Below are positions 1 through 64,000 of a stretch of 64,000 nt of DNA, piece after piece. The stretch spans positions 62,001 to 126,000 of the forward strand of contig JAFUWY010000037.1 of assembly GCA_017477245.1 (NCBI GenBank). The letters run 5' to 3'. Source of the stretch: Bacteroidales bacterium. Its GTDB lineage: Bacteria > Bacteroidota > Bacteroidia > Bacteroidales > UBA932. Position numbers and translations under genes: made by a program. The notes below the pieces were generated by a model. That model saw only the letters and a list, made by a program, of their open reading frames with translations, did no database searches and was not told where the DNA came from. Numbering within the stretch: the stretch's first letter is position 1; every line of letters begins with the position of its first letter.

Positions 1-492
1 CGGCTTGAGCAGGTCGTTCACGCGGCGCGCGACATTGTACATCTCGTCCAGCTCCCGGTAGGTCGCCAGGCCGAGCGCGACGGCGTGGTCGCGGTTGATG
101 AACGGATCCTCCAGCTCGTCATTGTTGTAGCGCAGGTCTACGATGGTGTTGGGATGGCGGAAGCCCTCCTCGACGCCCAGCCGGGCGGCCAGGGAGCCGG
201 CGATCCGGTTGTGGACGACCACCTGCAGGGGGATGATCTCGATCTTGCGGCAGAGCTGCTCCTGCGGCCCCAGCTGCTCGATGAAATGGGTCTCCACCCC
301 GTGCTCGTTGAGGTAGCCCAGCAGGATGGCGGAGATCTGGTTGTCCAGGGCACCCTTGCCCTTGAATCGGGCCCGCTTGACGTTGTTGAAGGCAACGGTC
401 ACGTCCTTGTAGCGGAAGATCACCTGGTCGGGATGGTCGGTGGCAAAGACTTGCTTCTCGTTTCCCTCGAAGATTAACGGTCCTTTGGTCAT
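1..492 (-). CDS. purC: Phosphoribosylaminoimidazole-succinocarboxamide synthase, C-terminus off window
   Basis: SAICAR synthetase joins aspartate to CAIR with ATP in de novo purine synthesis, in the cytosol. Only the first 164 residues are present; the frame is open to base 1, so the gene continues beyond the window. The N-terminus MTKGPLIFEGNEKQVFAT has the family's ATP-site pattern (GxxKxVF), and the segment VVVHNRIAGSLAARLG near residue 100 matches the conserved AGSL region. ATG at 490-492 is the only sensible start, 6 bp after the purL stop. It is the last visible gene of purE-purL-purC and should be co-transcribed with them. Confidence 0.95.
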   Translation of the reverse strand, partial: MTKGPLIFEGNEKQVFATDHPDQVIFRYKDVTVAFNNVKRARFKGKGALDNQISAILLGYLNEHGVETHFIEQLGPQEQLCRKIEIIPLQVVVHNRIAGSLAARLGVEEGFRHPNTIVDLRYNNDELEDPFINRDHAVALGLATYRELDEMYNVARRVNDLLKP

Positions 493-498
493 GGTCTC

Positions 499-3400
499 TT
501 ATCGGTTTTTCTTGAAATAGGCGACGGCGTTGTCGAAGAGCGGCTGGTAAAGCTCCTCCTCGATGTTCTTGAAGACACCCGGCTCCCAGCGCTCGGTGTG
601 GCCCATCTTGCCCAGGATCTGGCCGGTCGGGCTGACGATGCCCTCGATGGCGTAGTAGGATCCGTTGGGGTTGAAGGGGGCCTCCATCGTGACCTCCTCG
701 GAGAAGGGGTTGACGTACTGGAAGGCCACCTGTCCGTTCGCGAAGAGCTGCTTCGCCAGCTCCTCGGAGACCATGAACTTGCCCTCGCCGTGGCTGACAG
801 CGATGGTGTGCAGGTCGCCCAGGGACATCCCGGCGAGCCAGGGCGAGCGGGTCGTGGACACGCGCGTGGTGGCCATCTGGGAGATGTGGCGGTTGATGTC
901 GTTGCGGAAGAGGGTCGGCGAGTCCTTGGTGACGCAGCCCAGGCGGCCGTACGGCAGGAGGCCGCTCTTGACGAGCGCCTGGAAACCGTTGCAGATGCCG
1001 AGGATCAGGCCGCCGCGGTCCAGCAGGCCGTGGATCGCTTCGGCGATCAGCTTGTTGTTCAGCACGTTGGCGATGAACTTGCCGCTGCCGTCCGGCTCGT
1101 CGCCGGCGGAGAATCCGCCCGCGAGCATCAGGACCTGGCAGCCGTCGATGGCAGCACCCATCTCGTCGATGGAGCGCAGCACGTCCGCACCCGTGAGGTT
1201 GCGGAACACGCCGAACTGCACCTCGGCGCCCGCCTTGCGGAACGCCTTGGCGGTGTCGTAGTCGCAGTTGGTGCCCGGGAAGACCGGGATATAAACCAGC
1301 GGCTTTTCAACAGGAGCTCCATTCCAATGCGGCGCCTCGTACTTTCCTTCCGGTTTGCCGGCTTTCAACATCTTCCGATGCGCGGCCTCCACCTTCGCCG
1401 GATAGACCTTGGCGTACTTGCCGGCGTTGGCTTCGAGCAGGCGGTCGATCGAGATGCGCTCGCCGTTGACCTTCACCAGGCCGTCCTCGCCGTCGGTCAC
1501 CTCGCCGAGCAGCACGGCCTGCGGGAAGTCGAGCTCGCCCTCGCTCTCCACGAGGATGGAGCCGTAGCCCAGGTCGAAGAGCGTGCGCTCATCGGCCTTG
1601 ACGTTGACCCCGAAAAGGTTGCCGAAGGCCATCTTGGACAGGCCTTCCGCCACGCCGCCGCGGCCCAGGGCCCAGGCGGAGACGACCTTGCCGCCGGCGA
1701 TCTGCCGGTGGACGAAGTCCCAGTTGGACTTCAGCTGGGCGATGTCCGGCATGTGGTTCGGCAGCGGGGTGTGCTTGATGAGGTACAGCTTGTTGCCCTC
1801 CCACTTGAGCTCCGGGGAGATGACCCGGGAGGCCTCCACGGTCGTGATGCCGAAGGCGATCAGGGTGGGCGGGACGGAGATATGCTCGAAGGTGCCGCTC
1901 ATGGAGTCCTTGCCGCCGATGGACGGCAGGCCCAGGGCAAGCTGCATCTTCAGCGCGCCGAGCAGGGCGGACAGGGGCTTGCCCCAGCTGTGCGGGTCGT
2001 GCGTCATGCGCTCGAAATACTCCTGGTAGGAGAAGCGCATGCCGGACCAGTCGCCGCCGGCCGCCACGACCTTGGCGCAGGCGTCCACGACGGCGTAGGC
2101 CGCGCCGTGGTACGGGCTCCAGGTGGACAGGAACGGGTCGTAGCCGAAGGCCATCATGCTGGCGGTGTCGGTGTAGCCGTCGGCGGGCAGCTTCTGGACG
2201 GAGACCTGCGTCTCCGTGGCCTGCAGGGCGCCGCCGTAGGGCATCAGGACGGTGGAGCGGCCGATCGTGGAGTCGAACATCTCCACGAGGCCCTTCTGCG
2301 AGGCGACGTTGGGATCGGACAGGGTCGCGACCATCTTCTCCTTCAGGGTCTCCCCCGCCGGCTCGCGGCGGAACGGGTCGATGTCCTCGATGGTCCCGAT
2401 GACAGCCTGGGCGTAATGCTTCGCGCCGGCGCTGTCGATGAATTCGCGGGAGAGGTCGGCGACGGTCGTGCCGTGGTAGAACATGCGCATGCGGCCGCGG
2501 TCGGTCACGTCGGCGACGTGGGTCACCTCGACGTTCTCGCTGCCGCAGTAAGCCTCGAAGGCCGCGCGGTCCTTCGCTTCCACCACCACGGCCATGCGCT
2601 CCTGGGACTCGCTGATGGCGAGCTCCGTGGCGTTGAGGCCGCTGTACTTGGTGGGCACGCGGTCCAGGTAGATGTCCAGGCCCGCCGCCAGCTCGCCGAT
2701 GGCGACGCTGACGCCGCCGGCGCCGAAGTCGTTGGATTTCTTGATGAGGCGCGTCACCTCCGGGCGGCGGAAGAGGCGCTGGAGCTTGCGCTCCTCGGGG
2801 GCGTTGCCCTTCTGGACCTCGCTGCCGCAGGTCTCGATCGAGGCCTCGGTGTGCTCCTTGGAGGAGCCCGTGGCGCCGCCGATGCCGTCGCGGCCCGTGC
2901 GGCCGCCCAGCATCAGGATCACGTCGCCGGGCGCGGGGCTCTCGCGGCGGACGCTGTCCGCCCGCACGGCGCCCACGACGGCGCCTACCTCGAGGCGCTT
3001 GGCTGTGTAGCCCGGGTGATAGATCTCACGCACGTGCGTGGTGGCGAGGCCGATCTGGTTGCCGTAGCTGGAGTAGCCGGCGGCGGCCTTGCGGCTGATC
3101 ATGCGCTGCGGGAGCTTGCCCGGGAGGGTGTCCTTCACGGCGGCATTGATATCGCCGGCCCCCGTCACGCGCATCGCCTGGTAGACGTAGGCGCGCCCGG
3201 AGAGCGGGTCGCGGATCGCGCCGCCCAGGCACGTGGCGGCGCCGCCGAACGGCTCGATCTCGGTCGGATGGTTGTGGGTCTCGTTCTTGAACTGCAGGAG
3301 CCACTTCTCGGGCCGGCCGTCCACCTCCACGTCCACGAAGATGCTGCAAGCGTTGTTCTCCTCGCTCTGCTCGAGGTCGTCGAGCAGGCCGCGCTTGCGC

Positions 3401-4230
3401 AGCACGCGCGCGCCGATGGTCGCGAGCTCCATCAGGCAAAGGCTCTTGTGCTCGCGGCCGAGCTCCTTGCGGACCTCCAGGAAGTCGCGGTATTCCGCCT
3501 CGATCTCCTCCTTGGCGAAGGAATCCTCCACCCGGATGTCCGTCAGCTCGGTGGTGAAGGTCGTGTGGCGGCAGTGGTCGCTCCAATAGGTGTCAAGGAT
3601 GCGCAGCTCCGTCTCGGACGGGTCGCGGCCCTCCTGCGTGAAATAGCGGACCACCTCGGCGAGGTCGTCGGTGTTCATCGCCAGGCCCCACTGCTTGCAG
3701 AAGGCGGCGTAGTCCGCCGGCTGCATCTTCGTAAAGCCCGACAGGTCGGCGAGCGGCTTGACGTCCGCCTTGCCCTCGGGCTGCAGGCGTCCGAGGTCCT
3801 TGGGGCGGGACTCCACCACGTTGATATAATAATGGCGGATCGCGGCAAGGTCCGCGTCCGCCAGGTCATCGTCGAAGACAAGCAGCCGGGAAGAACGGAT
3901 CTGCACGTCCGCGGAAGGGTCGACCAGGTGGACGCAGTCCAGGGCCGAGGAGGCACGCTGGTCGAACTGGCCGGGGATGTATTCGACGGCCAGGTACTTC
4001 TTGCCGTCGAGGGGGCACGCGTCCGACACGAGGTCGGTCACCACCTCCCCGAACACGGAGTAGCGGCACTTATCCAGCAGTTCGTCGGAGAAGCCGAACA
4101 GGTCATACACATTGATGAGCCGCAGGGTACGCAGGCTCAGAGAAAGGTTTTCGTTGAACTCATTCCTGAGGCTCCGGGCCTCAACCTGGTACTCCGAATA
4201 CTTTTCTACGAAGATGCGGTGTGCATTCAT
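499..4230 (-). CDS. purL: Phosphoribosylformylglycinamidine synthase, single-chain
   Basis: FGAM synthase converts FGAR, glutamine and ATP to FGAM (fourth step of purine synthesis). At 1243 residues it is the large single-chain form, with PurS-like N-terminal, synthase and glutaminase parts fused. Visible marks: SDHCRHTTF near residue 215, KNETHNHPTEIEPFGGAAT in the substrate-binding region, and a C-terminal class I glutaminase with the nucleophile in GICNGFQ (Cys about 1080) and the His/Glu pair in GHTERWEPG (about 1211 and 1213). Starts 5 bp after the purE stop and ends 6 bp before purC, so the three genes form one operon. Long open frames on the opposite strand are GC-driven shadows. Confidence 0.98.
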   Translation of the reverse strand: MNAHRIFVEKYSEYQVEARSLRNEFNENLSLSLRTLRLINVYDLFGFSDELLDKCRYSVFGEVVTDLVSDACPLDGKKYLAVEYIPGQFDQRASSALDCVHLVDPSADVQIRSSRLLVFDDDLADADLAAIRHYYINVVESRPKDLGRLQPEGKADVKPLADLSGFTKMQPADYAAFCKQWGLAMNTDDLAEVVRYFTQEGRDPSETELRILDTYWSDHCRHTTFTTELTDIRVEDSFAKEEIEAEYRDFLEVRKELGREHKSLCLMELATIGARVLRKRGLLDDLEQSEENNACSIFVDVEVDGRPEKWLLQFKNETHNHPTEIEPFGGAATCLGGAIRDPLSGRAYVYQAMRVTGAGDINAAVKDTLPGKLPQRMISRKAAAGYSSYGNQIGLATTHVREIYHPGYTAKRLEVGAVVGAVRADSVRRESPAPGDVILMLGGRTGRDGIGGATGSSKEHTEASIETCGSEVQKGNAPEERKLQRLFRRPEVTRLIKKSNDFGAGGVSVAIGELAAGLDIYLDRVPTKYSGLNATELAISESQERMAVVVEAKDRAAFEAYCGSENVEVTHVADVTDRGRMRMFYHGTTVADLSREFIDSAGAKHYAQAVIGTIEDIDPFRREPAGETLKEKMVATLSDPNVASQKGLVEMFDSTIGRSTVLMPYGGALQATETQVSVQKLPADGYTDTASMMAFGYDPFLSTWSPYHGAAYAVVDACAKVVAAGGDWSGMRFSYQEYFERMTHDPHSWGKPLSALLGALKMQLALGLPSIGGKDSMSGTFEHISVPPTLIAFGITTVEASRVISPELKWEGNKLYLIKHTPLPNHMPDIAQLKSNWDFVHRQIAGGKVVSAWALGRGGVAEGLSKMAFGNLFGVNVKADERTLFDLGYGSILVESEGELDFPQAVLLGEVTDGEDGLVKVNGERISIDRLLEANAGKYAKVYPAKVEAAHRKMLKAGKPEGKYEAPHWNGAPVEKPLVYIPVFPGTNCDYDTAKAFRKAGAEVQFGVFRNLTGADVLRSIDEMGAAIDGCQVLMLAGGFSAGDEPDGSGKFIANVLNNKLIAEAIHGLLDRGGLILGICNGFQALVKSGLLPYGRLGCVTKDSPTLFRNDINRHISQMATTRVSTTRSPWLAGMSLGDLHTIAVSHGEGKFMVSEELAKQLFANGQVAFQYVNPFSEEVTMEAPFNPNGSYYAIEGIVSPTGQILGKMGHTERWEPGVFKNIEEELYQPLFDNAVAYFKKNR

Positions 4231-4235
4231 ATTTC

Positions 4236-4703
4236 TTAGATCTCGGTTTGAAGGACCTTCTCGGATTGTTGCTTGCGGAACTCCTCGTACCGGGCAGCCA
4301 GGGCGGGATCCTGGAGGGCGAGGATGGAGACAGCATAAAGGGCGGCGTTCTTGGCCCCGTCGATCGCCATCGTCGCCACGGGGATGCCGGAGGGCATCTG
4401 GACGATGGAGAGCAGGGAGTCCAGCCCGTTCAGGGCCTTGCTCCGGATCGGGATGCCGATCACCGGGAGCGAAGTGAGCGCGGCGGCCATGCCGGGCAGG
4501 TGGGCGGCACCGCCCGCTCCGGCGATCACGATGGACACCCCGCGGTCGCGGGCCGTGGCCATGTAGTCACAGAAGAACTGCGGTGTACGGTGGGCGCTGA
4601 TGACTTTCTTTTCGAAGGGAACCCCGAACTGTTCGAGGGTCTCGCAAGCGGCTGACATCACTTCCCAGTCGCTCTTGGATCCCATGATAATACTGACTTT
4701 CAT
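4236..4703 (-). CDS. purE: N5-carboxyaminoimidazole ribonucleotide mutase
   Basis: PurE (class I) moves the carboxyl group of N5-CAIR to give CAIR. The protein opens [15 protein letters not shown], with the GSKSDW phosphate-binding motif, then SAHRTP (catalytic His) and [11 protein letters not shown]; all are family hallmarks. The length of 155 residues is normal. An in-frame ATG five codons upstream (4718) would add MVSSS; I chose the inner ATG because homologues begin just before the [11 protein letters not shown] strand. It is first in purE-purL-purC and sits behind a well-formed promoter. No purK is visible in the window. Confidence 0.96.
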
Positions 4704-4722
4704 GCTTGAACTAACCAAAGCG

Positions 4723-4753
4723 CAAATTTACAACAATCCCCGACGCCTTGCAA
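4723..4753 (-). promoter_or_regulatory. Promoter of purE-purL-purC
   Basis: On the minus strand, a -7 box TAAATTTG (4723-4730) follows a TTG -33 element (4751-4753) after 20 bp. This matches the Bacteroidetes primary sigma consensus TTTG-N17-23-TAnnTTTG. The box lies 19 bp before the purE ATG. No PurR-like palindrome was recognised. Confidence 0.7.
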
Positions 4754-4797
4754 GTGAAGTTTTCGACAATTTGCAAGTTTTCTTTGTTGAAAACTCC

Positions 4798-4805
4798 TAC
4801 CTTTG
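4798..4805 (+). promoter_or_regulatory. -7 box before the deformylase gene
   Basis: TACCTTTG fits TAnnTTTG exactly. A TTTG at 4770-4773 (24 bp upstream) or at 4783-4786 could be the -33 element; neither spacing is ideal. Only 5 bp separate the box from the ATG, so the transcript should have almost no leader. Confidence 0.55.
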
Positions 4806-4810
4806 CCTCC

Positions 4811-5485
4811 ATGAGATTCCACCTGGCATTTGCGGCTGCACTGATCGCCTTCCTGTCGTCCTGCAGCGGCCCGCGCGGTCCCTTCGACGCGCGCGAGCGG
4901 GAGATCATCGCCCGCTCCGATTCCGTGATGTACGTCACCGTCGTGTCCGACCCGGCCGACAGCCTGCTGCTGCGGCAGCCCTGCGCCGAGCTCACGGCGG
5001 AGGAGATCCGCAGCGACGCCTACCGCGCGCTCGCCGCGAAGCTGCTCGCCACGGTCCGCTCGCCCCAGCAGGGCGGCGTGGGCATCGCAGCGCCCCAGGT
5101 GGGCGTGCTGCGACGCGTCGCCGCCATCCAGCGACTTGACCGGCCCGACGAACCCTTCGTCGTCTATCCCAACATCCGCGTGGTGAAGCACCTGGGCGAC
5201 ACGGTCCGCGGCCCGGAGGGCTGCCTCTCCATCCCCGGCCGGCGCGGCATCGTGCCGCGCAGCGAGGGCGTCGTGATCGCCTGGACCGACCCGGAGAGCC
5301 TGCAGACCGTCTCGGAGGAAGTCCACGGCTACACCGCCATCATCTTCCAGCACGAGACCGACCACCTCGACGGCGTCCTCTACACCGACCGCGCCGACAG
5401 CCTCTTCCGCAACCCGGCGTGGGAAGCCGAGCGCGCCCCCTTCGCCGCACAGGGCGCCTACGACAAGCCCGCCTGGTGGAAGTAG
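4811..5485 (+). CDS. Peptide deformylase with lipoprotein signal peptide
   Basis: Family function: removal of the N-formyl group from nascent proteins by a metal-dependent hydrolase. All three deformylase motifs are present in 224 residues: GVGIAAPQVG (motif I), EGCLSIPG with the metal Cys (motif II) and QHETDHLDG (motif III, HExxH). Unusually, the N-terminus is a signal peptide ending in LSSC (Cys18), a plausible lipobox, so the mature enzyme would be tethered outside the cytoplasm. A frame extension to 4748 is rejected because it would bury the signal and run through the promoter. It probably is not the housekeeping cytosolic Def, which I expect elsewhere in the genome. Family assignment is firm; export and role are inference. 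Confidence 0.9.
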   Translation: MRFHLAFAAALIAFLSSCSGPRGPFDAREREIIARSDSVMYVTVVSDPADSLLLRQPCAELTAEEIRSDAYRALAAKLLATVRSPQQGGVGIAAPQVGVLRRVAAIQRLDRPDEPFVVYPNIRVVKHLGDTVRGPEGCLSIPGRRGIVPRSEGVVIAWTDPESLQTVSEEVHGYTAIIFQHETDHLDGVLYTDRADSLFRNPAWEAERAPFAAQGAYDKPAWWK

Positions 5486-5497
5486 CCGTTTTTTGCC

Positions 5498-5505
5498 TAT
5501 CTTTG
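5498..5505 (+). promoter_or_regulatory. -7 box before pyrC
   Basis: TATCTTTG, a perfect TAnnTTTG box, ends 5 bp before the pyrC ATG. No convincing -33 element at the usual distance. Suggests a near-leaderless pyrC transcript independent of the deformylase gene. Confidence 0.55.
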
Positions 5506-5510
5506 TCCTT

Positions 5511-6791
5511 ATGGATATACTGCTCAAGGGAGGAACCCTCATCGATGCCGCCGGGCGCCGCCGGGCGGACATCCTCGTCCGGGACGGCCGCATCGCGGCC
5601 ATCGGCCCGGACCTCGTCTTCGCCTCCGGCGCGGAGGTCATCGACTGCTCCGGCCGGCTCGTCAGCGAAGGCTTCACCGACATCCACGTGCATTTCCGGG
5701 AGCCCGGACAGGGCTACAAGGAGACCATCCGCACCGGCTCGCTCGCGGCCGCGCACGGCGGCTACACCACGGTCTGCGCCATGCCGAACCTCAACCCCGT
5801 GCCGGACAGCGCGGAGACCCTCGCCCTAGAGCAGGAGATCATCGACCGCGACGCCTGTATCCGCGTCCTCCCCTACGCCGCCATCACCCGCGGCCGGCGC
5901 GGGGAGCAGTTGGTGGACTTCGCCGCGCTCAAGGGCCGCTGCTGCGCCTTCTCCGACGACGGCAGCGGCGTGCAGCGCGAAGAGATGATGCGCAGCGCCA
6001 TGCAGGCCGCCGCCCGTGAGGACGTGATCATCGCCGCGCACTGCGAGGACAACACCCTGCTGCACGGCGGCTACATCCACGACGGACGCTACGCCGCCGC
6101 CCACGGCCACAAGGGCATCTGCTCCGAGAGCGAATGGGGCCAGATCGCCCGCGACCTCAGGCTGGCGGAGGAGACCGGCTGCCGCTACCATGTCTGCCAC
6201 ATCTCCTGCGCCGAGAGCGTGGAGCTCATCCGCGCCGCGAAAGCGCGCGGCGTGCGCGTGACCTGCGAGACCGGACCGCACTACCTCGCCCTCTGCGAGG
6301 ACGACCTGCAGGAGGACGGCCGCTTCAAGATGAACCCGCCGCTGCGCCGCGCCGAGGACCGGCAGGCGCTGATCGAAGGCCTGCTCGACGGCACCATCGA
6401 CGCCATCGCCACGGACCATGCCCCCCACAGCGCCGAGGAGAAATCCCGGGGCCTCGCGGGCAGTGCCATGGGCATCGTGGGCCTGGAGACGGCCTTCCCG
6501 GTGCTCTACACCGACCTCGTCCTGCCGGGCATAGTCAGCCTGGAGCGCGTCATCGAGGCGCTCACCAGCGGCCCGCGCACGGCGTTCCGCCTGGGCAGCC
6601 CCGCAGCCGGGCTGCAGCCCGGCGCACCCGCCGACCTCACGGTGATCGACCCCGATGCCGCCTGGACCGTGGACCCGGCGGACTTCCGCTCGATGGGCAA
6701 GGCCACGCCTTTCGCGGGCAAGCCCGTCCGCAGCCGCATCGTACTGACCCTCAAGGACGGCGTTCCCGTCTGGCAATCCATCCAATCATGA
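5511..6791 (+). CDS. pyrC: Dihydroorotase
   Basis: Cyclises N-carbamoyl-aspartate to dihydroorotate, the third pyrimidine step. The protein (426 residues, class I length) has the metal-binding DIHVHFREPGQ near residue 55, a conserved FSDDGSG segment, two His-containing strands (IIAAHCED, YHVCHIS) and ATDHAPHS near residue 300 carrying the catalytic Asp. ATG 5511 was chosen over one at 5493 because homologues start at the MDILLKGG strand and the -7 box overlaps the longer form. It stands upstream of, but separately promoted from, the pyrK-D-F-E-B operon. Its stop overlaps the start of the next small gene. Confidence 0.96.
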   Translation: MDILLKGGTLIDAAGRRRADILVRDGRIAAIGPDLVFASGAEVIDCSGRLVSEGFTDIHVHFREPGQGYKETIRTGSLAAAHGGYTTVCAMPNLNPVPDSAETLALEQEIIDRDACIRVLPYAAITRGRRGEQLVDFAALKGRCCAFSDDGSGVQREEMMRSAMQAAAREDVIIAAHCEDNTLLHGGYIHDGRYAAAHGHKGICSESEWGQIARDLRLAEETGCRYHVCHISCAESVELIRAAKARGVRVTCETGPHYLALCEDDLQEDGRFKMNPPLRRAEDRQALIEGLLDGTIDAIATDHAPHSAEEKSRGLAGSAMGIVGLETAFPVLYTDLVLPGIVSLERVIEALTSGPRTAFRLGSPAAGLQPGAPADLTVIDPDAAWTVDPADFRSMGKATPFAGKPVRSRIVLTLKDGVPVWQSIQS

Positions 6792-7360
6792 TGCACAGAA
6801 TACAGTTGATCCTCCTCACGGCCGCGCTCCTGCTGGCCGGCGGCCGGGCCCTGGCCCAGACCGTGCCCGAATGGAAACCCGGCCAGCTCGTGCGCAAAGG
6901 CACCTGCATCGCCGTGGATACCGTCAAACTCGACAAGGCGGCCACCCTCTGGCTCCTGGAGGGCGCCGGCGGCCCGCAGCTCAGCGACGACTGGCAGCGG
7001 TACTGCTCCCAGCGCGGCTGGGGCATCGGCCTCACCGCAGGCGGCTTCACGGTCGCAGCCGCAGGTATCTTTTACAGCACGGCCATGGTGGTGGGCGGTG
7101 CCGTCGGGTCCGCCCTGGTGGCCGTCGGCGGCGACGAGGCCGTCCAGGGCGTCTGGAACGGCATGTCGCCCCGGATCAACGGCGGCATGATCGTCGCCGG
7201 CGTGGGTGCCGTGGCCGGCATCACCGGCGTGGTGCTGCTCATCAACGGCAACACCCACCTGCGCCGCATCGTCCGGGACTGCAACGAACCCGGCGCCAGC
7301 TCCGTCACCCTGACCCTCGGCCCCACCCCCTCCGGCGTCGGCCTCGCCCTGCGGTTTTAG
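6788..7360 (+). CDS. Small exported or membrane protein of unknown function
   Basis: 190 residues, not recognised. A signal peptide is clear (MMHRIQLILLTAALLLAGG, probable cleavage after ALAQ). Two glycine- and alanine-rich hydrophobic stretches follow (about residues 77-110 and 125-150), which may be membrane segments. The remainder contains few charged motifs. The ATGATG start overlaps the pyrC stop, so the two genes are probably co-transcribed; this placement gives no strong clue to function. Two start codons (6788, 6791) are equally possible. Confidence 0.7.
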   Translation: MMHRIQLILLTAALLLAGGRALAQTVPEWKPGQLVRKGTCIAVDTVKLDKAATLWLLEGAGGPQLSDDWQRYCSQRGWGIGLTAGGFTVAAAGIFYSTAMVVGGAVGSALVAVGGDEAVQGVWNGMSPRINGGMIVAGVGAVAGITGVVLLINGNTHLRRIVRDCNEPGASSVTLTLGPTPSGVGLALRF

Positions 7361-7373
7361 GCCTTGCGAACGG

Positions 7374-7404
7374 TTGGATATTTCTCGGATTATCTTTAAC
7401 TTTG
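7374..7404 (+). promoter_or_regulatory. Promoter of the pyrK-D-F-E-B operon
   Basis: TTG (7374-7376), 20-bp spacer, then TAACTTTG (7397-7404): a good match to the Bacteroidetes -33/-7 consensus. Transcription would begin near 7410, giving a leader of about 130 nt before pyrK that contains the leader ORF and terminator described next. Confidence 0.7.
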
Positions 7405-7419
7405 CAAGGATATCACGCA

Positions 7420-7500
7420 ATGGACAGGAACCACCTCATCACCAGCTCCCGCTGCGGCGGCCTCCGGAAGGCCTCCTGCCCCTGCGTTTTTCGTTTTTGA
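7420..7500 (+). CDS. Putative leader peptide of the pyr operon
   Basis: A 26-codon ORF begins with MDRNHLITSS and ends PCVFRF, with its TGA at 7498-7500. It lies about 10 nt after the predicted transcription start. The last codons (GTT TTT CGT TTT) supply two runs of five U in the RNA, and the stop codon is 8 nt before a strong terminator hairpin. The layout resembles the coding leaders of the enterobacterial pyrBI and pyrE attenuators, where a ribosome close behind RNA polymerase prevents the hairpin forming. Coding status is inferred from this arrangement only; no strong ribosome-binding site is seen. Confidence 0.55.
   Translation: MDRNHLITSSRCGGLRKASCPCVFRF
7459..7473 (+). promoter_or_regulatory. 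Possible pause hairpin in the pyr leader
   Basis: GGCCT (7459-7463) and AGGCC (7469-7473) can pair around a 5-nt loop, shortly before the U5 tracts at 7487-7491 and 7494-7498. In pyrBI-type control such a hairpin plus U-rich template makes polymerase pause when UTP is low. The stem is short, so this is tentative. Confidence 0.35.
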
Positions 7501-7508
7501 CTTTGACC

Positions 7509-7534
7509 GGACAGCCGTTTGGCTGTCCTTTTTT
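7509..7534 (+). terminator. Intrinsic terminator (attenuator) before pyrK
   Basis: GGACAGCC (7509-7516), GTTT loop, GGCTGTCC (7521-7528), then six T: a perfect 8-bp GC-rich stem with a U-run. It sits only 7 bp before the pyrK start and inside the transcript of the pyr operon, so it makes sense as a conditional terminator rather than the end of the preceding gene. Confidence 0.85.
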
Positions 7535-7541
7535 GTAACGT

Positions 7542-8279
7542 ATGCAGAAGCGTCTCTTCAACATCGAGGGCAACGATCCCGTGGCGCGGGACACCTTCCG
7601 GCTCGTCCTGCGGACGGACGGACCGGTGGCCGTGCGCAGCGGGCAGTTCGTCGACATCGCCGTGCCGGGGTTCTACCTGCGGCGGCCCATCTCCGTCAGC
7701 GACTGCCTGCCGGACGGGGTGGTGCTCTACTACAAGGTCGTGGGCGAAGGCACGCGCGCCATGGCGGCGATGCAGCCGGGCGCGTGCCTCGAACTGCTGT
7801 CGCCCCTGGGTTCCGGATTCCATCCGGAGAAGTGCCGGGAGAGCGCCCTGCTGATCGGCGGCGGCCTGGGCGCAGCGCCGCTGTACCTGCTGGCCAGGGA
7901 GCTGCTGGCGCAGGGCAAGGCCGCGACCGCCGTGCTCGGCTTCAACAAGGCCGACGAGATCTGCCTCGCGGAGGAGCTCCGCGCGCTCGGCATCCCGGTG
8001 CACATCGCCACGATGGACGGGTCGGTGGGCACGAAGGGATTCGTCACCGACGCCATCGCCGGGGTCCGGCCCGCCTTCGACCGCTTCTACACCTGCGGCC
8101 CGCTGCCGATGATGAAGGCGGTCTGCGCGGCACTCGACGCCCCGGGCGAGGTAAGCCTCGAGGAGCGGATGGGCTGCGGCGCCGGCTTCTGCTACGGCTG
8201 CTCCGTCCAGACCCAGGGCGGGCCCCGGCGCGTCTGCGCCGACGGCCCCGTTTTCGACAAGGAGGAAGTGTTATGGTAA
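7542..8279 (+). CDS. pyrK: Dihydroorotate dehydrogenase B, electron transfer subunit
   Basis: FAD and 2Fe-2S protein that passes electrons from dihydroorotate dehydrogenase PyrD to NAD. In 245 residues: an N-terminal FAD-binding barrel with RRPISVSD, a nucleotide-binding [10 protein letters not shown] segment, and a C-terminal cluster site with Cys212, Cys217, Cys220 and Cys232 ([10 protein letters not shown] then RRVC), the expected CxxxxCxxC-C pattern. It is first in the operon and overlaps pyrD by 7 bp (ATGGTAA), which fits an obligate two-subunit complex. Expression probably depends on read-through of the terminator just upstream. Confidence 0.96.
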
Positions 8280-9190
8280 CGGACAAGAACCTCTCCGTCA
8301 GCCTCTGCGGCCTGACGATGAAAAACCCGGTCGTCCCCGCGAGCGGGACCTTTGGCTTCGGCCTCGAACTCGCCGACGCGATGGACCTGGACGTCCTGGG
8401 CGGCATCTCCCTGAAGGGGACCACCCGCGAGGCGCGCTTCGGCAACCCGACCCCGCGCATCGCCGAGTGCACCGCCGGGATGATCAACTCCGTAGGTCTG
8501 CAGAACCCGGGCATCGGCGTCCTCGTGGCCGACAAGGCCCCGGCCCTGCGCCGCATTTACGGCGGCGTGATCATCGCCAACATCAGCGGCTACTCCGTGG
8601 AGGAGTACGCCTACAACTGCGCGCAGGCGGATGCCTGCCCGGCGATCGACCTCCTCGAGGTCAACGTCTCCTGCCCCAACGTGCACGGCGGCGGGATGGC
8701 CTTCGGCACCGACGCGCAGAGCGCCGCGGCCGTCACGAAGGCCGTCAAGGCCGTCACGCACAAACCCGTGTTCATCAAGCTCAGCCCCAACGTCACGGAC
8801 ATCGTCAGCATCGCGCGGGCCTGCGAGGACGCCGGGGCGGACGGCATCACCCTGGTCAACACCTTCCTGGGGATGCGCATCGACATCCGGAAGCGCAAGC
8901 CCGTGATCGCCAACAAGATGGGCGGATTCTCCGGCCCCGCCGTCTTCCCGGTGGCCCTGCGGATGGTCTGGCAGGTGGCCCACGCCTGCGCCATCCCCGT
9001 GATGGGCTGCGGCGGCGTGCGCCGGGCCGAGGACGTCGTGGAGATGATGATGGCCGGCGCCACGGCCGTGCAGGTGGGCGCGGAGAACCTCCGCAACCCC
9101 CAGGCCTGCCCGGAGATTGTCGCCGCCCTCCCCGCCCTGATGGACGAACTCGGAATCGACAGTTTACAAGACATAATCGGTATCGTATAA
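8273..9190 (+). CDS. pyrD: Dihydroorotate dehydrogenase B, catalytic subunit
   Basis: FMN enzyme (class 1B) oxidising dihydroorotate to orotate together with PyrK, in the cytosol. 305 residues. Visible: GGISLKGTT with Lys48, NVSCPN with the class 1 catalytic Cys134 (class 2 enzymes use Ser), [10 protein letters not shown], and the phosphate-binding end [10 protein letters not shown]. The ATG at 8273 lies inside the end of pyrK, so translation is likely coupled. pyrF follows after 2 bp. Confidence 0.96.
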
Positions 9191-9192
9191 CC

Positions 9193-9963
9193 ATGGCAAA
9201 AGACGTCATCATCGCCTGCGACTTCGCCGGCAGGCAGCAGACCCTCGGGTTCCTCGACGCGTTCGCGGGACACCGCAAACCCTTCGTCAAGATCGGAATG
9301 GAGCTCTTCTACGCCGAAGGGCCGGACATCGTGCGCGAGCTCAAGCGCCGCGGCCACCCGGTCTTCCTGGACCTCAAGCTCCACGACATCCCCAACACCG
9401 TCCGTAAGGCGATGCGCGTGCTCTCCGCGCTGGACGTGGACATCGTCAACGTCCACGCCGCCGGCACCATCGAGATGATGCGCGCGGCCCTGGAAGGTTT
9501 AATTGAGGGAAGGAAACCGGGGCCCCCGAAAATCTCTGATTTACGGGGTGGTCTTGATGGCTCGCGTCCCCTGCTGATCGCCGTGACCCAGCTCACCTCC
9601 ACCAGCGAGGAGCGCATGCAGCGCGAGCTGCTGATCGGCGCCGGGATCAACGACACCATCGTGAAATACGCGCAGAACGCGCGTGAAGCCGGCCTGGACG
9701 GCGTCGTCTGCTCGCCGCTCGAAGCGGCGATGGTCAAGGACGCCTGCGGCCCGCAGTTCCTGACCGTCACGCCGGGTATCCGCTTCGCGGACGCCGCCGC
9801 GGACGACCAGGTCCGCATCACCACCCCCGCCCGGGCCCGGGAGATCGGCTCCGACTACATCGTGGTCGGCCGCCCCGTGACGGCCGCGCCCGACCCCGTC
9901 GCGGCCTACGACCGCTGCCTCCGGGAATTCCTGAACCTCGAACAAACGACTTTCCGGGCCTGA
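9193..9963 (+). CDS. pyrF: Orotidine 5'-phosphate decarboxylase
   Basis: Final step to UMP. The 256-residue protein has the catalytic tetrad region [11 protein letters not shown] (Asp60, Lys62, Asp65), NVHAAGT, and the phosphate-loop end [13 protein letters not shown]. Between LEGLIEG and [17 protein letters not shown] there is an insertion-like stretch (about residues 103-124) with AT-richer, rare-codon DNA (TTA, ATT, AGG, CTT) and an inverted repeat, unlike the rest of the operon. It falls in a surface loop between strand and helix, so activity should survive. Start ATG is 2 bp after pyrD. Confidence 0.95.
9524..9548. repeat. Inverted repeat inside pyrF
   Basis: CCCCGAAAATC (9524-9534) and GATTTACGGGG (9538-9548) are complementary at 10 of 11 positions around a 3-nt loop. 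The surrounding 60-70 bp is AT-richer than the flanking gene and codes for an apparent extra loop in the protein. It may be a palindromic element inserted in frame. Confidence 0.5.
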
Positions 9964-9987
9964 CCCGGGACCATACACCACCAAGAT

Positions 9988-10596
9988 ATGCAAAGACAGA
10001 TAGCCAAAGACCTCCTCTCGATCGGCGCCGTGTTCCTGCGCCCCGAGGAGCCGTTCACCTGGGCCAGCGGCATCCAGAGCCCGATCTACTGCGACAACCG
10101 CCTCACCCTCTCCGCCCCCGCCGTGCGCACGCACGTCGAGGAAGGGCTCGCCGCCCTGGTGCGGGAGCACTTCCCGCAGTGCGAGGCGCTGATGGGCACC
10201 TCCACCGCCGGCATCGCCCACGCCGCCATCACCGCCACGATCCTCGGCCTGCCGATGGGCTACGTGCGGGGCGAGGCCAAGAGCCACGGCCGCACCAACC
10301 GCATCGAAGGCCGGCTGGAGCCCGGCACGAAGGTCGTCGTGGTCGAGGACCTCATCTCCACGGGCGGCAGCGTCATCGACGTCGTGAACGCGCTGCGCGA
10401 GGCGGGCGCCGAGGTGCTCGGCATCGTCAGCATCTTCACCTACGGCATCCGCAAGGGCCTGGAGCGCCTCGCAGCCGCGAACGTCGTCAACCATTCGCTC
10501 AGCAACCTCGACGTGCTCGTGGACGTAGCGGTCGAGGAAGGCTATATCAAACCCGAACAGAAAGAACAAGTCATCGCATTCCGCAACGCATTATGA
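9988..10596 (+). CDS. pyrE: Orotate phosphoribosyltransferase
   Basis: Adds ribose-5-phosphate from PRPP to orotate, giving OMP for PyrF. 202 residues with FTWASGIQSPIYCDNR (orotate and PRPP contacts), the flexible-loop region GEAKSHGRTN and the type I PRPP motif VVVVEDLISTGGS near residue 115. Starts 24 bp after pyrF, the largest gap in the operon; ends in an ATGA overlap with pyrB, indicating translational coupling. Confidence 0.96.
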   Translation: MQRQIAKDLLSIGAVFLRPEEPFTWASGIQSPIYCDNRLTLSAPAVRTHVEEGLAALVREHFPQCEALMGTSTAGIAHAAITATILGLPMGYVRGEAKSHGRTNRIEGRLEPGTKVVVVEDLISTGGSVIDVVNALREAGAEVLGIVSIFTYGIRKGLERLAAANVVNHSLSNLDVLVDVAVEEGYIKPEQKEQVIAFRNAL

Positions 10597-11672
10597 AACA
10601 CCTCATCGATCCTACCGACCTCACCAAGGAAGAAATCGACCAGATCGTCGCACTGGCCCAGGACATCATCGCCCACCGCGAACGCTACCAGGGCAGCATG
10701 GCCCACAAGAAACTCGCGACGCTCTTCTACGAGCCGAGCACCCGCACGCGGCTGAGCTTCACCGCCGCGATGATGGAGCTGGGCGGCAACGTCCTCGGCT
10801 TCTCCAACCCCCAGAACTCCTCCGTGAGCAAGGGCGAGACGGTGCAGGACACCGTGCGCGTGGTCGGCTGCTTTGCCGATATCATCGCGATGCGCCACCC
10901 GATCGAAGGGGCGCCCCTGGTCGCCTCCGAGGTGTCCCGCGTGCCGATCATCAACGCCGGCGACGGCTCCCACAGCCACCCGACGCAGACCCTGACGGAC
11001 CTCCTCACCATCCAGCGCGAGCTCGGCCACATCGACGGGATCACCATCGGTTTCTGCGGCGACCTCCGCTTCGGCCGCACGGTCCACTCCCTGATCAAGG
11101 CCCTGTCCCGCTACCGCGACATCAAGGTCGTGCTGATTGCCCCGGACGAGCTGCGCCTGCCGGACTACATCAAGCAGGACGTCTGCGACAAGATGGGCGT
11201 CGCCTACCGCGAGACCGACAACCTCGACGAAGCCATCCCCGAACTGGACGTGCTCTACATGACGCGCGTGCAGAAGGAGCGCTTCCTCGACGAGGACGAG
11301 TTCGACCGTGTCAAGGACAGCTTCGTGCTGGACGCCCGCCGCATGGCGCTCGCCAAGGAGAAGATGGCGGTGCTGCACCCGCTGCCCCGCGTCAACGAGA
11401 TCCTCACCGAGGTCGACGACGATCCGCGCGCCGCATATTTCCGTCAGGTGGAGAACGGCAAGTTCGTGCGCATGGCATTGATCGTCAGTCTGTTGGAGTG
11501 GAAGGACGATCCCGAGCACGCGATGCCGGAGCACGAGGAGCCCATCCTCAGCAGCTCCCTGCACTGCACCAACAGCAAGTGTATCTGCAACAACGAGAAG
11601 CACCAGCCCCGTTTCCGCCTCGCGGAGAACGGCATCTACCGCTGCTGGTACTGCGACAGCAAGGTCCGGTAG
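10593..11672 (+). CDS. pyrB: Aspartate carbamoyltransferase fused to a PyrI-like zinc domain
   Basis: Condenses carbamoyl phosphate and aspartate, the committed pyrimidine step. Residues 1 to about 305 are a standard catalytic chain: FYEPSTRTRLSF (carbamoyl-phosphate loop), DGSHSHPTQTL and HPLPRVNEI. After a 20-residue acidic linker a zinc-knuckle follows: Cys325-x4-Cys330 and Cys351-x2-Cys354, in HCTNSKC and CWYC. This closely resembles the C-terminal zinc domain of the regulatory chain PyrI (CxxxxC ... CxxC), which in E. coli docks onto PyrB. The N-terminal nucleotide-binding domain of PyrI is missing and no pyrI lies nearby. Total 359 residues against about 305-310 for plain PyrB. Confidence 0.95.
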   Translation: MKHLIDPTDLTKEEIDQIVALAQDIIAHRERYQGSMAHKKLATLFYEPSTRTRLSFTAAMMELGGNVLGFSNPQNSSVSKGETVQDTVRVVGCFADIIAMRHPIEGAPLVASEVSRVPIINAGDGSHSHPTQTLTDLLTIQRELGHIDGITIGFCGDLRFGRTVHSLIKALSRYRDIKVVLIAPDELRLPDYIKQDVCDKMGVAYRETDNLDEAIPELDVLYMTRVQKERFLDEDEFDRVKDSFVLDARRMALAKEKMAVLHPLPRVNEILTEVDDDPRAAYFRQVENGKFVRMALIVSLLEWKDDPEHAMPEHEEPILSSSLHCTNSKCICNNEKHQPRFRLAENGIYRCWYCDSKVR

Positions 11673-12065
11673 ACGGAGAACCGTAACACCACTTCACACC
11701 TATACATGAATTGCGTGATTCATCGCCGTGCGAGTCGTTGTACGGGCGAATCACAGCCGAGCAATACGCGGCGCGGCTGCTCCCTGCGGGGAGACGGTGC
11801 ACCACCGCCGTGCATAACCAGGCACGGCGGTTAGCGTGGCTCACCGGGAGTTTTGGGAACTCCCGGCGGCCGCGCTTGCCCGGCGGCAGTCTACTAATTT
11901 GAAAAACTTAGGCCCGGATAAGGGCCTTATCCTGCCGGATCCCCTTTCTGCATCTACCCTTTGGCCTGTATAAGTGCGTTTTCCAGCCCGAACCCCATCT
12001 GTCAGCTACCCTTCGGACTGGAAAAAGGTGGTATTCTGGCCAATCCCCCACCGCTGTTACTTCCC
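11673..12065. other. Gene-free structured stretch after pyrB
   Basis: No convincing gene. Bases 11711-11932 are dense in perfect inverted repeats: GTGATTC/GAATCAC (11715-11721, 11748-11754), a CTCCC/GGGAG stem near 11781-11792, ACCGCCGTGC/GCACGGCGGT (11804-11813, 11822-11831), CCGGGAGTT/AACTCCCGG (11844-11852, 11858-11866) and GGATAAG/CTTATCC (11916-11922, 11926-11932). None has a long T-run. It could be a structured RNA, the 3' end of the pyr transcript, or decayed palindromic repeats. The small open frames here look spurious. Confidence 0.45.
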
Positions 12066-12182
12066 GGGGGCAGAGAAGGGGCTCAGCGCCCTTGGGAAGA
12101 GAAAAAAGCGGTTGCCAGGGGCAAAGAAGGGGCTCAGCGCCCTTGGGAAGAGAAAAAAGCGGTTACCGGGGGCAGAGAAGGA
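12066..12182 (+). repeat. 51-bp tandem repeat array 1
   Basis: Two full units (12066-12116, 12117-12167) and a partial third, each 51 bp, opening GGGGGCAGAGAAGGGG and containing CTCAGCGCCCTTGGGAAGA. One plus-strand frame reads PGAEKGLSALGKRKKRL per unit. The same unit, inverted, forms a longer array at 62.8-63.1 kb. The array runs almost into the stop codon of the MBOAT gene. Confidence 0.85.
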
Positions 12183-12188
12183 GGTCCG

Positions 12189-14045
12189 CTAGAACTGGAA
12201 GTAGATGAAGGCCTGCAGGTCGGCGGTGATAAACTGGTAGACGAGGAAGACGACCGCGACGACGAAGAGGGCCATCACGGGCAGCGGCAGCATGGCGAAG
12301 CTGATGCGGTACCAGCGCTTCCAGCGCGCCGGGAGCCAGTGGATCAGCATGCCGAGCACGATCAGGCCGAAGACCCGCCAGTACTTCGTGCATATCTGCG
12401 GGATGAGGGTCCAGTCCCAGGCCGAACCGATCTGGTGGACCATCCGCCGGGCGGTCTGCCAGGCCACTTCGTTGGCCGTGGCGGGATCGAGGTTGCTCCC
12501 CGCCCGGAAGAACAGCCGCGTGAAGGTGATAAAGGTGAAGGTCTGCACCACGCCCCAGACATAGCCCAACTGCCGGCACCCCTTCCCGCCGCACAGGTGG
12601 TAGACAAAGCGTACCAGCGTCCCGACCCAGACCGCCAGGGCCCAGATGAAGAGCAGGTTCCACACCGGCGTGCCCGCCAGCCAGCGCGCCACGCCCAGGC
12701 CCGCCGTGACCAGCGACACCAGCGCGAAACGCCAGCCCCAGCGCATCTCCTTCCAGAACTGGTACACCACCAGGCCGATGCCGTTCAGGCCGCCCCATAT
12801 GATGAAATTCCACGAAGCGCCGTGCCACAGGCCGCCCAGCAGCATGGTGATGAAGCGGTTGATGTTGGCCAGGATCTTCTTGCGCCGTTCCGGCTTGAAA
12901 TAAGCCACCGCGCCGAGCACCGCCGCCAGCAGCACGAACACCGCCGACACCGCCCAGCTTCCGGACAGGATCGCTGCGATCACGGCGAACAGCACGATCC
13001 AGAAATAGGTCCCGAACGTGGCGTTGCGGTTGCCGCCCAGAGGGATGTAGAGATAGTTCTTCAGCCAGCTGCTGAGCGACATGTGCCAGCGCCGCCAGAA
13101 GTCCTGCGGGTTGGAAGCCTTGTAGGGTGAATTGAAGTTCTGCGGCAGGTAGAAGCCCATCAGCATCGCCACGCCGATGGCGATGTCCGTGTAGCCCGAG
13201 AAGTCGGCGTAGACCTGCAGGGAGTAGCCGAACAGCGCCGCCAGGTTCTCGAAGCCCGTGTACAGCAGCGGATTGCCGAACACCCGGTCCACGAAGTTGA
13301 CCGCGATGTAGTCGCTCAGGATCAGCTTCTTCGCCAGGCCGTTCAAGATCCAGAACACGGCGATGCCGAACTGCCGGCGTCCCAGGAAGAAGGGCTTGTA
13401 GAGCTGCGGGATGAACTCGCTCGCCCGCACGATCGGACCCGCCACCAGCTGCGGGAAGAAACTCACGTAGAAGCCGAAGTCCAGGATGTTGTCCACCGGC
13501 TTCACCTGCCCGCGGTACACGTCCACCGTGTAGCTGATCACCTGGAAGGTGAAAAATGAGATGCCCACCGGCAGCACGATCCGGTCGACACGGAAGAGCT
13601 CCGTGCCCGCCAGGGCGTTGCCCACCGCGCCGAACACGTTGACGACCCGCATCTCCAGCCCGGTCAGCGAGTGCACGAAGTCCGCGAAGAAATAGGCATA
13701 CTTGAAGTAACAGAGCAGCAGCAGGTCGATGCAGATGCTCAGCACCAGCCAGGCCTTCCGGCGCCCCGGCCGCCTGCTGGCGGCGATGCGCCGGGCGATC
13801 AGGAAGTCCGAGCAGGTCACGAAGACCAGGATCAGCACGGACAGCCCGCTGGTCTTGTAGTAGAAAAAGAGGCTGACGAAGAACAGGAAGGCGTTGCGCA
13901 GCAGCCGCCGGTCCCCGATCAGGGCGAACACGGCATAGACCAGCGCGAAGAACGCCCAGAAGTAGAACTGGGTGAACAGCAGCGGCGAGTTCGGATCGAA
14001 TCCGAACAGCCGTTGCGCGAATCCTGCCAGTCCGTCCCAGTCCAT
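12189..14045 (-). CDS. MBOAT-family membrane O-acyltransferase
   Basis: Multi-pass inner-membrane protein of the AlgI/DltB type that hands acyl (usually acetyl) groups across the membrane to an extracytoplasmic polymer. 618 residues with many hydrophobic helices, a conserved NFNSPYKASNPQDFWRRWH segment near residue 310, IPLGGNR, and the family's invariant histidine in LLGGLWHGASWNFIIWGG near residue 405. Its partners are almost certainly the two SGNH hydrolase-like proteins encoded directly upstream, in the way AlgI works with AlgJ/AlgX. Start 4 bp after the preceding stop implies an operon. The acceptor (capsule, peptidoglycan or other glycan) cannot be told. Confidence 0.92.
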   Translation of the reverse strand: MDWDGLAGFAQRLFGFDPNSPLLFTQFYFWAFFALVYAVFALIGDRRLLRNAFLFFVSLFFYYKTSGLSVLILVFVTCSDFLIARRIAASRRPGRRKAWLVLSICIDLLLLCYFKYAYFFADFVHSLTGLEMRVVNVFGAVGNALAGTELFRVDRIVLPVGISFFTFQVISYTVDVYRGQVKPVDNILDFGFYVSFFPQLVAGPIVRASEFIPQLYKPFFLGRRQFGIAVFWILNGLAKKLILSDYIAVNFVDRVFGNPLLYTGFENLAALFGYSLQVYADFSGYTDIAIGVAMLMGFYLPQNFNSPYKASNPQDFWRRWHMSLSSWLKNYLYIPLGGNRNATFGTYFWIVLFAVIAAILSGSWAVSAVFVLLAAVLGAVAYFKPERRKKILANINRFITMLLGGLWHGASWNFIIWGGLNGIGLVVYQFWKEMRWGWRFALVSLVTAGLGVARWLAGTPVWNLLFIWALAVWVGTLVRFVYHLCGGKGCRQLGYVWGVVQTFTFITFTRLFFRAGSNLDPATANEVAWQTARRMVHQIGSAWDWTLIPQICTKYWRVFGLIVLGMLIHWLPARWKRWYRISFAMLPLPVMALFVVAVVFLVYQFITADLQAFIYFQF

Positions 14046-14049
14046 CGCC

Positions 14050-15327
14050 TTATCTTTGAGAGAGATAATCTGCCTTCAACGCCTCCACGAACAGGTCCGC
14101 CAGCAAGGTATAGCCCGCGTCCGTGAAATGCAGGCGGTCCGCCTTGGCGAGGCCGGCCTTGCGCCAGGCCTCGACCGAGTGGGCGCCGCCCATCACCCCG
14201 TACAGGTCCCAGACCGCCGCGCCGTATTCCTCGGCCAGTTCCAGCATCGCCTTGCGCACCGCTGCGCCGTTGGCGTTCCAGGTCATGCCGCGGCGGACAT
14301 AGCGGTAGCTGTCGTTGTTGGTGATGAACACGAAGGCGCAGCCGGGGTTCACCCGCCGCACCATCGCGATGAGGCGGCGGTAGTTGTCCTTGAACTTCTC
14401 CGGCTTGAAATCCTTGGCCGTCGTGGCGGAATCGTTGATCCCCACGCCGAAGACCGCCAGGTCGGGACGCACCAGCTGCAGGTCCCGCTCCAGGTCCTCG
14501 CACTTGTCCAGCCAGGAGGGCAGGGCCGCCCCGTTGACGCCGGAGGCGAAATAGTTGACGCCCGGCCGGAAGCTCTCCGGCAGCAGGCCCGTCAGCGTGA
14601 ACTCCTCGCCCGCCGGCACGGCGAAGCGCACGAGGACGCTGTCGGTCGGGGCCGGCAGGTCGAAGACGTAGCTGCACGTCAGGCTGTCGAACGCGAAGCG
14701 CAGCGTGTCCGCCAGGCAGAGGACATAGGGATAGGCGCGCTCCGAGCTGCCGTAGCCCAGCACGCGCAGGCGGCTGCACGCCCAGCGGTCTCCCCCGTCC
14801 GGATTGAGCCGGAAGGCCACCGAGGCGTCGGGGCTCGCCGTGCGGGCCCCATAGCCGGTGATCCCGTACCGGGGCCGGCGGAGCTTGCTCGCCTTCGTCA
14901 GGATCGGGGCTTCCCACTCTCCCGTCGTCGTGATGCGGTAGGTCTTGTCGTAATTCGTCTTGGCGAGTGCCATGGGGAACAGGAAACCGCGGTCCCCGCG
15001 GAGGGTCAGCGAATCGATGTCGTCCCGGATGCGGTTGGGGAAGAACCCGGCCTGCACGTGGGATCCGCCGATGTGCCAGACGTTGAGGTTGCCCTGCCCC
15101 GTCGCGAGCAGGCTGTCCAGCCGCGCGTAGAGGCTGTCCTGGGCGCTCCGGTCCCCCGGGAAAACTAGGGCCGAGGCTTCCGGGTGGACGCAGGCGGGCA
15201 GGTCCTGGCCGCGAAGTGCAGAGGCCAGACAGAGGACCGCCAGGCAAAGGAGGAGATTCCGGGTCAAGCCCGGAATGAGGGAAGTCAGGCCCGGAATGAC
15301 GGTTATTTCAGGTTTTCCTTTCTCCAT
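14050..15327 (-). CDS. Periplasmic SGNH/GDSL hydrolase-like protein
   Basis: Probable O-acetyl transferase or esterase partner of the MBOAT protein. 425 residues. SGNH blocks are visible: IGGSHVQAG (block I Ser), GVGINDSA (block III Asn-Asp) and DRLHFTDAGY (block V Asp-His). The N-terminus is odd: residues 8-24 are encoded by a palindromic repeat ([17 protein letters not shown]), followed by a normal hydrophobic signal NLLLCLAVLCLASALRGQ. The repeat therefore seems to have inserted at the gene start and donated the first residues. It overlaps the upstream SGNH gene by 25 bp; an original start may have been lost. Confidence 0.82.
   Translation of the reverse strand: MEKGKPEITVIPGLTSLIPGLTRNLLLCLAVLCLASALRGQDLPACVHPEASALVFPGDRSAQDSLYARLDSLLATGQGNLNVWHIGGSHVQAGFFPNRIRDDIDSLTLRGDRGFLFPMALAKTNYDKTYRITTTGEWEAPILTKASKLRRPRYGITGYGARTASPDASVAFRLNPDGGDRWACSRLRVLGYGSSERAYPYVLCLADTLRFAFDSLTCSYVFDLPAPTDSVLVRFAVPAGEEFTLTGLLPESFRPGVNYFASGVNGAALPSWLDKCEDLERDLQLVRPDLAVFGVGINDSATTAKDFKPEKFKDNYRRLIAMVRRVNPGCAFVFITNNDSYRYVRRGMTWNANGAAVRKAMLELAEEYGAAVWDLYGVMGGAHSVEAWRKAGLAKADRLHFTDAGYTLLADLFVEALKADYLSQR
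15253..15302. repeat. REP-like palindromic repeat, about 1.5 units
   Basis: ATTCCGGG (15256-15263), TCAAG loop, CCCGGAAT (15269-15276), followed by a half-unit CAGGCCCGGAATGACGG (15286-15302). The last 17 bases recur exactly at 23844-23860. A related palindrome lies in the peptidase gene at 29.6 kb. Here the repeat overlaps the coding start of an SGNH hydrolase and the end of its upstream neighbour. Confidence 0.75.
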
Positions 15328-16658
15328 CGGTAATAGTCATAATACAGAAAGAACGAATCGGAGAACATCTCGCCGATGCGCCGGGCGCCGGCGAGCGTGA
15401 AATGGATATAGTCGGGGCCGGCCAGCGCCGGCTTCGCATTGACCCAGGCCTGCATCGACTCCGCGCCGCCCATGGCGCCGAAGATGTCCCAGTAGGCCGC
15501 GCCGCACTGCGTCGCGGACACCTTCAGGGAGTCCACGAACGCCGGCAGGCGCGGATAGGTCTGGCGCCGGCCCCCCACGGTCGTGGACATGTCGGAAGGG
15601 CCGATGAAGATGATCTTCGCCCGGGGTGCCAGAGACTGCAGGTAGCGGATCTGGCGCCGCGTAGCCTCCAGGTTGTCGGAGACCGACTGGTCGGTCCGGA
15701 ACATCGGGAGGCTGTTGCCGCCGTACTGGAGCAGGATCAGGCGGACGTTCTCCTGCGCGTAGAATTCCCGCAGCTGCGCGGCGTCCATCGCCGTGAAGAA
15801 CGTGCCGCCGCTGCCGCGCATCGCCACGTTGTCCATCCGCACGCCGGTGTCGCTGTCCAGCAGCACGCCGTAGAGATCGGCATAGCCGGACACGGTCAGC
15901 GACGCGCGCTGCGAGCTGTCCGGCACGGCGAACCTCGCCAGCACCAGCGGCCCACCCGGTTTCACGGTGAGGGTATCGGCGCGGCTGCGGATGCGCAGGT
16001 CGCTCTTGAGGTTGCCCGCCACCAGGGTCACCCGGTCGAACCAGATGGTGTCGTTGTCCCGGGTCCGGATCGGGTAATAGGACAGCACGGCCGTCGTGTC
16101 CAGCCGGACGAAGTCGGCATACGGCCCGTACTGCCGGATGCCGGCCCGGTAGGATGGATCCCCGAAGATGAAGAAACGCTGCAGCTCCGGCGAGGTCCCG
16201 CCGCCGACCTGGCGCGTGGCATGCTCGCGGGCCGGCATCATGCCCGGCCCGCTCCCCCCGAAACGCGCCTGCAGGCGGCTCCGGATGGTCCCGGTGATGC
16301 GGTCTTCCTCGATCTGGGAGTCCCCGTAATGGATGATGCGCAGCGGCTCCCGCTCCGCGCTGTCCAGCGCCACGAAGAGGGAGTCGAAGAAAGCCGGGTC
16401 GTTCCCGGGCAGGTAGAAGCGCGCCGGGTCGGACTCGAAGAAGCCGAGGTACTCCTTGCGCTCGGCGGCGAGCACCGCCTGGCGGCGCTGCTCCAGCAGC
16501 TCCTCCGGCGAAGGACCCCGCTCCACCTCCCCGGTCAGCACTTCGGAGAGCGCCGGGAAGCGCAGCCCCAGGATGCCCCGGGACGGGTAGACGGCGCAGA
16601 GCACCGCCAGCAGGGCGATGACACCGAATAGGAACAGCAGGACGCGGCCGCGGCTCAT
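15303..16658 (-). CDS. Membrane-anchored SGNH/GDSL hydrolase-like protein
   Basis: 451 residues with an N-terminal signal anchor ([17 protein letters not shown]), then an acidic, probably helical stretch and an SGNH domain: [14 protein letters not shown] (block I) near residue 115, [19 protein letters not shown] and [12 protein letters not shown] (block V). It resembles its downstream neighbour and should act with it and the MBOAT protein in glycan O-acylation at the outer face of the inner membrane. I place the start at 16658, in an ATGA overlap with the uvrB stop, rather than at 16697 inside uvrB. Confidence 0.82.
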
Positions 16659-18835
16659 CGGTCTTTCCAGACTTTGAGGTACTCCTGCAGGGCCCACATC
16701 TCGTCGCGGTAGCGGGCCGCCTCGGCGAAGTCCAGGTCCGCGGCGGATTTCTTCATCCGCCGGCGGTCCTCCTCCACCATCTTCTCGACCTGCTCGCGCG
16801 ACATCGAGCGGATCACCGGATCCTGCAGCACGGCCGCCAGGTCGGCCGCGACGTAGCCGTCGCGGAAGGCCTCGCCGGCCGCCCGCTTGGAGTCGTGTCC
16901 GAAGCCCACGGAGACGGTGCCGCGACCCAGGTCCGAAGGATTGGGGATGTAGGTCGGATCGTCGTAGGAATTGGGGGCGCTGACGCGGCCGGTCGTGCCG
17001 TTCGCGAGCCCCCGGCTGACCGGCTTGCCGCCCTTGGAGGTCAGCTCGCCCGCCAGGATGTTCTGCTTCACCTCGACCTGTTTCGGGGTGATGTGGTGCA
17101 GCTGGTTGTACTCCATCTGCTTCTTGCGGCGCCGGTCGGTCTCCCGGATGGTCTGCTCCATCGACGGGGTCACGGAGTCGGCGTACATGATCACGAGCCC
17201 GTTGACGTTGCGCGCGGCGCGGCCCGCCGTCTGCGTGAGGGCGCGCGCGGTACGCAGGAACCCTTCCTTGTCGGCGTCCAGGATGGCCACCAGCGAGACG
17301 GTCGGGATGTCCAGGCCTTCGCGCAGCAGGTTCACGCCCACCAGCACGTCGAACAGGCCGTTCTTGAAATCCTCGATGATCTCCACGCGGTCGGCCGTGT
17401 CCACGTCGGAGTGGATGTAGCGCACGCGGATGCCGATCCGGCGCAGGTACTCGTCCAGCTCCTCCGCCATCCGCTTGGTGAGCGTCGTGACGAGCGTGCG
17501 CTCGTCGCGCTCCGCCCGCACGCGGATCTCCTCCACCAGGTCGTCCACCTGGTTTTTGGTGGGCCGCACCTGGATGGGCGGGTCCAGCAGGCCGGTCGGC
17601 CGGACCACCTGCTCCACCACGAGTCCCTCGGATTTCTCCAGCTCATAGTCGGCCGGCGTGGCGCTGACATAGACCTTCTGGCCCGTCAGGGCCTCGAATT
17701 CCTCGAACTTGAGGGGACGGTTGTCGGAAGCCGCCGGCAGGCGGAAGCCGTACTCGACCAGCACGCTCTTGCGGCTGTGGTCGCCGCCGTACATGGCGTG
17801 CACCTGCGGGAGCGTGACGTGGCTCTCGTCCACGAAAGTGATGAAATCCTTGGGGAAATAATCGATCAGGCAGAAGGGGCGCTGCCCTTCCTTGCGCCCG
17901 TCGAAGTAGCGGGAATAGTTCTCGATCCCCGGGCAGTAGCCCATCTCCTTGATCATCTCGAGGTCGTACTCGACGCGCTGCTTGAGGCGCTTGGCCTCCA
18001 GCCCCTTGCCCACGCTCTCGAAATACTCCATCTGCCGCACCAGGTCGTCCTGGATGTGCGACACGGCGGCGAAGCTCCGCTCCTTGGTGGTCACGAAGTT
18101 GCCGGCCGGATAGATGTTGATCTCGTCGATGTCCTCGCGCTTCGCGCCCGTCACCGGGTCGATCAGGCTCAGGGAGTCGATCTCGTCGCCGAAGAACTCG
18201 ATGCGCACGGCGTCGTCCGATCCGCCCAGGTACACGTCGACCGTGTCCCCGCGCACGCGGAAGGTGCCGCGCTTGAAGTCCACCTCCGTGCGGTTGTAGA
18301 GGGCGTCGACCAGCCGGTAGAGCAGGCCGGTGAGGCTGCGGGTCTCGCCCCGGCGCACCGGCACGGTCTGCGCGTGGAAGTCCTCGGGGTTGCCGATGCC
18401 GTAGAGGCAGGACACCGAGCTGACCACGATCACGTCGCGCCGCCCGCTCAGCAGGGCGCTGGCGGCGCTCAGGCGCAGCTTCTCGATCTGGTCGTTGATG
18501 CTCAGGTCCTTCTCGATATAGGTATCCGTCGTGGGGATGTAGGCCTCGGGCTGGTAGTAGTCGTAATAGGAGACGAAATACTCCACCGCATTGTGCGGGA
18601 AGAACGACTTGAACTCGCCGTAGAGCTGGGCGGCGAGGGTCTTGTTGTGGCTCAGGACCAGGGCCGGCCGCTGCAGGCGCTCGATCACGCCGGCCATCGT
18701 GAAGGTCTTGCCGGAGCCTGTGACGCCGAGCAGCGTCACGTCACTCACCCCGGCCTCCAGGGCCGAGCAGAGCTGGGCGATGGCCTCCGGCTGGTCGCCG
18801 GCGGGCTTGTATTCGGATTCGAGCTGGAATTTCAT
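16655..18835 (-). CDS. uvrB: Excinuclease ABC subunit B
   Basis: DNA damage-verifying helicase-like subunit of nucleotide excision repair. 726 residues: Walker [14 protein letters not shown] near residue 40, the beta-hairpin region [12 protein letters not shown] near 95, Walker [13 protein letters not shown], helicase motifs [12 protein letters not shown], and a C-terminal UVR domain ([22 protein letters not shown] is its core) that contacts UvrC. The frame stays open upstream to 19525, but ATG 18835 is right: homologues start at MKFQLES and a -7 box precedes it. The MBOAT/SGNH genes downstream are read in the same direction and overlap its stop. Confidence 0.97.
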
Positions 18836-18843
18836 AAATCCCA

Positions 18844-18851
18844 CAAAGATA
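18844..18851 (-). promoter_or_regulatory. -7 box before uvrB
   Basis: TATCTTTG on the minus strand, 8 bp before the uvrB ATG. No good -33 element. No LexA-like palindrome was noticed. Confidence 0.5.
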
Positions 18852-18943
18852 ACCATTCCCGGCCGTCTTTGCAACGATGTCCGCGCCGATGCTGCTCGCA
18901 GGCAGTACTCCCGTCTCCCGGTAACCCGCAGGTCCCGTCGGCG

Positions 18944-19028
18944 TGCATATGGGTCCAAACTTTGGGACGATATGAGCAAAAATGGCTTAAAACGCGCATA
19001 TGGGTCCACGAGTTGGGACGATATGCAC
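18944..19028. repeat. Paired-hairpin element, copy A
   Basis: Two successive imperfect hairpins, each with arms CATATGGGTCC and GGGACGATATG (18944-18977 and 18994-19028), joined by the 16-nt spacer AAAAATGGCTTAAAAC. The 211-bp gap between uvrB and the unknown gene holds little else. A second element with the same layout and a 16-nt spacer is at 63196-63281. Confidence 0.75.
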
Positions 19029-19046
19029 ACTGGGGGCAGGGGCGGA

Positions 19047-19604
19047 TCAGCCGACCAGGACCTTTCTGTACCCCAGCCGGTGCAGCTCGATGGCGGCGCC
19101 GAAGCGGTAGAGGACCGTGTAGGTGCGGGCGAGCAGGTAGAAGCCGCGCGCCGTCTGGGTCTCGACGCCCTCGTGCTGCAGCAGACCCAGCACGGCCAGG
19201 GCGCAACTCTGCAGGGTGTCGGAGATCTTCTTCGCCTCCGGGCTGTCGAGCGGCAGGCCCAGCACATCCCGCAGGATGTGCTCGTCCATGTCGTCCCAGC
19301 CGCGGGAGCCGTACCAGCTGCGGTAGGGCGCGTCCTTGTAGCGGTGCCAGTCGGCATCCCAGCCCCAGGCCACGCCGAGCCCGAGGAATCCGGCCCAGGC
19401 GATGGCCGCTTCCGGATAGTCGTTGAAATTGACCACCGCATCGGCGATGTAATCCTTGATATACACGTCCCACAGCCCGTCGATGTCGGGGTTGCGGACG
19501 AGGTCGGCGGGGAGCAGCCCCGCACCGCTGCAGACCTTGAGCAGACCGTCCTCGAGCAGCTGCTCGAAACGGTCGAGGTCGCGGGTATCCTGGTTTTCTT
19601 GCAT
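19047..19604 (-). CDS. Protein of unknown function following the RSH gene
   Basis: 185 residues, not recognised. No signal peptide. It is rich in Asp and Trp ([43 protein letters not shown]), with predicted helices throughout; a soluble helical protein is likely. Its ATG shares one base with the RSH stop (TGATG), so it is translationally coupled to the ppGpp enzyme and may be functionally linked to it. Codon use matches its neighbours. The hydrophobic segment [16 protein letters not shown] is short for a membrane helix. Confidence 0.75.
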
Positions 19605-21706
19605 CAGATCCTGTGAACTTTGATGACCTGGCGGATGTTGGAGACCAATGAGATGACCTTGTCCAGCTCGGCGCTGGAAGGCACGAGCAGGCGGATGGTG
19701 ATCTCGTAGGTCCCGTTGCGCAGGTTTTCCTTGACGTTGAAAGAACGCATCGACACCTTGAACTGGCCGATGACGTCCATGATGGCGCTGAGCACGGGAT
19801 GGTCGAGCTCGGCGGTGACGGCCAGCGTGCACTGGAACCCTCCCGCAGCGGGGCTTTCCTGCCACACGACCTTCTGGATCCGGTAGGGATAGCGCTCGAT
19901 CAGCCGGGCGGCGTTGGGGCAGGAGATCCGGTGGATCTTGATGCCCTCGGTGCGCGTGACGAAGCCGAAGACGTCGTCCCCGAAGACCGGGTTGCAGCAC
20001 TTGGACATCTTGTATTCCAGGCCCTTGACGTTCTTGGCGTTGATCACAAGGATGTCGTCGGAGGTCGTGCCGGCGTAGCCGTTGCGGACCGCGGGAGCCG
20101 GGGCGGCCTCCACCGCCGGCTGCGCGCTGCGCTCCTGCTGGGCGGCCTGCTTCTGGAGGATGAAGGACTTGATGTCGTTGACATCGACCTCCTCGCGGGA
20201 GATGGCGGCCATGAAGGGCAGGATGGAAGGGTATTTGTGCGCCTTGAGGTACTCTACCATCCACTCGTCCGGGAACTCGAGCTTCCAGTTGCGCAGGCGC
20301 CGCTCCAGGATCTCGCGCCCGTTCGCGGCGGCCTTGCGCTCGTCCGCATCCAGCTCCTGCTTGATCTTGGTGCGGGCCTTGGAGGTCACGACCCAGCCCA
20401 GCCAGTCGCGGTTGGGGCGCTGGTCCTTGCGGGTGAGGATCTCCACCACGTCACCGGTCTTGAGCTTCTCGCGGATCGGGACGGCCCGGCCGCCCACCTT
20501 GCCGCCGGTGCAGCGGCAGCCCAGGCCGGAGTGGATGTTGAACGCGAAGTCCAGCACGGACGCGCCGGCGGGCAGGATGCGCAGCTCGCCGCTCGGGGTG
20601 AACACGAAGATCTCCTTGTCCGGCGGGGCGGGCATGTCCTCCGGCGAAGCGTCGAAGGGATGCGCCAGGGTCTCGCGGACGGACTGCAGCCAGCGGTCCA
20701 TGGACGCCTCGTGGCGGATGCCCTTGTAGGCCCAGTGCGCGGCGTTGCCGCTCTCGGCCTCGATGTCCATCCGCCGCGTGCGGATCTGGACCTCCAGCGC
20801 CTGTCCGTTGCGGTTCTTGACCGTGATGTGGAGGGACTCGTAACCGTTGGGGCGCGGGGTCGTCAGCCAGTCGCGCAGGCGTTTGGTGTCGGATTCGTAC
20901 TCCTCTGTCACGTAGGAGAACACCTTCCAGCAGAGGTCCTTCTCCACCTTGGGGTCGTCCTCGCAGTCGATGATGAAGCGGATGGCGAACACGTCGTAGA
21001 CCCCCTCGAAGGGGACCTTCTGCACCTGCATCTTGCGGTAGATGGAATAGGCGCTCTTGGTGCGGACCTTCAGCTTGTAGACGATGCCCGCGTCGGACAG
21101 TTTCTTCTTGAGGGGCTCGATGAACTCGGCCATGATCTGCTCGCGGTCCTTCTCGGTGGCGGCGAGCTTGTTGGTGATGGCGCGGTACTGCTCGGGGTCG
21201 GCGAAGCGGAAATAGATGTTGCCCAGCTCGTTGTTGATGTTGTACAGGCCGAGCTGGTGCGCCAGCGGCATGTAGAGCATCAAGGTCTCCAGGAGTTTCT
21301 GGTCGCGGGAGGTCTTGGGGAAAATCTGCAGGTTCCGCATGACCTCCAGCCGGTCGGCGATCTTGAGCACGGTCACGCGCGGGTCGGTGGAGTACTGCAC
21401 GATCAGGCGCTTGTAGTTCTCCGCCTCGAGCCGCGTGTCCTTGGGCTTGATCGTGGAGATCTTGTTGAGGCCGTCCACGAGGGTGCGGACGTCCTGCGGG
21501 AAGGCGCTGATGTCGATGTCGCGGTGCACGCGGGTCGCCTCGTGCAGGTACACGGCGGCCACGCACGCATCGGGCAGTCCGATCTCGTCCGAGACGATGC
21601 GGGCTACGTTGTCGGGGTGCGTGATGAAGGGACTGCCGTCCCAGCGCATCTCGTCCTTCAGCGCTTCCAGCGCGACGGTACGGGCTTTTTCGACCAGATT
21701 ATCCAT
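19604..21706 (-). CDS. RelA/SpoT-family (p)ppGpp synthetase
   Basis: Stringent-response enzyme making (p)ppGpp. 700 residues. Synthetase motifs look intact: VRTKSAYSIYRKM, GVYDVFAIRFIID, RPNGYESLH and EVQIRT followed by AESGNAAHWAYKG. A TGS domain (VFTPSGELRILPAGASVLDFAF), a zinc-finger-like region (SKCCNPVFGDD) and a C-terminal ACT domain follow. The N-terminal HD hydrolase domain is degenerate: His30 is kept but the HD pair reads His55-Glu56 and the usual ED motif is absent (LHEATRVH). It is therefore probably a synthetase-only, RelA-like member. Own promoter upstream; an unknown gene is coupled downstream. Confidence 0.93.
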   Translation of the reverse strand: MDNLVEKARTVALEALKDEMRWDGSPFITHPDNVARIVSDEIGLPDACVAAVYLHEATRVHRDIDISAFPQDVRTLVDGLNKISTIKPKDTRLEAENYKRLIVQYSTDPRVTVLKIADRLEVMRNLQIFPKTSRDQKLLETLMLYMPLAHQLGLYNINNELGNIYFRFADPEQYRAITNKLAATEKDREQIMAEFIEPLKKKLSDAGIVYKLKVRTKSAYSIYRKMQVQKVPFEGVYDVFAIRFIIDCEDDPKVEKDLCWKVFSYVTEEYESDTKRLRDWLTTPRPNGYESLHITVKNRNGQALEVQIRTRRMDIEAESGNAAHWAYKGIRHEASMDRWLQSVRETLAHPFDASPEDMPAPPDKEIFVFTPSGELRILPAGASVLDFAFNIHSGLGCRCTGGKVGGRAVPIREKLKTGDVVEILTRKDQRPNRDWLGWVVTSKARTKIKQELDADERKAAANGREILERRLRNWKLEFPDEWMVEYLKAHKYPSILPFMAAISREEVDVNDIKSFILQKQAAQQERSAQPAVEAAPAPAVRNGYAGTTSDDILVINAKNVKGLEYKMSKCCNPVFGDDVFGFVTRTEGIKIHRISCPNAARLIERYPYRIQKVVWQESPAAGGFQCTLAVTAELDHPVLSAIMDVIGQFKVSMRSFNVKENLRNGTYEITIRLLVPSSAELDKVISLVSNIRQVIKVHRI

Positions 21707-21729
21707 GCTGCTACCGGTTTAGCCGATAA

Positions 21730-21737
21730 CAAATATA
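21730..21737 (-). promoter_or_regulatory. -7 box before the RSH gene
   Basis: TATATTTG on the minus strand, 23 bp before the ATG. No convincing TTTG at the -33 distance. Confidence 0.5.
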
Positions 21738-21764
21738 CTGATTTTTTCGGGAAAACGGCCGGGG

Positions 21765-22856
21765 TTACTGCGCCACGTAGGCATCCATGATGCCGGTCGG
21801 CTTGCCTTCCATGTCGAAGGCGCCGAGCCTGTAGCCGCGCGGGCGGCAGCACGGGTTCCAGTAGAACAGGCCGTGGTTGTGCGGGGTGTTGCGGGCCATC
21901 TTCACGATCTCCTGCATCTGGCGGACGCTCTCGGCCATCTTGGCCGGGTCTTCGAGGTTGACCTCGGCACCGGTCTCGACGATCATCGATTCCTTGCCGA
22001 AGCGCTCGTAGACGTGCTGGATGTTGGCCGCGCAGTCGGCGATCACCTTGTCCGCATCGGTGTGGCCGTTGCCGGCCGCCCAGTACGGGTAGAGCGACAT
22101 GCCCACCATGTCGTAGCGGGTGCCGTATTTCTCGAGGATGCCCAGGTTCCAGTCATAGAGGGACTGGTCATAGCCGTTGTCCAGGTGAACGATGCAGATG
22201 GCCTTCGGGTAGACGCTCTTGACAGCTTCGTAGCCGGCGTCCAGGAAGCCGGCGTACTGCTCCGGGTCCAGCTTGCTATGGCCCATGTGGTCGGTGACTT
22301 CCTTGCCCACGTTGTTCCAGAGCAGGCCGTTGGTGGTCTCGTTGCCCACCTGCACCCACTTGACGTCGATGCCGTTGTCCTTGAGGAGCTGCAGGGTCTC
22401 GACCGTGTGGGCCTTGAGGTCCTCCTTCATCTGCGCGTAGGAGTGGCCCATCCAGGAGCGCGGGATCGGCTGGTGGCCCGGGTCGGCCCAGGTGTCGCTG
22501 TAATGGAAGTCGATCATGATCGCCATGCCCAGCTTCTTGGCGATCAGGCAGTTCTGCAGGACGTCCTCCTTGTTGCAGAGACCGCGGTTGTCGGTACTGT
22601 CCACCGGCTGGCCGGGACGGCCCCAGCGGCGCGGCTGCACCCAGACGCGGAAACGCACGGCGTTCAGGCCCATCTCCTTCATCAGGGACGTGATCTCCTT
22701 CGGGCCGTTGCCGGCCGCATCATAGTAATACTCGCCGCGGGCCTGCTGGCCTTCGGAGCCGCTGATGTCGGCGCCCAGCCAGAAAGGTTCTTCATGCGTA
22801 CATGCGGCTGCCATCAGCAGGAGGCCGCCCAGGATCAACTTGGTAAGGGATTTCAT
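21765..22856 (-). CDS. Arabinogalactan endo-beta-1,4-galactanase (GH53), lipoprotein
   Basis: Cuts beta-1,4-galactan side chains of pectin. 363 residues, a single TIM barrel of GH53 type: FWLGADISG at the mature N-terminus, NAVRFRVWVQP, IDFHYSDTWADPGHQ, the acid/base Glu in WVQVGNETTNG and the nucleophile Glu in MIVETGAEV. Signal peptide with a lipobox-like AAAC (Cys19), so it is probably anchored in the outer membrane. Start taken at 22856; the open frame further upstream crosses the promoter. It has its own -7 box and no SusCD pair nearby, so it is not in an obvious polysaccharide utilisation locus. Confidence 0.93.
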   Translation of the reverse strand: MKSLTKLILGGLLLMAAACTHEEPFWLGADISGSEGQQARGEYYYDAAGNGPKEITSLMKEMGLNAVRFRVWVQPRRWGRPGQPVDSTDNRGLCNKEDVLQNCLIAKKLGMAIMIDFHYSDTWADPGHQPIPRSWMGHSYAQMKEDLKAHTVETLQLLKDNGIDVKWVQVGNETTNGLLWNNVGKEVTDHMGHSKLDPEQYAGFLDAGYEAVKSVYPKAICIVHLDNGYDQSLYDWNLGILEKYGTRYDMVGMSLYPYWAAGNGHTDADKVIADCAANIQHVYERFGKESMIVETGAEVNLEDPAKMAESVRQMQEIVKMARNTPHNHGLFYWNPCCRPRGYRLGAFDMEGKPTGIMDAYVAQ

Positions 22857-22878
22857 GACTTCGGGTAATTGGTTCACC

Positions 22879-22886
22879 CAAAGATA
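22879..22886 (-). promoter_or_regulatory. -7 box before the GH53 gene
   Basis: TATCTTTG on the minus strand, 22 bp before the GH53 ATG and 31 bp after the stop of the upstream EamA gene. Confidence 0.5.
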
Positions 22887-22917
22887 GGAGTTTTTTCCGG
22901 AGAATGCAACCCGCCCG

Positions 22918-23820
22918 CTACGCCGTCGCGGCACGCGACCGGCTCACCAGGATGAGGCCGGAGAACACGAGTACGGCCGCCAGCGCCTTCTGCCAGGTCA
23001 TCACGTCCAGGCCGATCAGGATGCTGATCAGCGCCGCGATCATCGGCTGCAGGTACGACCACATGCTCACCAGCGTCGGGCGGAGCCGCTGCTGGCCCAC
23101 CGGGATCAGGAAGTACGCCACGAACGTGGCGAAGAACACCACGTAGGCGATCTCCCAGCCCACCTTGGCCGGCAGGGACGCATAGTCCAGGCTCACGAGG
23201 CCGGAGGCCGAGAAGGGCAGCGCCACGAGCAGCGCGAAGAGGAACATCCACTTCATCAGCGTGACCACGTTGTAGCGGGAGATCAGGGGCCGGAAGGCAC
23301 CCAGGTAGCCGGCGAAGCTCAGGCCGTTGACGAGCAGGAGCAGCACGCCCAGGGGCTGCGTCCGCTCCACGGCCCCCGGCGCATGCGCGGAATTGTAGAT
23401 CAGCAGCAGCACGCCCGCGAGGCTCATCGCCACGCCGCCGGCCTTCTTGAAGGTGATCGGCTCGTGCAGGAAGGCAAACGCGAACAGCATCGTGTAGATC
23501 GGGGTCAGCGAGCCGAGCACCGCCGTGTCGATCGAGGTGGACATCCCGATGGCGAACAGGAAGCTCGCCTGCGGCATGAACAGGCCCAGGAACGAAGCCA
23601 GCGCCATCAGCAGGATATCCCGCCCGGGCACCTTCTCCTTCGGCAGGAAGAACGACAGCAGCCAGAACAAGGCCGTCGCGCCCAGGGCCCGCAGGGTGAA
23701 GAACACCATCGGCGGGACGGCGCCGGAATTGGCGACATCCTTGCAGAAGACGATGTTGAATCCGAAGATCGCATAGGCCCCGGCGGCGGCCAGGTGCCCG
23801 ATCAGTTTGCCTTTATCCAT
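22918..23820 (-). CDS. EamA-family (DMT superfamily) transporter
   Basis: 300 residues almost entirely hydrophobic, with about ten membrane helices arranged as two EamA repeats (about 8-140 and 155-295), as in metabolite exporters. Recognisable features are AAGAYAIFGFNIVF at the first helix, GSLTPIYTMLFAFAFLHEPI closing the first repeat and SYLQPMIAALISILIG in the second. The substrate cannot be predicted. It lies downstream of the CBS-domain gene with a 42-bp gap holding a REP-like repeat, so it may or may not share its transcript. Confidence 0.88.
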   Translation of the reverse strand: MDKGKLIGHLAAAGAYAIFGFNIVFCKDVANSGAVPPMVFFTLRALGATALFWLLSFFLPKEKVPGRDILLMALASFLGLFMPQASFLFAIGMSTSIDTAVLGSLTPIYTMLFAFAFLHEPITFKKAGGVAMSLAGVLLLIYNSAHAPGAVERTQPLGVLLLLVNGLSFAGYLGAFRPLISRYNVVTLMKWMFLFALLVALPFSASGLVSLDYASLPAKVGWEIAYVVFFATFVAYFLIPVGQQRLRPTLVSMWSYLQPMIAALISILIGLDVMTWQKALAAVLVFSGLILVSRSRAATA

Positions 23821-23833
23821 ACACTTACTAACA

Positions 23834-23860
23834 GGTCCCGGGACAGGCCCGGAATGACGG
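23834..23860. repeat. REP-like repeat between the CBS-domain and EamA genes
   Basis: Contains TCCCGGGA and CAGGCCCGGAATGACGG (23844-23860), the latter identical over 17 bases to 15286-15302. It fills most of the 42-bp intergenic gap. Confidence 0.7.
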
Positions 23861-23862
23861 GC

Positions 23863-24930
23863 TCAGGCCTCGTCGGCCGATGCCGGGTCGGGACGGGCAG
23901 CCCGGGGGGCGCGCCGCTTCCAGCGGTCGCGCGCCAGCTGCTGCATGTCGCGGACGGTGTCGTTCTCGTCCACGATCTCGCTGCCGAGCAGCGTCTCGAT
24001 GATGTCCTCCAGGGTCAGGATGCCCTGGAAGCTGCCGTACTCGTTGATGATGATGGCGATCTGCTCGTCCTTGGAGAGCATCTCGTCCCAGATCTTGTCG
24101 AGCGGCGTGTCCTCGTCGAAGGTCGCGACGTCGCGCCGGATCTCCCCGAGGGTCAGGTCGAACTTGTCCTCCGCCATCAGCTGCAGCGCCTCCATGCGGA
24201 GGATGTAGCCGGTGATGTACTCGTCGTCGTTGGCGTAGACGGGGATGCGGCTGTGGTGGCGGAAGCGTTTGTTCTTGTAGAAAGACTTGAGGGTCATGGA
24301 CTCCGGGGCGATCTCGCAGACCACCCGCGGGGTCATCACCTCGTAGGCCGGGACCTCATCCATCGAGATGAGGTTCTGGATGATCGTGTTCTCGTCCTCC
24401 TCGAGGTCGCCCTCCTCCTCGGCTACGTTGGCCATCGCGCTCACTTCGTCGCGCGAGACCGCCGTCTCCTGGGCGTCCTCCGGGGTGATCCACTTCGTGA
24501 TCACCTCGACGAGCAGCACCAGCGGGTACATCACGAAGATCAGGCAGCGGATCGCCCGGGTGGCGAAGCCCATCAGGGACTTCCAGCGCGTCGTGCCGAT
24601 GGTCTTGGGGATGATCTCCGAGAAGATGAGGATCAGGACGGTCATGATGGCGCTGACCAGGCCGAACCACTGCGATCCGAAGACCTCCGTGGCCTGCCGG
24701 CCCACCCCGGCCGCGCCGATCGTGTTCGCAATCGTATTGAGCGAAAGGATCGCGGCGATCGGCCGGGAGGATTCCTGCTTGTATTCCTTGAACCGGGCGG
24801 CGGGCTTGTAGCCCTCCTCCTCCCGCATCGTGATGTAGGAAATCGGGGTGGACATCAGCGTCGCCTCCAGGATCGAACAGAGGAACGAGACGGCCATCGC
24901 GCCCAGCAGGAAGAACAGCAGGAGTGCCAT
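23863..24930 (-). CDS. CNNM/CorC-type membrane protein with CBS domains
   Basis: 355 residues: DUF21 transmembrane part (residues 1 to about 180, with SEIIPKTIGTTRW between helices) followed by a pair of CBS domains (about 195-320; PAYEVMTPRVVCEIAP, EYGSFQGILTLEDIIETLLG). Proteins of this build are Mg or cobalt efflux proteins or haemolysin-like. The usual C-terminal CorC/HlyC domain is absent; after the CBS pair only a basic, Arg/Ala-rich tail remains. Starts 12 bp after the porin stop, probably one transcript with it. Confidence 0.9.
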   Translation of the reverse strand: MALLLFFLLGAMAVSFLCSILEATLMSTPISYITMREEEGYKPAARFKEYKQESSRPIAAILSLNTIANTIGAAGVGRQATEVFGSQWFGLVSAIMTVLILIFSEIIPKTIGTTRWKSLMGFATRAIRCLIFVMYPLVLLVEVITKWITPEDAQETAVSRDEVSAMANVAEEEGDLEEDENTIIQNLISMDEVPAYEVMTPRVVCEIAPESMTLKSFYKNKRFRHHSRIPVYANDDEYITGYILRMEALQLMAEDKFDLTLGEIRRDVATFDEDTPLDKIWDEMLSKDEQIAIIINEYGSFQGILTLEDIIETLLGSEIVDENDTVRDMQQLARDRWKRRAPRAARPDPASADEA

Positions 24931-24942
24931 GCAGCGCGGGAT

Positions 24943-26184
24943 CTAGAACGTGTAACGGAGCATGGCCTGGAGCCGGTTGTTGCAGACCCAGTGCAGGTCG
25001 TGCGTAGCGAGACCGTGGTCGTCGCCGAGGCCGAAGGAGCCGTACTGGACGCCGGTGAGCTCATACTCGAGGCCCAGCGTCACCTTGCCCCAGTTGTACA
25101 TGATCTCCGGCGTGACGCGGAACATCCGGTTCATGTTGGAGAAGCTGTTCTTGCTGAAATAGAGGGGGCCGACCAGCTCCTTCGCCGTGCCGAAATTGCG
25201 CACGTAGCCGGCGAAGAGCACGCCCTGGACCTTCTTGCCGTAGGTCAGGCTCACCCAGCTGGAGGAGTTGCGCGTCGGCGTGTAGTACCACGTGCCGTCG
25301 CTGCCGATGGAGCTGACGCCGTAGCCGCCGTTGAGGTTCATGTGCTCGCCGGCCTGGGCGAAGATCGTCTTGCCCTTGACGGAGAACAGACCCTTCGTGT
25401 ACTCGGCGTACAGGAACGGGCTGAAGGTGGTGATGCGGTCGCTGACCTTCTTCGTGCCCGTGGCGTCGAGGTGGCGGGGACGGATTGAGAGCAGGTCCAC
25501 GCCGGCGCGGCCGACGAAACCGCCGTCCTTGTAGTTCAGGCCGAGATAGATCTCGGGAATACCGCTGTACTTGATGTAGTCCGCGGAGGCACCGTTCGGG
25601 CCGGCGGAAGTGTACTGCATCTGCCAGATGGCCGCCGTGGTGAGGGAGAAGCCGCTGCCGAGCCCCCAGTCCGCCACGATCTCCGGCGTGCGGCTGAACG
25701 GTCCGAACGGAGCGCCGGTATTAAGCGAGAAGATGTGCGGCATGTCGGCAGCCATCGGGTGCCAGGCCTGGCCGGCCTTGATGGAGATGTTGTCCTTGGC
25801 AAGGGTCATGAACGCCTGGCGGAGGCGCAGCGTCGCCGTGCCGGTCACGCCGCTCACGCCGGCGTAGAAGTCAGCCTCGAGCTTGCCGTTGACGCTCCAG
25901 CCGTTCACCTGGTAACCCAGGACATCGAGGCCGATGCGGGACGTGAGGGCGGCGAAACTGTAGTTCATCTGGGAATTGAGGTCGACGCCGTCCACCATCT
26001 TGCGGTCCTTGGGGACATAGTAGAAGAAGTCACCGGTGCCGTAGACGCTCTCGCGGGAGTCGGCGACGAAGAGGTTGCGCACGAATCCGTAGAGCTTGAA
26101 CTGCACGTTCGTATTGTCCTGGGCAGCGGCGCTGCCGCAGAGGGAAGCAGCCAGGAGAGCGGCTGCAAGGATGCGTTTGGTCAT
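24943..26184 (-). CDS. Outer membrane porin-like beta-barrel protein
   Basis: 413 residues with a cleavable signal (MTKRILAAALLAASLCGSAAAQ), alternating beta strands with aromatic girdles (QFKLYGFVRNLFV, AALTSRIGLDVLG, SIKAGQAWHPM) and a terminal Phe (LRYTF), the outer membrane sorting signature. It resembles DcaP-type porins. It is encoded directly after the SLC13 symporter, so the pair may bring dicarboxylates through both membranes. A terminator hairpin lies between the two genes and no promoter box is obvious, so the porin may rely on partial read-through. Confidence 0.85.
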   Translation of the reverse strand: MTKRILAAALLAASLCGSAAAQDNTNVQFKLYGFVRNLFVADSRESVYGTGDFFYYVPKDRKMVDGVDLNSQMNYSFAALTSRIGLDVLGYQVNGWSVNGKLEADFYAGVSGVTGTATLRLRQAFMTLAKDNISIKAGQAWHPMAADMPHIFSLNTGAPFGPFSRTPEIVADWGLGSGFSLTTAAIWQMQYTSAGPNGASADYIKYSGIPEIYLGLNYKDGGFVGRAGVDLLSIRPRHLDATGTKKVSDRITTFSPFLYAEYTKGLFSVKGKTIFAQAGEHMNLNGGYGVSSIGSDGTWYYTPTRNSSSWVSLTYGKKVQGVLFAGYVRNFGTAKELVGPLYFSKNSFSNMNRMFRVTPEIMYNWGKVTLGLEYELTGVQYGSFGLGDDHGLATHDLHWVCNNRLQAMLRYTF

Positions 26185-26206
26185 GGTTGTTGGGGATTTG
26201 GAAACG

Positions 26207-26239
26207 AAAAACTGGTGGTCCCGGCGCGGGGACCACCAG
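26207..26239 (-). terminator. Terminator between symporter and porin genes
   Basis: Perfect 11-bp stem CTGGTGGTCCC (26229-26239, minus strand) / GGGACCACCAG (26212-26222), 6-nt loop, then T5 CG TTT on the minus strand. It follows the symporter stop by about 15 bp and precedes the porin ATG by about 25 bp. Confidence 0.75.
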
Positions 26240-26254
26240 ATAAACTGCAGGATG

Positions 26255-27709
26255 CTACGCCGCCGGGAACGGGAAGATAGCGGTCAGCAGGAAATAACCG
26301 AGCACGAAACCGATCGCGCCGATGATGATGCCGACCTTGGACATGTCCTTGGTCTGGACGAGGCCGGTGGAGGCGGCGATGGCATTCGGCGGGGTGGAAA
26401 TCGGCAGGAGCATGGCAATGGAGGCGCAGACCGCGATGAACGGGATCATGGCGTTCATGCCGCCGAGGGCCATGAACTGGGCGTTGTTGGCTGCGGTCGG
26501 GTCGGACATCGCCGTGCCCACGACCACGAGGATCGGGACCAGCAGGGCGGCCGTCGCGGAGTTGCTGATGAAGTTGGAGAGCAGGTAGCAGATCAGGCCG
26601 GCGATGATCATCACGACGACGACGTTCATGGTGCTGAACGGGATGGCGTTGATCAGCGTGGCGGCGAGTCCGGTCTTGTTCAGGCCCGTACCCAGGGCGA
26701 AGCCACCGGCGACGAGCCAGAGGACGCTCCAGTTGATCTCCTTGATGTCGGACTTCTCGAAGACGCCCGTAGCGGTGTAGACCGCCAGCGGGATGAGGGC
26801 CACGACGTTGGAATTGATGCCCGTGAGGGATTCGGTGACCCACAGCAGGATGGTCACGAAGAAGGTGATCCAGGCCACGTAGTCCTTCCAGGTCTTCTGG
26901 CGCTGCTTGACCTCGATCTTGAGCTCGATCCTGTCGCTCTTGAAGGGGAAGAACACCTGCAGGAGCACCCAGGCGATGGCGATCATGACGATCACGTAAG
27001 GGACCATGCGGGTCATCCAGGTCACGAAGCTGATCTGGTAGCCGGCGTTCTCCAGGGCGCCGAGGGCGATGGCGTTCGGCGGGGTGCCGATCGGCGTGCC
27101 GATGCCGCCGAGGTTGGCGGACACGGGGATGGCGAGCGCCAGGCCGACCTTGCCGGTCTCATCCTCCGGAAGGGACTTGAGCACCGGGGCCAGGAAGGCG
27201 AGCATCATCGCGGCCGTGGCCGTGTTGCTCATGAACATCGAGAAGAGGGCGATCACGATCAGGAAGCCCAGCAGGACCATTTTCGGCTTCTTGCCGAAGA
27301 TGCCCAGCAGGACCTTGGCGATCGCCGCGTCCATGCCGTATTTCGAGGCGATGATGGCCAGCACGAAGCCGCCGAGGAACAGCATCACCACCGGATCCGC
27401 GAAGGAGGCCATGATGCTCTTGTAGTCCACGAGGGTGCCGTATTCGGGCTTGCAGAAGAAACCCAGGCCCTTGTCGGAAACGCTCAGGAGCATCACCACG
27501 ATCACCAGCAGGGAGGTGGTCCAGTTCGGGATGACTTCGAACATCCACATCAGGGCAGCGAACACGAAGATGGCGATCATGCGCTGCTGGACGACGGTCA
27601 GGCCCGCGATGCCGAACGCATCGACGGGCAGGGCCCACAGAAGGATTGTGATGATCAGCACGATGGGCAGAAGCACACAATACTTGACAGAAAACTTGCT
27701 GTTGGACAT
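26255..27709 (-). CDS. SLC13/DASS-family sodium-coupled anion symporter
   Basis: Inner-membrane importer, typically of succinate, malate, citrate or sulfate with sodium. 484 residues, about 11-12 helices in two inverted repeats. Each repeat has the Ser-Asn-Thr type motif (FMSNTATAAMM near residue 160; SNSATAALLVP near 390) and a TPPNAIA segment. The conserved region GTPIGTPPNAIALG supports the DASS assignment. It has a strong promoter of its own. The neighbouring porin suggests uptake of a di- or tricarboxylate; exact substrate is open. Confidence 0.94.
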   Translation of the reverse strand: MSNSKFSVKYCVLLPIVLIITILLWALPVDAFGIAGLTVVQQRMIAIFVFAALMWMFEVIPNWTTSLLVIVVMLLSVSDKGLGFFCKPEYGTLVDYKSIMASFADPVVMLFLGGFVLAIIASKYGMDAAIAKVLLGIFGKKPKMVLLGFLIVIALFSMFMSNTATAAMMLAFLAPVLKSLPEDETGKVGLALAIPVSANLGGIGTPIGTPPNAIALGALENAGYQISFVTWMTRMVPYVIVMIAIAWVLLQVFFPFKSDRIELKIEVKQRQKTWKDYVAWITFFVTILLWVTESLTGINSNVVALIPLAVYTATGVFEKSDIKEINWSVLWLVAGGFALGTGLNKTGLAATLINAIPFSTMNVVVVMIIAGLICYLLSNFISNSATAALLVPILVVVGTAMSDPTAANNAQFMALGGMNAMIPFIAVCASIAMLLPISTPPNAIAASTGLVQTKDMSKVGIIIGAIGFVLGYFLLTAIFPFPAA

Positions 27710-27747
27710 AATATGTTTGTTTCTTTCCTAATCTTGAAAAAGCGGCG

Positions 27748-27779
27748 CAAATTTAGGCATTATTATAGATAAAAGCAAA
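27748..27779 (-). promoter_or_regulatory. Promoter of the SLC13 symporter gene
   Basis: Minus strand: -33 TTTG (27776-27779), 20-bp spacer, -7 TAAATTTG (27748-27755). This is the best consensus match in the window; the leader is about 30 nt. Confidence 0.8.
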
Positions 27780-27787
27780 GGAATGAA

Positions 27788-27881
27788 CCGGATAAAAAGA
27801 AGCCGCGGCACCGGGATTCCCGCCGTTCCTGTCCGGCCGGGAGCCGCTGCCGCGCTCTAAAACACACTAACTTTTATCCGG
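27788..27881. repeat. Long inverted repeat between divergent genes
   Basis: Outer arms CCGGATAAAA (27788-27797) and TTTTATCCGG (27872-27881) are perfect; inner arms CGCGGCA (27804-27810) and TGCCGCG (27848-27854) also pair. The 94-bp structure sits between the outward-facing SLC13 and peptidase promoters. It could be a regulatory structure or a mobile palindromic element. Confidence 0.55.
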
Positions 27882-27929
27882 ATGCAAAATTACGGCATTC
27901 CGGAATAAATAAAAATCCCCATTTATGGT

Positions 27930-27937
27930 TATTTTTG
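27930..27937 (+). promoter_or_regulatory. -7 box before the M3 peptidase gene
   Basis: TATTTTTG, matching TAnnTTTG, ends 4 bp before the ATG, predicting a leaderless or nearly leaderless mRNA. The -33 region is AT-rich without a clear TTTG. Confidence 0.5.
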
Positions 27938-27941
27938 CATT

Positions 27942-30005
27942 ATGGACAATCCTTTACTGACTCCTTCCGGGCTTCCCTTCGGGGCTCCGCGCTTCGACGA
28001 GATCCGCCTGGAGCACTATCTGCCGGCCTTCCGGGCCGCCATCGCCGAAGGCAAGGCGGAGGTGGACGCCATCACCGCCAACCCCGACGCGCCGACCTTC
28101 GCCAATACCGTCGAGGCCCTGGAATTCGCCGGCGCCGCGCTGGAGCGCGTGAGCGGCCTGTTCTTCAACCTGCTCGAGGCCGAGAGCGACGACGCGATGC
28201 AGCAGGTCGCGGAGGAGGTCTCTCCCCTGCTGACCGACTACGAGATGTACGTCAGCCTCAACGCGGAGCTTTTCGCCCGCGTGAAGGCCGTCCACGACGG
28301 GGGCGCCGGTCCGGACCTCGCCCCGGACCAGCGCAAGCTGCTCGAGGAATGCTACAAGGGGTTCGTGCGCAGCGGCGCGCTGCTCTCCGCGGAAGACAAG
28401 CGGAAGTACGCCGCGATGGAGGAAGAGTTGTCCCTGCTGGAGCTCCGCTACGGCAAGAACGCCCTCGACGCCACCAACGCCTTCTGCCTGGCGCTGACGG
28501 ACGAGGCGGACCTGGAAGGCCTGCCGCAGTATGTGCGGGACCTGGGCGCCCAGACCGCCCGCGAGAAGGGCCGGGAGGGCTGGGTCTTCGACCTCTCCCA
28601 TCCCAGCTACGTCCCCTTCCTGCAGTTCAGCGCCCGCGCCGACCTGCGCGAGCGCATGTGGCGCGCCTACAACGCCCGCGCCCTGGGCGGACCGTCCGAC
28701 AACACGGGCGTCTGCGTGCAGATCGCGGACCTGCGGCTCCGCATCGCCCGGCTGCTCGGCTATCCCAGCTGGGCGGACTACCAGCTCGAGGACCGGATGG
28801 CCCGGGACATCCCCGCCGTGCGCGCCCTGCTGGACCGCCTGATGGCCCCGTCGCTGCCCGCCGCCCGGCGGGAGGTCGCCGACCTGCTCGCGTACGCCCG
28901 GGAGCACGGCTACGGCGAGCCGCAGATGCAGCCCTGGGACTTCGCCTGGTGGTCCGAGCGCTACCGCGCGGAGCATTTCGACCTGCGCGAGGAGGAACTC
29001 AAGCCCTATTTCCGCCTGGAAGACTGCATCGGGGCCGTGTTCGGCCTGGCCACACGCCTGTACGGCATCCGCTTCGAGCCGCGCACGGACCTGCCGGTCT
29101 ACCATCCGGACGTGCGCGTCTACGACGTGCAGGATGCCGGCGGCAGGCACCTGGCCCTGTTCTACGCCGACTTCTTCCCCCGCCCCGGCAAGCGCGGCGG
29201 CGCCTGGATGACCAATTTCCGCGAACTCTCCGCGCCCGGCGGCGTCGAGGAGCGCCCGCTGGTCAGCATCGTGACCAATTTCACCAAACCCGGTCCCGGC
29301 ACACCCTCGCTGCTGACCCACGACGAGCTCACCACCTTCCTGCACGAGTTCGGCCACGCCCTGCACGGCATGCTCGCCGAGGGGCGGTACCCTTCGATGA
29401 CGGGCACCAACGTGGCCCGCGACTTCGTCGAACTCCCCTCCCAGCTCATGGAGAACTGGGCCTTCGAGCCTGCCTGGCTGCACACCTTCGCCCGCCACTG
29501 GCAGACCGGGGCGCCGATTCCGGACAGCCTGGTGGCGCGGCTGGTCGCGGCCCGCAACTACCACGCGGCCTACTTCCAGGTGCGCCAGCTCCGCTTCGGC
29601 CTGCTGGACCTGGCATGGCACACGCGGCGCGAGGAGATTCGCCGGTCGGAGCCGGCGAATGACGGAAGCGCGGCCCGGACCGCCGTGGCGCTGGAGCAGG
29701 CGGCCCTGAAGGACTGCACCGTGCTCCCCGAAATCCCGGGGACCTGCATCTCCACGGCCTTCGGCCACATCTTCTCCGGCGGCTACTCGGCCGGATACTA
29801 CTCCTACAAATGGGCCGAGGTGCTCGAAGCCGACGCCTTCGCGCGCTTCCGCGAGGAAGGCATCTTCAGCACGCAGGTCGCCGCCTCCTTCCGCGAGAAC
29901 ATCCTCGCGAAGGGCGGCAGCGAGGACGAAGCCGTCCTCTACCGCCGCTTCCGCGGCCATGACCCCGACCCCGACGCACTTCTCAGGAAACTAGAAATCA
30001 TATAG
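27942..30005 (+). CDS. dcp: M3-family oligopeptidase (peptidyl-dipeptidase type)
   Basis: Zinc peptidase degrading oligopeptides, probably cytosolic as there is no signal peptide. 687 residues, the usual length. The zinc motif FLHEFGHALHG lies near residue 470, with the third ligand in DFVELPSQLMENW; GTCISTAFGHIFSGGYSAGYYSYKWAEV is a conserved C-terminal region (its core is GHIFSGGYSAGYYSYKW). Near residues 564-575 there is an extra EIRRSEPANDG encoded by a palindromic repeat. It opens a three-gene transcript with pncB (2-bp gap) and the GH fusion. Dcp versus oligopeptidase A cannot be settled by eye. Confidence 0.93.
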   Translation: MDNPLLTPSGLPFGAPRFDEIRLEHYLPAFRAAIAEGKAEVDAITANPDAPTFANTVEALEFAGAALERVSGLFFNLLEAESDDAMQQVAEEVSPLLTDYEMYVSLNAELFARVKAVHDGGAGPDLAPDQRKLLEECYKGFVRSGALLSAEDKRKYAAMEEELSLLELRYGKNALDATNAFCLALTDEADLEGLPQYVRDLGAQTAREKGREGWVFDLSHPSYVPFLQFSARADLRERMWRAYNARALGGPSDNTGVCVQIADLRLRIARLLGYPSWADYQLEDRMARDIPAVRALLDRLMAPSLPAARREVADLLAYAREHGYGEPQMQPWDFAWWSERYRAEHFDLREEELKPYFRLEDCIGAVFGLATRLYGIRFEPRTDLPVYHPDVRVYDVQDAGGRHLALFYADFFPRPGKRGGAWMTNFRELSAPGGVEERPLVSIVTNFTKPGPGTPSLLTHDELTTFLHEFGHALHGMLAEGRYPSMTGTNVARDFVELPSQLMENWAFEPAWLHTFARHWQTGAPIPDSLVARLVAARNYHAAYFQVRQLRFGLLDLAWHTRREEIRRSEPANDGSAARTAVALEQAALKDCTVLPEIPGTCISTAFGHIFSGGYSAGYYSYKWAEVLEADAFARFREEGIFSTQVAASFRENILAKGGSEDEAVLYRRFRGHDPDPDALLRKLEII
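29633..29665. repeat. REP-like palindrome inside the M3 peptidase gene
   Basis: ATTCGCCGG (29637-29645), loop TCGGAG, CCGGCGAAT (29652-29660), followed by GACGG. It shares the GGAGATTC start and GAATGACGG tail with the repeats at 15.3 and 23.8 kb, with a GC-for-C change compensated on both arms. It is read in frame. Confidence 0.7.
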
Positions 30006-30007
30006 AT

Positions 30008-31210
30008 ATGAAACCCATCATCACCCACTTCACCGACAACGACCTCTACACGTTCACCTGCCAGTACTACATCCTGGAGACCTACCCGCGCGCCGAAGTC
30101 GAGTATACCTTCTTCGACCGCAACCACACGAAGTACCCGGCCGGCTTCGCCGCCCTGCTCCGCGAACAGATCGACCACATGGCCGAGGTCACCATCACCG
30201 ACGCCGAGGTCGAATTCATGAAGCGCAAGTGCGTCTTCCTCCCCCTGTGGTACTTCACCTACCTGCGCGGCTACCGCTTCCGCCCGTCGGAAGTCACGAT
30301 CCGCCAGGACGAGGAAGGCTACCTCGACATCAAGGTCCGCGGCAAGTGGTTCTCCGCCATCATGTGGGAGATGCCCATCCTGTCCTGCATCTCCGAACTG
30401 ATGCACGGCCTGCGGGGCGACTTCGAGCGCTACGACCCCGTGGCCGAGGAGGCCAAGGCCCGCGCCAAGACCGAGCGCATCTTCGGCTCCGGCCTCGTGC
30501 TCGGCGACATGGGCACACGCCGCCGCTTCAGCTTCGACCACCACGAGATGGTCGTGCGCGTGATGAAGGAGGTGGCCGACTCGCGCCAGTGGCCCGGCCG
30601 CTTCACCGGCACCTCCAACGTCTGGTTCGCGATGAAATACGACTGCGTCCCGCTGGGCACGATGTCCCACCAGCTCATCAGCTTCGAGGAGAACGTCAGC
30701 GGCGTGTTCGAGTGCAACTTCAACGTCATGAAGAAGTTCAGCGATGTCTACGACGGCGACAACGGTATCTACCTCTACGACTGCTTCGGTGACGAGGTCT
30801 TCTTCTCCAACCTCTCCAAGCGGATGGCCATGATGTACAAGGGCCTGCGCGTGGACAGCGGCGACGAGTTCGAGCAGACCGAGAAGATCATCGAGAAGTA
30901 CCGCTCGCTGGGCATCGACCCCGCCACCAAGCAGGTATGCTACTCCAACGGCCTGGACATCGACAAGGCCATCGAGATCCACAAGTACGTGGCCGGCCGC
31001 GTGCAGGACTCCTACGGCGTGGGCACGCACCTGACCTGCGACGTGACCGGCGCCGACCCGATGAACATCGTGGTGAAGCTCACCCGCGGGCGCATCACCG
31101 AACTGCGCGAGTGGCACGACTGCGTCAAGCTCTCCTGCAACCTCTCCAAGACCCTCGGCAACCCCGAGAAGTGCAATTACCTGATCTCCCTGCTGAAGAA
31201 ATCCGAATAA
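30008..31210 (+). CDS. pncB: Nicotinate phosphoribosyltransferase
   Basis: Makes nicotinate mononucleotide from nicotinate and PRPP for NAD salvage. 400 residues. Characteristic regions: THFTDNDLYTFTCQYY at the N-terminus, the loop FSFDHHEMVVRVM near residue 180 with the family's phosphorylated-type His, FTGTSNVWFA, GTMSHQLISFEENV, and GLRVDSGDEFEQTEKII with the phosphate site. Tightly spaced between the peptidase and GH genes (gaps of 2 and 4 bp); I see no metabolic reason for the grouping. Confidence 0.95.
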   Translation: MKPIITHFTDNDLYTFTCQYYILETYPRAEVEYTFFDRNHTKYPAGFAALLREQIDHMAEVTITDAEVEFMKRKCVFLPLWYFTYLRGYRFRPSEVTIRQDEEGYLDIKVRGKWFSAIMWEMPILSCISELMHGLRGDFERYDPVAEEAKARAKTERIFGSGLVLGDMGTRRRFSFDHHEMVVRVMKEVADSRQWPGRFTGTSNVWFAMKYDCVPLGTMSHQLISFEENVSGVFECNFNVMKKFSDVYDGDNGIYLYDCFGDEVFFSNLSKRMAMMYKGLRVDSGDEFEQTEKIIEKYRSLGIDPATKQVCYSNGLDIDKAIEIHKYVAGRVQDSYGVGTHLTCDVTGADPMNIVVKLTRGRITELREWHDCVKLSCNLSKTLGNPEKCNYLISLLKKSE

Positions 31211-31214
31211 CCCC

Positions 31215-34031
31215 ATGAAGCGACTCCTCCTTGCCGCGCTCGCGGCCGCCGGCCTGCTGGCCACCACCCGCGCCCAGGAAGCGTACGATGTCCCGATCAC
31301 CAGCATCCGCTGCAGCGACCCGTTCATCCTCGCCGACGCCTCCGACCACACCTACTACATGTATTCGAGCGGGGGCGGCGGACGCGTCATGGGACGCGCC
31401 AGCAAGGACCTGCAGAACTGGACCGAACCCTTCACCGTGATGGAGTTCCCGGCCACGCACTGGGCCGGCGACCGCGCCGCCAGCTGGGCGGCCGAGGTCC
31501 ATCGGTACCGTGGGAAGTATTATCTCTTCACCACCTCCCACACCCGGGAGACGATGGTCAGCCTGCCGGGGCGCGGGGACATCCCGCACCGCGCCACGCA
31601 GATCTACGTGGCCGACTCGCCCCGCGGCCCCTTCCGCGATTTCACCGGGAACAAGCCGCACACCCCCTGGGACTGGGCGGCCCTGGACGGCACGCTCTGG
31701 ATCGAGGACGGCGTGCCCTACATGGTCTTCTGCCACGAGTGGCTGCAGACCGTGGACGGCACGATGGAGCTCGTCCGCCTGCCGGACGACCTGGGCGTGC
31801 CGACGGAAGCGCCCGTGACCCTCTTCAAGGCCTCCGACGCCCCCTGGTCCGGCGAGATGCTGGAGCTGGGCGAGAAGACCAACGGGATGGACATCGGCGG
31901 CTACGTCACCGACGGTCCCTGGATCTTCCGCACGCAGACCGGGCGTCTCGGGATGCTCTGGTCCTCCTGGGGCAAGGAGCGCTACGCGATCGGCGTGGCG
32001 TACTCGCAGAGCGGTTCCGTCAAGGGGCCCTGGATCCAGGAGGAGAAGCCCCTGTTCGAGGACAACGGCGGCCACGGCATGCTCTTCCGCACCTTCGACG
32101 GGAAGCTCAAGCTCAGCATGCATTGGGTGGACCCGCGCGACGAGCGGCCGGGACGCCGGCCCGTCATCCGCGACGTGGACGATTCCGGCGACCGCCTGCG
32201 GCTCCTGCCGGAGAAGCAGCCCGTCGTCTTCGACCTCTCCAAGGACCTGACGATGGCCGGGCACAAGGTGGCCCTGCGCGACATCCGCGCGGACTTCCCG
32301 CGCGACTGGAGCGGCTATGAGTACCTCGTGCTCGACATGATGGCTTCCAGCGGCCAGCGCGTGTACCTCGGCGTCAACACCGACGAGGGCTACAACGAGC
32401 TGCGCTTCATCTTCTACGCCCCCGGCGGACGCATCCGCACGGCCATTCCCCTCACCTACTTCCGCGACCTGCCGGCCGGCGCCTTCGACATGGCGGCCAC
32501 CTACAACCACAAGCGCCCGCTGTCCTTCATCAACATCGAGCACGGCACGCGCCATCCGCTCACGGGCGTGGACTCGCTCGGCATCCGGATGCACCGTCCG
32601 GTGGGGGACGAGCAGGTGGTCATCTACGACGCTTACCTGACCGTCGGCGACCCCGGTGACAAATACCTCGACGCGCGCCCGGCCGTGGACGCCCTGGGCC
32701 AGTGGGGCCTCGGCGACTTCGAAGGCAAGGCCCGCAGCGAAGCGCAGCTCCGCGACGAATGGGCGCAGGAGGAAGCCGCCCTCGCCGCCGGGCCGGACCA
32801 GCGCTTCTCCCGCTACGGCGGAGACCTCTCGCGCCGCACCAAGGCCACCGGGTTCTTCCACGTCAGGAAGATCCGCGGGCGCTGGTGGTTCGTGGACCCG
32901 GAGGGGTACCTCTTCCTGTCCATCGGCTCCAACGGCATCAGCCCGGTCATGGGCGGCGGCGGACGCGGCGGCACGGCCCTGAAGGGCCTGTACCCCGGCG
33001 ACACCCCGCCCCGCCTGCCGGAGCGCTTCTCCGGGGAGGATGCCCGCACCCGTGCCAATGAGCTCACGGCCGACCGGATGGACGCCTGGGGGATGAACAC
33101 CATCGGCAACTGGGCCGGCCGGGACCTGATCGCCCTGGGGCGCAAGCCCTTCATGACCATGCTCGGCGGCCTGGGCATCCAGGACGGCATCCTCGGGATG
33201 CCGGACGTGTATGCCGAGGGCTTCGCGCAGCGCATCGACGAGGCGGTGGCCCGATCCACCGCCCCCTACGTGGACAACAAGATGCTGATCGGCTATTTCA
33301 TCGGCAACGAGCCGACCTGGAGCAACGCCGAGATGCGCCTGTGCGACCTGATCCTGCAGGCCGCCCCCGACAAGCCGCTCCGCGTGGCGATGGAGCGCTA
33401 CCTGCGGCAGCATGGCGACACGCGCGACAGCCGCCGGGCCTTCCTCTACGAGACCTACGAGATCTTCCTCTCCACGGTCCAGGCGGCCCTGAAGCGCCAT
33501 GACCCCCACCACCTCAACCTCGGCATCCGCTACGGAGCCGACGTGCCCGCGCCGGAGGTCCTGGCCCTGTCGAAGAAGTATTTCGACGTCTACAGCTTCA
33601 ACCGCTACGGCGTGGAACCCGACCTCGGGGCGATGGACCGCATCTACCAGGCCACCGGCAAGCCGATGATCATCGGTGAGTTCCACTTCGGCGCCACGGA
33701 CCGCGGCCTCGGCGAGTCGCTCGTCCGGACCGTCTCGCAGGAGGAGCGCGCCTCTGCCTACCGGCACTACTGCGAGACCGCCTTCTCCCACAAGGCCCTC
33801 ATCGGCACGGCCTGGTTCACCTGGACCGACCAGCCCTTCTTCGGCCGCGGCGACGGCGAGAACTACAACATCGGCATCATCGACGTCACCGACCGTCCCT
33901 ACCCCTGGATGACGAAGGCCATCCGGGCCGTCTCCGACAACTGCTTCCGCGTCCACGAAGGCAAGCAGCCGCCCTACGCCCGCACCCCGGAGCGCCCCGG
34001 CGGCGAATTCCCCGACATCTGGGAGGAATAG
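31215..34031 (+). CDS. Exported two-domain glycoside hydrolase: GH43-like plus agarase-like TIM barrel
   Basis: 938 residues with a signal peptide (MKRLLLAALAAAGLLATTRAQ). Residues about 25-335 are a five-bladed GH43-type domain: IRCSDPFILADASDHTYY (base Asp), WAAEVHRYRGKYYLFT, and DGPWIFRTQTGRLGMLWSS, where many relatives have EGP, then DNGGHGMLFRTFDGKL. A middle beta-sandwich-like part (about 340-485) resembles a carbohydrate-binding module. From about 545, GFFHVRKIRGRWWFVDPEG starts a clan GH-A-like barrel related to beta-agarases, with acid/base Glu in GYFIGNEPTWSN and nucleophile Glu in MIIGEFHFGA. Substrate unknown. Followed by a terminator. Confidence 0.85.
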   Translation: MKRLLLAALAAAGLLATTRAQEAYDVPITSIRCSDPFILADASDHTYYMYSSGGGGRVMGRASKDLQNWTEPFTVMEFPATHWAGDRAASWAAEVHRYRGKYYLFTTSHTRETMVSLPGRGDIPHRATQIYVADSPRGPFRDFTGNKPHTPWDWAALDGTLWIEDGVPYMVFCHEWLQTVDGTMELVRLPDDLGVPTEAPVTLFKASDAPWSGEMLELGEKTNGMDIGGYVTDGPWIFRTQTGRLGMLWSSWGKERYAIGVAYSQSGSVKGPWIQEEKPLFEDNGGHGMLFRTFDGKLKLSMHWVDPRDERPGRRPVIRDVDDSGDRLRLLPEKQPVVFDLSKDLTMAGHKVALRDIRADFPRDWSGYEYLVLDMMASSGQRVYLGVNTDEGYNELRFIFYAPGGRIRTAIPLTYFRDLPAGAFDMAATYNHKRPLSFINIEHGTRHPLTGVDSLGIRMHRPVGDEQVVIYDAYLTVGDPGDKYLDARPAVDALGQWGLGDFEGKARSEAQLRDEWAQEEAALAAGPDQRFSRYGGDLSRRTKATGFFHVRKIRGRWWFVDPEGYLFLSIGSNGISPVMGGGGRGGTALKGLYPGDTPPRLPERFSGEDARTRANELTADRMDAWGMNTIGNWAGRDLIALGRKPFMTMLGGLGIQDGILGMPDVYAEGFAQRIDEAVARSTAPYVDNKMLIGYFIGNEPTWSNAEMRLCDLILQAAPDKPLRVAMERYLRQHGDTRDSRRAFLYETYEIFLSTVQAALKRHDPHHLNLGIRYGADVPAPEVLALSKKYFDVYSFNRYGVEPDLGAMDRIYQATGKPMIIGEFHFGATDRGLGESLVRTVSQEERASAYRHYCETAFSHKALIGTAWFTWTDQPFFGRGDGENYNIGIIDVTDRPYPWMTKAIRAVSDNCFRVHEGKQPPYARTPERPGGEFPDIWEE

Positions 34032-34040
34032 CAGCATAGC

Positions 34041-34070
34041 AAAGGAGGTCGGCGAAAGCCGACCTCCTTT
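34041..34070. terminator. Bidirectional terminator
   Basis: Perfect 13-bp stem AAAGGAGGTCGGC / GCCGACCTCCTTT around a GAAA tetraloop. It lies between the convergent GH fusion gene and gdhA and ends in short T-runs both ways. Confidence 0.85.
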
Positions 34071-34092
34071 GTATAAACGATTCAGGCGAAGC

Positions 34093-35436
34093 CTAGATCG
34101 TGCCTTGATCCAACATCGCCTGCGCGACCTTCATGAAGCCGGCGATGTTGGCGCCCTTCACGTAGTCCACGGTGCCGTCCGGCTGGGTGCCGAACTTGAC
34201 GCACTGCTCGTGGATGCTCTTCATGATGAAGTGCAGCTTCTCGTCGACCTCCTTGCCGCTCCAGCTGATGTGCTCGGCGTTCTGGGTCATCTCCAGGCCG
34301 GAAGTGGCCACGCCGCCGGCGTTTACCGCCTTGCCCGGGGCGAACAGGATGCCGTTGTGCTGGAAGAAGTGGATGGCGCCCGGCTGGCAGCCCATGTTGG
34401 ACACCTCGCAGCAGCACCAGCAGCCATTCTCCTTCAGCTGCTTCGCATCCTCCTCGGCGAGCTCGTTCTGGAAGGCGCACGGCAGGGCGATGTCGCACTT
34501 GACGCTCCAGGCCTTCTTGCCGGGGGTGAAGACGGCCTGGCCCGGGAAACGGGTGGCCATGTCCTCCACGCGGTCGCGGTTGGAGGCGCGCATGACGAGC
34601 ATGTAGTCGATCATCTCCCTGGTGATGCCGTCCGGGATCTCGCAGACACCGTCCGGACCGGAGATCGCTACGACCTTGGCGCCGAGCTCGAGGGCCTTGA
34701 TGCAGGCGCCCCAGGCCACGTTGCCGAAGCCCGAGACCGCGACCTTGCAGCCCTTGATGTCCTTGCCGGCATGGTGCAGCAGGTTCTGGGTGAAATAGAG
34801 CGCGCCGAAGCCCGTGGCCTCCGGGCGGAGGATCGAGCCGCCCCAGGTCGCACCCTTGCCGGTCAGCACGCCCGTATTGTACTCGCGGGCGAGCTTCTTG
34901 TACATGCCGTAGAGGTAGCCGATCTCCCGGCCGCCCACGCCCACGTCGCCGGCCGGGATGTCCTGGTCGGGACCGATGCACTGCCAGAGCTCGAGCATGA
35001 ACGCCTGGCAGAAGCGCATGATCTCCTCGTCGGTCTTGCCCTTGGGGTCGAAATCGCTGCCGCCCTTGGCGCCGCCCATCGGGAGCGTGGTGAGGGCGTT
35101 CTTGAAGGTCTGCTCGAAGCCGAGGAACTTCAGCATCGAGGGGGTCACGGCGCGGTGGAAGCGCAGGCCGCCCTTATAGGGGCCGATGGCGCTGTTGAAC
35201 TGGATGCGGTATCCGGTATTGGTCTGGACCTCTCCCTTGTCGTCCACCCAGGTCACCCGGAACGTAAAGATGCGGTCCGGCTCGACCATCCGCTCGACGA
35301 TCTTCGCCTTTTCGAATTCGGGATGCTGGTTGTAGACCTCCTCGATGGACTCGAGGACCTCCTGTACCGCCTGGAGATATTCGCTCTCGCCGGGGTACTT
35401 GGCCTGGAGACGGGCCATGATGTCTTTCGTCTTCAT
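34093..35436 (-). CDS. gdhA: Glutamate dehydrogenase, hexameric NADP type
   Basis: Interconverts 2-oxoglutarate plus ammonia and glutamate. 447 residues, the size of hexameric class I enzymes. Motifs: GPYKGGLRFHRAVTPSMLKFL with the substrate Lys, LPMGGAKGGSDFDPKGK with the catalytic Lys, and a Rossmann region VAVSGFGNVAWGA. PAGDVGVGGREIGYLYG is also conserved. A run of three Cys (WCCCE) near residue 355 is a little unusual. It lies 32 bp after korB in the same direction, and 2-oxoglutarate is shared by both enzymes. Confidence 0.97.
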   Translation of the reverse strand: MKTKDIMARLQAKYPGESEYLQAVQEVLESIEEVYNQHPEFEKAKIVERMVEPDRIFTFRVTWVDDKGEVQTNTGYRIQFNSAIGPYKGGLRFHRAVTPSMLKFLGFEQTFKNALTTLPMGGAKGGSDFDPKGKTDEEIMRFCQAFMLELWQCIGPDQDIPAGDVGVGGREIGYLYGMYKKLAREYNTGVLTGKGATWGGSILRPEATGFGALYFTQNLLHHAGKDIKGCKVAVSGFGNVAWGACIKALELGAKVVAISGPDGVCEIPDGITREMIDYMLVMRASNRDRVEDMATRFPGQAVFTPGKKAWSVKCDIALPCAFQNELAEEDAKQLKENGCWCCCEVSNMGCQPGAIHFFQHNGILFAPGKAVNAGGVATSGLEMTQNAEHISWSGKEVDEKLHFIMKSIHEQCVKFGTQPDGTVDYVKGANIAGFMKVAQAMLDQGTI

Positions 35437-35468
35437 TGTGTTATTAGGTAGTGTGTGATTGTGGTTCT

Positions 35469-36488
35469 CTATTCAACTTCCCAGGTGGAGCCGCTGTGCA
35501 GCAGGTCGTCCACACAGTGGATCCTGGACTTGGCCATCACTTCCTTGACCTGGTCGCGCACGCCGTCATCGTAGGTGATGTCCTTGACGTCGCGGATCAC
35601 GCCGAGGGCCACCGGGTAGTCCGGGCCCTTCATGTCGGCGAGGGCCATGTGGATGCCGATGTTGTCGGTGTGCGCGTCGTGCACGAGGATGTCGTCCTCC
35701 GTGAAGCCGCCCTCGCCGATGTGCACGGCACGGATCTTCCTGCCGTCGTAGATCAGGCCGCGGTCGCGGTTCTTGCCGAAGATCATCTTCTCGCCGTGGC
35801 GGAGCACGATCGTATGGTCGGCCTTGACGGCCGGGTCGGACAGGTCCTTGTGCGCGCCGTCGTTGAAGATCACGCAGTTGGTCAGCATCTCCATCACGGA
35901 GCAACCGTCATGCAGGGCCGCCGCCGTCATGATCTCCTCGTTGAGCTTGAGCTCGACGTCCAGGCTGCGGGCGAAGAAGGTGCCCTTGGCGCCCAGCACG
36001 AGGGAACCCGGGTTGAACGGGTGCTCGACCGTGCCGTAGGGCGAGGTCTTGGTGATCGCGCCGAACTTGGAGGTCGGGGAATACTGGCCCTTGGTCAGGC
36101 CGTAGATCCGGTTGTTGAAGAGGATGATGTTGATGTCGATGTTGCGCCGGATGGCGTGGATGAAGTGGTTGCCGCCGATGGCGAGGGCGTCGCCGTCGCC
36201 GCAGGCCTGCCAGACCGTCAGCCAGGGGTTGGCCACCTTGATGCCGGTGGACACCGCCGTGGCGCGGCCGTGGATGCTGTGGAACCCGTAGGTATCCATA
36301 TAATACGGAAGGCGCGAGGAGCATCCGATGCCGGACACCACCACGTAGCGTTCCTTGTCATATCCGAGCGCCTGGCTCACCTTGGGCAGGGCGCGCTGGA
36401 GCGCCGCGAGGACGGCGTGGTCGCCGCAGCCGGGGCACCAGCGGACTTCCTGGTCGCTCTTGAAATCCTTGAATGTCAGTGTTGCCAT
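35469..36488 (-). CDS. korB: 2-oxoacid:ferredoxin oxidoreductase, beta subunit (2-oxoglutarate type)
   Basis: Thiamine diphosphate subunit that with KorA makes succinyl-CoA from 2-oxoglutarate using ferredoxin, reversible in anaerobes. 339 residues: WCPGCGDHAVLAAL near residue 18, GIGCSSRLPYY, and the ThDP/Mg motif GDGDALAIGGNHFIHAIRRN followed by NNRIYGLTKGQYSPTS, as in Kor/Vor-type beta chains. Starts 3 bp after korA. It carries no ferredoxin domain of its own. Confidence 0.93.
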   Translation of the reverse strand: MATLTFKDFKSDQEVRWCPGCGDHAVLAALQRALPKVSQALGYDKERYVVVSGIGCSSRLPYYMDTYGFHSIHGRATAVSTGIKVANPWLTVWQACGDGDALAIGGNHFIHAIRRNIDINIILFNNRIYGLTKGQYSPTSKFGAITKTSPYGTVEHPFNPGSLVLGAKGTFFARSLDVELKLNEEIMTAAALHDGCSVMEMLTNCVIFNDGAHKDLSDPAVKADHTIVLRHGEKMIFGKNRDRGLIYDGRKIRAVHIGEGGFTEDDILVHDAHTDNIGIHMALADMKGPDYPVALGVIRDVKDITYDDGVRDQVKEVMAKSRIHCVDDLLHSGSTWEVE

Positions 36489-36491
36489 AAT

Positions 36492-38333
36492 CTACATCTC
36501 CTTTTGGATGGCCGCGACGAGCTCGCTCACGAGGAACGGCTGGCCCTGGACCTTGTTGAACTTACGAATGTCCCTGCCGGGGAATTTCGCCCGCAGGTAA
36601 TCGGCGAACTGGCCGCTGTTGAGCTCGCAGACGAGGATCTTGTCGAACTGCGAGAAGACCGCCTCCGTATTGGCGGGCAGGGGGTTGATGTAGTCGAAAT
36701 GGACATAGGAGACCGCATCGCCGATCTCGCGCACGGCGCTCAGGATGTGGCCGTAGGTGCCGCCCCAGCCCACGACCAGCAGCTTGCCGGACGCGGGGCC
36801 GTTCTGCAGCTCGAGGGCGGGCAGGTCGCGGGCGATGCGCGCCACCTTCTCGGCGCGCTCGGCGACCATCAGGGCATGGTTGGCCGGATCGGTGGAGAGC
36901 ACGCCGTTGTGGTTCTTCTCCAGACCGCCGACGCGGTGCTCGAAGCCCTTCTGGCCGGGCAGGGCCCAGCGGCGCACCAGCGTCTCGGGGTCGCGCTCGA
37001 AGGGGTGGAACTTCTCGCCTTCGGACAGCACGCCGTGCACGAAGGGCGGCTTGATCTCGGGGTAATCCTTCATGGCGGGGATGCGCCAGGGTTCGGAGCC
37101 GTTGCCCAGGAAGCCTTCGGAGAGGAGCAGGACCGGGGTCATGTGCTCCAGGGCGATCTTGGCGGCCTGGAAGGCTGCATCGAAACAGTGGGCCGGCGAG
37201 TGGGCGGCCACGACGGCCATCGGACACTCGCCGTTGCGGCCGTACAGGGCCTGGTTGAGGTCGGACTGCTCCGTCTTGGTCGGCAGGCCGGTGGACGGGC
37301 CGCCGCGCTGGACGTCCACGACGACCAGCGGCAGCTCGGCCATCACCGCGAGACCCATCGCCTCGGACTTCAGGGAGAGGCCCGGGCCGGACGTGGTGGT
37401 CACAGCGAGGTTGCCGGCATAGGAGGCGCCGATGGCCGTGCAGATGCCGGCGATCTCGTCCTCCGCCTGGAGCGTCTTGGCGCCCAGGCTCTTGTGGATG
37501 GCGAGCTCTTCGAGGATGGCCGTGGCCGGCGTGATCGGATAGGAGCCGCAGAAGAGCGGGAGGCCCGACTTCTCGGATGCGGCCAGCAGGCCCCAGGCCG
37601 TGGCCTGGTTGCCCGTGATATTGCGGTAGGTGCCCTTCTGCAGGTGCCCGGCGGGGGCCACCGTGTAGGTATTGGGGATCACCTGGATGTTCGCGGCATA
37701 GTTGAATCCGTCGAAGAGGACCTTCTTGTTGGGCTCGATGACCTCGGGGTGCTTCTTCGCGAATTTCTTCTCCAGATAGGCGTAGATGTACTCCAGCGGG
37801 CGGTTGTAGATGTAGCAGGCCATGCCCAGGGTGAACATGTTCTTGCACTTGAGGATGGCCTTGGGATCCATCCCGCTGTCCTTGAGGCTCTCGCGGGTCA
37901 GGGTGGTGATCGGCGAGACGATCAGCGTGCGGTCCTCGACCCCGAGTTCGGTGAAGGGATTGTCGGTGGTGAAGCCCGCCTTCTTCATGCCGGCCTCGTC
38001 GAAGGCATCCTCGTCCACGAGGATCATCGCGTGGCGCTTGCACCATTTGGCGTTCGCCTTGAGGGCGGCGGGGTTCATGGCTACGAGCAGGTCGCAGAAA
38101 TCACCGGGCGTGTTGACTTTCCCGCTGCCGATGTGGACCTGGAATCCGGACACGCCGGAGACGGTCCCGTGCGGGGCGCGGATCTCGGCCGGATAGTCCG
38201 GGAATGTGGAAAGACCGTTGCCGTAGATGGCTGACATATCCGCAAAAAGAGATCCGGTGAGCTGCATACCGTCACCCGAATCTCCTGCGAATCTGATTAC
38301 AACATCCTTGGCGTCAATGACTTTGTGTTGCAT
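36492..38333 (-). CDS. korA: 2-oxoacid:ferredoxin oxidoreductase, fused gamma-alpha subunit (2-oxoglutarate type)
   Basis: 613 residues. The N-terminal 190 residues are the gamma domain (VIRFAGDSGDGMQLTG), followed by the alpha domain with GNQATAWGLLAASEKSGLPLF and YPITPATAILEELA, and TTTSGPGLSLKSEAMGLA (pyrimidine-binding region); this gamma-alpha fusion is usual in Bacteroidetes. Near residue 330 the QRGGPSTGLPTKTEQSDL segment is a family mark. First gene of korA-korB-gdhA. No clear -7 box was found in the roughly 45 bp upstream before the skp terminator. Confidence 0.94.
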   Translation of the reverse strand: MQHKVIDAKDVVIRFAGDSGDGMQLTGSLFADMSAIYGNGLSTFPDYPAEIRAPHGTVSGVSGFQVHIGSGKVNTPGDFCDLLVAMNPAALKANAKWCKRHAMILVDEDAFDEAGMKKAGFTTDNPFTELGVEDRTLIVSPITTLTRESLKDSGMDPKAILKCKNMFTLGMACYIYNRPLEYIYAYLEKKFAKKHPEVIEPNKKVLFDGFNYAANIQVIPNTYTVAPAGHLQKGTYRNITGNQATAWGLLAASEKSGLPLFCGSYPITPATAILEELAIHKSLGAKTLQAEDEIAGICTAIGASYAGNLAVTTTSGPGLSLKSEAMGLAVMAELPLVVVDVQRGGPSTGLPTKTEQSDLNQALYGRNGECPMAVVAAHSPAHCFDAAFQAAKIALEHMTPVLLLSEGFLGNGSEPWRIPAMKDYPEIKPPFVHGVLSEGEKFHPFERDPETLVRRWALPGQKGFEHRVGGLEKNHNGVLSTDPANHALMVAERAEKVARIARDLPALELQNGPASGKLLVVGWGGTYGHILSAVREIGDAVSYVHFDYINPLPANTEAVFSQFDKILVCELNSGQFADYLRAKFPGRDIRKFNKVQGQPFLVSELVAAIQKEM

Positions 38334-38380
38334 CGCGTATGTTTAGTGTTGAATAATTGTGTGGTTCAGGTTAGAAAGCT

Positions 38381-38411
38381 AAAGGCTGGCCGGTTCAGGT
38401 CCGGCCAGCCT
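38381..38411. terminator. Terminator between skp and korA
   Basis: 12-bp perfect stem AAGGCTGGCCGG / CCGGCCAGCCTT with a 7-nt loop, just after the skp stop (38424, minus strand). The T-run is short (TTTAG), so efficiency is uncertain. Confidence 0.7.
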
Positions 38412-38423
38412 TCGGATATCTGC

Positions 38424-38996
38424 CTACTGCTGGGCTGCCGCAGCGGCCTGCTGCTTGGCCTGGAGCTCGGCGGCGAGGGTCTCGAGCGTCCGGTCGGCCG
38501 GGATATTGAGCGCCTTGCGGGCTTCCGGCGTCAGGTCATGGCTCTGGGCGGGATCCACGTAGAGGACACCCTCGGCGTTGAAGACGAAGATGTAGCCACC
38601 CTTCTTGGCGAGGTCCTGGATCACGTTGTTGACCTTCTCGTAGATCGGCTGCATGAGCGACTGCTCCTGCTGCTGGAGCTCCATCTGGACAGTCTGGGAG
38701 AACTCCTGGAGGCGCTGCTGGATCTCGGTCAGCTCCTTCTCCTTGCTCTGGCGGGTGGCGTCCGTCCAGGTGCTGCCCTTGGACTGGTAGGTCTGGAGCT
38801 TGGTGTTAAACTCCGTCTGCATATCGTTGAAGGTCTCCTGAGCCTCCATCTGAGCGGCGTTCAGGGTCTCGCGGGCCTTGTCCATCTCCGGGCAGAGCTG
38901 GATCAGCTCGGTGGTGTTCACATGGGCGAATTTCGGCTGGGCGAAAGCGGAAACCGCGACGAGTGCCGATGCGGCAATCAAAAGGATCTTTTTCAT
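38424..38996 (-). CDS. skp: OmpH/Skp-family periplasmic chaperone
   Basis: Holds unfolded outer membrane proteins on their way to BamA. 190 residues: signal peptide MKKILLIAASALVAVSAFAQ, the core strand KFAHVNTTELIQLCPE, a long charged coiled coil (about residues 45-130; QSKEKELTEIQQRLQEFSQT) and a return strand GGYIFVFNAEGVLYVD. The C-terminus is Ala/Gln-rich. Located straight after bamA, the classical order. A second family member is at 44.0 kb. Confidence 0.93.
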   Translation of the reverse strand: MKKILLIAASALVAVSAFAQPKFAHVNTTELIQLCPEMDKARETLNAAQMEAQETFNDMQTEFNTKLQTYQSKGSTWTDATRQSKEKELTEIQQRLQEFSQTVQMELQQQEQSLMQPIYEKVNNVIQDLAKKGGYIFVFNAEGVLYVDPAQSHDLTPEARKALNIPADRTLETLAAELQAKQQAAAAAQQ

Positions 38997-39057
38997 ATTG
39001 GTTCGTTAATTTTAAAATTGTTAGCGTGTACAAATATGCTGTGTCTCAAATATCGTG

Positions 39058-41631
39058 CTAGAACTGTTGTCCGATCACGAAGTGGAACTGGCTCTTCGAT
39101 CCGGCCGGGCCGTCGAAGCCGTAGCCCCAGTCGACGCCGAGCAGGCCCACCATCGGTAAGAAGATGCGAACTCCGACGCCGGCGCTGCGTTTGATCTGGA
39201 AAGGATTGAACTTTTTGATGTCCGACCAGCAGTTGCCGCCCTCGGCGAAGACCAGCGCATAGATGGTCGAAGAGGGCTGGAGGATCACCGGATAGCGCAG
39301 CTCGAAGGTGAACTTGTCGTAGACGTTGCCGGCGTAGGCGTAGCCGTTGGAGTTGTACGTAGAGGGCTCATACGGGGTCAGCGAGTAGTTCTCGTAGCCG
39401 CGCAGGGAGATCACCTCCGTACCGTAGGAATAGTAGCCCGACATGCCGTCGCCGCCCACGAGGAAGCCCTCGAACGGGGAGTAACCCCATTTGCGGTTGT
39501 AGTAGCCGAGGTAGCCGAACTGGGCGCGGGACATCAGCACCAGGTCGCCGATCAGCTTGGTGTAGTTGGCTGCCGAGAACTTCCACTTGTGGTACTCGAT
39601 CCAGCGGTAGCGGTCGCGTCCGGACCAGTTGGAGTAGTCGACGTCCTTCCAGCTCTTGACGGGCACCTTGTTGCCGTCTGCATCGAAGTCATGCTTGCGC
39701 AGCAGGGAGAACGGCGGGGTCAGCTGCAGGGACAGGGAGAACTCCGAACCCGCACGCGGGTAGATCTGCTGGTCGGAGGAGTTGCGCACCAGGTTGAGCG
39801 TGTAGTTGATGTTGTTGGCGACGCCGTCGTCGAAGATGAAGTAGCCGGAATACCAGTTGGTCAGCCTGTAGGACTGCCAGTTGAAGCCGTTGTAGAGCAC
39901 GAAGTAGGTGTCCGGCCAGTTGAGCCGGGAGCCCAGCGAGGCGGAGAAGCCGTAGACCTCCATCTCGCGGTCGTGGCTGAGGATGTTGAACGCCAGGTAG
40001 GAGTTGGTCTGGCGGGTATAGTAGGCGCTGAGGTTGAGCGAGGTCGGCTTCTTGCCGAAGAGCCAGGGCTCGGTGAAGCTCGCCGTCAGGGCCGTATAGT
40101 AGGTACCGTTGGTCTGGAAACGGAACGCGAGGTTCTGCGCGTCACCGAGCGGGACCGGGCGCCAGGCGCCCTTGTCGAACATCCGGTGCGTGGAGAAGTT
40201 GTTGAAGCTCACGCCCACGGTGGCCACGAACGTGCGGCCGCCCCAACCGCCGGACACTTCCAGCTGCGAGGAGGGCTTCTCCGTGACGTTGTAGACCAGG
40301 TCGACGGTATTGTTCAGCTGGTTGGGCAGGATCGAATAGCCGGTCTCGGACATGATCGCTTCCGGGTCGAACTGGCCCAGGGACGCGATCTCGCGGATGG
40401 ACCGCTCGAAGTCGGTCCGGCTGAAGAGGTAGCCCGGACGGGTGAAGATCTGGCGGCGGACCACCTTCTCGTTGGTCAGGTCGTTGCCGTTGATGATGAT
40501 ATTGTTGAGCGTGGCCTGCTTGCCCTCGGAGATGCGGAGCTCGACATCCACGGAGTCGTTCTGGATATTGGTCTCGACCGGGGTGACGCGGAAGAAGAGG
40601 TAGCCGTGGTCCTGGTAGAGCTTGGTGACGTCCATCTCGGTCTGCTTGCCGCCGCCGAAGAGGTGCTTCTCCATCGTGACGACGTCGTAAGGGTCGCCCT
40701 TCTGGATGCCGAGCACTTCGTTGAGCGCGTCGGAGCTGTAGATGGAGTTGCCGGTCCAGGTCACGTCGCGGAAATAGTACTTGTCGCCCTCTTCGAACTC
40801 GAGGTCGATCCCGAGCCGGCCCGGCTCCACATAATAGATCGAGTCGCGCACCAGCCGCGCGTCGCGGTAGCCGGCCTCATTGAAGACGCTCACGACGCTC
40901 TTCTTGTCGTTGATGTATTCCTTCTCGTTGAACTTCTTGCTGCTGAAGAAGTTGTAGATCTTGTTGGACTTGGTCTTCTTCATCGAGCGCGCAAGCTTGA
41001 AGTCGGACACATGGTCGTTGCCGATGAAGTTGATGTCCTTGATGCGCACCTTCTGGCCCTTGTCGACCGCGAAGTTGACGCGGATGGCGTTGCGGACGAC
41101 CGAGTCGCGCTGGACCTGGGTGTCGACGTCGCAGAGCAGGAATCCCTTCTCCGCATAGTAGCGCTTGATGATGTCGACGGAAGTCTTCTGGACATACTCG
41201 GAGAACTCGCCGCCGCGGCGGAGGTTCAGGCGCTCCTCGAGGTCCTTGCGCTCGCCCGACTTGACGCCGGTGAAGGTCCAGCGGGACATACGCGGGCGCT
41301 CCAGGATGCGGATCCGGAACCAGGCGGAGTCGCGGGCGGCATTGAGGCTGTCGATCTCGACCGCGACGTCCTCGAAGTAGCGCTGGAGCCACAGCCGCCG
41401 GACCACATTGGACAGGTCGTCCCCCGGGACGGTGACCTGCATGCCTTCATGTATGCCCGTCTGGGAGATGATCTGCTGGTCGGAAAAATACGTATTGCCT
41501 TCTACTTCAATGCCCGCAACATAATATTTCTGGGGATGGTTGTAATCCACTTCGACCCCCTGCGCCCGGACAAGGGCCGGCGCAAGCAGCAGAGCCAGAA
41601 GGGTCAAGATCCGTCCTATTCTCATTTCCAT
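39058..41631 (-). CDS. bamA: Outer membrane protein assembly factor BamA
   Basis: Central Omp85 barrel of the BAM complex that inserts outer membrane proteins. 857 residues from the chosen ATG: signal peptide (RILTLLALLLAPALVRAQ), five POTRA repeats (about residues 25-450) and a 16-strand barrel ending in HFVIGQQF with the terminal Phe. VSGGWGGRTFVATVGVSFNN marks the barrel start (core GGWGG), and the L6-type motif lies near LRGYENYSL. ATG 41631 or 41625 are both possible; the frame to 41760 runs back into uppS and is rejected. It has its own -7 box although uppS is only 25 bp upstream. Confidence 0.96.
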   Translation of the reverse strand: MEMRIGRILTLLALLLAPALVRAQGVEVDYNHPQKYYVAGIEVEGNTYFSDQQIISQTGIHEGMQVTVPGDDLSNVVRRLWLQRYFEDVAVEIDSLNAARDSAWFRIRILERPRMSRWTFTGVKSGERKDLEERLNLRRGGEFSEYVQKTSVDIIKRYYAEKGFLLCDVDTQVQRDSVVRNAIRVNFAVDKGQKVRIKDINFIGNDHVSDFKLARSMKKTKSNKIYNFFSSKKFNEKEYINDKKSVVSVFNEAGYRDARLVRDSIYYVEPGRLGIDLEFEEGDKYYFRDVTWTGNSIYSSDALNEVLGIQKGDPYDVVTMEKHLFGGGKQTEMDVTKLYQDHGYLFFRVTPVETNIQNDSVDVELRISEGKQATLNNIIINGNDLTNEKVVRRQIFTRPGYLFSRTDFERSIREIASLGQFDPEAIMSETGYSILPNQLNNTVDLVYNVTEKPSSQLEVSGGWGGRTFVATVGVSFNNFSTHRMFDKGAWRPVPLGDAQNLAFRFQTNGTYYTALTASFTEPWLFGKKPTSLNLSAYYTRQTNSYLAFNILSHDREMEVYGFSASLGSRLNWPDTYFVLYNGFNWQSYRLTNWYSGYFIFDDGVANNINYTLNLVRNSSDQQIYPRAGSEFSLSLQLTPPFSLLRKHDFDADGNKVPVKSWKDVDYSNWSGRDRYRWIEYHKWKFSAANYTKLIGDLVLMSRAQFGYLGYYNRKWGYSPFEGFLVGGDGMSGYYSYGTEVISLRGYENYSLTPYEPSTYNSNGYAYAGNVYDKFTFELRYPVILQPSSTIYALVFAEGGNCWSDIKKFNPFQIKRSAGVGVRIFLPMVGLLGVDWGYGFDGPAGSKSQFHFVIGQQF

Positions 41632-41643
41632 TCGATAAATGTG

Positions 41644-41651
41644 CAAATATA
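41644..41651 (-). promoter_or_regulatory. -7 box before bamA
   Basis: TATATTTG on the minus strand, 12 bp before the ATG, inside the short uppS-bamA gap. It would allow bamA-skp expression separate from uppS. Confidence 0.5.
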
Positions 41652-41656
41652 CCCAA

Positions 41657-42364
41657 TTATTTGATTTTTCCGAAACGCCGGTCCCGCGAAGCGTACTCCT
41701 CGAGGGCGGCCCGGTAGGCTTCCCTGCGGAAATCGGGCCAGAGCGTGTCGGTAAATACAAACTCGGTGTATGCCGTCTGCCATAGCAGGTAATTGCTGAT
41801 TCTCTTTTCTCCCGAGGTACGGATCAGCAAGTCCGGATCCGGGATGCCTGCGGTCACGAGGTGGCGGCTCAGGTCTTCCGGCCGCACCGTGTGCCCGGGG
41901 TTGTCAATCAAATCGTGTGCCATCTTTTCCGCCGCCTGCAGGATATCCCACTGGCCGCTGTAGCTCAGGAACAGGATCATCGTCATCCCCTTGTTGCCGG
42001 CCGTCCGGGACATGGCTTCGTCGATCCCGGCCCGCAGGCCTTCGGACAGGCGGGCGAGGTTGCCCAGCACCACGAAACGGATGTCGTGCTCCATGAAGTT
42101 GTGCATCTCCTGGAACATCGCGCGCCCCATCAGGTCCATCAGGGTGCTGACCTCCGCTTCCGGGCGGCCCCAGTTCTCCTCGGAGAAAGCGAAGAAGGAC
42201 ACGTACGGGATCCCCCACTCCACGGAGGCTTCCATCACGGCACGGACGCTCTCCACGCCCTCGAAGTGGCCGTAAACCCTTTCCTTGCCCCGCTCTTTGG
42301 CCCAGCGGCCGTTGCCGTCCATGATGAAGGATACGTGCGTCGGTATCTTGGTAAGTGTCTCCAT
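41657..42364 (-). CDS. uppS: Isoprenyl transferase (undecaprenyl diphosphate synthase)
   Basis: Makes the C55 lipid carrier used for peptidoglycan and other glycans. 235 residues with HVSFIMDGNGRWAK (catalytic Asp16), FFAFSEENWGRP and the C-terminal DLLIRTSGEKRISNYLLWQ, all signatures of cis-prenyltransferases. 9 bp after nadK and 25 bp before bamA, giving nadK-uppS-bamA-skp, an order typical for Bacteroidales. Confidence 0.97.
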   Translation of the reverse strand: METLTKIPTHVSFIMDGNGRWAKERGKERVYGHFEGVESVRAVMEASVEWGIPYVSFFAFSEENWGRPEAEVSTLMDLMGRAMFQEMHNFMEHDIRFVVLGNLARLSEGLRAGIDEAMSRTAGNKGMTMILFLSYSGQWDILQAAEKMAHDLIDNPGHTVRPEDLSRHLVTAGIPDPDLLIRTSGEKRISNYLLWQTAYTEFVFTDTLWPDFRREAYRAALEEYASRDRRFGKIK

Positions 42365-42373
42365 AACTAACTG

Positions 42374-43189
42374 TCAGTCCTGGCCGCCGTTCCGCACATC
42401 CTCGCCCCAGAGCAGGCGGGAACGCAGCGCGCCGATGAAATTGGATTGGCCCAGCCGCAGGCGCCGCAGGCGCTTCGGGGCGGCGCAGACCTCGATCTGC
42501 GCGCCGGCGGGGACGGTGTAATTGCGGTTGTCCATCGTCAGCACGGCCCGCTCGTCGCGCGCCCGCAGGGCGATGCGCAGGTGCGAGGTCTCCGGGACGA
42601 TGAGCGGCCGCACGTTGAGGTTGTGCGGGGAGATCGGCGCCACGATGAACACCTTGGTCTCCGGCAGGCAGATCGGTCCGCCCACGCTGAGCGAATAGGC
42701 CGTGGAGCCGGAACTGGTGGCCACGAGCAGGCCGTCCGCCCAGTAGGTCGGCAGCGCCGCCCCGTCCACCCAGACATCCACGCCCAGCATCGACGCTCCC
42801 ATGCGGGAGACGCTCATCTCGTTGAGTGCAAAGGGGTTGATATCAGGAAGGTCCGGACAGCCGATCTGCAGCATCTCGCGCTCCTCCACCAGGTAATCCC
42901 CGCGGTCCAGCGCATCCGCGACAGCCTCCGGGTCGCTCTCGGACAGGAAGCCGAGCCGGCCGAAATTGACCCCCAGCACCGGCACGCCGGAATCCAGCGC
43001 GAGCGCCGCGGCCGACAGGAAGGTGCCGTCGCCGCCCAGGCTCAGCAGCACGTCCGTCCCGGACACCAGGTCGTCGGGACGGGCCACGGGATAAAGCCCG
43101 TGGCCGGCAGACCGGAACCGCTCCAGAAGCGCTTCCACGCGGGCATCCTTCCGGAGACGGGCTTTCTCGATATAGTAGGCCAATTTCAT
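42374..43189 (-). CDS. nadK: NAD kinase
   Basis: Phosphorylates NAD to NADP. 271 residues: the GGDGT motif in LLSLGGDGTFLSAA near residue 60, NEMSVSRMG, and the glycine-rich DGLLVATSSGSTAYSLSVGGP. I start at ATG 43189 (MKLAYYIEKARL); a GTG at 43210 is in frame but overlaps the -7 box. It is divergent from pdxJ across an 81-bp AT-rich gap. Confidence 0.95.
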   Translation of the reverse strand: MKLAYYIEKARLRKDARVEALLERFRSAGHGLYPVARPDDLVSGTDVLLSLGGDGTFLSAAALALDSGVPVLGVNFGRLGFLSESDPEAVADALDRGDYLVEEREMLQIGCPDLPDINPFALNEMSVSRMGASMLGVDVWVDGAALPTYWADGLLVATSSGSTAYSLSVGGPICLPETKVFIVAPISPHNLNVRPLIVPETSHLRIALRARDERAVLTMDNRNYTVPAGAQIEVCAAPKRLRRLRLGQSNFIGALRSRLLWGEDVRNGGQD

Positions 43190-43198
43190 TTCGGACCT

Positions 43199-43206
43199 CA
43201 AATTTA
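43199..43206 (-). promoter_or_regulatory. -7 box before nadK
   Basis: TAAATTTG on the minus strand, 9 bp before the chosen nadK ATG. Confidence 0.5.
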
Positions 43207-43239
43207 GCACTTAATTTACAATAATTGTATAGAAATGCT

Positions 43240-43247
43240 TACTTTTG
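43240..43247 (+). promoter_or_regulatory. -7 box before pdxJ
   Basis: TACTTTTG, matching TAnnTTTG, 23 bp before the pdxJ ATG and divergent from the nadK box. Confidence 0.5.
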
Positions 43248-43270
43248 TGTGTTTTTACACCCGTTTCGAA

Positions 43271-43990
43271 ATGACTAGATTAAGCGTAAATATCAACAAG
43301 ATCGCCCTCCTGCGCAACGCCCGCGGGGGCAACATGCCGGATGTCCTGAAAGCCGCCCTCGACTGCGAGCGCTTCGGCGCGCAGGGCATCACCGTCCACC
43401 CGCGCCCCGACGAGCGCCACATCCGCTACAGCGACGTGCGCACCCTGCGCCCCGCCGTGGCCACGGAATTCAACATCGAAGGCAACCCGACCGGCAGCTT
43501 CAACGCCCTGGTCTGCGAGGTGGTCCCCGACCAGGTGACCCTCGTGCCCGACGCGCCGGACGCCCTGACCTCCAACGCCGGCTGGGACACCGTCCGCAAC
43601 CACGCCTTCCTGAAGCGCATCTGCGCCTCCTTCAAGGAGCGCGGCATCCGCACTTCCATCTTCATCGACCCCGACCCGCGCATGGCTGAAGGCGCTTTCA
43701 AGTGCGGAGCCGACCGCGTCGAGCTCTACACCGCCGACTATGCCGCCGGCTACGCCGCCGACCGCGAGGCGGCCATCGCCCCCTACCTGGCCACGGCCCA
43801 GGCCGCGCGCGACCTGGGCCTCGGGCTCAACGCCGGCCACGACCTCTCGCTGGAGAACCTGGCCTTCTTCATCCGCACCATCCCCTGGACGGACGAGGTC
43901 AGCATCGGCCACGCCCTCATCTGCGACGCGCTCTACCTCGGTCTGGAGACAACTATCCGGGAATATTTGGCGCAGATTCAGAATTTTTAA
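43271..43990 (+). CDS. pdxJ: Pyridoxine 5'-phosphate synthase
   Basis: Closes the pyridoxine ring from deoxyxylulose phosphate and aminoacetone phosphate (vitamin B6, DXP-dependent route). 239 residues: [17 protein letters not shown] at the N-terminus, the active-site [40 protein letters not shown] and the C-terminal [16 protein letters not shown] 43271 was chosen; an in-frame ATG at 43235 overlaps the promoter box. Confidence 0.97.
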
Positions 43991-43999
43991 TTAATTTTG
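43966..43999 (+). promoter_or_regulatory. Promoter before the second Skp-like gene
   Basis: TTTG (43966-43969), 22-bp spacer, TAATTTTG (43992-43999). The -33 part lies in the end of pdxJ. Predicted leader about 43 nt. Confidence 0.65.
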
Positions 44000-44048
44000 C
44001 AAACTTTGAGAGTTTCCGCAAAGGATTATAAGATAACAATAAGATAAG

Positions 44049-44666
44049 ATGAAAAAATTACCGCTCATCCTCAGCATCATCGCCCTCGCCGGCGTGATCG
44101 CCCTGGCCATCGTCAACTTCACCAAAGGCGACGCCAAGAAACCGGCCGTCGTCGAGACCTCCGATGCCGCCGCCCTGAAAGGCGAAATCGTGTATTTCAA
44201 CATGGACCGCGTCCTGCAGGAGTACGACATGGCCAACGACCTCAGCAGCGTCTTCCAGACCAAGGCCAACAGCATCAGCGAGGAGGTCACCCGCCGCCAG
44301 AACAGGCTCCAGCGTGACGCCAACTCCTTCCAGGACAAGGTCAACAAGGGTCTCATGACCCAGTCCACCGCCCAGGTGCAGTACCAGAAGCTCCAGGAGC
44401 AGGACCAGAGTTTCCAGACCTACGCCGCCCAGAAGCAGCAGGAGATCGCCGAGGAGCAGCAGGTGATGATGAACCAGATCTTCGACGCCATCAAGACCTA
44501 CGTCGACCAGTACAACCAGGAGATGGGCTACGCCATGATCCTGGTCACCCAGGGCGACATCCTGCCGGCCCCGGTCGTCTCCGGCGAAGCCTCCCGTGAC
44601 ATCACCGACGCCCTGATCGAAGGCCTCAACGCCGCCTACGTCCAGCAGAAGGGCAAAACGGAATAA
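44049..44666 (+). CDS. OmpH/Skp-like protein with N-terminal membrane anchor
   Basis: 205 residues. The N-terminal helix LILSIIALAGVIALAIVNF has no obvious cleavage site, so it may stay anchored. The Skp pattern follows: IVYFNMDRVLQEYDM, a long coiled coil rich in Gln and Glu (about 70-150), and the return strand GYAMILVTQGDILPA. The C-terminus (SRDITDALIEGLNAAYV) matches OmpH-family ends. Divergent in sequence from Skp at 38.4 kb. It heads a plus-strand group with a glycosyltransferase and a lipoprotein. Confidence 0.85.
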   Translation: MKKLPLILSIIALAGVIALAIVNFTKGDAKKPAVVETSDAAALKGEIVYFNMDRVLQEYDMANDLSSVFQTKANSISEEVTRRQNRLQRDANSFQDKVNKGLMTQSTAQVQYQKLQEQDQSFQTYAAQKQQEIAEEQQVMMNQIFDAIKTYVDQYNQEMGYAMILVTQGDILPAPVVSGEASRDITDALIEGLNAAYVQQKGKTE

Positions 44667-44669
44667 GGG

Positions 44670-45785
44670 TTGAAAATCGCCATACTGTCCTGCTTCTACC
44701 CTTTCCGCGGGGGGATTGCCCAGTTCAACGCCAACCTTTTTGAAGAGCTGGGCAAAGAGCACGACGTACGCGCGTTCAATTTCAGCCGTCAGTATCCGGA
44801 CATCCTTTTCCCGGGCAAGACCCAATACGTCACCCCTGAAGATGAAGCCGTACCCATCGAGGCGGAAGCCTTGCTGGATACGGCTGATCCTTTCTCCTGG
44901 GGACGCACGGCGCGGGCCATCCGCGACTGGGGAGCCGACCTGATTGTGGTCCGCTACTGGATGTCCTGGTTCGCCCCCTCCCTGGGCTGGGTCGTCCGCC
45001 ACACCGGCTGCAAGGCGGTCGGGATCCTGGACAACGTCGTCCCGCACGAGCCGCACTGGTTCGACGCCCCGCTGACCCGGTGGTTCCTGCGCGGGCTGGA
45101 CGGCGCGGTGACCCTCTGCGAGGAGGTCTCCCGCGACCTGCTCGCCCTGCGTCCGGACATCCCCCACACCGTCCTGCCGCATCCCATCTACACGCATTTC
45201 GGGGCCAGGCTGCCCCGGGCGGAAGCCGAGCGGATCCTCGGTCTGCCGTCCGGCCGCAGGACCCTGCTCTTCTTCGGGCTGATCCGCGACTACAAGGGCC
45301 TCGACATCCTGCTGAAGGCCTTCGACCTGCTGGACAGCCGCTACCAGCTGGTCATCGCCGGGGAGCCCTACGGCTCCTTCGACAAGTACCGGCGCCTGAT
45401 CGACGAAGGCCGCGACCCGGCCTCCGTCCACGTCTTCCCGGACTACATCCGCGACTCCGAAGTCAAGCGCTACTTCTCGGCCGCAGACCTGACGGTCCTC
45501 CCCTACCGCAGCGCCACCCAGAGCGGCATCAGCTCCGTCTCCTGCCATTTCGAGGTCCCGATGGTCGTCACCGACGTGGGCGGCCTCCGGGAGACCGTCG
45601 GACAGGCCGGCACGGGAATTGTCTGCGAACAAGGGACGCCCGCGTGCATCGCCGAGGCCATCGGACGCTATTTCGACGACCCTGCCCTGCAGGAGCACCT
45701 CCTGGACGGCATGCGCGCCGAGAAGCAGCGGCTCTCCTGGAGCCGGTTCTGCCGGGACCTGGCCGCTTTTGCCGACCGCTTATAA
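44670..45785 (+). CDS. Glycosyltransferase, GT-B fold (GT4-like)
   Basis: 371 residues, no signal. The N-terminal Rossmann half begins MKIAILSCFYPFRGGIAQF (Gly-rich loop), and the C-terminal half contains LLFFGLIRDYKGLDILLKAF and a donor-site region SGISSVSCHFEVPMVVTDVGGL, as in GT4 enzymes where a Glu usually binds the ribose. The start codon appears to be TTG (44670), 3 bp after the previous stop; no ATG or GTG fits the strand. Donor and acceptor are unknown. Probably in one operon with the Skp-like and periplasmic-binding-fold genes. Confidence 0.88.
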   Translation: MKIAILSCFYPFRGGIAQFNANLFEELGKEHDVRAFNFSRQYPDILFPGKTQYVTPEDEAVPIEAEALLDTADPFSWGRTARAIRDWGADLIVVRYWMSWFAPSLGWVVRHTGCKAVGILDNVVPHEPHWFDAPLTRWFLRGLDGAVTLCEEVSRDLLALRPDIPHTVLPHPIYTHFGARLPRAEAERILGLPSGRRTLLFFGLIRDYKGLDILLKAFDLLDSRYQLVIAGEPYGSFDKYRRLIDEGRDPASVHVFPDYIRDSEVKRYFSAADLTVLPYRSATQSGISSVSCHFEVPMVVTDVGGLRETVGQAGTGIVCEQGTPACIAEAIGRYFDDPALQEHLLDGMRAEKQRLSWSRFCRDLAAFADRL

Positions 45786-45794
45786 TCAAGGATC

Positions 45795-47042
45795 ATGAAA
45801 AGACTCTGCATACTCCTCATCCTGTTGAGCTCGCTGCCTTCCTGTGCGGCGGCGCAATGGTACCTGTTCCCCGGCAACAAGAAGGCCGCCGAGAAGACGA
45901 CCCAAAGGGACACCACCCGGCCCGCACGCACGGACAGCGTCGTGCGGCCGGCCCAGGACAGCCTCCGGACGGCGGGCGACACGCTCCTGCAGGAGGCCCC
46001 CGTCCCCGCCTGGGCGGACGCCTACCGGCAGGACATCCCCGACCTCATCCGCATCGGCCTGATCCTGCCCTTCCAGGCCTCCGGCACGACCGCCAGCGAG
46101 AACTTCCTGGACCTGTACGGCGGTGCGCTCATCGCGCTGCGCGAACTGGGTTCCGCCGGGCTGAAGGCGGAGCTGCAGGTCTATGATTCGGCCGACAAGA
46201 CGGCTTCGCTCGAGCAAGCCGTCCGCACCGGCAACGACCTGCTCATCGGCCCCGTGGCGCTGGCGGACATCCAGCGCGCCCTGCCGGCACTCCCCCATGA
46301 CAAGGTGCTCGTCTCCCCGCTGGAGCCCAAGGCAGCCGGGCTGGCGGCCGACGGCCCCGTCGTGCAGTCGCCCTGCCCCTGGACGGCCCAGATCGACGAG
46401 ATGGTCCGCTGGATCCGCGAGGAGCGGATGCCGACGGAAGAGATCTATGTCGTGCAGGACACGGCCGCCGTGGGACGCGGCGAGCAGAGCAACTACCTCA
46501 TGGCCCGGCTCCAGGAGAGCGGCATCCGCACGCGGAACGTCCTCTCCGTCGGGGAGATCCCCTTCGCCAAGGGCCGCAAGTTCCGTGTCGTCGTGGCCTC
46601 CGACCGTGACAGCTTCCTGGCCAGCTCCGTCCGGAGCCTGAGCATCCAGGGCGCACTCAACGACAATGTCGTCCTCTACGGCACCTCCCGCGTCCGCACC
46701 AACGGCACGGGCCCCAACGACCTGCACAACGTCAACGCCCACCTCACCTCCGCCTACTTCATCGACTACGAGGACCCGGCGGTCCGCGCATTCATCCTCG
46801 CGTACCGGGCGCTGTTCAACAACGAGCCCGGCTCCTTCGCCTTCCAGGGCTATGACACGATGCGCTACTTCGTCACGATGTGCACGAAGTACGGCCGCGA
46901 GTGGTACAAGAAACTGCCGGAGTACCGGCAGAAAGGATTGCAGTCGGATTTCCGCTTCACGGAGGAGAGCCCCCGCATCAACCAGGCCGCCCGCCGCGTC
47001 GTCTACAACAAAGACCTCACGACGACACTGATGGCCGGTTAG
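45795..47042 (+). CDS. Lipoprotein with periplasmic-binding-protein (type 1) fold
   Basis: 415 residues. Signal with a lipobox-like LPSC (Cys17), then a charged linker (about 25-80), and a two-lobed ligand-binding-like domain: IRIGLILPFQ, FLDLYGGALIALREL, LLIGPVALADIQRALP and FAFQGYDTMRYFVTM. Bacteroidetes relatives often carry a LysM domain as well; none is visible here. A role in envelope or peptidoglycan maintenance (LpoA-like) or amino acid binding are both possible. No ABC transporter genes are nearby. Convergent with recN, 11 bp apart. Confidence 0.7.
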   Translation: MKRLCILLILLSSLPSCAAAQWYLFPGNKKAAEKTTQRDTTRPARTDSVVRPAQDSLRTAGDTLLQEAPVPAWADAYRQDIPDLIRIGLILPFQASGTTASENFLDLYGGALIALRELGSAGLKAELQVYDSADKTASLEQAVRTGNDLLIGPVALADIQRALPALPHDKVLVSPLEPKAAGLAADGPVVQSPCPWTAQIDEMVRWIREERMPTEEIYVVQDTAAVGRGEQSNYLMARLQESGIRTRNVLSVGEIPFAKGRKFRVVVASDRDSFLASSVRSLSIQGALNDNVVLYGTSRVRTNGTGPNDLHNVNAHLTSAYFIDYEDPAVRAFILAYRALFNNEPGSFAFQGYDTMRYFVTMCTKYGREWYKKLPEYRQKGLQSDFRFTEESPRINQAARRVVYNKDLTTTLMAG

Positions 47043-47053
47043 GCCTTCCGCTC

Positions 47054-48718
47054 TTATTTACCCGAAAGAAGTTCCCGCGCGTTCTGCACGGCAGCCGGCG
47101 TGATCGTCGCCCCGCTGAGCAGGCGCGCGATTTCCATGGTCCGCTCCTCGCCCTGCACTTCGCGGATGGAGGAGACGGCCCGGCCGTCGGGCGTGATGTG
47201 CTTGGACACGACGAAATGCGCGTCGCCCTTGGCGGCCACCTGCGGCAGGTGCGTGATCGAGAGCACCTGCATGTCGCGCCCCATCTCGCAGATCATCCGG
47301 CCCATCTTGTCGGCAACGCTGCCGCTGACACCGGTGTCGATCTCGTCGAAGACCAGGGTCGGCATGCCGGCGAACCGGGCCATCATGGCCTTCAGGCTGA
47401 GCATGATGCGGGAGAGTTCGCCGCCGGACGCGCACTTGGACACGTCGGCCGGGTCGCGCCCGGTCGCCGAGAAGAGGAAGGCGATCCGGTCCGCGCCGGC
47501 AGGCCCTTCGGACGCCGGCTCCATCCGGACCTCGAAGACGGAACGGTCCAGCTCCAGGTAGCGCAGCGAGTCCGTGACGGCCTGTGAGAAGCCGGGCAGC
47601 GCCTTGCGGCGCGCCTCCCGGAGCGCGGTGCACAGGCCGGCGTAGTGCGCAGCCGCGGCCTTCTCTTCCTTCTCCAGATCCAGGATCCGGTCCTGCAGGG
47701 CCGTGGCGTCGAAGAGCATCTCGCTGTAGCGGTCGCGGACGGCGATGAGCTCTTCCAGGGTCTGGCAGCCATGTTTCTTGAGCAGGGTGTAGAGCAGGGA
47801 CATCCGGTCCTCCACCTGCGCGAGCCGCTCCGGCGACAGGTCCACCCGGCCGTCGAGCGTCTCCAGTTCGGCGCGGATGTCGTCCAGCTCGATCCGGGCC
47901 GAGTCCATGCGCTCCCGGAGCGCCGTCACGGACGGCAGGAAGCGGGCGATGTGCTCCAGGGCGCGGGCGCTCTCCTTGAGCGCCGCCACCACACCCGGGG
48001 TCTCCCCGTCCGGCAGGAGCCGGCCGAGGGCCAGGGCGAGCCCTTCCTTGATCTGCTCCGCGTTGGCCAGGCTGCGCTGCTCCTCCTCGAGGGTCTCGAG
48101 CTCGCCGGGCACGAGCGCCGCTTCGTCCAGCCGGCGCCACTGCGCTTCGTTGTACTCCCGGTCCGCCTGCTGGCGGGCCAGCTGCTCCCGCGCGCCGGCC
48201 AGCGCCGAGCGGACCTCCTGCAGCGCGCGCCACGCCTCGCGGCAGGCCTCGAGGGCGGCGCCGTTGCCGGCATAATGGTCGAGCACGGACAGCTGGAAAC
48301 GGGGATCCGTGAGCAGCAGGCTCTTGTGCTGGGAGTGGATGTCCACCAGGCGGCCGGCCACCTCCTGCAGGAGCGAGACCGGCACGGGACAGTCGTTGAT
48401 GAAGCTGCGCGAGCGTCCCGAGCGGGACACTACGCGGCGGACCAACAGCCGGCCGCCCCCGTCCTCGACATCCGCCTCGGACAGCAGGCGCGCCAGTTCG
48501 GCGTCCCGGGCGTCGAATTCAGCCTCGACGACGCACGAATCCGCGCCCTCCGCCAGCGCGGAAGCGTCGGCGCGGGCTCCGGCCAGCAGCGACAGGGCGC
48601 CCAGCAGGATGGACTTGCCGGCGCCAGTCTGGCCCGTAATAATGACCAGACCCTCCGGAAACGAGATATCCAGAGAGTCTATCAGTATGTAATGCTCGAT
48701 ATGGAGGCTATGCAGCAC
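47054..48718 (-). CDS. recN: DNA repair protein RecN
   Basis: SMC-like ATPase acting at double-strand breaks. 554 residues: Walker A IITGQTGAGKSILLGALS near residue 30, VDIHSQHKSLLL, a central coiled coil (about 150-350), ABC signature CASGGELSRIMLSLK and Walker B TLVFDEIDTGVSG. The start appears to be GTG (48716-48718), overlapping the omega gene by 11 bp. Last gene of the long minus-strand operon. Confidence 0.96.
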   Translation of the reverse strand: MLHSLHIEHYILIDSLDISFPEGLVIITGQTGAGKSILLGALSLLAGARADASALAEGADSCVVEAEFDARDAELARLLSEADVEDGGGRLLVRRVVSRSGRSRSFINDCPVPVSLLQEVAGRLVDIHSQHKSLLLTDPRFQLSVLDHYAGNGAALEACREAWRALQEVRSALAGAREQLARQQADREYNEAQWRRLDEAALVPGELETLEEEQRSLANAEQIKEGLALALGRLLPDGETPGVVAALKESARALEHIARFLPSVTALRERMDSARIELDDIRAELETLDGRVDLSPERLAQVEDRMSLLYTLLKKHGCQTLEELIAVRDRYSEMLFDATALQDRILDLEKEEKAAAAHYAGLCTALREARRKALPGFSQAVTDSLRYLELDRSVFEVRMEPASEGPAGADRIAFLFSATGRDPADVSKCASGGELSRIMLSLKAMMARFAGMPTLVFDEIDTGVSGSVADKMGRMICEMGRDMQVLSITHLPQVAAKGDAHFVVSKHITPDGRAVSSIREVQGEERTMEIARLLSGATITPAAVQNARELLSGK

Positions 48719-49028
48719 CGTCTTCCTGGGCTACCCGGTAGTACAGCTCACCGTCCTCGAATTCGGAAATGGCGACGAGGTCCGGCTTGGGCTGGCGCTC
48801 ATAGTACTTGGAGATTTCAATCTGTTCCTTGTTCTCGAAGACCTCGTCCATCGTGTCCCGCTCTCCGCGGAAATCCTCCAGTTTCTTGGCGAGTTCCTTC
48901 TTCTCGGCCAGCGCGATCTGGTTGGCGCGCTTGGAGAGGATGACGACAGTCTCATAGATGTTGCCCGTCGGGGCGGCGAGATCCTTGATGTCCCGCGTGA
49001 TGGTATTGGTAGGTATTTTCTTTTCCAT
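48708..49028 (-). CDS. rpoZ: RNA polymerase omega-subunit family protein
   Basis: 106 residues matching the Bacteroidetes form of omega: TITRDIKDLAAPTGNIYETV, KRANQIALAEKKEL, and the conserved tail NKEQIEISKYYERQPKPDLV. It binds and stabilises the beta-prime subunit. It lies between bamD (36-bp gap) and recN (overlap), the arrangement common in this phylum. Confidence 0.9.
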   Translation of the reverse strand: MEKKIPTNTITRDIKDLAAPTGNIYETVVILSKRANQIALAEKKELAKKLEDFRGERDTMDEVFENKEQIEISKYYERQPKPDLVAISEFEDGELYYRVAQEDGAA

Positions 49029-49064
49029 ATCTAGAATACGGGGGCTTCCCGTCGGGAAGTTTCA

Positions 49065-49859
49065 TTATTTTTCTTTCACCTTGTTGTACAGGCCGTCCAG
49101 CTCCTTGCGGTGGGAGGATTCGGGATACTCCCCGACGAAGTTGAGATAGTCGTCCTGGAAGGTCAGGTAGCGCTCCTTCTGCTTCTCGACGACGCTCATC
49201 TTGGCGTATTTGTACGAGGACATCGCGGTGTAATAGAGGATTTCCTCGCGGTAGATGTTCTCCGCGTTGTCCTTCAGGACGTTCCGCAGGGCCACGCGGG
49301 CCGCCAGGTAGTCCTCGAGCGTGTAGTAGATCTTGGCGTTCTCGTACGCCTTGCGGTCCAGCCGGTCGCTCAGCTCCTGCATGCGGTGGCGGATGATGTC
49401 GGAATTGGCGCCCTCCGGATGCTCGCGCAGGTACTCGCCCATCGCAGTGATGCAGGTATAGGTCGGCGTCTGGTCCAGCTCGTAGCGGAGCGTGGCGCGG
49501 TACAGGCAGTCGATGCGCAGGAACTCGGCCATCTCCGAGAAGGAACTCTGCGGGAAATAGGTCAGGTACTGCTGGAAGTTGGTCTCGGCCGTGTAGTAGT
49601 CCTTGTTGGAATAGTTGCTCAGGCCCAGGTAATACATCACCGTGTCGTGCCGCTCGGTGCCGTTGGTGAGCAGCGTGAGGGACTCGAACAGCTGGGCGGC
49701 GCGGGTGTACTTGCCGCCGTTGAAATACTCGAAGGCCGCCTTGTACTTGGCGTCCACGTCACTGCTCTCCAGGATCTTGTCATACTGGCTCTTGCACGCG
49801 GAGACGCCGGCCAGCAGGAGCAGCGCCATCAGCAAAAGGGAATTCGTTCTTCTTCTCAT
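49065..49859 (-). CDS. bamD: Outer membrane assembly lipoprotein BamD
   Basis: Essential BAM partner of BamA. 264 residues: signal ending in a lipobox-like SAC (Cys near residue 22), then TPR-type helical repeats (KYKAAFEYFNGGKYTRAAQLF, YYLGLSNYSNKDYYTAETNF). SQYDKILESSD after the Cys is typical. The ATG shares an ATGA with the trxB stop; the longer frame to 50033 lies in trxB and is rejected. Confidence 0.93.
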   Translation of the reverse strand: MRRRTNSLLLMALLLLAGVSACKSQYDKILESSDVDAKYKAAFEYFNGGKYTRAAQLFESLTLLTNGTERHDTVMYYLGLSNYSNKDYYTAETNFQQYLTYFPQSSFSEMAEFLRIDCLYRATLRYELDQTPTYTCITAMGEYLREHPEGANSDIIRHRMQELSDRLDRKAYENAKIYYTLEDYLAARVALRNVLKDNAENIYREEILYYTAMSSYKYAKMSVVEKQKERYLTFQDDYLNFVGEYPESSHRKELDGLYNKVKEK

Positions 49860-50776
49860 CGTTTCAAATATTTTTCGGCATCCAGCGCAGCCCGGCAGCC
49901 CGAAGCGGCGGCGTTGACCGCCTGGCGGTAATGCGGGTCCTGCACATCTCCCGCGGCGAACACGCCCTCGACGTTGGTGCGGCTGCTGCCGCCGTCCGTC
50001 AGGATGTAGCCCGCCTCGTCCACCGCCACCCACGGCGCGAACAGCTCGGAGGCCGGGTGGTGGCCGATGGCCAGGAAAAAGCCGTCTATCCGGATATCAA
50101 AAACCTCGCCATCCTTGCGCAGCAGCCGCGCGCCGGTCACGCCGGAGGCGTCGCCGAGCACTTCCTGCGTGTTGCAGTTCCACAGGATCTCGATGTTGGG
50201 GGTATTCTTCACGCGCTCCTGCATGGCCACGGAGGCGCGCAGGACATCGCGCCGCACGATCATGTAGACCTTGCGGCACAGGCCGGCCAGGTAGGAGGCC
50301 TCCTCGCAGGCCGTGTCGCCGCCGCCCACGACGGCCACGTCCTTCTTGCGGTAGAAGAAACCGTCGCAGGTCGCGCACGCGGACACGCCCAGGCCGCGGA
50401 ACTTCTCCTCGGAGGGCAGGCCCAGGTAGCGGGCCGTAGCGCCGGTGGCGATGATCAGGGCATCGGCTTCCTGCTCCACCGTGCCGTCCACCGTCAGGCG
50501 GAACGGGCGCACGCCCAGGTCCACGGCCGTGACGGCGCCGCGGCGGATGTCCGCGCCCAGATTGACGGCCTGCTCGCGCATGTCGTTCATGAGCTGGTTG
50601 GCGTCCACGCCCTTGGGGAAACCGGGATAGTTCTCCACGACGGTCGTCGTGGTGAGCTGGCCGCCCGGGGTCATGCCTTCGTACAGGACGGGAGCCAGGG
50701 CCGCCCGGGAAGCGTATATCGCAGCGGTATAGCCCGCAGGGCCGCCGCCGATGATCAGACATTTGATGTGTTCCAT
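49856..50776 (-). CDS. trxB: Thioredoxin reductase
   Basis: FAD/NADPH flavoenzyme reducing thioredoxin. 306 residues: FAD motif LIIGGGPAGYTAAIYA at the N-terminus, redox pair Cys134-Ala-Thr-Cys137, NADPH motif VAVVGGGDTACEEA and C-terminal FAAGDVQDPHYRQAVNAA. ATG 50776 is preferred over 50782 (MNMEH). It follows a Fur-like regulator by 22 bp, which might tie its expression to oxidative or metal stress. Confidence 0.97.
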   Translation of the reverse strand: MEHIKCLIIGGGPAGYTAAIYASRAALAPVLYEGMTPGGQLTTTTVVENYPGFPKGVDANQLMNDMREQAVNLGADIRRGAVTAVDLGVRPFRLTVDGTVEQEADALIIATGATARYLGLPSEEKFRGLGVSACATCDGFFYRKKDVAVVGGGDTACEEASYLAGLCRKVYMIVRRDVLRASVAMQERVKNTPNIEILWNCNTQEVLGDASGVTGARLLRKDGEVFDIRIDGFFLAIGHHPASELFAPWVAVDEAGYILTDGGSSRTNVEGVFAAGDVQDPHYRQAVNAAASGCRAALDAEKYLKR

Positions 50777-50798
50777 ATTCATTTTCGTTTGTTTCTTC

Positions 50799-51257
50799 TC
50801 ATTTGGCCCGGGCCGTCTTGCGCGTCGGGTGGCACAGCAGCAGGACTTCGAATCCGTCGATCTTGTAGCCGCGGAAACGGCGGCCCTTGAAGTGGGCTTC
50901 GAACCAGGAGACGAGCTCCGCGTCATTGAGGTCGCGCCAGTTCTGGTTCTGCGTGTCGTACAGGTGCAGGTGGCGGTCCGCCCGGACGTCGAACACCTGC
51001 CGGACCCCCTGGCCGCAGCGGCGGTCGTAGATCCCCAGGTCCGCCAGGGTGGAGAGGATGTTGTAGACCGACGCCGGGGAGACGGGCGTCCCACCCTGCG
51101 CGGCGACCTGCGCGGCGACTTCGTCCGCGCCGGCGTGCACGAGCACGCGCATCGCCTCGTGGACGGCCAGCCGCTGGGGCGTCGCCTTGAGTCCCTTGTC
51201 CCTGAGCATCTTCCTGAATCTCAGGATGTCCGGTATATCCTTGTCCTTGCCCTTCAT
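50799..51257 (-). CDS. Fur-family transcriptional regulator lacking the structural CxxC motifs
   Basis: 152 residues. The winged-helix part is standard for Fur/PerR (FRKMLRDKGLKATPQRLAVHEAM, SPASVYNILSTLADLG). The metal region HLHLYDTQNQ keeps His residues but has DTQ where relatives have CxxC, and no C-terminal CxxC pair exists; the only Cys are isolated (RRCGQG, LLLCHP). It would not hold the usual structural zinc, though many PerR-like proteins vary. It sits between rpoN (3-bp gap) and trxB, so it may control this operon. Metal or peroxide sensing is a guess. Confidence 0.85.
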   Translation of the reverse strand: MKGKDKDIPDILRFRKMLRDKGLKATPQRLAVHEAMRVLVHAGADEVAAQVAAQGGTPVSPASVYNILSTLADLGIYDRRCGQGVRQVFDVRADRHLHLYDTQNQNWRDLNDAELVSWFEAHFKGRRFRGYKIDGFEVLLLCHPTRKTARAK

Positions 51258-51260
51258 CGT

Positions 51261-52664
51261 CTAGAGTTTCTTGCGCCAGCGGGCCAGCGGGATGCCGAGC
51301 TGGCCGCGGTACTTGGCGATGGTGCGCCGCGCCACCTTGTAGCCGCGGCGGCCCATCTCGACGACCAGCTGCTCGTCCGTGAGGGGCTTGCGCTTGTCTT
51401 CCGCGTCCACGCATTCCTGCAGGACCTTCTTCAGTTCGCGGGTGGAGACCTCCTCGCCCTCCTTGTTCTCCATGCCTTCGGAGAAGAAGTACTTGAGCGG
51501 GAAGATGCCGAAATGGGTCTCGATATACTTGCTGTTCACGACGCGCGAGATGGTCGAGATGTCGAACCCGGTCTTCTCGGCGATGTCCTTGAGCACCATC
51601 GGCTTCAGGTCCGCCTCGTCGCCCGACACGAAGTAGGCGTGCTGGTACTCGAGGATGGCCGACATGGTCTTGTTGAGGGTGTTCTGGCGCTGCTTGAGCG
51701 CCTCCACGAACCACTTGGCGGAGTCCAGCTTCTGGCGGACGAAGGTGGCCGCCTCCTTCTGGGCGCGCTCCGAGGAGCCCTTGGCCTCGATCAGCAGGTC
51801 AGCGTATTTCTTGTTGACCCGCAGCTCCGGGACGGAGAAACGGGGCATGGTGAAGGACAGCTCACCGTCGTGCTCCTCCAGGACGAAGTCCGGCACGATC
51901 TGCTGCGCCTGGTCGGTGTAGGTGTAGTCCACCTCGCCGCCCGGCGCGGGATTGAGCTTCACGATGCGGGCCATCGCCCGCTTGAGCTCGTCCTCCGACA
52001 GGCCCAGCCGGGACATGATCTTCTGGAAGTGCTTGTTGGAGAATTCCTGGAAATAGTCCTGCAGGATCCGCTCGGCGTTGAGCACGTCCCGGGACTGCTT
52101 CATCGTGCGGAGCTGGAGCAGCAGGCACTCGCGCAGGTCGCGCGCACCGACGCCGGCGGGATCGAAGTCCTGGACCACCTTGAGCATCTCCAGCACCTCG
52201 TCCGCATCCGTCTGGATGCCGGCCCGGAAGGCCATGTCGTCCACCAGCGACTCGATGTCCCGGCGGAGATAGCCGTCCTCGTCGAGCGAGCCGATGATGA
52301 AGGCGGCGATGTTGTACTGCTCCGGGGTGAGGTTGCGGTAGCCCAGCTGGTCCATCAGGCTCTGGGTGAAACTCTGCCGCACCGAGAAGGTGTTGTATTC
52401 CGGGCGGGGGTCCTTCCCCCAGTTGTTGACGCGGGTGCGGTAGGAAGGGATGTCCCCCTCGTCCGTGATCTCGTCCAGCGAGACGTCCTTGGCCTCCTCG
52501 GGCTTGTCCGGATCCGGCGAATCATCCAGCACGGGATTCTCCTCCAGCTCCGTACGGATCCGCTGCTCGAGTTCCTGGATCGGGAGCTCGATCAGCTTGA
52601 TCGTTTGGATCTGCAGCGGGGAGAGCTTCTGCTGCTGCTTGATTTCCAGTCCTTGCTTGATCAT
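51261..52664 (-). CDS. rpoN: RNA polymerase sigma-54 factor
   Basis: 467 residues. Region I is Gln/Leu-rich (QQQKLSPLQIQTIKLIELPI), followed by an acidic region II, the core-binding domain (about 110-300) and the C-terminal RpoN box ARRTIAKYRGQLGIP that reads the -24 element. Needs an AAA+ activator, none of which is in this window. It abuts the SPOR-protein gene with no gap and precedes the Fur-like gene by 3 bp. Confidence 0.97.
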   Translation of the reverse strand: MIKQGLEIKQQQKLSPLQIQTIKLIELPIQELEQRIRTELEENPVLDDSPDPDKPEEAKDVSLDEITDEGDIPSYRTRVNNWGKDPRPEYNTFSVRQSFTQSLMDQLGYRNLTPEQYNIAAFIIGSLDEDGYLRRDIESLVDDMAFRAGIQTDADEVLEMLKVVQDFDPAGVGARDLRECLLLQLRTMKQSRDVLNAERILQDYFQEFSNKHFQKIMSRLGLSEDELKRAMARIVKLNPAPGGEVDYTYTDQAQQIVPDFVLEEHDGELSFTMPRFSVPELRVNKKYADLLIEAKGSSERAQKEAATFVRQKLDSAKWFVEALKQRQNTLNKTMSAILEYQHAYFVSGDEADLKPMVLKDIAEKTGFDISTISRVVNSKYIETHFGIFPLKYFFSEGMENKEGEEVSTRELKKVLQECVDAEDKRKPLTDEQLVVEMGRRGYKVARRTIAKYRGQLGIPLARWRKKL

Positions 52665-53204
52665 CTACGGCATCACGGTTTCGGACATCCGGTTCCCCGA
52701 CTGCCCGATGGAAGGGTACTTGAAACGTTCGCGGACGATGAAGGCGTCCGGGAAATCCGGCTTGATCTGCCGCAGCAGGGCCTCCGCGTCCAGGCGCGAG
52801 CGGAAATTGCCCACCGAGACCTTGAAGTTCGGCGAAGCATAGGAGCGGTAGGCCTGGATGCCGGGATACATCGCGCTGAAACGGCGGATCACCGCGGCGG
52901 ATTCTTCGCGCGCGGTCCGGCTGCTCGCGAAGTAGAGCCGGATCCGGAATCCGCTGTAGGTCTTGGAAGCATTCTTCTCGACCTGTCGGTTCAGGGCCTG
53001 GCGGACGGCGGCGGGCTGCCGCACGATCACCTGCTCGGGCAGGGCCGAGAAGATGTCCCGGCCCAGCAGGGTCGAGTCCACCTGCACTTCGGTGCCCGTG
53101 TGCTCCAGTTCGTCTCCCGCCTCCTCCAGGTTCTGGGCGGAGAGGAGCGGCGCCGCGAGCGCGGCCAGGACGAGGACCAGTATGCTTTTCTTATTCATCT
53201 TCAT
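52665..53204 (-). CDS. Exported SPOR-domain-like protein
   Basis: 179 residues with a signal peptide (KKSILVLVLAALAAPLLSAQ). The C-terminal half resembles a SPOR peptidoglycan-binding domain: GFRIRLYFASSRTAREESAAV and FKVSVGNFRSRLDAEALLRQI, with the characteristic strand-helix repeat. SPOR proteins bind denuded septal glycan; a cell-wall role is likely. Overlaps the preceding lipoprotein gene by 14 bp and directly abuts rpoN. Confidence 0.8.
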   Translation of the reverse strand: MKMNKKSILVLVLAALAAPLLSAQNLEEAGDELEHTGTEVQVDSTLLGRDIFSALPEQVIVRQPAAVRQALNRQVEKNASKTYSGFRIRLYFASSRTAREESAAVIRRFSAMYPGIQAYRSYASPNFKVSVGNFRSRLDAEALLRQIKPDFPDAFIVRERFKYPSIGQSGNRMSETVMP

Positions 53205-53685
53205 CGACTTGTTGCTGTGTTTGGCTGATGAGGGTGCTCAGCGGGATATCCTTCAATTCAATATTCTTGCCAATCCCGCCGCGCAGGGCGACCTTGCCCG
53301 TGACGGTGAAGGTCACGTCGTCGTAGGCGCTCTCGTTGCTGACCAGCTTGAGGAGCTGGAAGGGGTTGAAACCCTCGGCGATATGGCCCCGGACGGGGAT
53401 GCGGTAGACCTTGTCGGTCCGGCCGGACACGATGAGCTGGTCCGCCGACACGGTGACGGCATCCTGCCCCTGGTATTTCGCCAGGCCCTCGAGGCCGGTC
53501 ACCTCGAACGCCACGGTCGGGTTGTGGATCCCCACCTCGATGAGCGCGGATAGGTCGGACAGTCCCTCCGGCACGATCGAGATGATGCGGGCCGATGTGA
53601 CCGTGATATCCTTGTAGCTATGTCCCTTGCAGCCGGCGAGCAGCAGGGAGAGCAGGACCAGGACGAGTATGTGGATTCTCTTCAT
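53191..53685 (-). CDS. LEA14-like (WHy-type) lipoprotein
   Basis: 164 residues: signal with a clear lipobox LAGC (Cys19), then a single beta-sandwich domain like LEA type 2 proteins (ARIISIVPEGLSDLSALIEV, GIHNPTVAFEVTGLEGLA; the NPT turn is typical). The tail is acidic (DEDE). It is first in the operon leading to rpoN, trxB, bamD, omega and recN. Function is unknown; family assignment is moderate. Confidence 0.72.
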   Translation of the reverse strand: MKRIHILVLVLLSLLLAGCKGHSYKDITVTSARIISIVPEGLSDLSALIEVGIHNPTVAFEVTGLEGLAKYQGQDAVTVSADQLIVSGRTDKVYRIPVRGHIAEGFNPFQLLKLVSNESAYDDVTFTVTGKVALRGGIGKNIELKDIPLSTLISQTQQQVDEDE

Positions 53686-53710
53686 AGGAATCTTGCGCTA
53701 AACTATCCTA

Positions 53711-53718
53711 CAAAGATA
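53711..53718 (-). promoter_or_regulatory. -7 box before the LEA-SPOR-rpoN operon
   Basis: TATCTTTG on the minus strand, 25 bp before the first ATG. It is divergent from the miaB box, 11 bp away. Confidence 0.5.
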
Positions 53719-53729
53719 AGAAAAATCTC

Positions 53730-53737
53730 TATCTTTG
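53730..53737 (+). promoter_or_regulatory. -7 box before miaB
   Basis: TATCTTTG, 9 bp before the miaB ATG. Confidence 0.5.
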
Positions 53738-53746
53738 CGACTGCGA

Positions 53747-55051
53747 ATGAAAAAGGTATATATCGAGACATACGGCTGCCAGATGAACGTCGCCGACACC
53801 GAAGTCGTCTTCTCCATCCTCGGGGCGGAAGGTTTCGGCCGCACGGAAGACATCGCCCAGGCCGACGTCATCATGGCCAACACCTGCTCCGTGCGCGACA
53901 ACGCCGAACAGCGCATCTGGGGGCGCATCGAGCAGTTCAACTTCCACAGGAAAAACCGTCCGGGGGTCGTCGTCGGCATCCTCGGCTGCATGGCCGAACG
54001 GCTGGGCGAAGCCCTGCTGGAGTCCGGCAAGGTAGACATCGTGGCCGGCCCGGACGCCTACCGGAGCCTCCCCCGCCTGATCGCGGCCGCCTCCCAGGGG
54101 CATCCCCAGGCCGACGTGCTGCTCTCCCGCGAGGAGACCTACGGCGACATCGCGCCGGTCCGCCTGGACAAGAACGGCGTCTCCGCCTTCATCTCCATCA
54201 TGCGCGGCTGCAACAACGTCTGCTCCTACTGCGTCGTCCCCTACACCCGCGGGGCCGAGCGCAGCCGGGACTGGAAGACCATCGTGCGCGAGGCCTGCCG
54301 GTGCGCCGCCGACGGCTACAAGGAGATCACCCTGCTGGGGCAGAACGTAGACTCCTACCGCTACGAAGACCTGGACTTCGCCGGCCTGCTCGCCCGCGTG
54401 GCCGAGGCCGTGCCCGCGCTCCGCATCCGCTTCTCCACCTCCAACCCGCAGGACATCTCCGACGCCGTGCTCGAGACCATGGCCTCGCACGCCAACATCT
54501 GTCGCCACATCCACCTCCCCGTCCAGTCCGGCTCCGACCGCATGCTCGAGAAGATGCGCCGGCGCTACACGCGCGCCTGGTACCTGGAGCGCGTGGCGAA
54601 GATCCGCAGCCTGATGCCCGACTGCGCCATCACCACCGACGTGATCGCCGGATTCTGCTCCGAGACGGAGGAGGACCATCGCGACACCCTTTCGCTCTTC
54701 GAGGAAGTGGGGTTCGACGCGGCCTTCATGTTCTATTATTCCGAGCGGCCCGGCACGCTGGCCGCCCGCAAGTACCCCGACGACGTGGACCTGCCCACCA
54801 AGACCCGCCGGCTCGAAGAGATCATCGCCGTGCAGAACCGCCTCTCGCTCGAGAGCAACCGCCGCGACCTCGGAAAGACCTTCCAGGTGCTGGTCGAGGG
54901 CCCGTCCAAGCGCAATCCGGACGAACTCTGCGGCCGCAACAGCCAGAACAAGATGTGCGTCTGGCCCGACACCGCCCACAAGGCCGGCGACCTCGTGGAC
55001 GTGACCGTCCTCTCCTGCACGCAGGCGACCCTCCGCTGCGAGCTGGCCTAG
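53747..55051 (+). CDS. miaB: tRNA-2-methylthio-N6-dimethylallyladenosine synthase
   Basis: Radical SAM enzyme adding a methylthio group to i6A37 of tRNA. 434 residues: MTTase N-domain with ETYGCQMNVADTE and further cluster Cys (NTCSV, LGCMA), radical SAM motif MRGCNNVCSYCVVPYTRG near residue 155 (CxxxCxxC), and a C-terminal TRAM domain (FQVLVEGPSKRN). The GCQMN and VVPYTRGAE patterns favour MiaB over RimO or MtaB. Its stop overlaps the radC stop by 4 bp (CTAG). Confidence 0.95.
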   Translation: MKKVYIETYGCQMNVADTEVVFSILGAEGFGRTEDIAQADVIMANTCSVRDNAEQRIWGRIEQFNFHRKNRPGVVVGILGCMAERLGEALLESGKVDIVAGPDAYRSLPRLIAAASQGHPQADVLLSREETYGDIAPVRLDKNGVSAFISIMRGCNNVCSYCVVPYTRGAERSRDWKTIVREACRCAADGYKEITLLGQNVDSYRYEDLDFAGLLARVAEAVPALRIRFSTSNPQDISDAVLETMASHANICRHIHLPVQSGSDRMLEKMRRRYTRAWYLERVAKIRSLMPDCAITTDVIAGFCSETEEDHRDTLSLFEEVGFDAAFMFYYSERPGTLAARKYPDDVDLPTKTRRLEEIIAVQNRLSLESNRRDLGKTFQVLVEGPSKRNPDELCGRNSQNKMCVWPDTAHKAGDLVDVTVLSCTQATLRCELA

Positions 55052-55734
55052 GCGCGGCAGCGCCGGTCTTCCGAGAAGGAGAAGAAGCAGTCGTCCGCCA
55101 CGACCACGTGGTCCAGCAGGGCCAGTCCCATGGCGCCCGCTCCCTTGCGCAACGCGTCCGTCTGGCGGATATCCGCCTGGCTCGGCGTAGGATTTCCGGT
55201 GGGATGGTTGTGCACCAGGATCAGCGAAGAAGCCCCCTTGTCCAGCGCCGCCCGGAGGATCTGGCGCACGTCGATCACGGTCATGCTGCTCCCGCCGGAG
55301 CTGGCCAGGATCTTGCCCACCAGATAGTTCTGTCCGTTCAGCAGGAGGATCCAGCACTCCTCGTGCTGCAGGCCCTTGAGCTGGGGAATCATGCATTCGT
55401 AGACCTGCCGCGCCGTGAGCAGCGGCTTCTTGAGCACGGACGATTCTTCCTGCAGGAAACGGCGGCCCAGCTCGAAGGCCGCGATGACGGCGGCGGCCTT
55501 GCCGGGGCCGATCCCATACAGGGACAGCAGTTTGTCCGGGGAGAGGTTGAAGAGCGTGCCGAGGCTTCCGTCCGCCAGGGAGAGCAGCTGGCGCGCCAGG
55601 TCGAGGGCGCTCGATTCTCCCTGCCCGACACGCAGGAGCACGGCGAGGAGTTCGCCGTTGCTGAGGCTGGCCGCACCGCGCACCAGCATCTTTTCGCGCG
55701 GACGCTCGTCCGCGCTGAGTTCGGTGATTTTCAT
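55048..55734 (-). CDS. radC: RadC-family JAB1/MPN protein
   Basis: 228 residues: N-terminal helix-hairpin-helix region (LYGIGPGKAAAVIAAFELG) and the JAMM metal site in ILVHNHPTGNPTPSQAD near residue 180. Despite the name, a repair role is not established for the family. Convergent with miaB; divergent from fur. A weak -7 box TATCCTTG lies at 55742-55749 (minus). Confidence 0.94.
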   Translation of the reverse strand: MKITELSADERPREKMLVRGAASLSNGELLAVLLRVGQGESSALDLARQLLSLADGSLGTLFNLSPDKLLSLYGIGPGKAAAVIAAFELGRRFLQEESSVLKKPLLTARQVYECMIPQLKGLQHEECWILLLNGQNYLVGKILASSGGSSMTVIDVRQILRAALDKGASSLILVHNHPTGNPTPSQADIRQTDALRKGAGAMGLALLDHVVVADDCFFSFSEDRRCRA

Positions 55735-55783
55735 AGCGGGGCAAGGATACGGATTAAAATCGTAAAAACGAAAATAAAAATCG

Positions 55784-55791
55784 TATCTTTG
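55784..55791 (+). promoter_or_regulatory. -7 box before fur, flanked by inverted ATCG/CGAT
   Basis: TATCTTTG lies only 4 bp before the ATG and is bracketed by ATCG and CGAT; upstream, TCGTAAAAACGA (about 55770-55780) is another small palindrome. These could be operators for autoregulation, which is common for Fur genes, but the match is short. Confidence 0.45.
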
Positions 55792-55795
55792 CGAT

Positions 55796-56227
55796 ATGTT
55801 GCATCAGTTTGATACAAATCCTGAAGCATTGATGCGCTCCCACGGCATCAAGCCCACCGCGAACCGCATCCTGATCCTCCGCACGATGCTGCAGGAGCAC
55901 CGTCCCCTCTCGCTGACCGAGATCGAAACCGCCCTGGAGTCGGTCGACAAATCCATCATCTCCCGGACCCTGGCCACCTTCCGCGAGCATCACCTGCTGC
56001 ACGCCCTGGAGGACGGCAGCGGCAGCCAGCGCTACGAAGTGTGCCGCTGCGCGGAGACGGAAGCCGACACCGACCGCCATGTCCACTTCCACTGCGAGAT
56101 CTGCGGCAAGACCTACTGCTTCGAGGAATCCCCCGTCCCGGAAGTGGCTTTCCCGCAGGGGTTCGAAGTCCTCAACGCCAACTACATGGCCCACGGCGTC
56201 TGCCCGGACTGCCGCCGCAAGGGCTAG
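55796..56227 (+). CDS. fur: Fur-family metal-responsive regulator
   Basis: 143 residues. Winged helix (ALMRSHGIKPTANRILILRT, SIISRTLATFREHHLL) and a complete structural zinc site: CEIC near residue 98 and CPDC near the C-terminus, plus RHVHFHCEICGK metal-sensing His. More typical than the Fur-like protein at 51 kb. It may sense iron or zinc; this cannot be told from sequence alone. The stop overlaps the sigma-factor stop by 4 bp (convergent). Confidence 0.9.
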   Translation: MLHQFDTNPEALMRSHGIKPTANRILILRTMLQEHRPLSLTEIETALESVDKSIISRTLATFREHHLLHALEDGSGSQRYEVCRCAETEADTDRHVHFHCEICGKTYCFEESPVPEVAFPQGFEVLNANYMAHGVCPDCRRKG

Positions 56228-56817
56228 TCCTCCGCCTTCATCGACTCGATGATCGCCTTGGCCCGGCGGATGCGGGTCCGGACCGTATTGAGTTCCATGC
56301 CCAGCTCTTCCGCGATCTCCTTGTACTGCAGCCCGTCGATCAGGCGCATCCGCGCGATGCTGCGGTAGAGCTCCGGCAGCCCTTCGACATATCCTTCCAG
56401 TTTCTCGGCATCTTCCTCCTCGACAATCTGTTCCAGCGGGGTCGCCGTCTCGTCGCCGATCGTCTCGAGGGTCGGGCCGTTCCCGGCGCCTTCCTTGTCG
56501 AGGTAGACCAGGTGGCTCTGGGCGCGGTTCTCGGCATCGATCGTGTCCAGGGCCGTGTTGTGCGCGATCGTGCGCAGCCAGGTCGAGAACTGGCTGCGCG
56601 TCGGGTCGAAGGTGCGGATCTGCCGGAACGCCTTCTCGAAACTGCGCGAACAGATGTCGTCGATGTAGAAGTCGTCGAGGTTCTTCATCGCGCCGTGGAG
56701 ATAGGTCCGCAGGCCGGCGATGTGGGTGTCCCACAGTTCGGTGAACGCGGTGCCGTCGCCGATGATCGCGCGGCGCACCAGCTCGTCAATGGGCTTCAAG
56801 CCAGGTTTTTCCTTCAT
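56224..56817 (-). CDS. RNA polymerase sigma-70-like (ECF-type) factor
   Basis: 197 residues with region 2 (FTELWDTHIAGLRTYLHGAM, FDPTRSQFSTWLRTIAHNTALD) and region 4 (LPELYRSIARMRLIDGLQYKEIAEELG, whose core is YKEIAEELGMELNTVRTRI) joined by an acidic linker. No anti-sigma gene follows. Its start lies 32 bp inside the end of polA, so it is probably co-transcribed with polA. Confidence 0.92.
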   Translation of the reverse strand: MKEKPGLKPIDELVRRAIIGDGTAFTELWDTHIAGLRTYLHGAMKNLDDFYIDDICSRSFEKAFRQIRTFDPTRSQFSTWLRTIAHNTALDTIDAENRAQSHLVYLDKEGAGNGPTLETIGDETATPLEQIVEEEDAEKLEGYVEGLPELYRSIARMRLIDGLQYKEIAEELGMELNTVRTRIRRAKAIIESMKAED

Positions 56818-59512
56818 GGCATTCTACGGTCAGGGGGATGGACAGCTGGATGACGTTCTCCATCTCAGACACCAGCAGGTCGCGCACGGGGGCGATCTCT
56901 TCCTGCGGCACCTCGAGCAGGAGCTCGTCGTGGATCTGGAGGACCATCCGGGCCCGGAAGCCGCCTTCGCGCAGCCGCCGGTCCACGGCGTTCATGGCCA
57001 GTTTGATGATGTCGGCCGCCGTGCCCTGGATGGGGGCGTTGACGGCGTTGCGCTCGGCCAGGGCGCGGACGGCGGCGTTGCCGGCGCCGATGTCGGCGAT
57101 GTAGCGCCGCCGGCCGAAGAGCGTCTCCACGTAGCCCCGCTCGCGCGCCTGGGCGATCGTCGCGTCGATGAACCCGCGGATGGAGGGGAAGGAGGCGAAA
57201 TAGTCGTCGATGATCTGCTTGGCTTCCGTGCGGGAGCAGCGCAGCCGCTCGGCCAGGCCGAAGGTGGAGATGCCGTACATGATGCCGAAGTTGGCCGTCT
57301 TGGCGATGCGGCGCTGGTCGGCCGTCACGTCCGCCAGGTCTTCGTGGAAGATCTTCGCCGCCGTGGCGGCATGCACGTCCAGGCCGTCACGGAAGGCACC
57401 GCGCAGGTGCTCGTCCCCGCACAGGTGTGCCATCAGCCGGAGCTCAATCTGCGAGTAGTCGGCGGACATCATCACCCAGCCGGGCTCCCCCGCCACGAAG
57501 GCCTTGCGGATCTCGCGGCCTTCTTCGGTGCGGATCGGGATGTTCTGCAGGTTGGGGTTGGACGAGGACAGGCGGCCGGTGGCCGTCAGCGCCTGGTTGA
57601 AGGTCGTGTGCACGCGGCCGTCCGCCGGCGATATGTAGCCTGCGAAGGGTTCGATATAGGTGGACAGCAGCTTGCGCAGACCGCGGTAGTCCAGGATGGC
57701 GTCGATGATGGGGCTGCGGTCGGCGAGGTGCTGCAGGGTCTGCTCGTCCGTGGGCCAGTTGCCGGACTTGGGCCGGCGCGCCTTGGGGTCGAGCTTGAGC
57801 TTTTCGAACAGGACCACGCCCACCTGCTTGGGGGACAGGATGTTGAGCTCCGGCTCGCCGGCCAGCTGCCGGACTTCCGCCTCGCGTTCGACCATCTTGC
57901 GGCGCAGGCCGTCGGCGAATTCGCGCAGCGAGCCGAGGTCTACCTTGACCCCGGTCTGCTCCATGCGCGCAAGCACATGGATGAGCGGCTCCTCGATCTC
58001 ATCGTAGAGCCGGCGCATCCCTTCCGTCGCCTCCATCTCCTGCCACAGCCGGGCGGCCAGCGGCAGCATCGCCGCCGTCTCGAGGCGCCGGTCGGGGCCT
58101 GCCGTCTCCGGGGTATCGTCGAACAGGGAGGCTTCCTGCGCGGCGGTTTCCGTGTCCAGTTCCACGCCCAGGTAGCTGCGGGCGAGGATATCCAGCTTGT
58201 GGCTCCGTTCCGGGTTCAGCAGGTAGTGCATCAGTTCGATGTCCTCGAGCCGGCCTCCGACGGCGATGCCGCGGGCGGCGAGGCGGCCCATCTGCGCCTT
58301 GAGGTCCGTGCCGGTCTTGACGACCTGCGGATCCTCCAGCAGCGCGCGGAACGCTTCCGGCGCCCCTTCGGCCACGCCTTCCTCCGTCGCTACGTAGAGG
58401 CGGTCTCCCTGCAGGTTCATGGCGATGCGGCGGCCATTGACAGCTTCCGCTGGCAGCTCCTTTATGCAGATCTCCGTCGCCGGAGCTGTGTCCGGAGGGG
58501 TGCTGCCTCCGGAAACCGTAGCCACCCTCGGCTCCGTAAGAGGGAGGGGCCCGCCGCCGACGGCGGTGGGAGGGGTCACGCGAAGCGGGACGTTTCCGGA
58601 GGCAACAGCCCCTCCGGCAGCGGAGGCGACAACCGAAGAAGAGACAGCGACTTTCCGGATGAGCCGTTTGAGCGACGGCATCTCGTAGCGGTCCATCAGG
58701 GCCTCGAGTTCCGGCGTGAAGACCGTGTCGTACACGAGGTCCTGCGCCGTTACGTCCAGGGGGATGTCCGTCTTGATCGTGACCAGCTGCTTGGACAGCC
58801 CGATATGGTCCTGCGCCGAGCGGAACTGCTCCTGCTGCCGCGCCGTAAGTTCATCCAGATGCGCATAGATCCCCTCCATGGAACCATACTTGCCCAGCAG
58901 CTTCGCAGCGCCCACGGGGCCCACGCCCTGCACGCCGGGGACATTGTCCGAGGCGTCGCCGCAGATGGCCAGGATGTCCACCACCTGGGCCGGCGAGGCG
59001 ATCTTCCACTTCTCACAGACCTCCGCGGCTCCCAGCAGCTCGTTCTCTCCCCCGCCCTTGCCCGGACGCAGCTGGAAGACGCCGGGGCCGACCAGCTGGC
59101 CGTAATCCTTGTCCGGGGTGACCATGTAGACCTCGAACCCCTCGCCGGAGAAGCGCCGGGCCGCGGAGCCGATCACGTCGTCGGCCTCGAAGCCGGGAAT
59201 CATCAGCACCGGGATATCCAGCGCCTGGACGATCTGCGTCAGGGGCTCCAGCGCCTCGACCACCAGCGCGGGCGTCTCGCCGCGGTTGGCCTTGTAGGCC
59301 GGATACATCTCGTTGCGGAAGGTGCCGCCCGGCGGGTCGAAACTGACCGCGATATGGGTCGGGTGCTCCCGGTCGATGAGTTCGAGCAGGTATTTCGTGA
59401 ATCCGAACAGGATGGAGGTATCCACCCCCTGCGAGTTGACCATGGGCCTTCCGAGGAAGGCGTAGTACATCTTGAAGACGAGCGCATGGCCGTCGATCAG
59501 AAAAAGTTTCAT
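56786..59512 (-). CDS. polA: DNA polymerase I
   Basis: 908 residues. The 5'-3' exonuclease domain (1 to about 285) has LFLIDGHALVFKMYYAF and GDASDNVPGVQGVGP. The polymerase domain (about 500-908) has motif A DYSQIELR, motif B RRIAKTANFGIMYG and motif C QIHDELLLEV. Between them, residues about 299-341 (Ala/Gly/Pro-rich) come from a 126-bp palindromic insertion. The 3'-5' exonuclease region is short, and its first motif (DxE) is not visible (RRIAMNLQGDRLYVAT instead), so proofreading is doubtful. The downstream sigma gene overlaps its end. Confidence 0.96.
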   Translation of the reverse strand: MKLFLIDGHALVFKMYYAFLGRPMVNSQGVDTSILFGFTKYLLELIDREHPTHIAVSFDPPGGTFRNEMYPAYKANRGETPALVVEALEPLTQIVQALDIPVLMIPGFEADDVIGSAARRFSGEGFEVYMVTPDKDYGQLVGPGVFQLRPGKGGGENELLGAAEVCEKWKIASPAQVVDILAICGDASDNVPGVQGVGPVGAAKLLGKYGSMEGIYAHLDELTARQQEQFRSAQDHIGLSKQLVTIKTDIPLDVTAQDLVYDTVFTPELEALMDRYEMPSLKRLIRKVAVSSSVVASAAGGAVASGNVPLRVTPPTAVGGGPLPLTEPRVATVSGGSTPPDTAPATEICIKELPAEAVNGRRIAMNLQGDRLYVATEEGVAEGAPEAFRALLEDPQVVKTGTDLKAQMGRLAARGIAVGGRLEDIELMHYLLNPERSHKLDILARSYLGVELDTETAAQEASLFDDTPETAGPDRRLETAAMLPLAARLWQEMEATEGMRRLYDEIEEPLIHVLARMEQTGVKVDLGSLREFADGLRRKMVEREAEVRQLAGEPELNILSPKQVGVVLFEKLKLDPKARRPKSGNWPTDEQTLQHLADRSPIIDAILDYRGLRKLLSTYIEPFAGYISPADGRVHTTFNQALTATGRLSSSNPNLQNIPIRTEEGREIRKAFVAGEPGWVMMSADYSQIELRLMAHLCGDEHLRGAFRDGLDVHAATAAKIFHEDLADVTADQRRIAKTANFGIMYGISTFGLAERLRCSRTEAKQIIDDYFASFPSIRGFIDATIAQARERGYVETLFGRRRYIADIGAGNAAVRALAERNAVNAPIQGTAADIIKLAMNAVDRRLREGGFRARMVLQIHDELLLEVPQEEIAPVRDLLVSEMENVIQLSIPLTVECHEGKTWLEAH
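58492..58617. repeat. 126-bp palindromic element inside polA
   Basis: Nested inverted repeats: outer arms CCGGAGGGG (58492-58500) / CCCCTCCGG (58609-58617) and inner arms GCCTCCGGAAAC (58505-58516) / GTTTCCGGAGGC (58592-58603), all perfect, with a CCGCCG-A-CGGCGG palindrome near 58554-58566 at the centre. Length 126 bp = 42 codons, so the reading frame is kept. It sits exactly at the interdomain linker. Confidence 0.8.
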
Positions 59513-59561
59513 ACCGTAAAGATGAAACTTTTTCCGGAAGTTTCAAAGCGGAATGCGGAAA

Positions 59562-61031
59562 TTACGCGAGGGCCTTGCGGACGGCGGCCGCCCAGGCCGC
59601 CTTGGCTTCGCCGATCCGGCGCTCGGAGGCGTGGCGCGAGAATCGCTTCTCCGCCTTCCAGAGGTCCCGCAGGTCCTCCACCGACAGCCAGACACCGACC
59701 CCCAGGCCCGCCATGTAGGCAGCGCCCAGCGCCGTCAGTTCCGTGACCCGGGGACGGATCACTTCCGTACCGAGCACATCGGCCTGGAACTGCATCAGGA
59801 GGTTGTTGCGGGCGGCGCCGCCGTCCACCTTGAGCTCCGACAGGAGGATGCCGGCGTCCTGCTCCATCGCCGCGACGATGTCCATCGTCTGGAAGGCGAT
59901 CCCCTCCAGGGCCGCGCGGGCGATGTGGCCGGCCGTCACGCCGCGCGTGATGCCGACGATGGTGCCGCGCACGTCCTGGTTCCAGTACGGCGCCCCCATG
60001 CCCGTCAGGGCCGGCACGAAGTACACGCCGCCGTTGTCCGGCACGCTCGCGGCCAGCTTCTCCACGTCATGCGAACTCTCGATCAGGCCCAGGCCGTCCC
60101 GGAGCCACTGCACGACCGCCCCGGCCACGAAGATACTGCCCTCGAGGGCATAGTCCACGCGGTCGCCGATCTTCCAGGCCACGGTGGTGATCAGCCGGTT
60201 CTCGGAGAAGATGGGTTTGTGGCCGCAGTTCATCAGCAGGAAGCAACCGGTGCCGTAGGTGTTCTTGACCGCGCCCTCCTCGATGCACATCTGGCCGAAC
60301 AGGGCGGCCTGCTGGTCGCCGATCACGCCCGTGACCGGGATGCGGTGGCCGCGGATGACCGTCTCGCCGTACTGTTCGCTGCAGCTGCGGATCTCCGGCA
60401 GCATCGCGGCGGGGATGCCGAAGAGTTCGAGCAGGTCGGGATCCCAGTACAGCGTATTGATATTGAACAGCATGGTCCGCGAGGCGTTGGTCACGTCCGT
60501 GGCGTGGACACGGCCGCCGGTCAGGTTCCAGACCAGCCAGGAGTCCACCGTGCCGAAGCGGAGGCGGCCCGCCTCGGCCTTCCTGCGGGCCCCGGGGACG
60601 TTCTCCAGGATCCAGTGGATCTTGGTCGCGCTGAAATAGGCGTCGATGATCAGCCCCGTCTTCTCCCGGATCTTCTCCTCCAGGCCGCGCTCCTTGAGGC
60701 TGTCGCAATACGCGGACGTGCGGCGGTCCTGCCACACGATGGCGTTGCAGATGGGCCGGCCGGTCGCGGCGTCCCACACGATGGTGGTCTCGCGCTGGTT
60801 GGCGATGCCGAGCGCCACGATGGGCCCGTCCTTCACGTCCGCGACGGCCTTCTCCATCACGTGGCGCATCGAGGACCAGATCTCCATGGGATTCTGCTCC
60901 ACCCACCCCTGCCGGGGGAAAAGCTGGGTGAACTCCTCTTGGTGCATGACGACCTGCTTCCCGTCCTGGTCGAAGATGATGGCCTTGGAACTGCTGGTAC
61001 CCTGGTCGAGGGATAAGATGTAGCGTTTCAT
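59562..61031 (-). CDS. glpK: Glycerol kinase
   Basis: FGGY-family kinase making glycerol 3-phosphate. 489 residues from ATG 61031: [18 protein letters not shown] (phosphate-binding loop), [30 protein letters not shown] and the C-terminal [20 protein letters not shown]. The NQRETT and DQQAALFGQ patterns favour glycerol over other FGGY substrates. Divergent from a monoacylglycerol-lipase-like gene, a likely source of its substrate. No glpF is visible. Confidence 0.96.
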
Positions 61032-61037
61032 GTCATG

Positions 61038-61045
61038 CAAAGATA
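61038..61045 (-). promoter_or_regulatory. -7 box before glpK
   Basis: TATCTTTG on the minus strand, 6 bp before the ATG; divergent from the box at 61058-61065. Confidence 0.5.
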
Positions 61046-61057
61046 CACATATTTTAT

Positions 61058-61065
61058 TATATTTG
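61058..61065 (+). promoter_or_regulatory. -7 box before the lipase-like gene
   Basis: TATATTTG, 5 bp before the ATG. The two divergent boxes are only 12 bp apart, so the promoters overlap and may compete. Confidence 0.5.
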
Positions 61066-61070
61066 CCCTT

Positions 61071-61979
61071 ATGATACGTTCCCTGAACCTGCCCGCTTCG
61101 GCGGACGACCTTTCACTTTCCGTACTCTTCTCCGTGCCGGAAGGGACGCCCAGGGGCGTTGTCCAGCTCGTGCACGGCATGTGCGAGCATAAGGAGCGCT
61201 ACATTCCCTTCATCGAGTGGCTCACGGAGCGCGGCTACGCCTGCGTCATCCACGACCACCGCGGCCACGGCGCCTCCGTCAAGGACAGCCGTGACCTGGG
61301 CTACTTCTACGACGGCGGCTGGCGCGCGCTGGTGGAGGACATCCGCGTGGTCTGCGACTGGGCCCAGCAGCAGTTCCCCGGGCTGGACTATACCTTGTTC
61401 GGCCACAGCATGGGGTCGCTTGCCGTCCGGTCCTTCGCCAAGCGGTACGACAGCCGGCTGGACCGCCTCTTCGTGTGCGGCTGCCCGGCGGACAATCCGA
61501 TCAAGGGCGTCGGCAAGGGGCTGGCGAAGCTCTACGGCAGCCTCCGGGGATGGCATTTCCGCCCCAAGCTCCTGCAGCGCCTCTCCTTCGGCAGTTTCAA
61601 CAAGCCCTTCGAAGAGGAAGGCTGGCCCGCCGCCTGGGTCTGCTCGGATCCCGACACCCTGGAGGCCTACCACAAGGACCCGCTGTGCACCTACCGCTTC
61701 ACGGCCAACGGCTTCTACGGCCTGCTGGGGATGATGGAAGACTGCTACTCCCCGGAAGGCTGGCGGGTGGACCGTCCGCAGATGCCCGTGCATTTCATCT
61801 CGGGCGCCGAGGACCCCTGCCGTGTCTCCGACGAGGCGCTCCGGCAGGCAGCGGACCTGATGCGCCGCGTGGGGTATGAATCCGTGGACGTCAAGTTGTA
61901 TCCCGGCATGCGCCACGAAATCCTCAACGAGACCGACCGACTGACGGTCTGGAACGACATCCTCACATGGCTGGCATGA
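61071..61979 (+). CDS. Alpha/beta hydrolase, monoacylglycerol lipase / lysophospholipase-like
   Basis: 302 residues, no signal peptide. Oxyanion region [13 protein letters not shown], conserved HDHRGHG, nucleophile elbow LFGHSMGS (Ser), acid Asp in ISGAEDPCR and catalytic His in PGMRHEIL: the full triad of the serine aminopeptidase S33/hydrolase-4 family. Likely releases glycerol or fatty acids from acylglycerols; pairing with divergent glpK supports this. The frame extends to 61035 but ATG 61071 follows the -7 box. Confidence 0.88.
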
Positions 61980-62413
61980 CGGATACGGACGAGCGCTACA
62001 TGCGCGAGGCCTTGCGGGAGGCCCGCGCCGCAGGCGCCGGGGACGAAGTGCCCATCGGCGCCGTGGTCGTGTGCCGCGGCCGCGTCATCGCGCGCGGGCA
62101 CAACATGACCGAGCGTCTGCACGACCCCACGGCCCACGCCGAGATGATCGCCTTGACCGCCGCCACGGAAGCCCTGGGAGGCAAATACCTGGACGACTGC
62201 ACGTTATACGTAACCGTAGAGCCCTGCCCGATGTGCGCCGCGGCGCTCTGCTGGGCGCAGCTCGGGCGCCTGGTCTGGGGCGCGCCGGACGTCCGGCGCG
62301 GCTACTCCCTCTTCTCCCCCTCCCTCCTCCATCCCCGCACCGAAGTCTCTTCCGGCCTGCTCGGCGACGAATGCGCCGCCCTGGTCAAAGAATATTTCAA
62401 AAGCAAAAGATAA
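61976..62413 (+). CDS. tadA: tRNA-specific adenosine deaminase
   Basis: Converts A34 to inosine in tRNA-Arg. 145 residues: VPIGAVVV, the zinc/proton-relay motif HAEMIAL and PCPMCAAAL, followed by GAPDVRRGYSLF. ATG 61976 in an ATGA overlap with the lipase-like gene is preferred; 61967 is also in frame. Followed by a tRNA gene. Confidence 0.93.
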   Translation: MTDTDERYMREALREARAAGAGDEVPIGAVVVCRGRVIARGHNMTERLHDPTAHAEMIALTAATEALGGKYLDDCTLYVTVEPCPMCAAALCWAQLGRLVWGAPDVRRGYSLFSPSLLHPRTEVSSGLLGDECAALVKEYFKSKR

Positions 62414-62419
62414 ATTTAC

Positions 62420-62427
62420 TATCTTTG
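62420..62427 (+). promoter_or_regulatory. -7 box before tRNA-Gln
   Basis: TATCTTTG, 10 bp before the tRNA's first base, which fits a transcript starting close to the mature 5' end. Confidence 0.55.
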
Positions 62428-62437
62428 CACCCGGAAT

Positions 62438-62508
62438 TGAGGTATGGTGTAATGGTAGCACTACAGATTTTGGTTCTGTCTGTTCTGGTTCGAATCCGGA
62501 TACCTCAA
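62438..62508 (+). tRNA. tRNA-Gln (anticodon TTG)
   Basis: 71 nt fold as a cloverleaf: acceptor TGAGGTA (62438-62444) with TACCTCA (62501-62507), discriminator A; anticodon stem ACAGA/TCTGT around TTTTGGT, giving anticodon TTG (62470-62472); T-arm TCTGG-TTCGAAT-CCGGA. CCA is not encoded. Confidence 0.97.
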
Positions 62509-62511
62509 CGG

Positions 62512-62546
62512 AAGGAACCGGCTCTTCGAAGCCGGTTCCTTTTTTT
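62512..62546 (+). terminator. Intrinsic terminator after tRNA-Gln
   Basis: 12-bp stem AAGGAACCGGCT / AGCCGGTTCCTT (62512-62523, 62530-62541) with a 6-nt loop and a T-run to 62546. Confidence 0.9.
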
Positions 62547-62677
62547 CTTCCTCCCCTCCGTCCCCGGAGCACTTCTCCCCTAGCCGAGCACGCCTCTTCG
62601 CCACCAAGTGCACCGCGACCCTTCTCCGCCGTATCGCCGTTCAGCCCATGCGCGGGCGCATCGCAAAGATTCCCTCT

Positions 62678-62747
62678 CGGTGGACCAGGTCCACCGACCC
62701 TGCCTCAGAACCCCTTCAGAGCCATTATGGGTGTACCTGGTACACCC
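62678..62747. repeat. Two 19-bp odd palindromes 51 bp apart
   Basis: CGGTGGACCaGGTCCACCG (62678-62696) and GGGTGTACCtGGTACACCC (62729-62747), each 9+1+9, with different sequences but perfect symmetry. Confidence 0.65.
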
Positions 62748-62793
62748 CCTGAAATCCCACCTTGTCCACCTGACAATAAAAACTATCGCCGCC

Positions 62794-63137
62794 AGGGGCG
62801 CTAAGGCCTTTCCCCGCCCCCGGCAACCAGTTTTTCTTCCTACCAAGGGCGCTGGAACCTTTCCCCGCCCCCGGCAACCGACATTTCTTCCTGCCAGGGG
62901 CGCTAAGCCCCTTCTCCGCCCCTGACAACCGGTTTCTCTTCCTGTCAGGGGCGCTGAGATCCTTCTCCGCCCCCTGCAACCGGGTTTTCCTCCTGCCAGG
63001 GGCGCTGGAGCCCCTATCCGCCCCTGACAACCGGTTTTTCTTCCTACCAAGGGCGCTGAGACCCTTCCCCGCCCCCGGCAACCAGTTTTTCTTCCTGTCA
63101 GGGGCGCTGGACCCCTTCTTCGCCCCCGGTAAGCGGA
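62794..63137 (-). repeat. 51-bp tandem repeat array 2
   Basis: Six full units start at 62794, 62845, 62896, 62947, 62998 and 63049, with a partial seventh from 63100; every full unit is exactly 51 bp. Units begin AGGGGCGCT or AAGGGCGCT and contain CCCC-rich arms that can pair within the unit. On the minus strand it is the same sequence as array 1, and one frame reads PGAGKGLSALGRKKNRL-like 17-mers. Confidence 0.9.
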
Positions 63138-63195
63138 TCCTCTAACGGCTGAAGGTGCCGAGGAGCGAGATAGAGGGCTGAGGAAACGGATGCGT

Positions 63196-63281
63196 GTGCA
63201 CAACGTCCGAAAAACTTGGACGTTATGTACAAAAACAGCCAAAAACGTGCATAACGTCCGGATAATCTGGACGTTATGAGC
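63196..63281. repeat. Paired-hairpin element, copy B
   Basis: Hairpins 63196-63230 and 63247-63281, the second with perfect 10-bp arms CATAACGTCC / GGACGTTATG; 16-nt spacer AAAAACAGCCAAAAAC. Same layout as copy A at 18944-19028 with altered arm sequence. Confidence 0.8.
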
Positions 63282-63518
63282 GGTCTGACAACAATCCCGT
63301 CAGCGGAGTCTGGGGATAGAGGTCTCCGGAAGGTTCCTGGCAGAGGTGGTCAAAGAAAGGGTGTCGGTCAGAGGTAGAGCGGACGGGACGGGACGGGACA
63401 TACACCTTCAACACATCAAAAAGGTATCAAATACGATTCCGTATGCAGGTTTTGACGATTTTTAATGTCCCGCATCCGGATTCTTCGCATCTTGGGGCCG
63501 GATTCAACGACATATGCT

Positions 63519-64000
63519 ATGAAAACAACCTTCCGCACCCTGGCGGCCGTCGCCGCCCTCCTCCCTGCCCTGGCGTCCTGCCAGGACCTGTTCCGCCCGG
63601 CAGGGCAGCCGCAAGGCACCCTGGTCATCGCGCTGGACGCCCCCGCGGGCGCCGCCACGCGCTCCGGCTCCGCGCTTCCCGACGTGGGCGGTTTCCTGCT
63701 CACAGTGACCGATGCCGGCGGCCGCATCCTCTATGACGGTCCCTTCGACCATTCGCCCGACGAGATGGAGGTCCCGGCCGGCTCCTATACCGTGAGCGCC
63801 GTGTCCGGGCCCTTCGACGCACCCGCCTACGACGCGCCCCAATGGGGCGACACCCGGGTCGTGACCGTCGCGGCCGGCGGCAGCGTAAGCGTCACGCTGA
63901 CCTGCCGCCAGCTCAACGCCGGCCTGCGGCTGGAGACCGGCAGCTCGTTCCGGCGGGCCTATCCGACCGGAATCCTGGTCCTGAACGGCCCCGGCGGAAG
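63519..64000 (+). CDS. DUF4493-like lipoprotein, N-terminal part
   Basis: Runs off the window; 160 residues seen. It opens MKTTFRTLAAVAALLPALASC with a lipobox-like LASC, then a beta-rich domain: GTLVIALDAPAGA, VGGFLLTVTDAGGRI, VPAGSYTVSAVSGP, and VTVAAGGSVSVTLTC. This order matches the DUF4493 pattern of Bacteroidetes surface lipoproteins as I remember it. Function unknown; downstream context is not visible. Start ATG 63519 is the only one before the signal. Confidence 0.75.
   Translation, partial: MKTTFRTLAAVAALLPALASCQDLFRPAGQPQGTLVIALDAPAGAATRSGSALPDVGGFLLTVTDAGGRILYDGPFDHSPDEMEVPAGSYTVSAVSGPFDAPAYDAPQWGDTRVVTVAAGGSVSVTLTCRQLNAGLRLETGSSFRRAYPTGILVLNGPGG

Follow-up and report, generated by a model that had tools for sequence, protein, structure and literature searches.

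The pyrKDFEB genes in the genome of an uncultured gut member of the Bacteroidales are preceded by a short leader that is probably a translation-coupled, UTP-sensing transcription attenuator, working like that of Escherichia coli pyrBI. As read from the sequence, this assignment is carried by the parts of the leader, their recurrence at pyr and car genes, an open and mostly unconstrained reading frame, an enrichment in U and the position of the stop codon. The original prediction of a pyrBI-like attenuator gains support from the recurrence of the element in relatives, and the PyrR, antiterminator and peptide alternatives appear weakened.

The window, i.e. the whole stretch of 64,000 nucleotides that was analyzed, covers positions 62001-126000 of one contig of genome G000 (2.38 Mb, 48 contigs). 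Its gene order is pyrC, an ORF without assigned family, the leader, pyrK, pyrD, pyrF, pyrE and pyrB, with all of these features on the forward strand. Upstream of the leader, pyrC (5508-6791; TIGR00857, above cut-off) is followed by the ORF (6788-7360), for which no NCBIfam or Pfam match was found at E ≤ 0.001. Downstream lie pyrK, encoding the dihydroorotate dehydrogenase B electron-transfer subunit (7542-8279; NF000799 at E 1.8e-57, below the curated cut-off, and PF10418 above cut-off), pyrD (8273-9190; NF005574, E 1.7e-123), pyrF (9193-9963; NF001273, E 2.2e-82) and pyrE (9988-10596; TIGR00336, E 2.9e-39), the last three above cut-off, and pyrB (10593-11672; TIGR00670, E 9.5e-104) with a C-terminal PyrI metal-binding domain (PF02748 PyrI_C, residues 323-358). 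For this aspartate carbamoyltransferase, PF02748 was reported at the C-terminus and no match to the PyrI N-terminal domain was reported. The gene between pyrC and pyrK in G015 (L062) looks different from the window ORF at 6788-7360. The best-matching named pyrC records are metagenome-assembled genomes (MAGs) labelled Bacteroidales or Bacteroidia, several of them from ruminant gut. Other close pyrC relatives (L239-L243, L245-L252) are titled Clostridia, Oscillospiraceae, Desulfovibrio or other non-Bacteroidales MAGs, which would reflect either horizontal transfer or mislabelled records.

The leader begins with a putative -33 element, TTGG (7374-7377), followed after 19 nt by a putative -7 element, TAACTTTG (7397-7404); the available text of PMC7366714 gives the consensus as TTTG at -33 and TAnnTTTG at -7. 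If the spacing in Flavobacterium applies, where TAnnTTTG covers -12 to -5 (PMC9723704, available text), transcription is predicted to start at about G7409. A leader ORF of 26 codons plus stop (7420-7500) encodes MDRNHLITSSRCGGLRKASCPCVFRF and ends in two U5 runs (7487-7491 and 7494-7498), the proposed UTP-sensitive pause region; the last U of the second run is part of the stop codon. After a spacing of 8 nt follows an intrinsic terminator (7509-7534) with an 8-bp stem, formed by the arms GGACAGCC (7509-7516) and GGCTGTCC (7521-7528), a GTTT loop and a T6 tail (7529-7534), and the ATG of pyrK stands at 7542, 7 nt beyond the T6. The arrangement originally described, a promoter, a 26-codon ORF with two U5 tracts, an 8-nt gap, an 8-bp stem with T6 and pyrK 7 bp further on, was matched base for base. 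Folding of 7405-7541 gave a z of -2.39 and predicted a long hairpin (7405-7499) that joins the start-codon region to the U tracts and the bases immediately preceding them. An inner hairpin, GGCCT-CCGGA-AGGCC (7459-7473), is a possible pause hairpin, and a similar one was seen by eye at the same place in G008 and G015. The leader start region of G000 (7419-7427, AATGGACAG) is complementary to the second arm and tail of the terminator (7523-7531, CTGTCCTTT); this pairing was dropped as a candidate element, being absent in G015 (ATGAAAAGG). Allowing up to 3 mismatches, the terminator sequence has a single occurrence in the 64 kb, where 0 were expected, and the 1 kb scanned gave two mutually overlapping terminator-like calls at the leader vs 0.9 expected from shuffles. 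Judged from sequence statistics, the motif is weak by itself, and its recurrence among relatives is what raises it above chance.

Relatives were surveyed in a sample of 400 genomes drawn from the larger genus, of which 130 hold a pyrC ortholog (E ≤ 1e-80), and the region upstream of pyrC was read in all 130 loci. Terminators were called by a rule of at least 5 stem pairs, at least 6 T in the next 8 bases, a score of at least 20 and a distance of at most 140 nt from the pyrC match. The rule found a terminator upstream of pyrC at 57 loci, which together with four leaders taken by hand from before pyrK (G000, G008, G104, G393) makes 61 leaders. The remaining 69 of the 130 loci have no terminator by the rule, which misses some: in G030 and G368 a leader ORF, a U6 run and a T6-tailed hairpin were recognized by eye. 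Where relatives have a leader, it mostly stands directly upstream of pyrC and behind a promoter motif. It precedes pyrK in G000, G008, G104, G393, G089 and G091, carA in G391 and G144, and a 262-codon ORF followed by pyrK in G249. A strict or relaxed promoter motif lies 55-150 nt upstream of the stem in 57 of the 61 leaders, and in the 54 that have the strict motif and an ATG the median length predicted for the 5' UTR is 11 nt. In eleven close relatives (G282, G307, G229, G143, G201, G331, G082, G325, G346, G132, G224) the rule called no terminator upstream of pyrC, no leader was seen in the 170 nt upstream of pyrK and the covariance model described below gave no match at E ≤ 1e-4. In 10 of them pyrK follows pyrC after a few nt, and in G325 it is divergent from pyrC. 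The leader is therefore either easily gained and lost or located elsewhere in these genomes. At five loci (L080, L174, L176, L178, L172) an ORF of 9-14 codons and a terminator stand before pyrC with U runs of at most 3, perhaps with a different trigger, and at L179 (G258) a tRNA-like sequence, recognized by eye, lies directly upstream of the terminator before pyrC.

Of 51 genus leaders, 49 keep the frame of the first ATG behind the promoter open as far as the terminator, vs 30 and 28 for the other two frames and 19.6 in shuffles; the 51 have at least 45 nt to the stem, after exclusion of five shorter leaders, the tRNA case G258 and four leaders that lack a promoter motif. The leader ORF has a median of 27 codons and is at most 14 codons long in 8 of 61 leaders (G027, G191, G342, G314, G356, G137, G135, G420). 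Its stop codon falls within 20 nt of the stem base, on either side, in 46 of 54 leaders; in 7 it lies over 20 nt beyond the base and in 1 far before it. The peptide itself appears, by sequence comparison, not to be generally conserved: mean pN/pS over 10 clusters is 0.93 in the ORF frame vs 1.08 and 1.07 for the two alternative frames, and individual clusters range from 0 to 1.59. A leader-peptide profile search of 61 genomes was convincing only for G000, G008 and G015 (E ≤ 1.5e-5), all remaining matches having E of at least 0.018. A frame that is kept while its peptide mostly is not is as expected for a ribosome acting as a blocking device.

The 35 nt upstream of the stem contain on average 15.3 T in the 61 leaders vs 9.1 at 71 other distinct terminators taken from the window and the fetched loci (Mann-Whitney p 3e-15, a value that ignores kinship), and T runs of 5 or more occur in 34 of 61 leaders vs 8 of the 71 controls. 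When the 54 leaders with strict promoter motif and ATG are grouped into 27 sequence clusters, 23 clusters have a mean of at least 13 T in 35 and four are not U-rich. Fewer than 12 T in 35 were counted in 11 of the 61 leaders (G027, G104, G191, G342, G314, G356, G298, G135, G258, G411, G122), and the U runs of G008 are merely 3, 3 and 4 long. As the leaders are mutually related, p values throughout overstate their independence. The earlier expectation that leader ORF and U tracts would be conserved among relatives was upheld in two families, of which the second is described below; it is not fully general, given the short U runs of G008 and the eleven close relatives without a leader.

A covariance model built from 48 leaders (R1) gave 56 matches at E ≤ 1e-4 in the 400 genus genomes, one per genome. 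Eight of these lie outside the training set, all at pyr or car genes: pyrC in G093, G188, G369 and G342, pyrK in G089, G091 and G249, and carA in G391. Among 12 inspected weak genus matches (E 3e-4 to 8e-3), only that in G144 is at a pyrimidine gene (carA), and a scan of L349-L352 for PyrK gave no match. Across 295 genomes of the order only G000 scored below E 2e-4, i.e. no strong homolog was found outside the genus. Nine weaker order-level loci were compared with the six pyr proteins of the window and with CarA: G611, a member of another family with an R1 match (E 5e-4) 60 nt upstream of pyrC, gave a good match, L357 a weak PyrD match (E 9e-11) and seven gave none. In the family of G611, a pyrC ortholog is present in 80 of 150 genomes, all in two genera. 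Among the best-scoring 30 of these loci, a terminator lies within 160 nt before pyrC in 27, and these 27 leaders average 16.0 T in the 35 nt upstream of the stem. The first-ATG frame stays open in 26 of the 27, vs 16 and 10 for the other two frames, with a median of 41 codons, and 23 have their stop codon at most 20 nt from the stem, 3 beyond that and 1 far before it. In other Bacteroidales, where the regions upstream of pyrB were read, 45 of 48 lack such a leader and three look similar by eye (G477, G499, G458).

The consensus fold of the 48 leaders contains no element besides the terminator, whose stem covaries, changes on both sides keeping the pairing in 4 of 8 predicted pairs. Pairing of the terminator 5' arm with upstream RNA has a mean probability of 0.32 in 54 leaders vs 0.50 in shuffles (p 1e-7) and exceeds 0.5 in 9 of the 54; this analysis found no antiterminator competing for the terminator arm. 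The fold-back of the start-codon region onto the stretch before the U tract gave p 0.013 for G000 and fell below p 0.05 in 13 of the 47 leaders tested; its mean z is -1.23, and it is clearest in G001, G305, G119, G330 and G118. A hairpin at the start codon was considered as a general element and is only partly supported, as 13 of 47 leaders fall below 0.05. Attenuators of the trp, his and thr operons carry a pause hairpin close to where the leader starts; the start-codon fold-back of some lineages may, in a model of this kind, be a pause hairpin as well.

From this architecture we infer pausing, coupling, UTP as the signal and the direction of the response. RNA polymerase would initiate near 7409 and a ribosome at the AUG at 7420. 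At low UTP the polymerase would slow in the U-rich stretch 7487-7498, perhaps aided by the hairpin folding back on the start-codon region, which the arriving ribosome would melt. The ribosome would then catch up and, positioned on or close to the stop codon, which lies 8 nt ahead of the stem, cover the 5' arm of the terminator, and pyrKDFEB would be transcribed. With plentiful UTP the polymerase would cross the U tract ahead of the ribosome and the terminator would form.

A ribosome-controlled attenuator that answers to another signal, such as an energy cue, a different nucleotide or the overall state of translation, the U tract then only slowing the polymerase for synchrony, is unlikely. The evidence for coupling (open frame, stop position, 5'-arm pairing, second family) is silent on the ligand, but the enrichment is for U, with T at 0.44-0.56 in the last 25 nt of genus leaders and C, G and A each at 0.28 or less, and the strong R1 matches precede pyrC, pyrK and carA. 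Control by an RNA switch that binds a protein or ligand, PyrR-like or a riboswitch, is highly improbable. PyrR serves the pyr operons of Bacillus, and folding predicts a hairpin in the middle of several leaders; against this, the PyrR model NF003549 exceeded its cut-off in none of 61 genomes vs 6 of 14 control genomes, G000 gave no match to it at E ≤ 0.001, and an Rfam search of 7200-7700 returned nothing beyond chance (best 16.5 bits vs 111 needed). Matches to NF003549 below the cut-off, present in 35 of the 61 genomes, are taken for other phosphoribosyltransferases. The consensus fold consisting of the terminator alone and the avoidance of alternative pairing by its 5' arm likewise speak against a switch.

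An amino-acid or nascent-peptide attenuator in the style of trp or tnaC is likewise highly improbable. G000 and G008 have the motifs RCGG and ASCPC in common, and their RCGG...CPC peptide, which contains Cys, could stall a ribosome. In addition, pN/pS is low in some shallow clusters (G003 0.35, G308 0.55, G164 0.19, G154 0); yet peptides vary widely between clusters, pN/pS reaches 1.32 in the cluster of G000 itself, and by eye the genus leaders have no single regulatory codon run. No antiterminator was found in the 54 leaders, and their stops abut the terminator, whereas amino-acid attenuators place over 20 bp between leader gene and terminator (PMC4824070, available text). That the element is an ordinary terminator of an upstream pyrC-ORF unit accompanied by a chance short ORF is hardly credible: in G000 it does sit downstream of pyrC and the ORF, but in most leader-bearing relatives it stands directly before pyrC and behind a promoter motif, and the open frame and U tract recur in the genus and in the second family.

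The UTP-sensing attenuator preferred here resembles E. coli pyrBI (pyrL) in having a leader ORF, a U-rich stretch before an intrinsic terminator and a pyrimidine gene downstream. In pyrBI the U-rich stretch precedes the intrinsic terminator, and Donahue and Turnbough reportedly described nucleotide-specific pausing there in 1994. It differs from pyrBI in the gene downstream, which is pyrK, pyrC or carA, in the short predicted 5' UTR and in the folding of the start-codon region onto the pre-U stretch in some lineages. The E. coli pyrE attenuator also relies on translation up to a terminator before a pyrimidine gene, the translated ORF being the full upstream gene rph; the likeness is translation reaching the terminator, and the difference is the dedicated short ORF found here. 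With attenuators of the trp, his and thr type the leaders share an ORF and a terminator, and differ from them in that no regulatory codons and no antiterminator were seen and the stop lies beside the stem. The pyr operons of Bacillus are controlled by PyrR-dependent attenuation; the leaders are alike in being pyr attenuators and differ in having no PyrR above cut-off and no competing hairpin. According to the available text of PMC4824070, moving the stop codon in E. coli from 28 to 5 bp before the terminator lowers termination efficiency from about 90% to less than 10%, the effect of the ribosome on the terminator is gone beyond 27 nt, and the pyrBI terminator lies within the 135-bp leader gene, whereas most ORFs here stop within 20 nt of the stem. 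Pausing at pyrBI enforces coupling, which is required to block the terminator (PMC4824070, PMC5021804, available text). By analogy, the geometry of the leaders appears nearer to the pyrBI kind than to amino-acid attenuators. The available text of the transcriptome studies of B. thetaiotaomicron and F. psychrophilum (PMC7366714, PMC9723704) describes leader-peptide-like sORFs and attenuators of amino-acid operons and mentions none for pyr, and searches of the available literature gave no described case of a pyr attenuator in Bacteroidetes (Bacteroidota).

A different design takes the place of the leader at 15 of the 130 pyrC loci (L081, L082, L185, L188, L191, L192, L197, L201, L204, L214, L215, L217-L220), where TAnnTTTG is followed after exactly 4 nt by CCG-AUG (TTG-AUG in G183). 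This places the predicted +1 on the first base of the CCG (or TTG) triplet and the AUG of pyrC at +4. The 5' end can pair CCG(A)UGAA with UUCAUACGG, forming a hairpin that spans the pyrC start codon; since the motif used to select the loci already includes part of this hairpin, its pairing does not count as independent support. For a transcript beginning at C, the folding energy of the first 34 nt is -5.5 to -8.7 kcal/mol in 14 of the 15, vs -0.5 to -3.9 for one beginning at G+3, the exception being G183 (-0.2 and 0, respectively). A GC-rich hairpin followed by U4-5, terminator-like, was seen by eye within the first pyrC codons in 10 of the 15. E. coli pyrC is controlled by CTP/GTP start-site switching, and by analogy the 15 loci look like control of this kind.

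It is tentatively proposed, as a possibility of somewhat less than even standing, that pyr operons of Bacteroidota are run without a repressor by two interchangeable nucleotide-sensing designs whose evolution was independent of E. coli. One would be the UTP-sensing, ribosome-coupled attenuator of the window; the other, belonging to sister lineages in the same genus, would join a terminator inside pyrC to a hairpin that covers the pyrC start codon and acts by CTP/GTP start-site switching. If this were true, control of pyrC initiation would become operon-wide attenuation, and both designs would need coupled transcription and translation. To our knowledge such coupling is not established in Bacteroidota; the leader, a natural reporter of about 130 nt, makes the question testable there. 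The UTP-sensing attenuator would, if confirmed, extend this form of control to Bacteroidota, with a layout that is held while the peptide drifts and the element moves among pyrC, pyrK and carA. It also suggests that repressor-free control of pyrimidine synthesis has been repeatedly favored.
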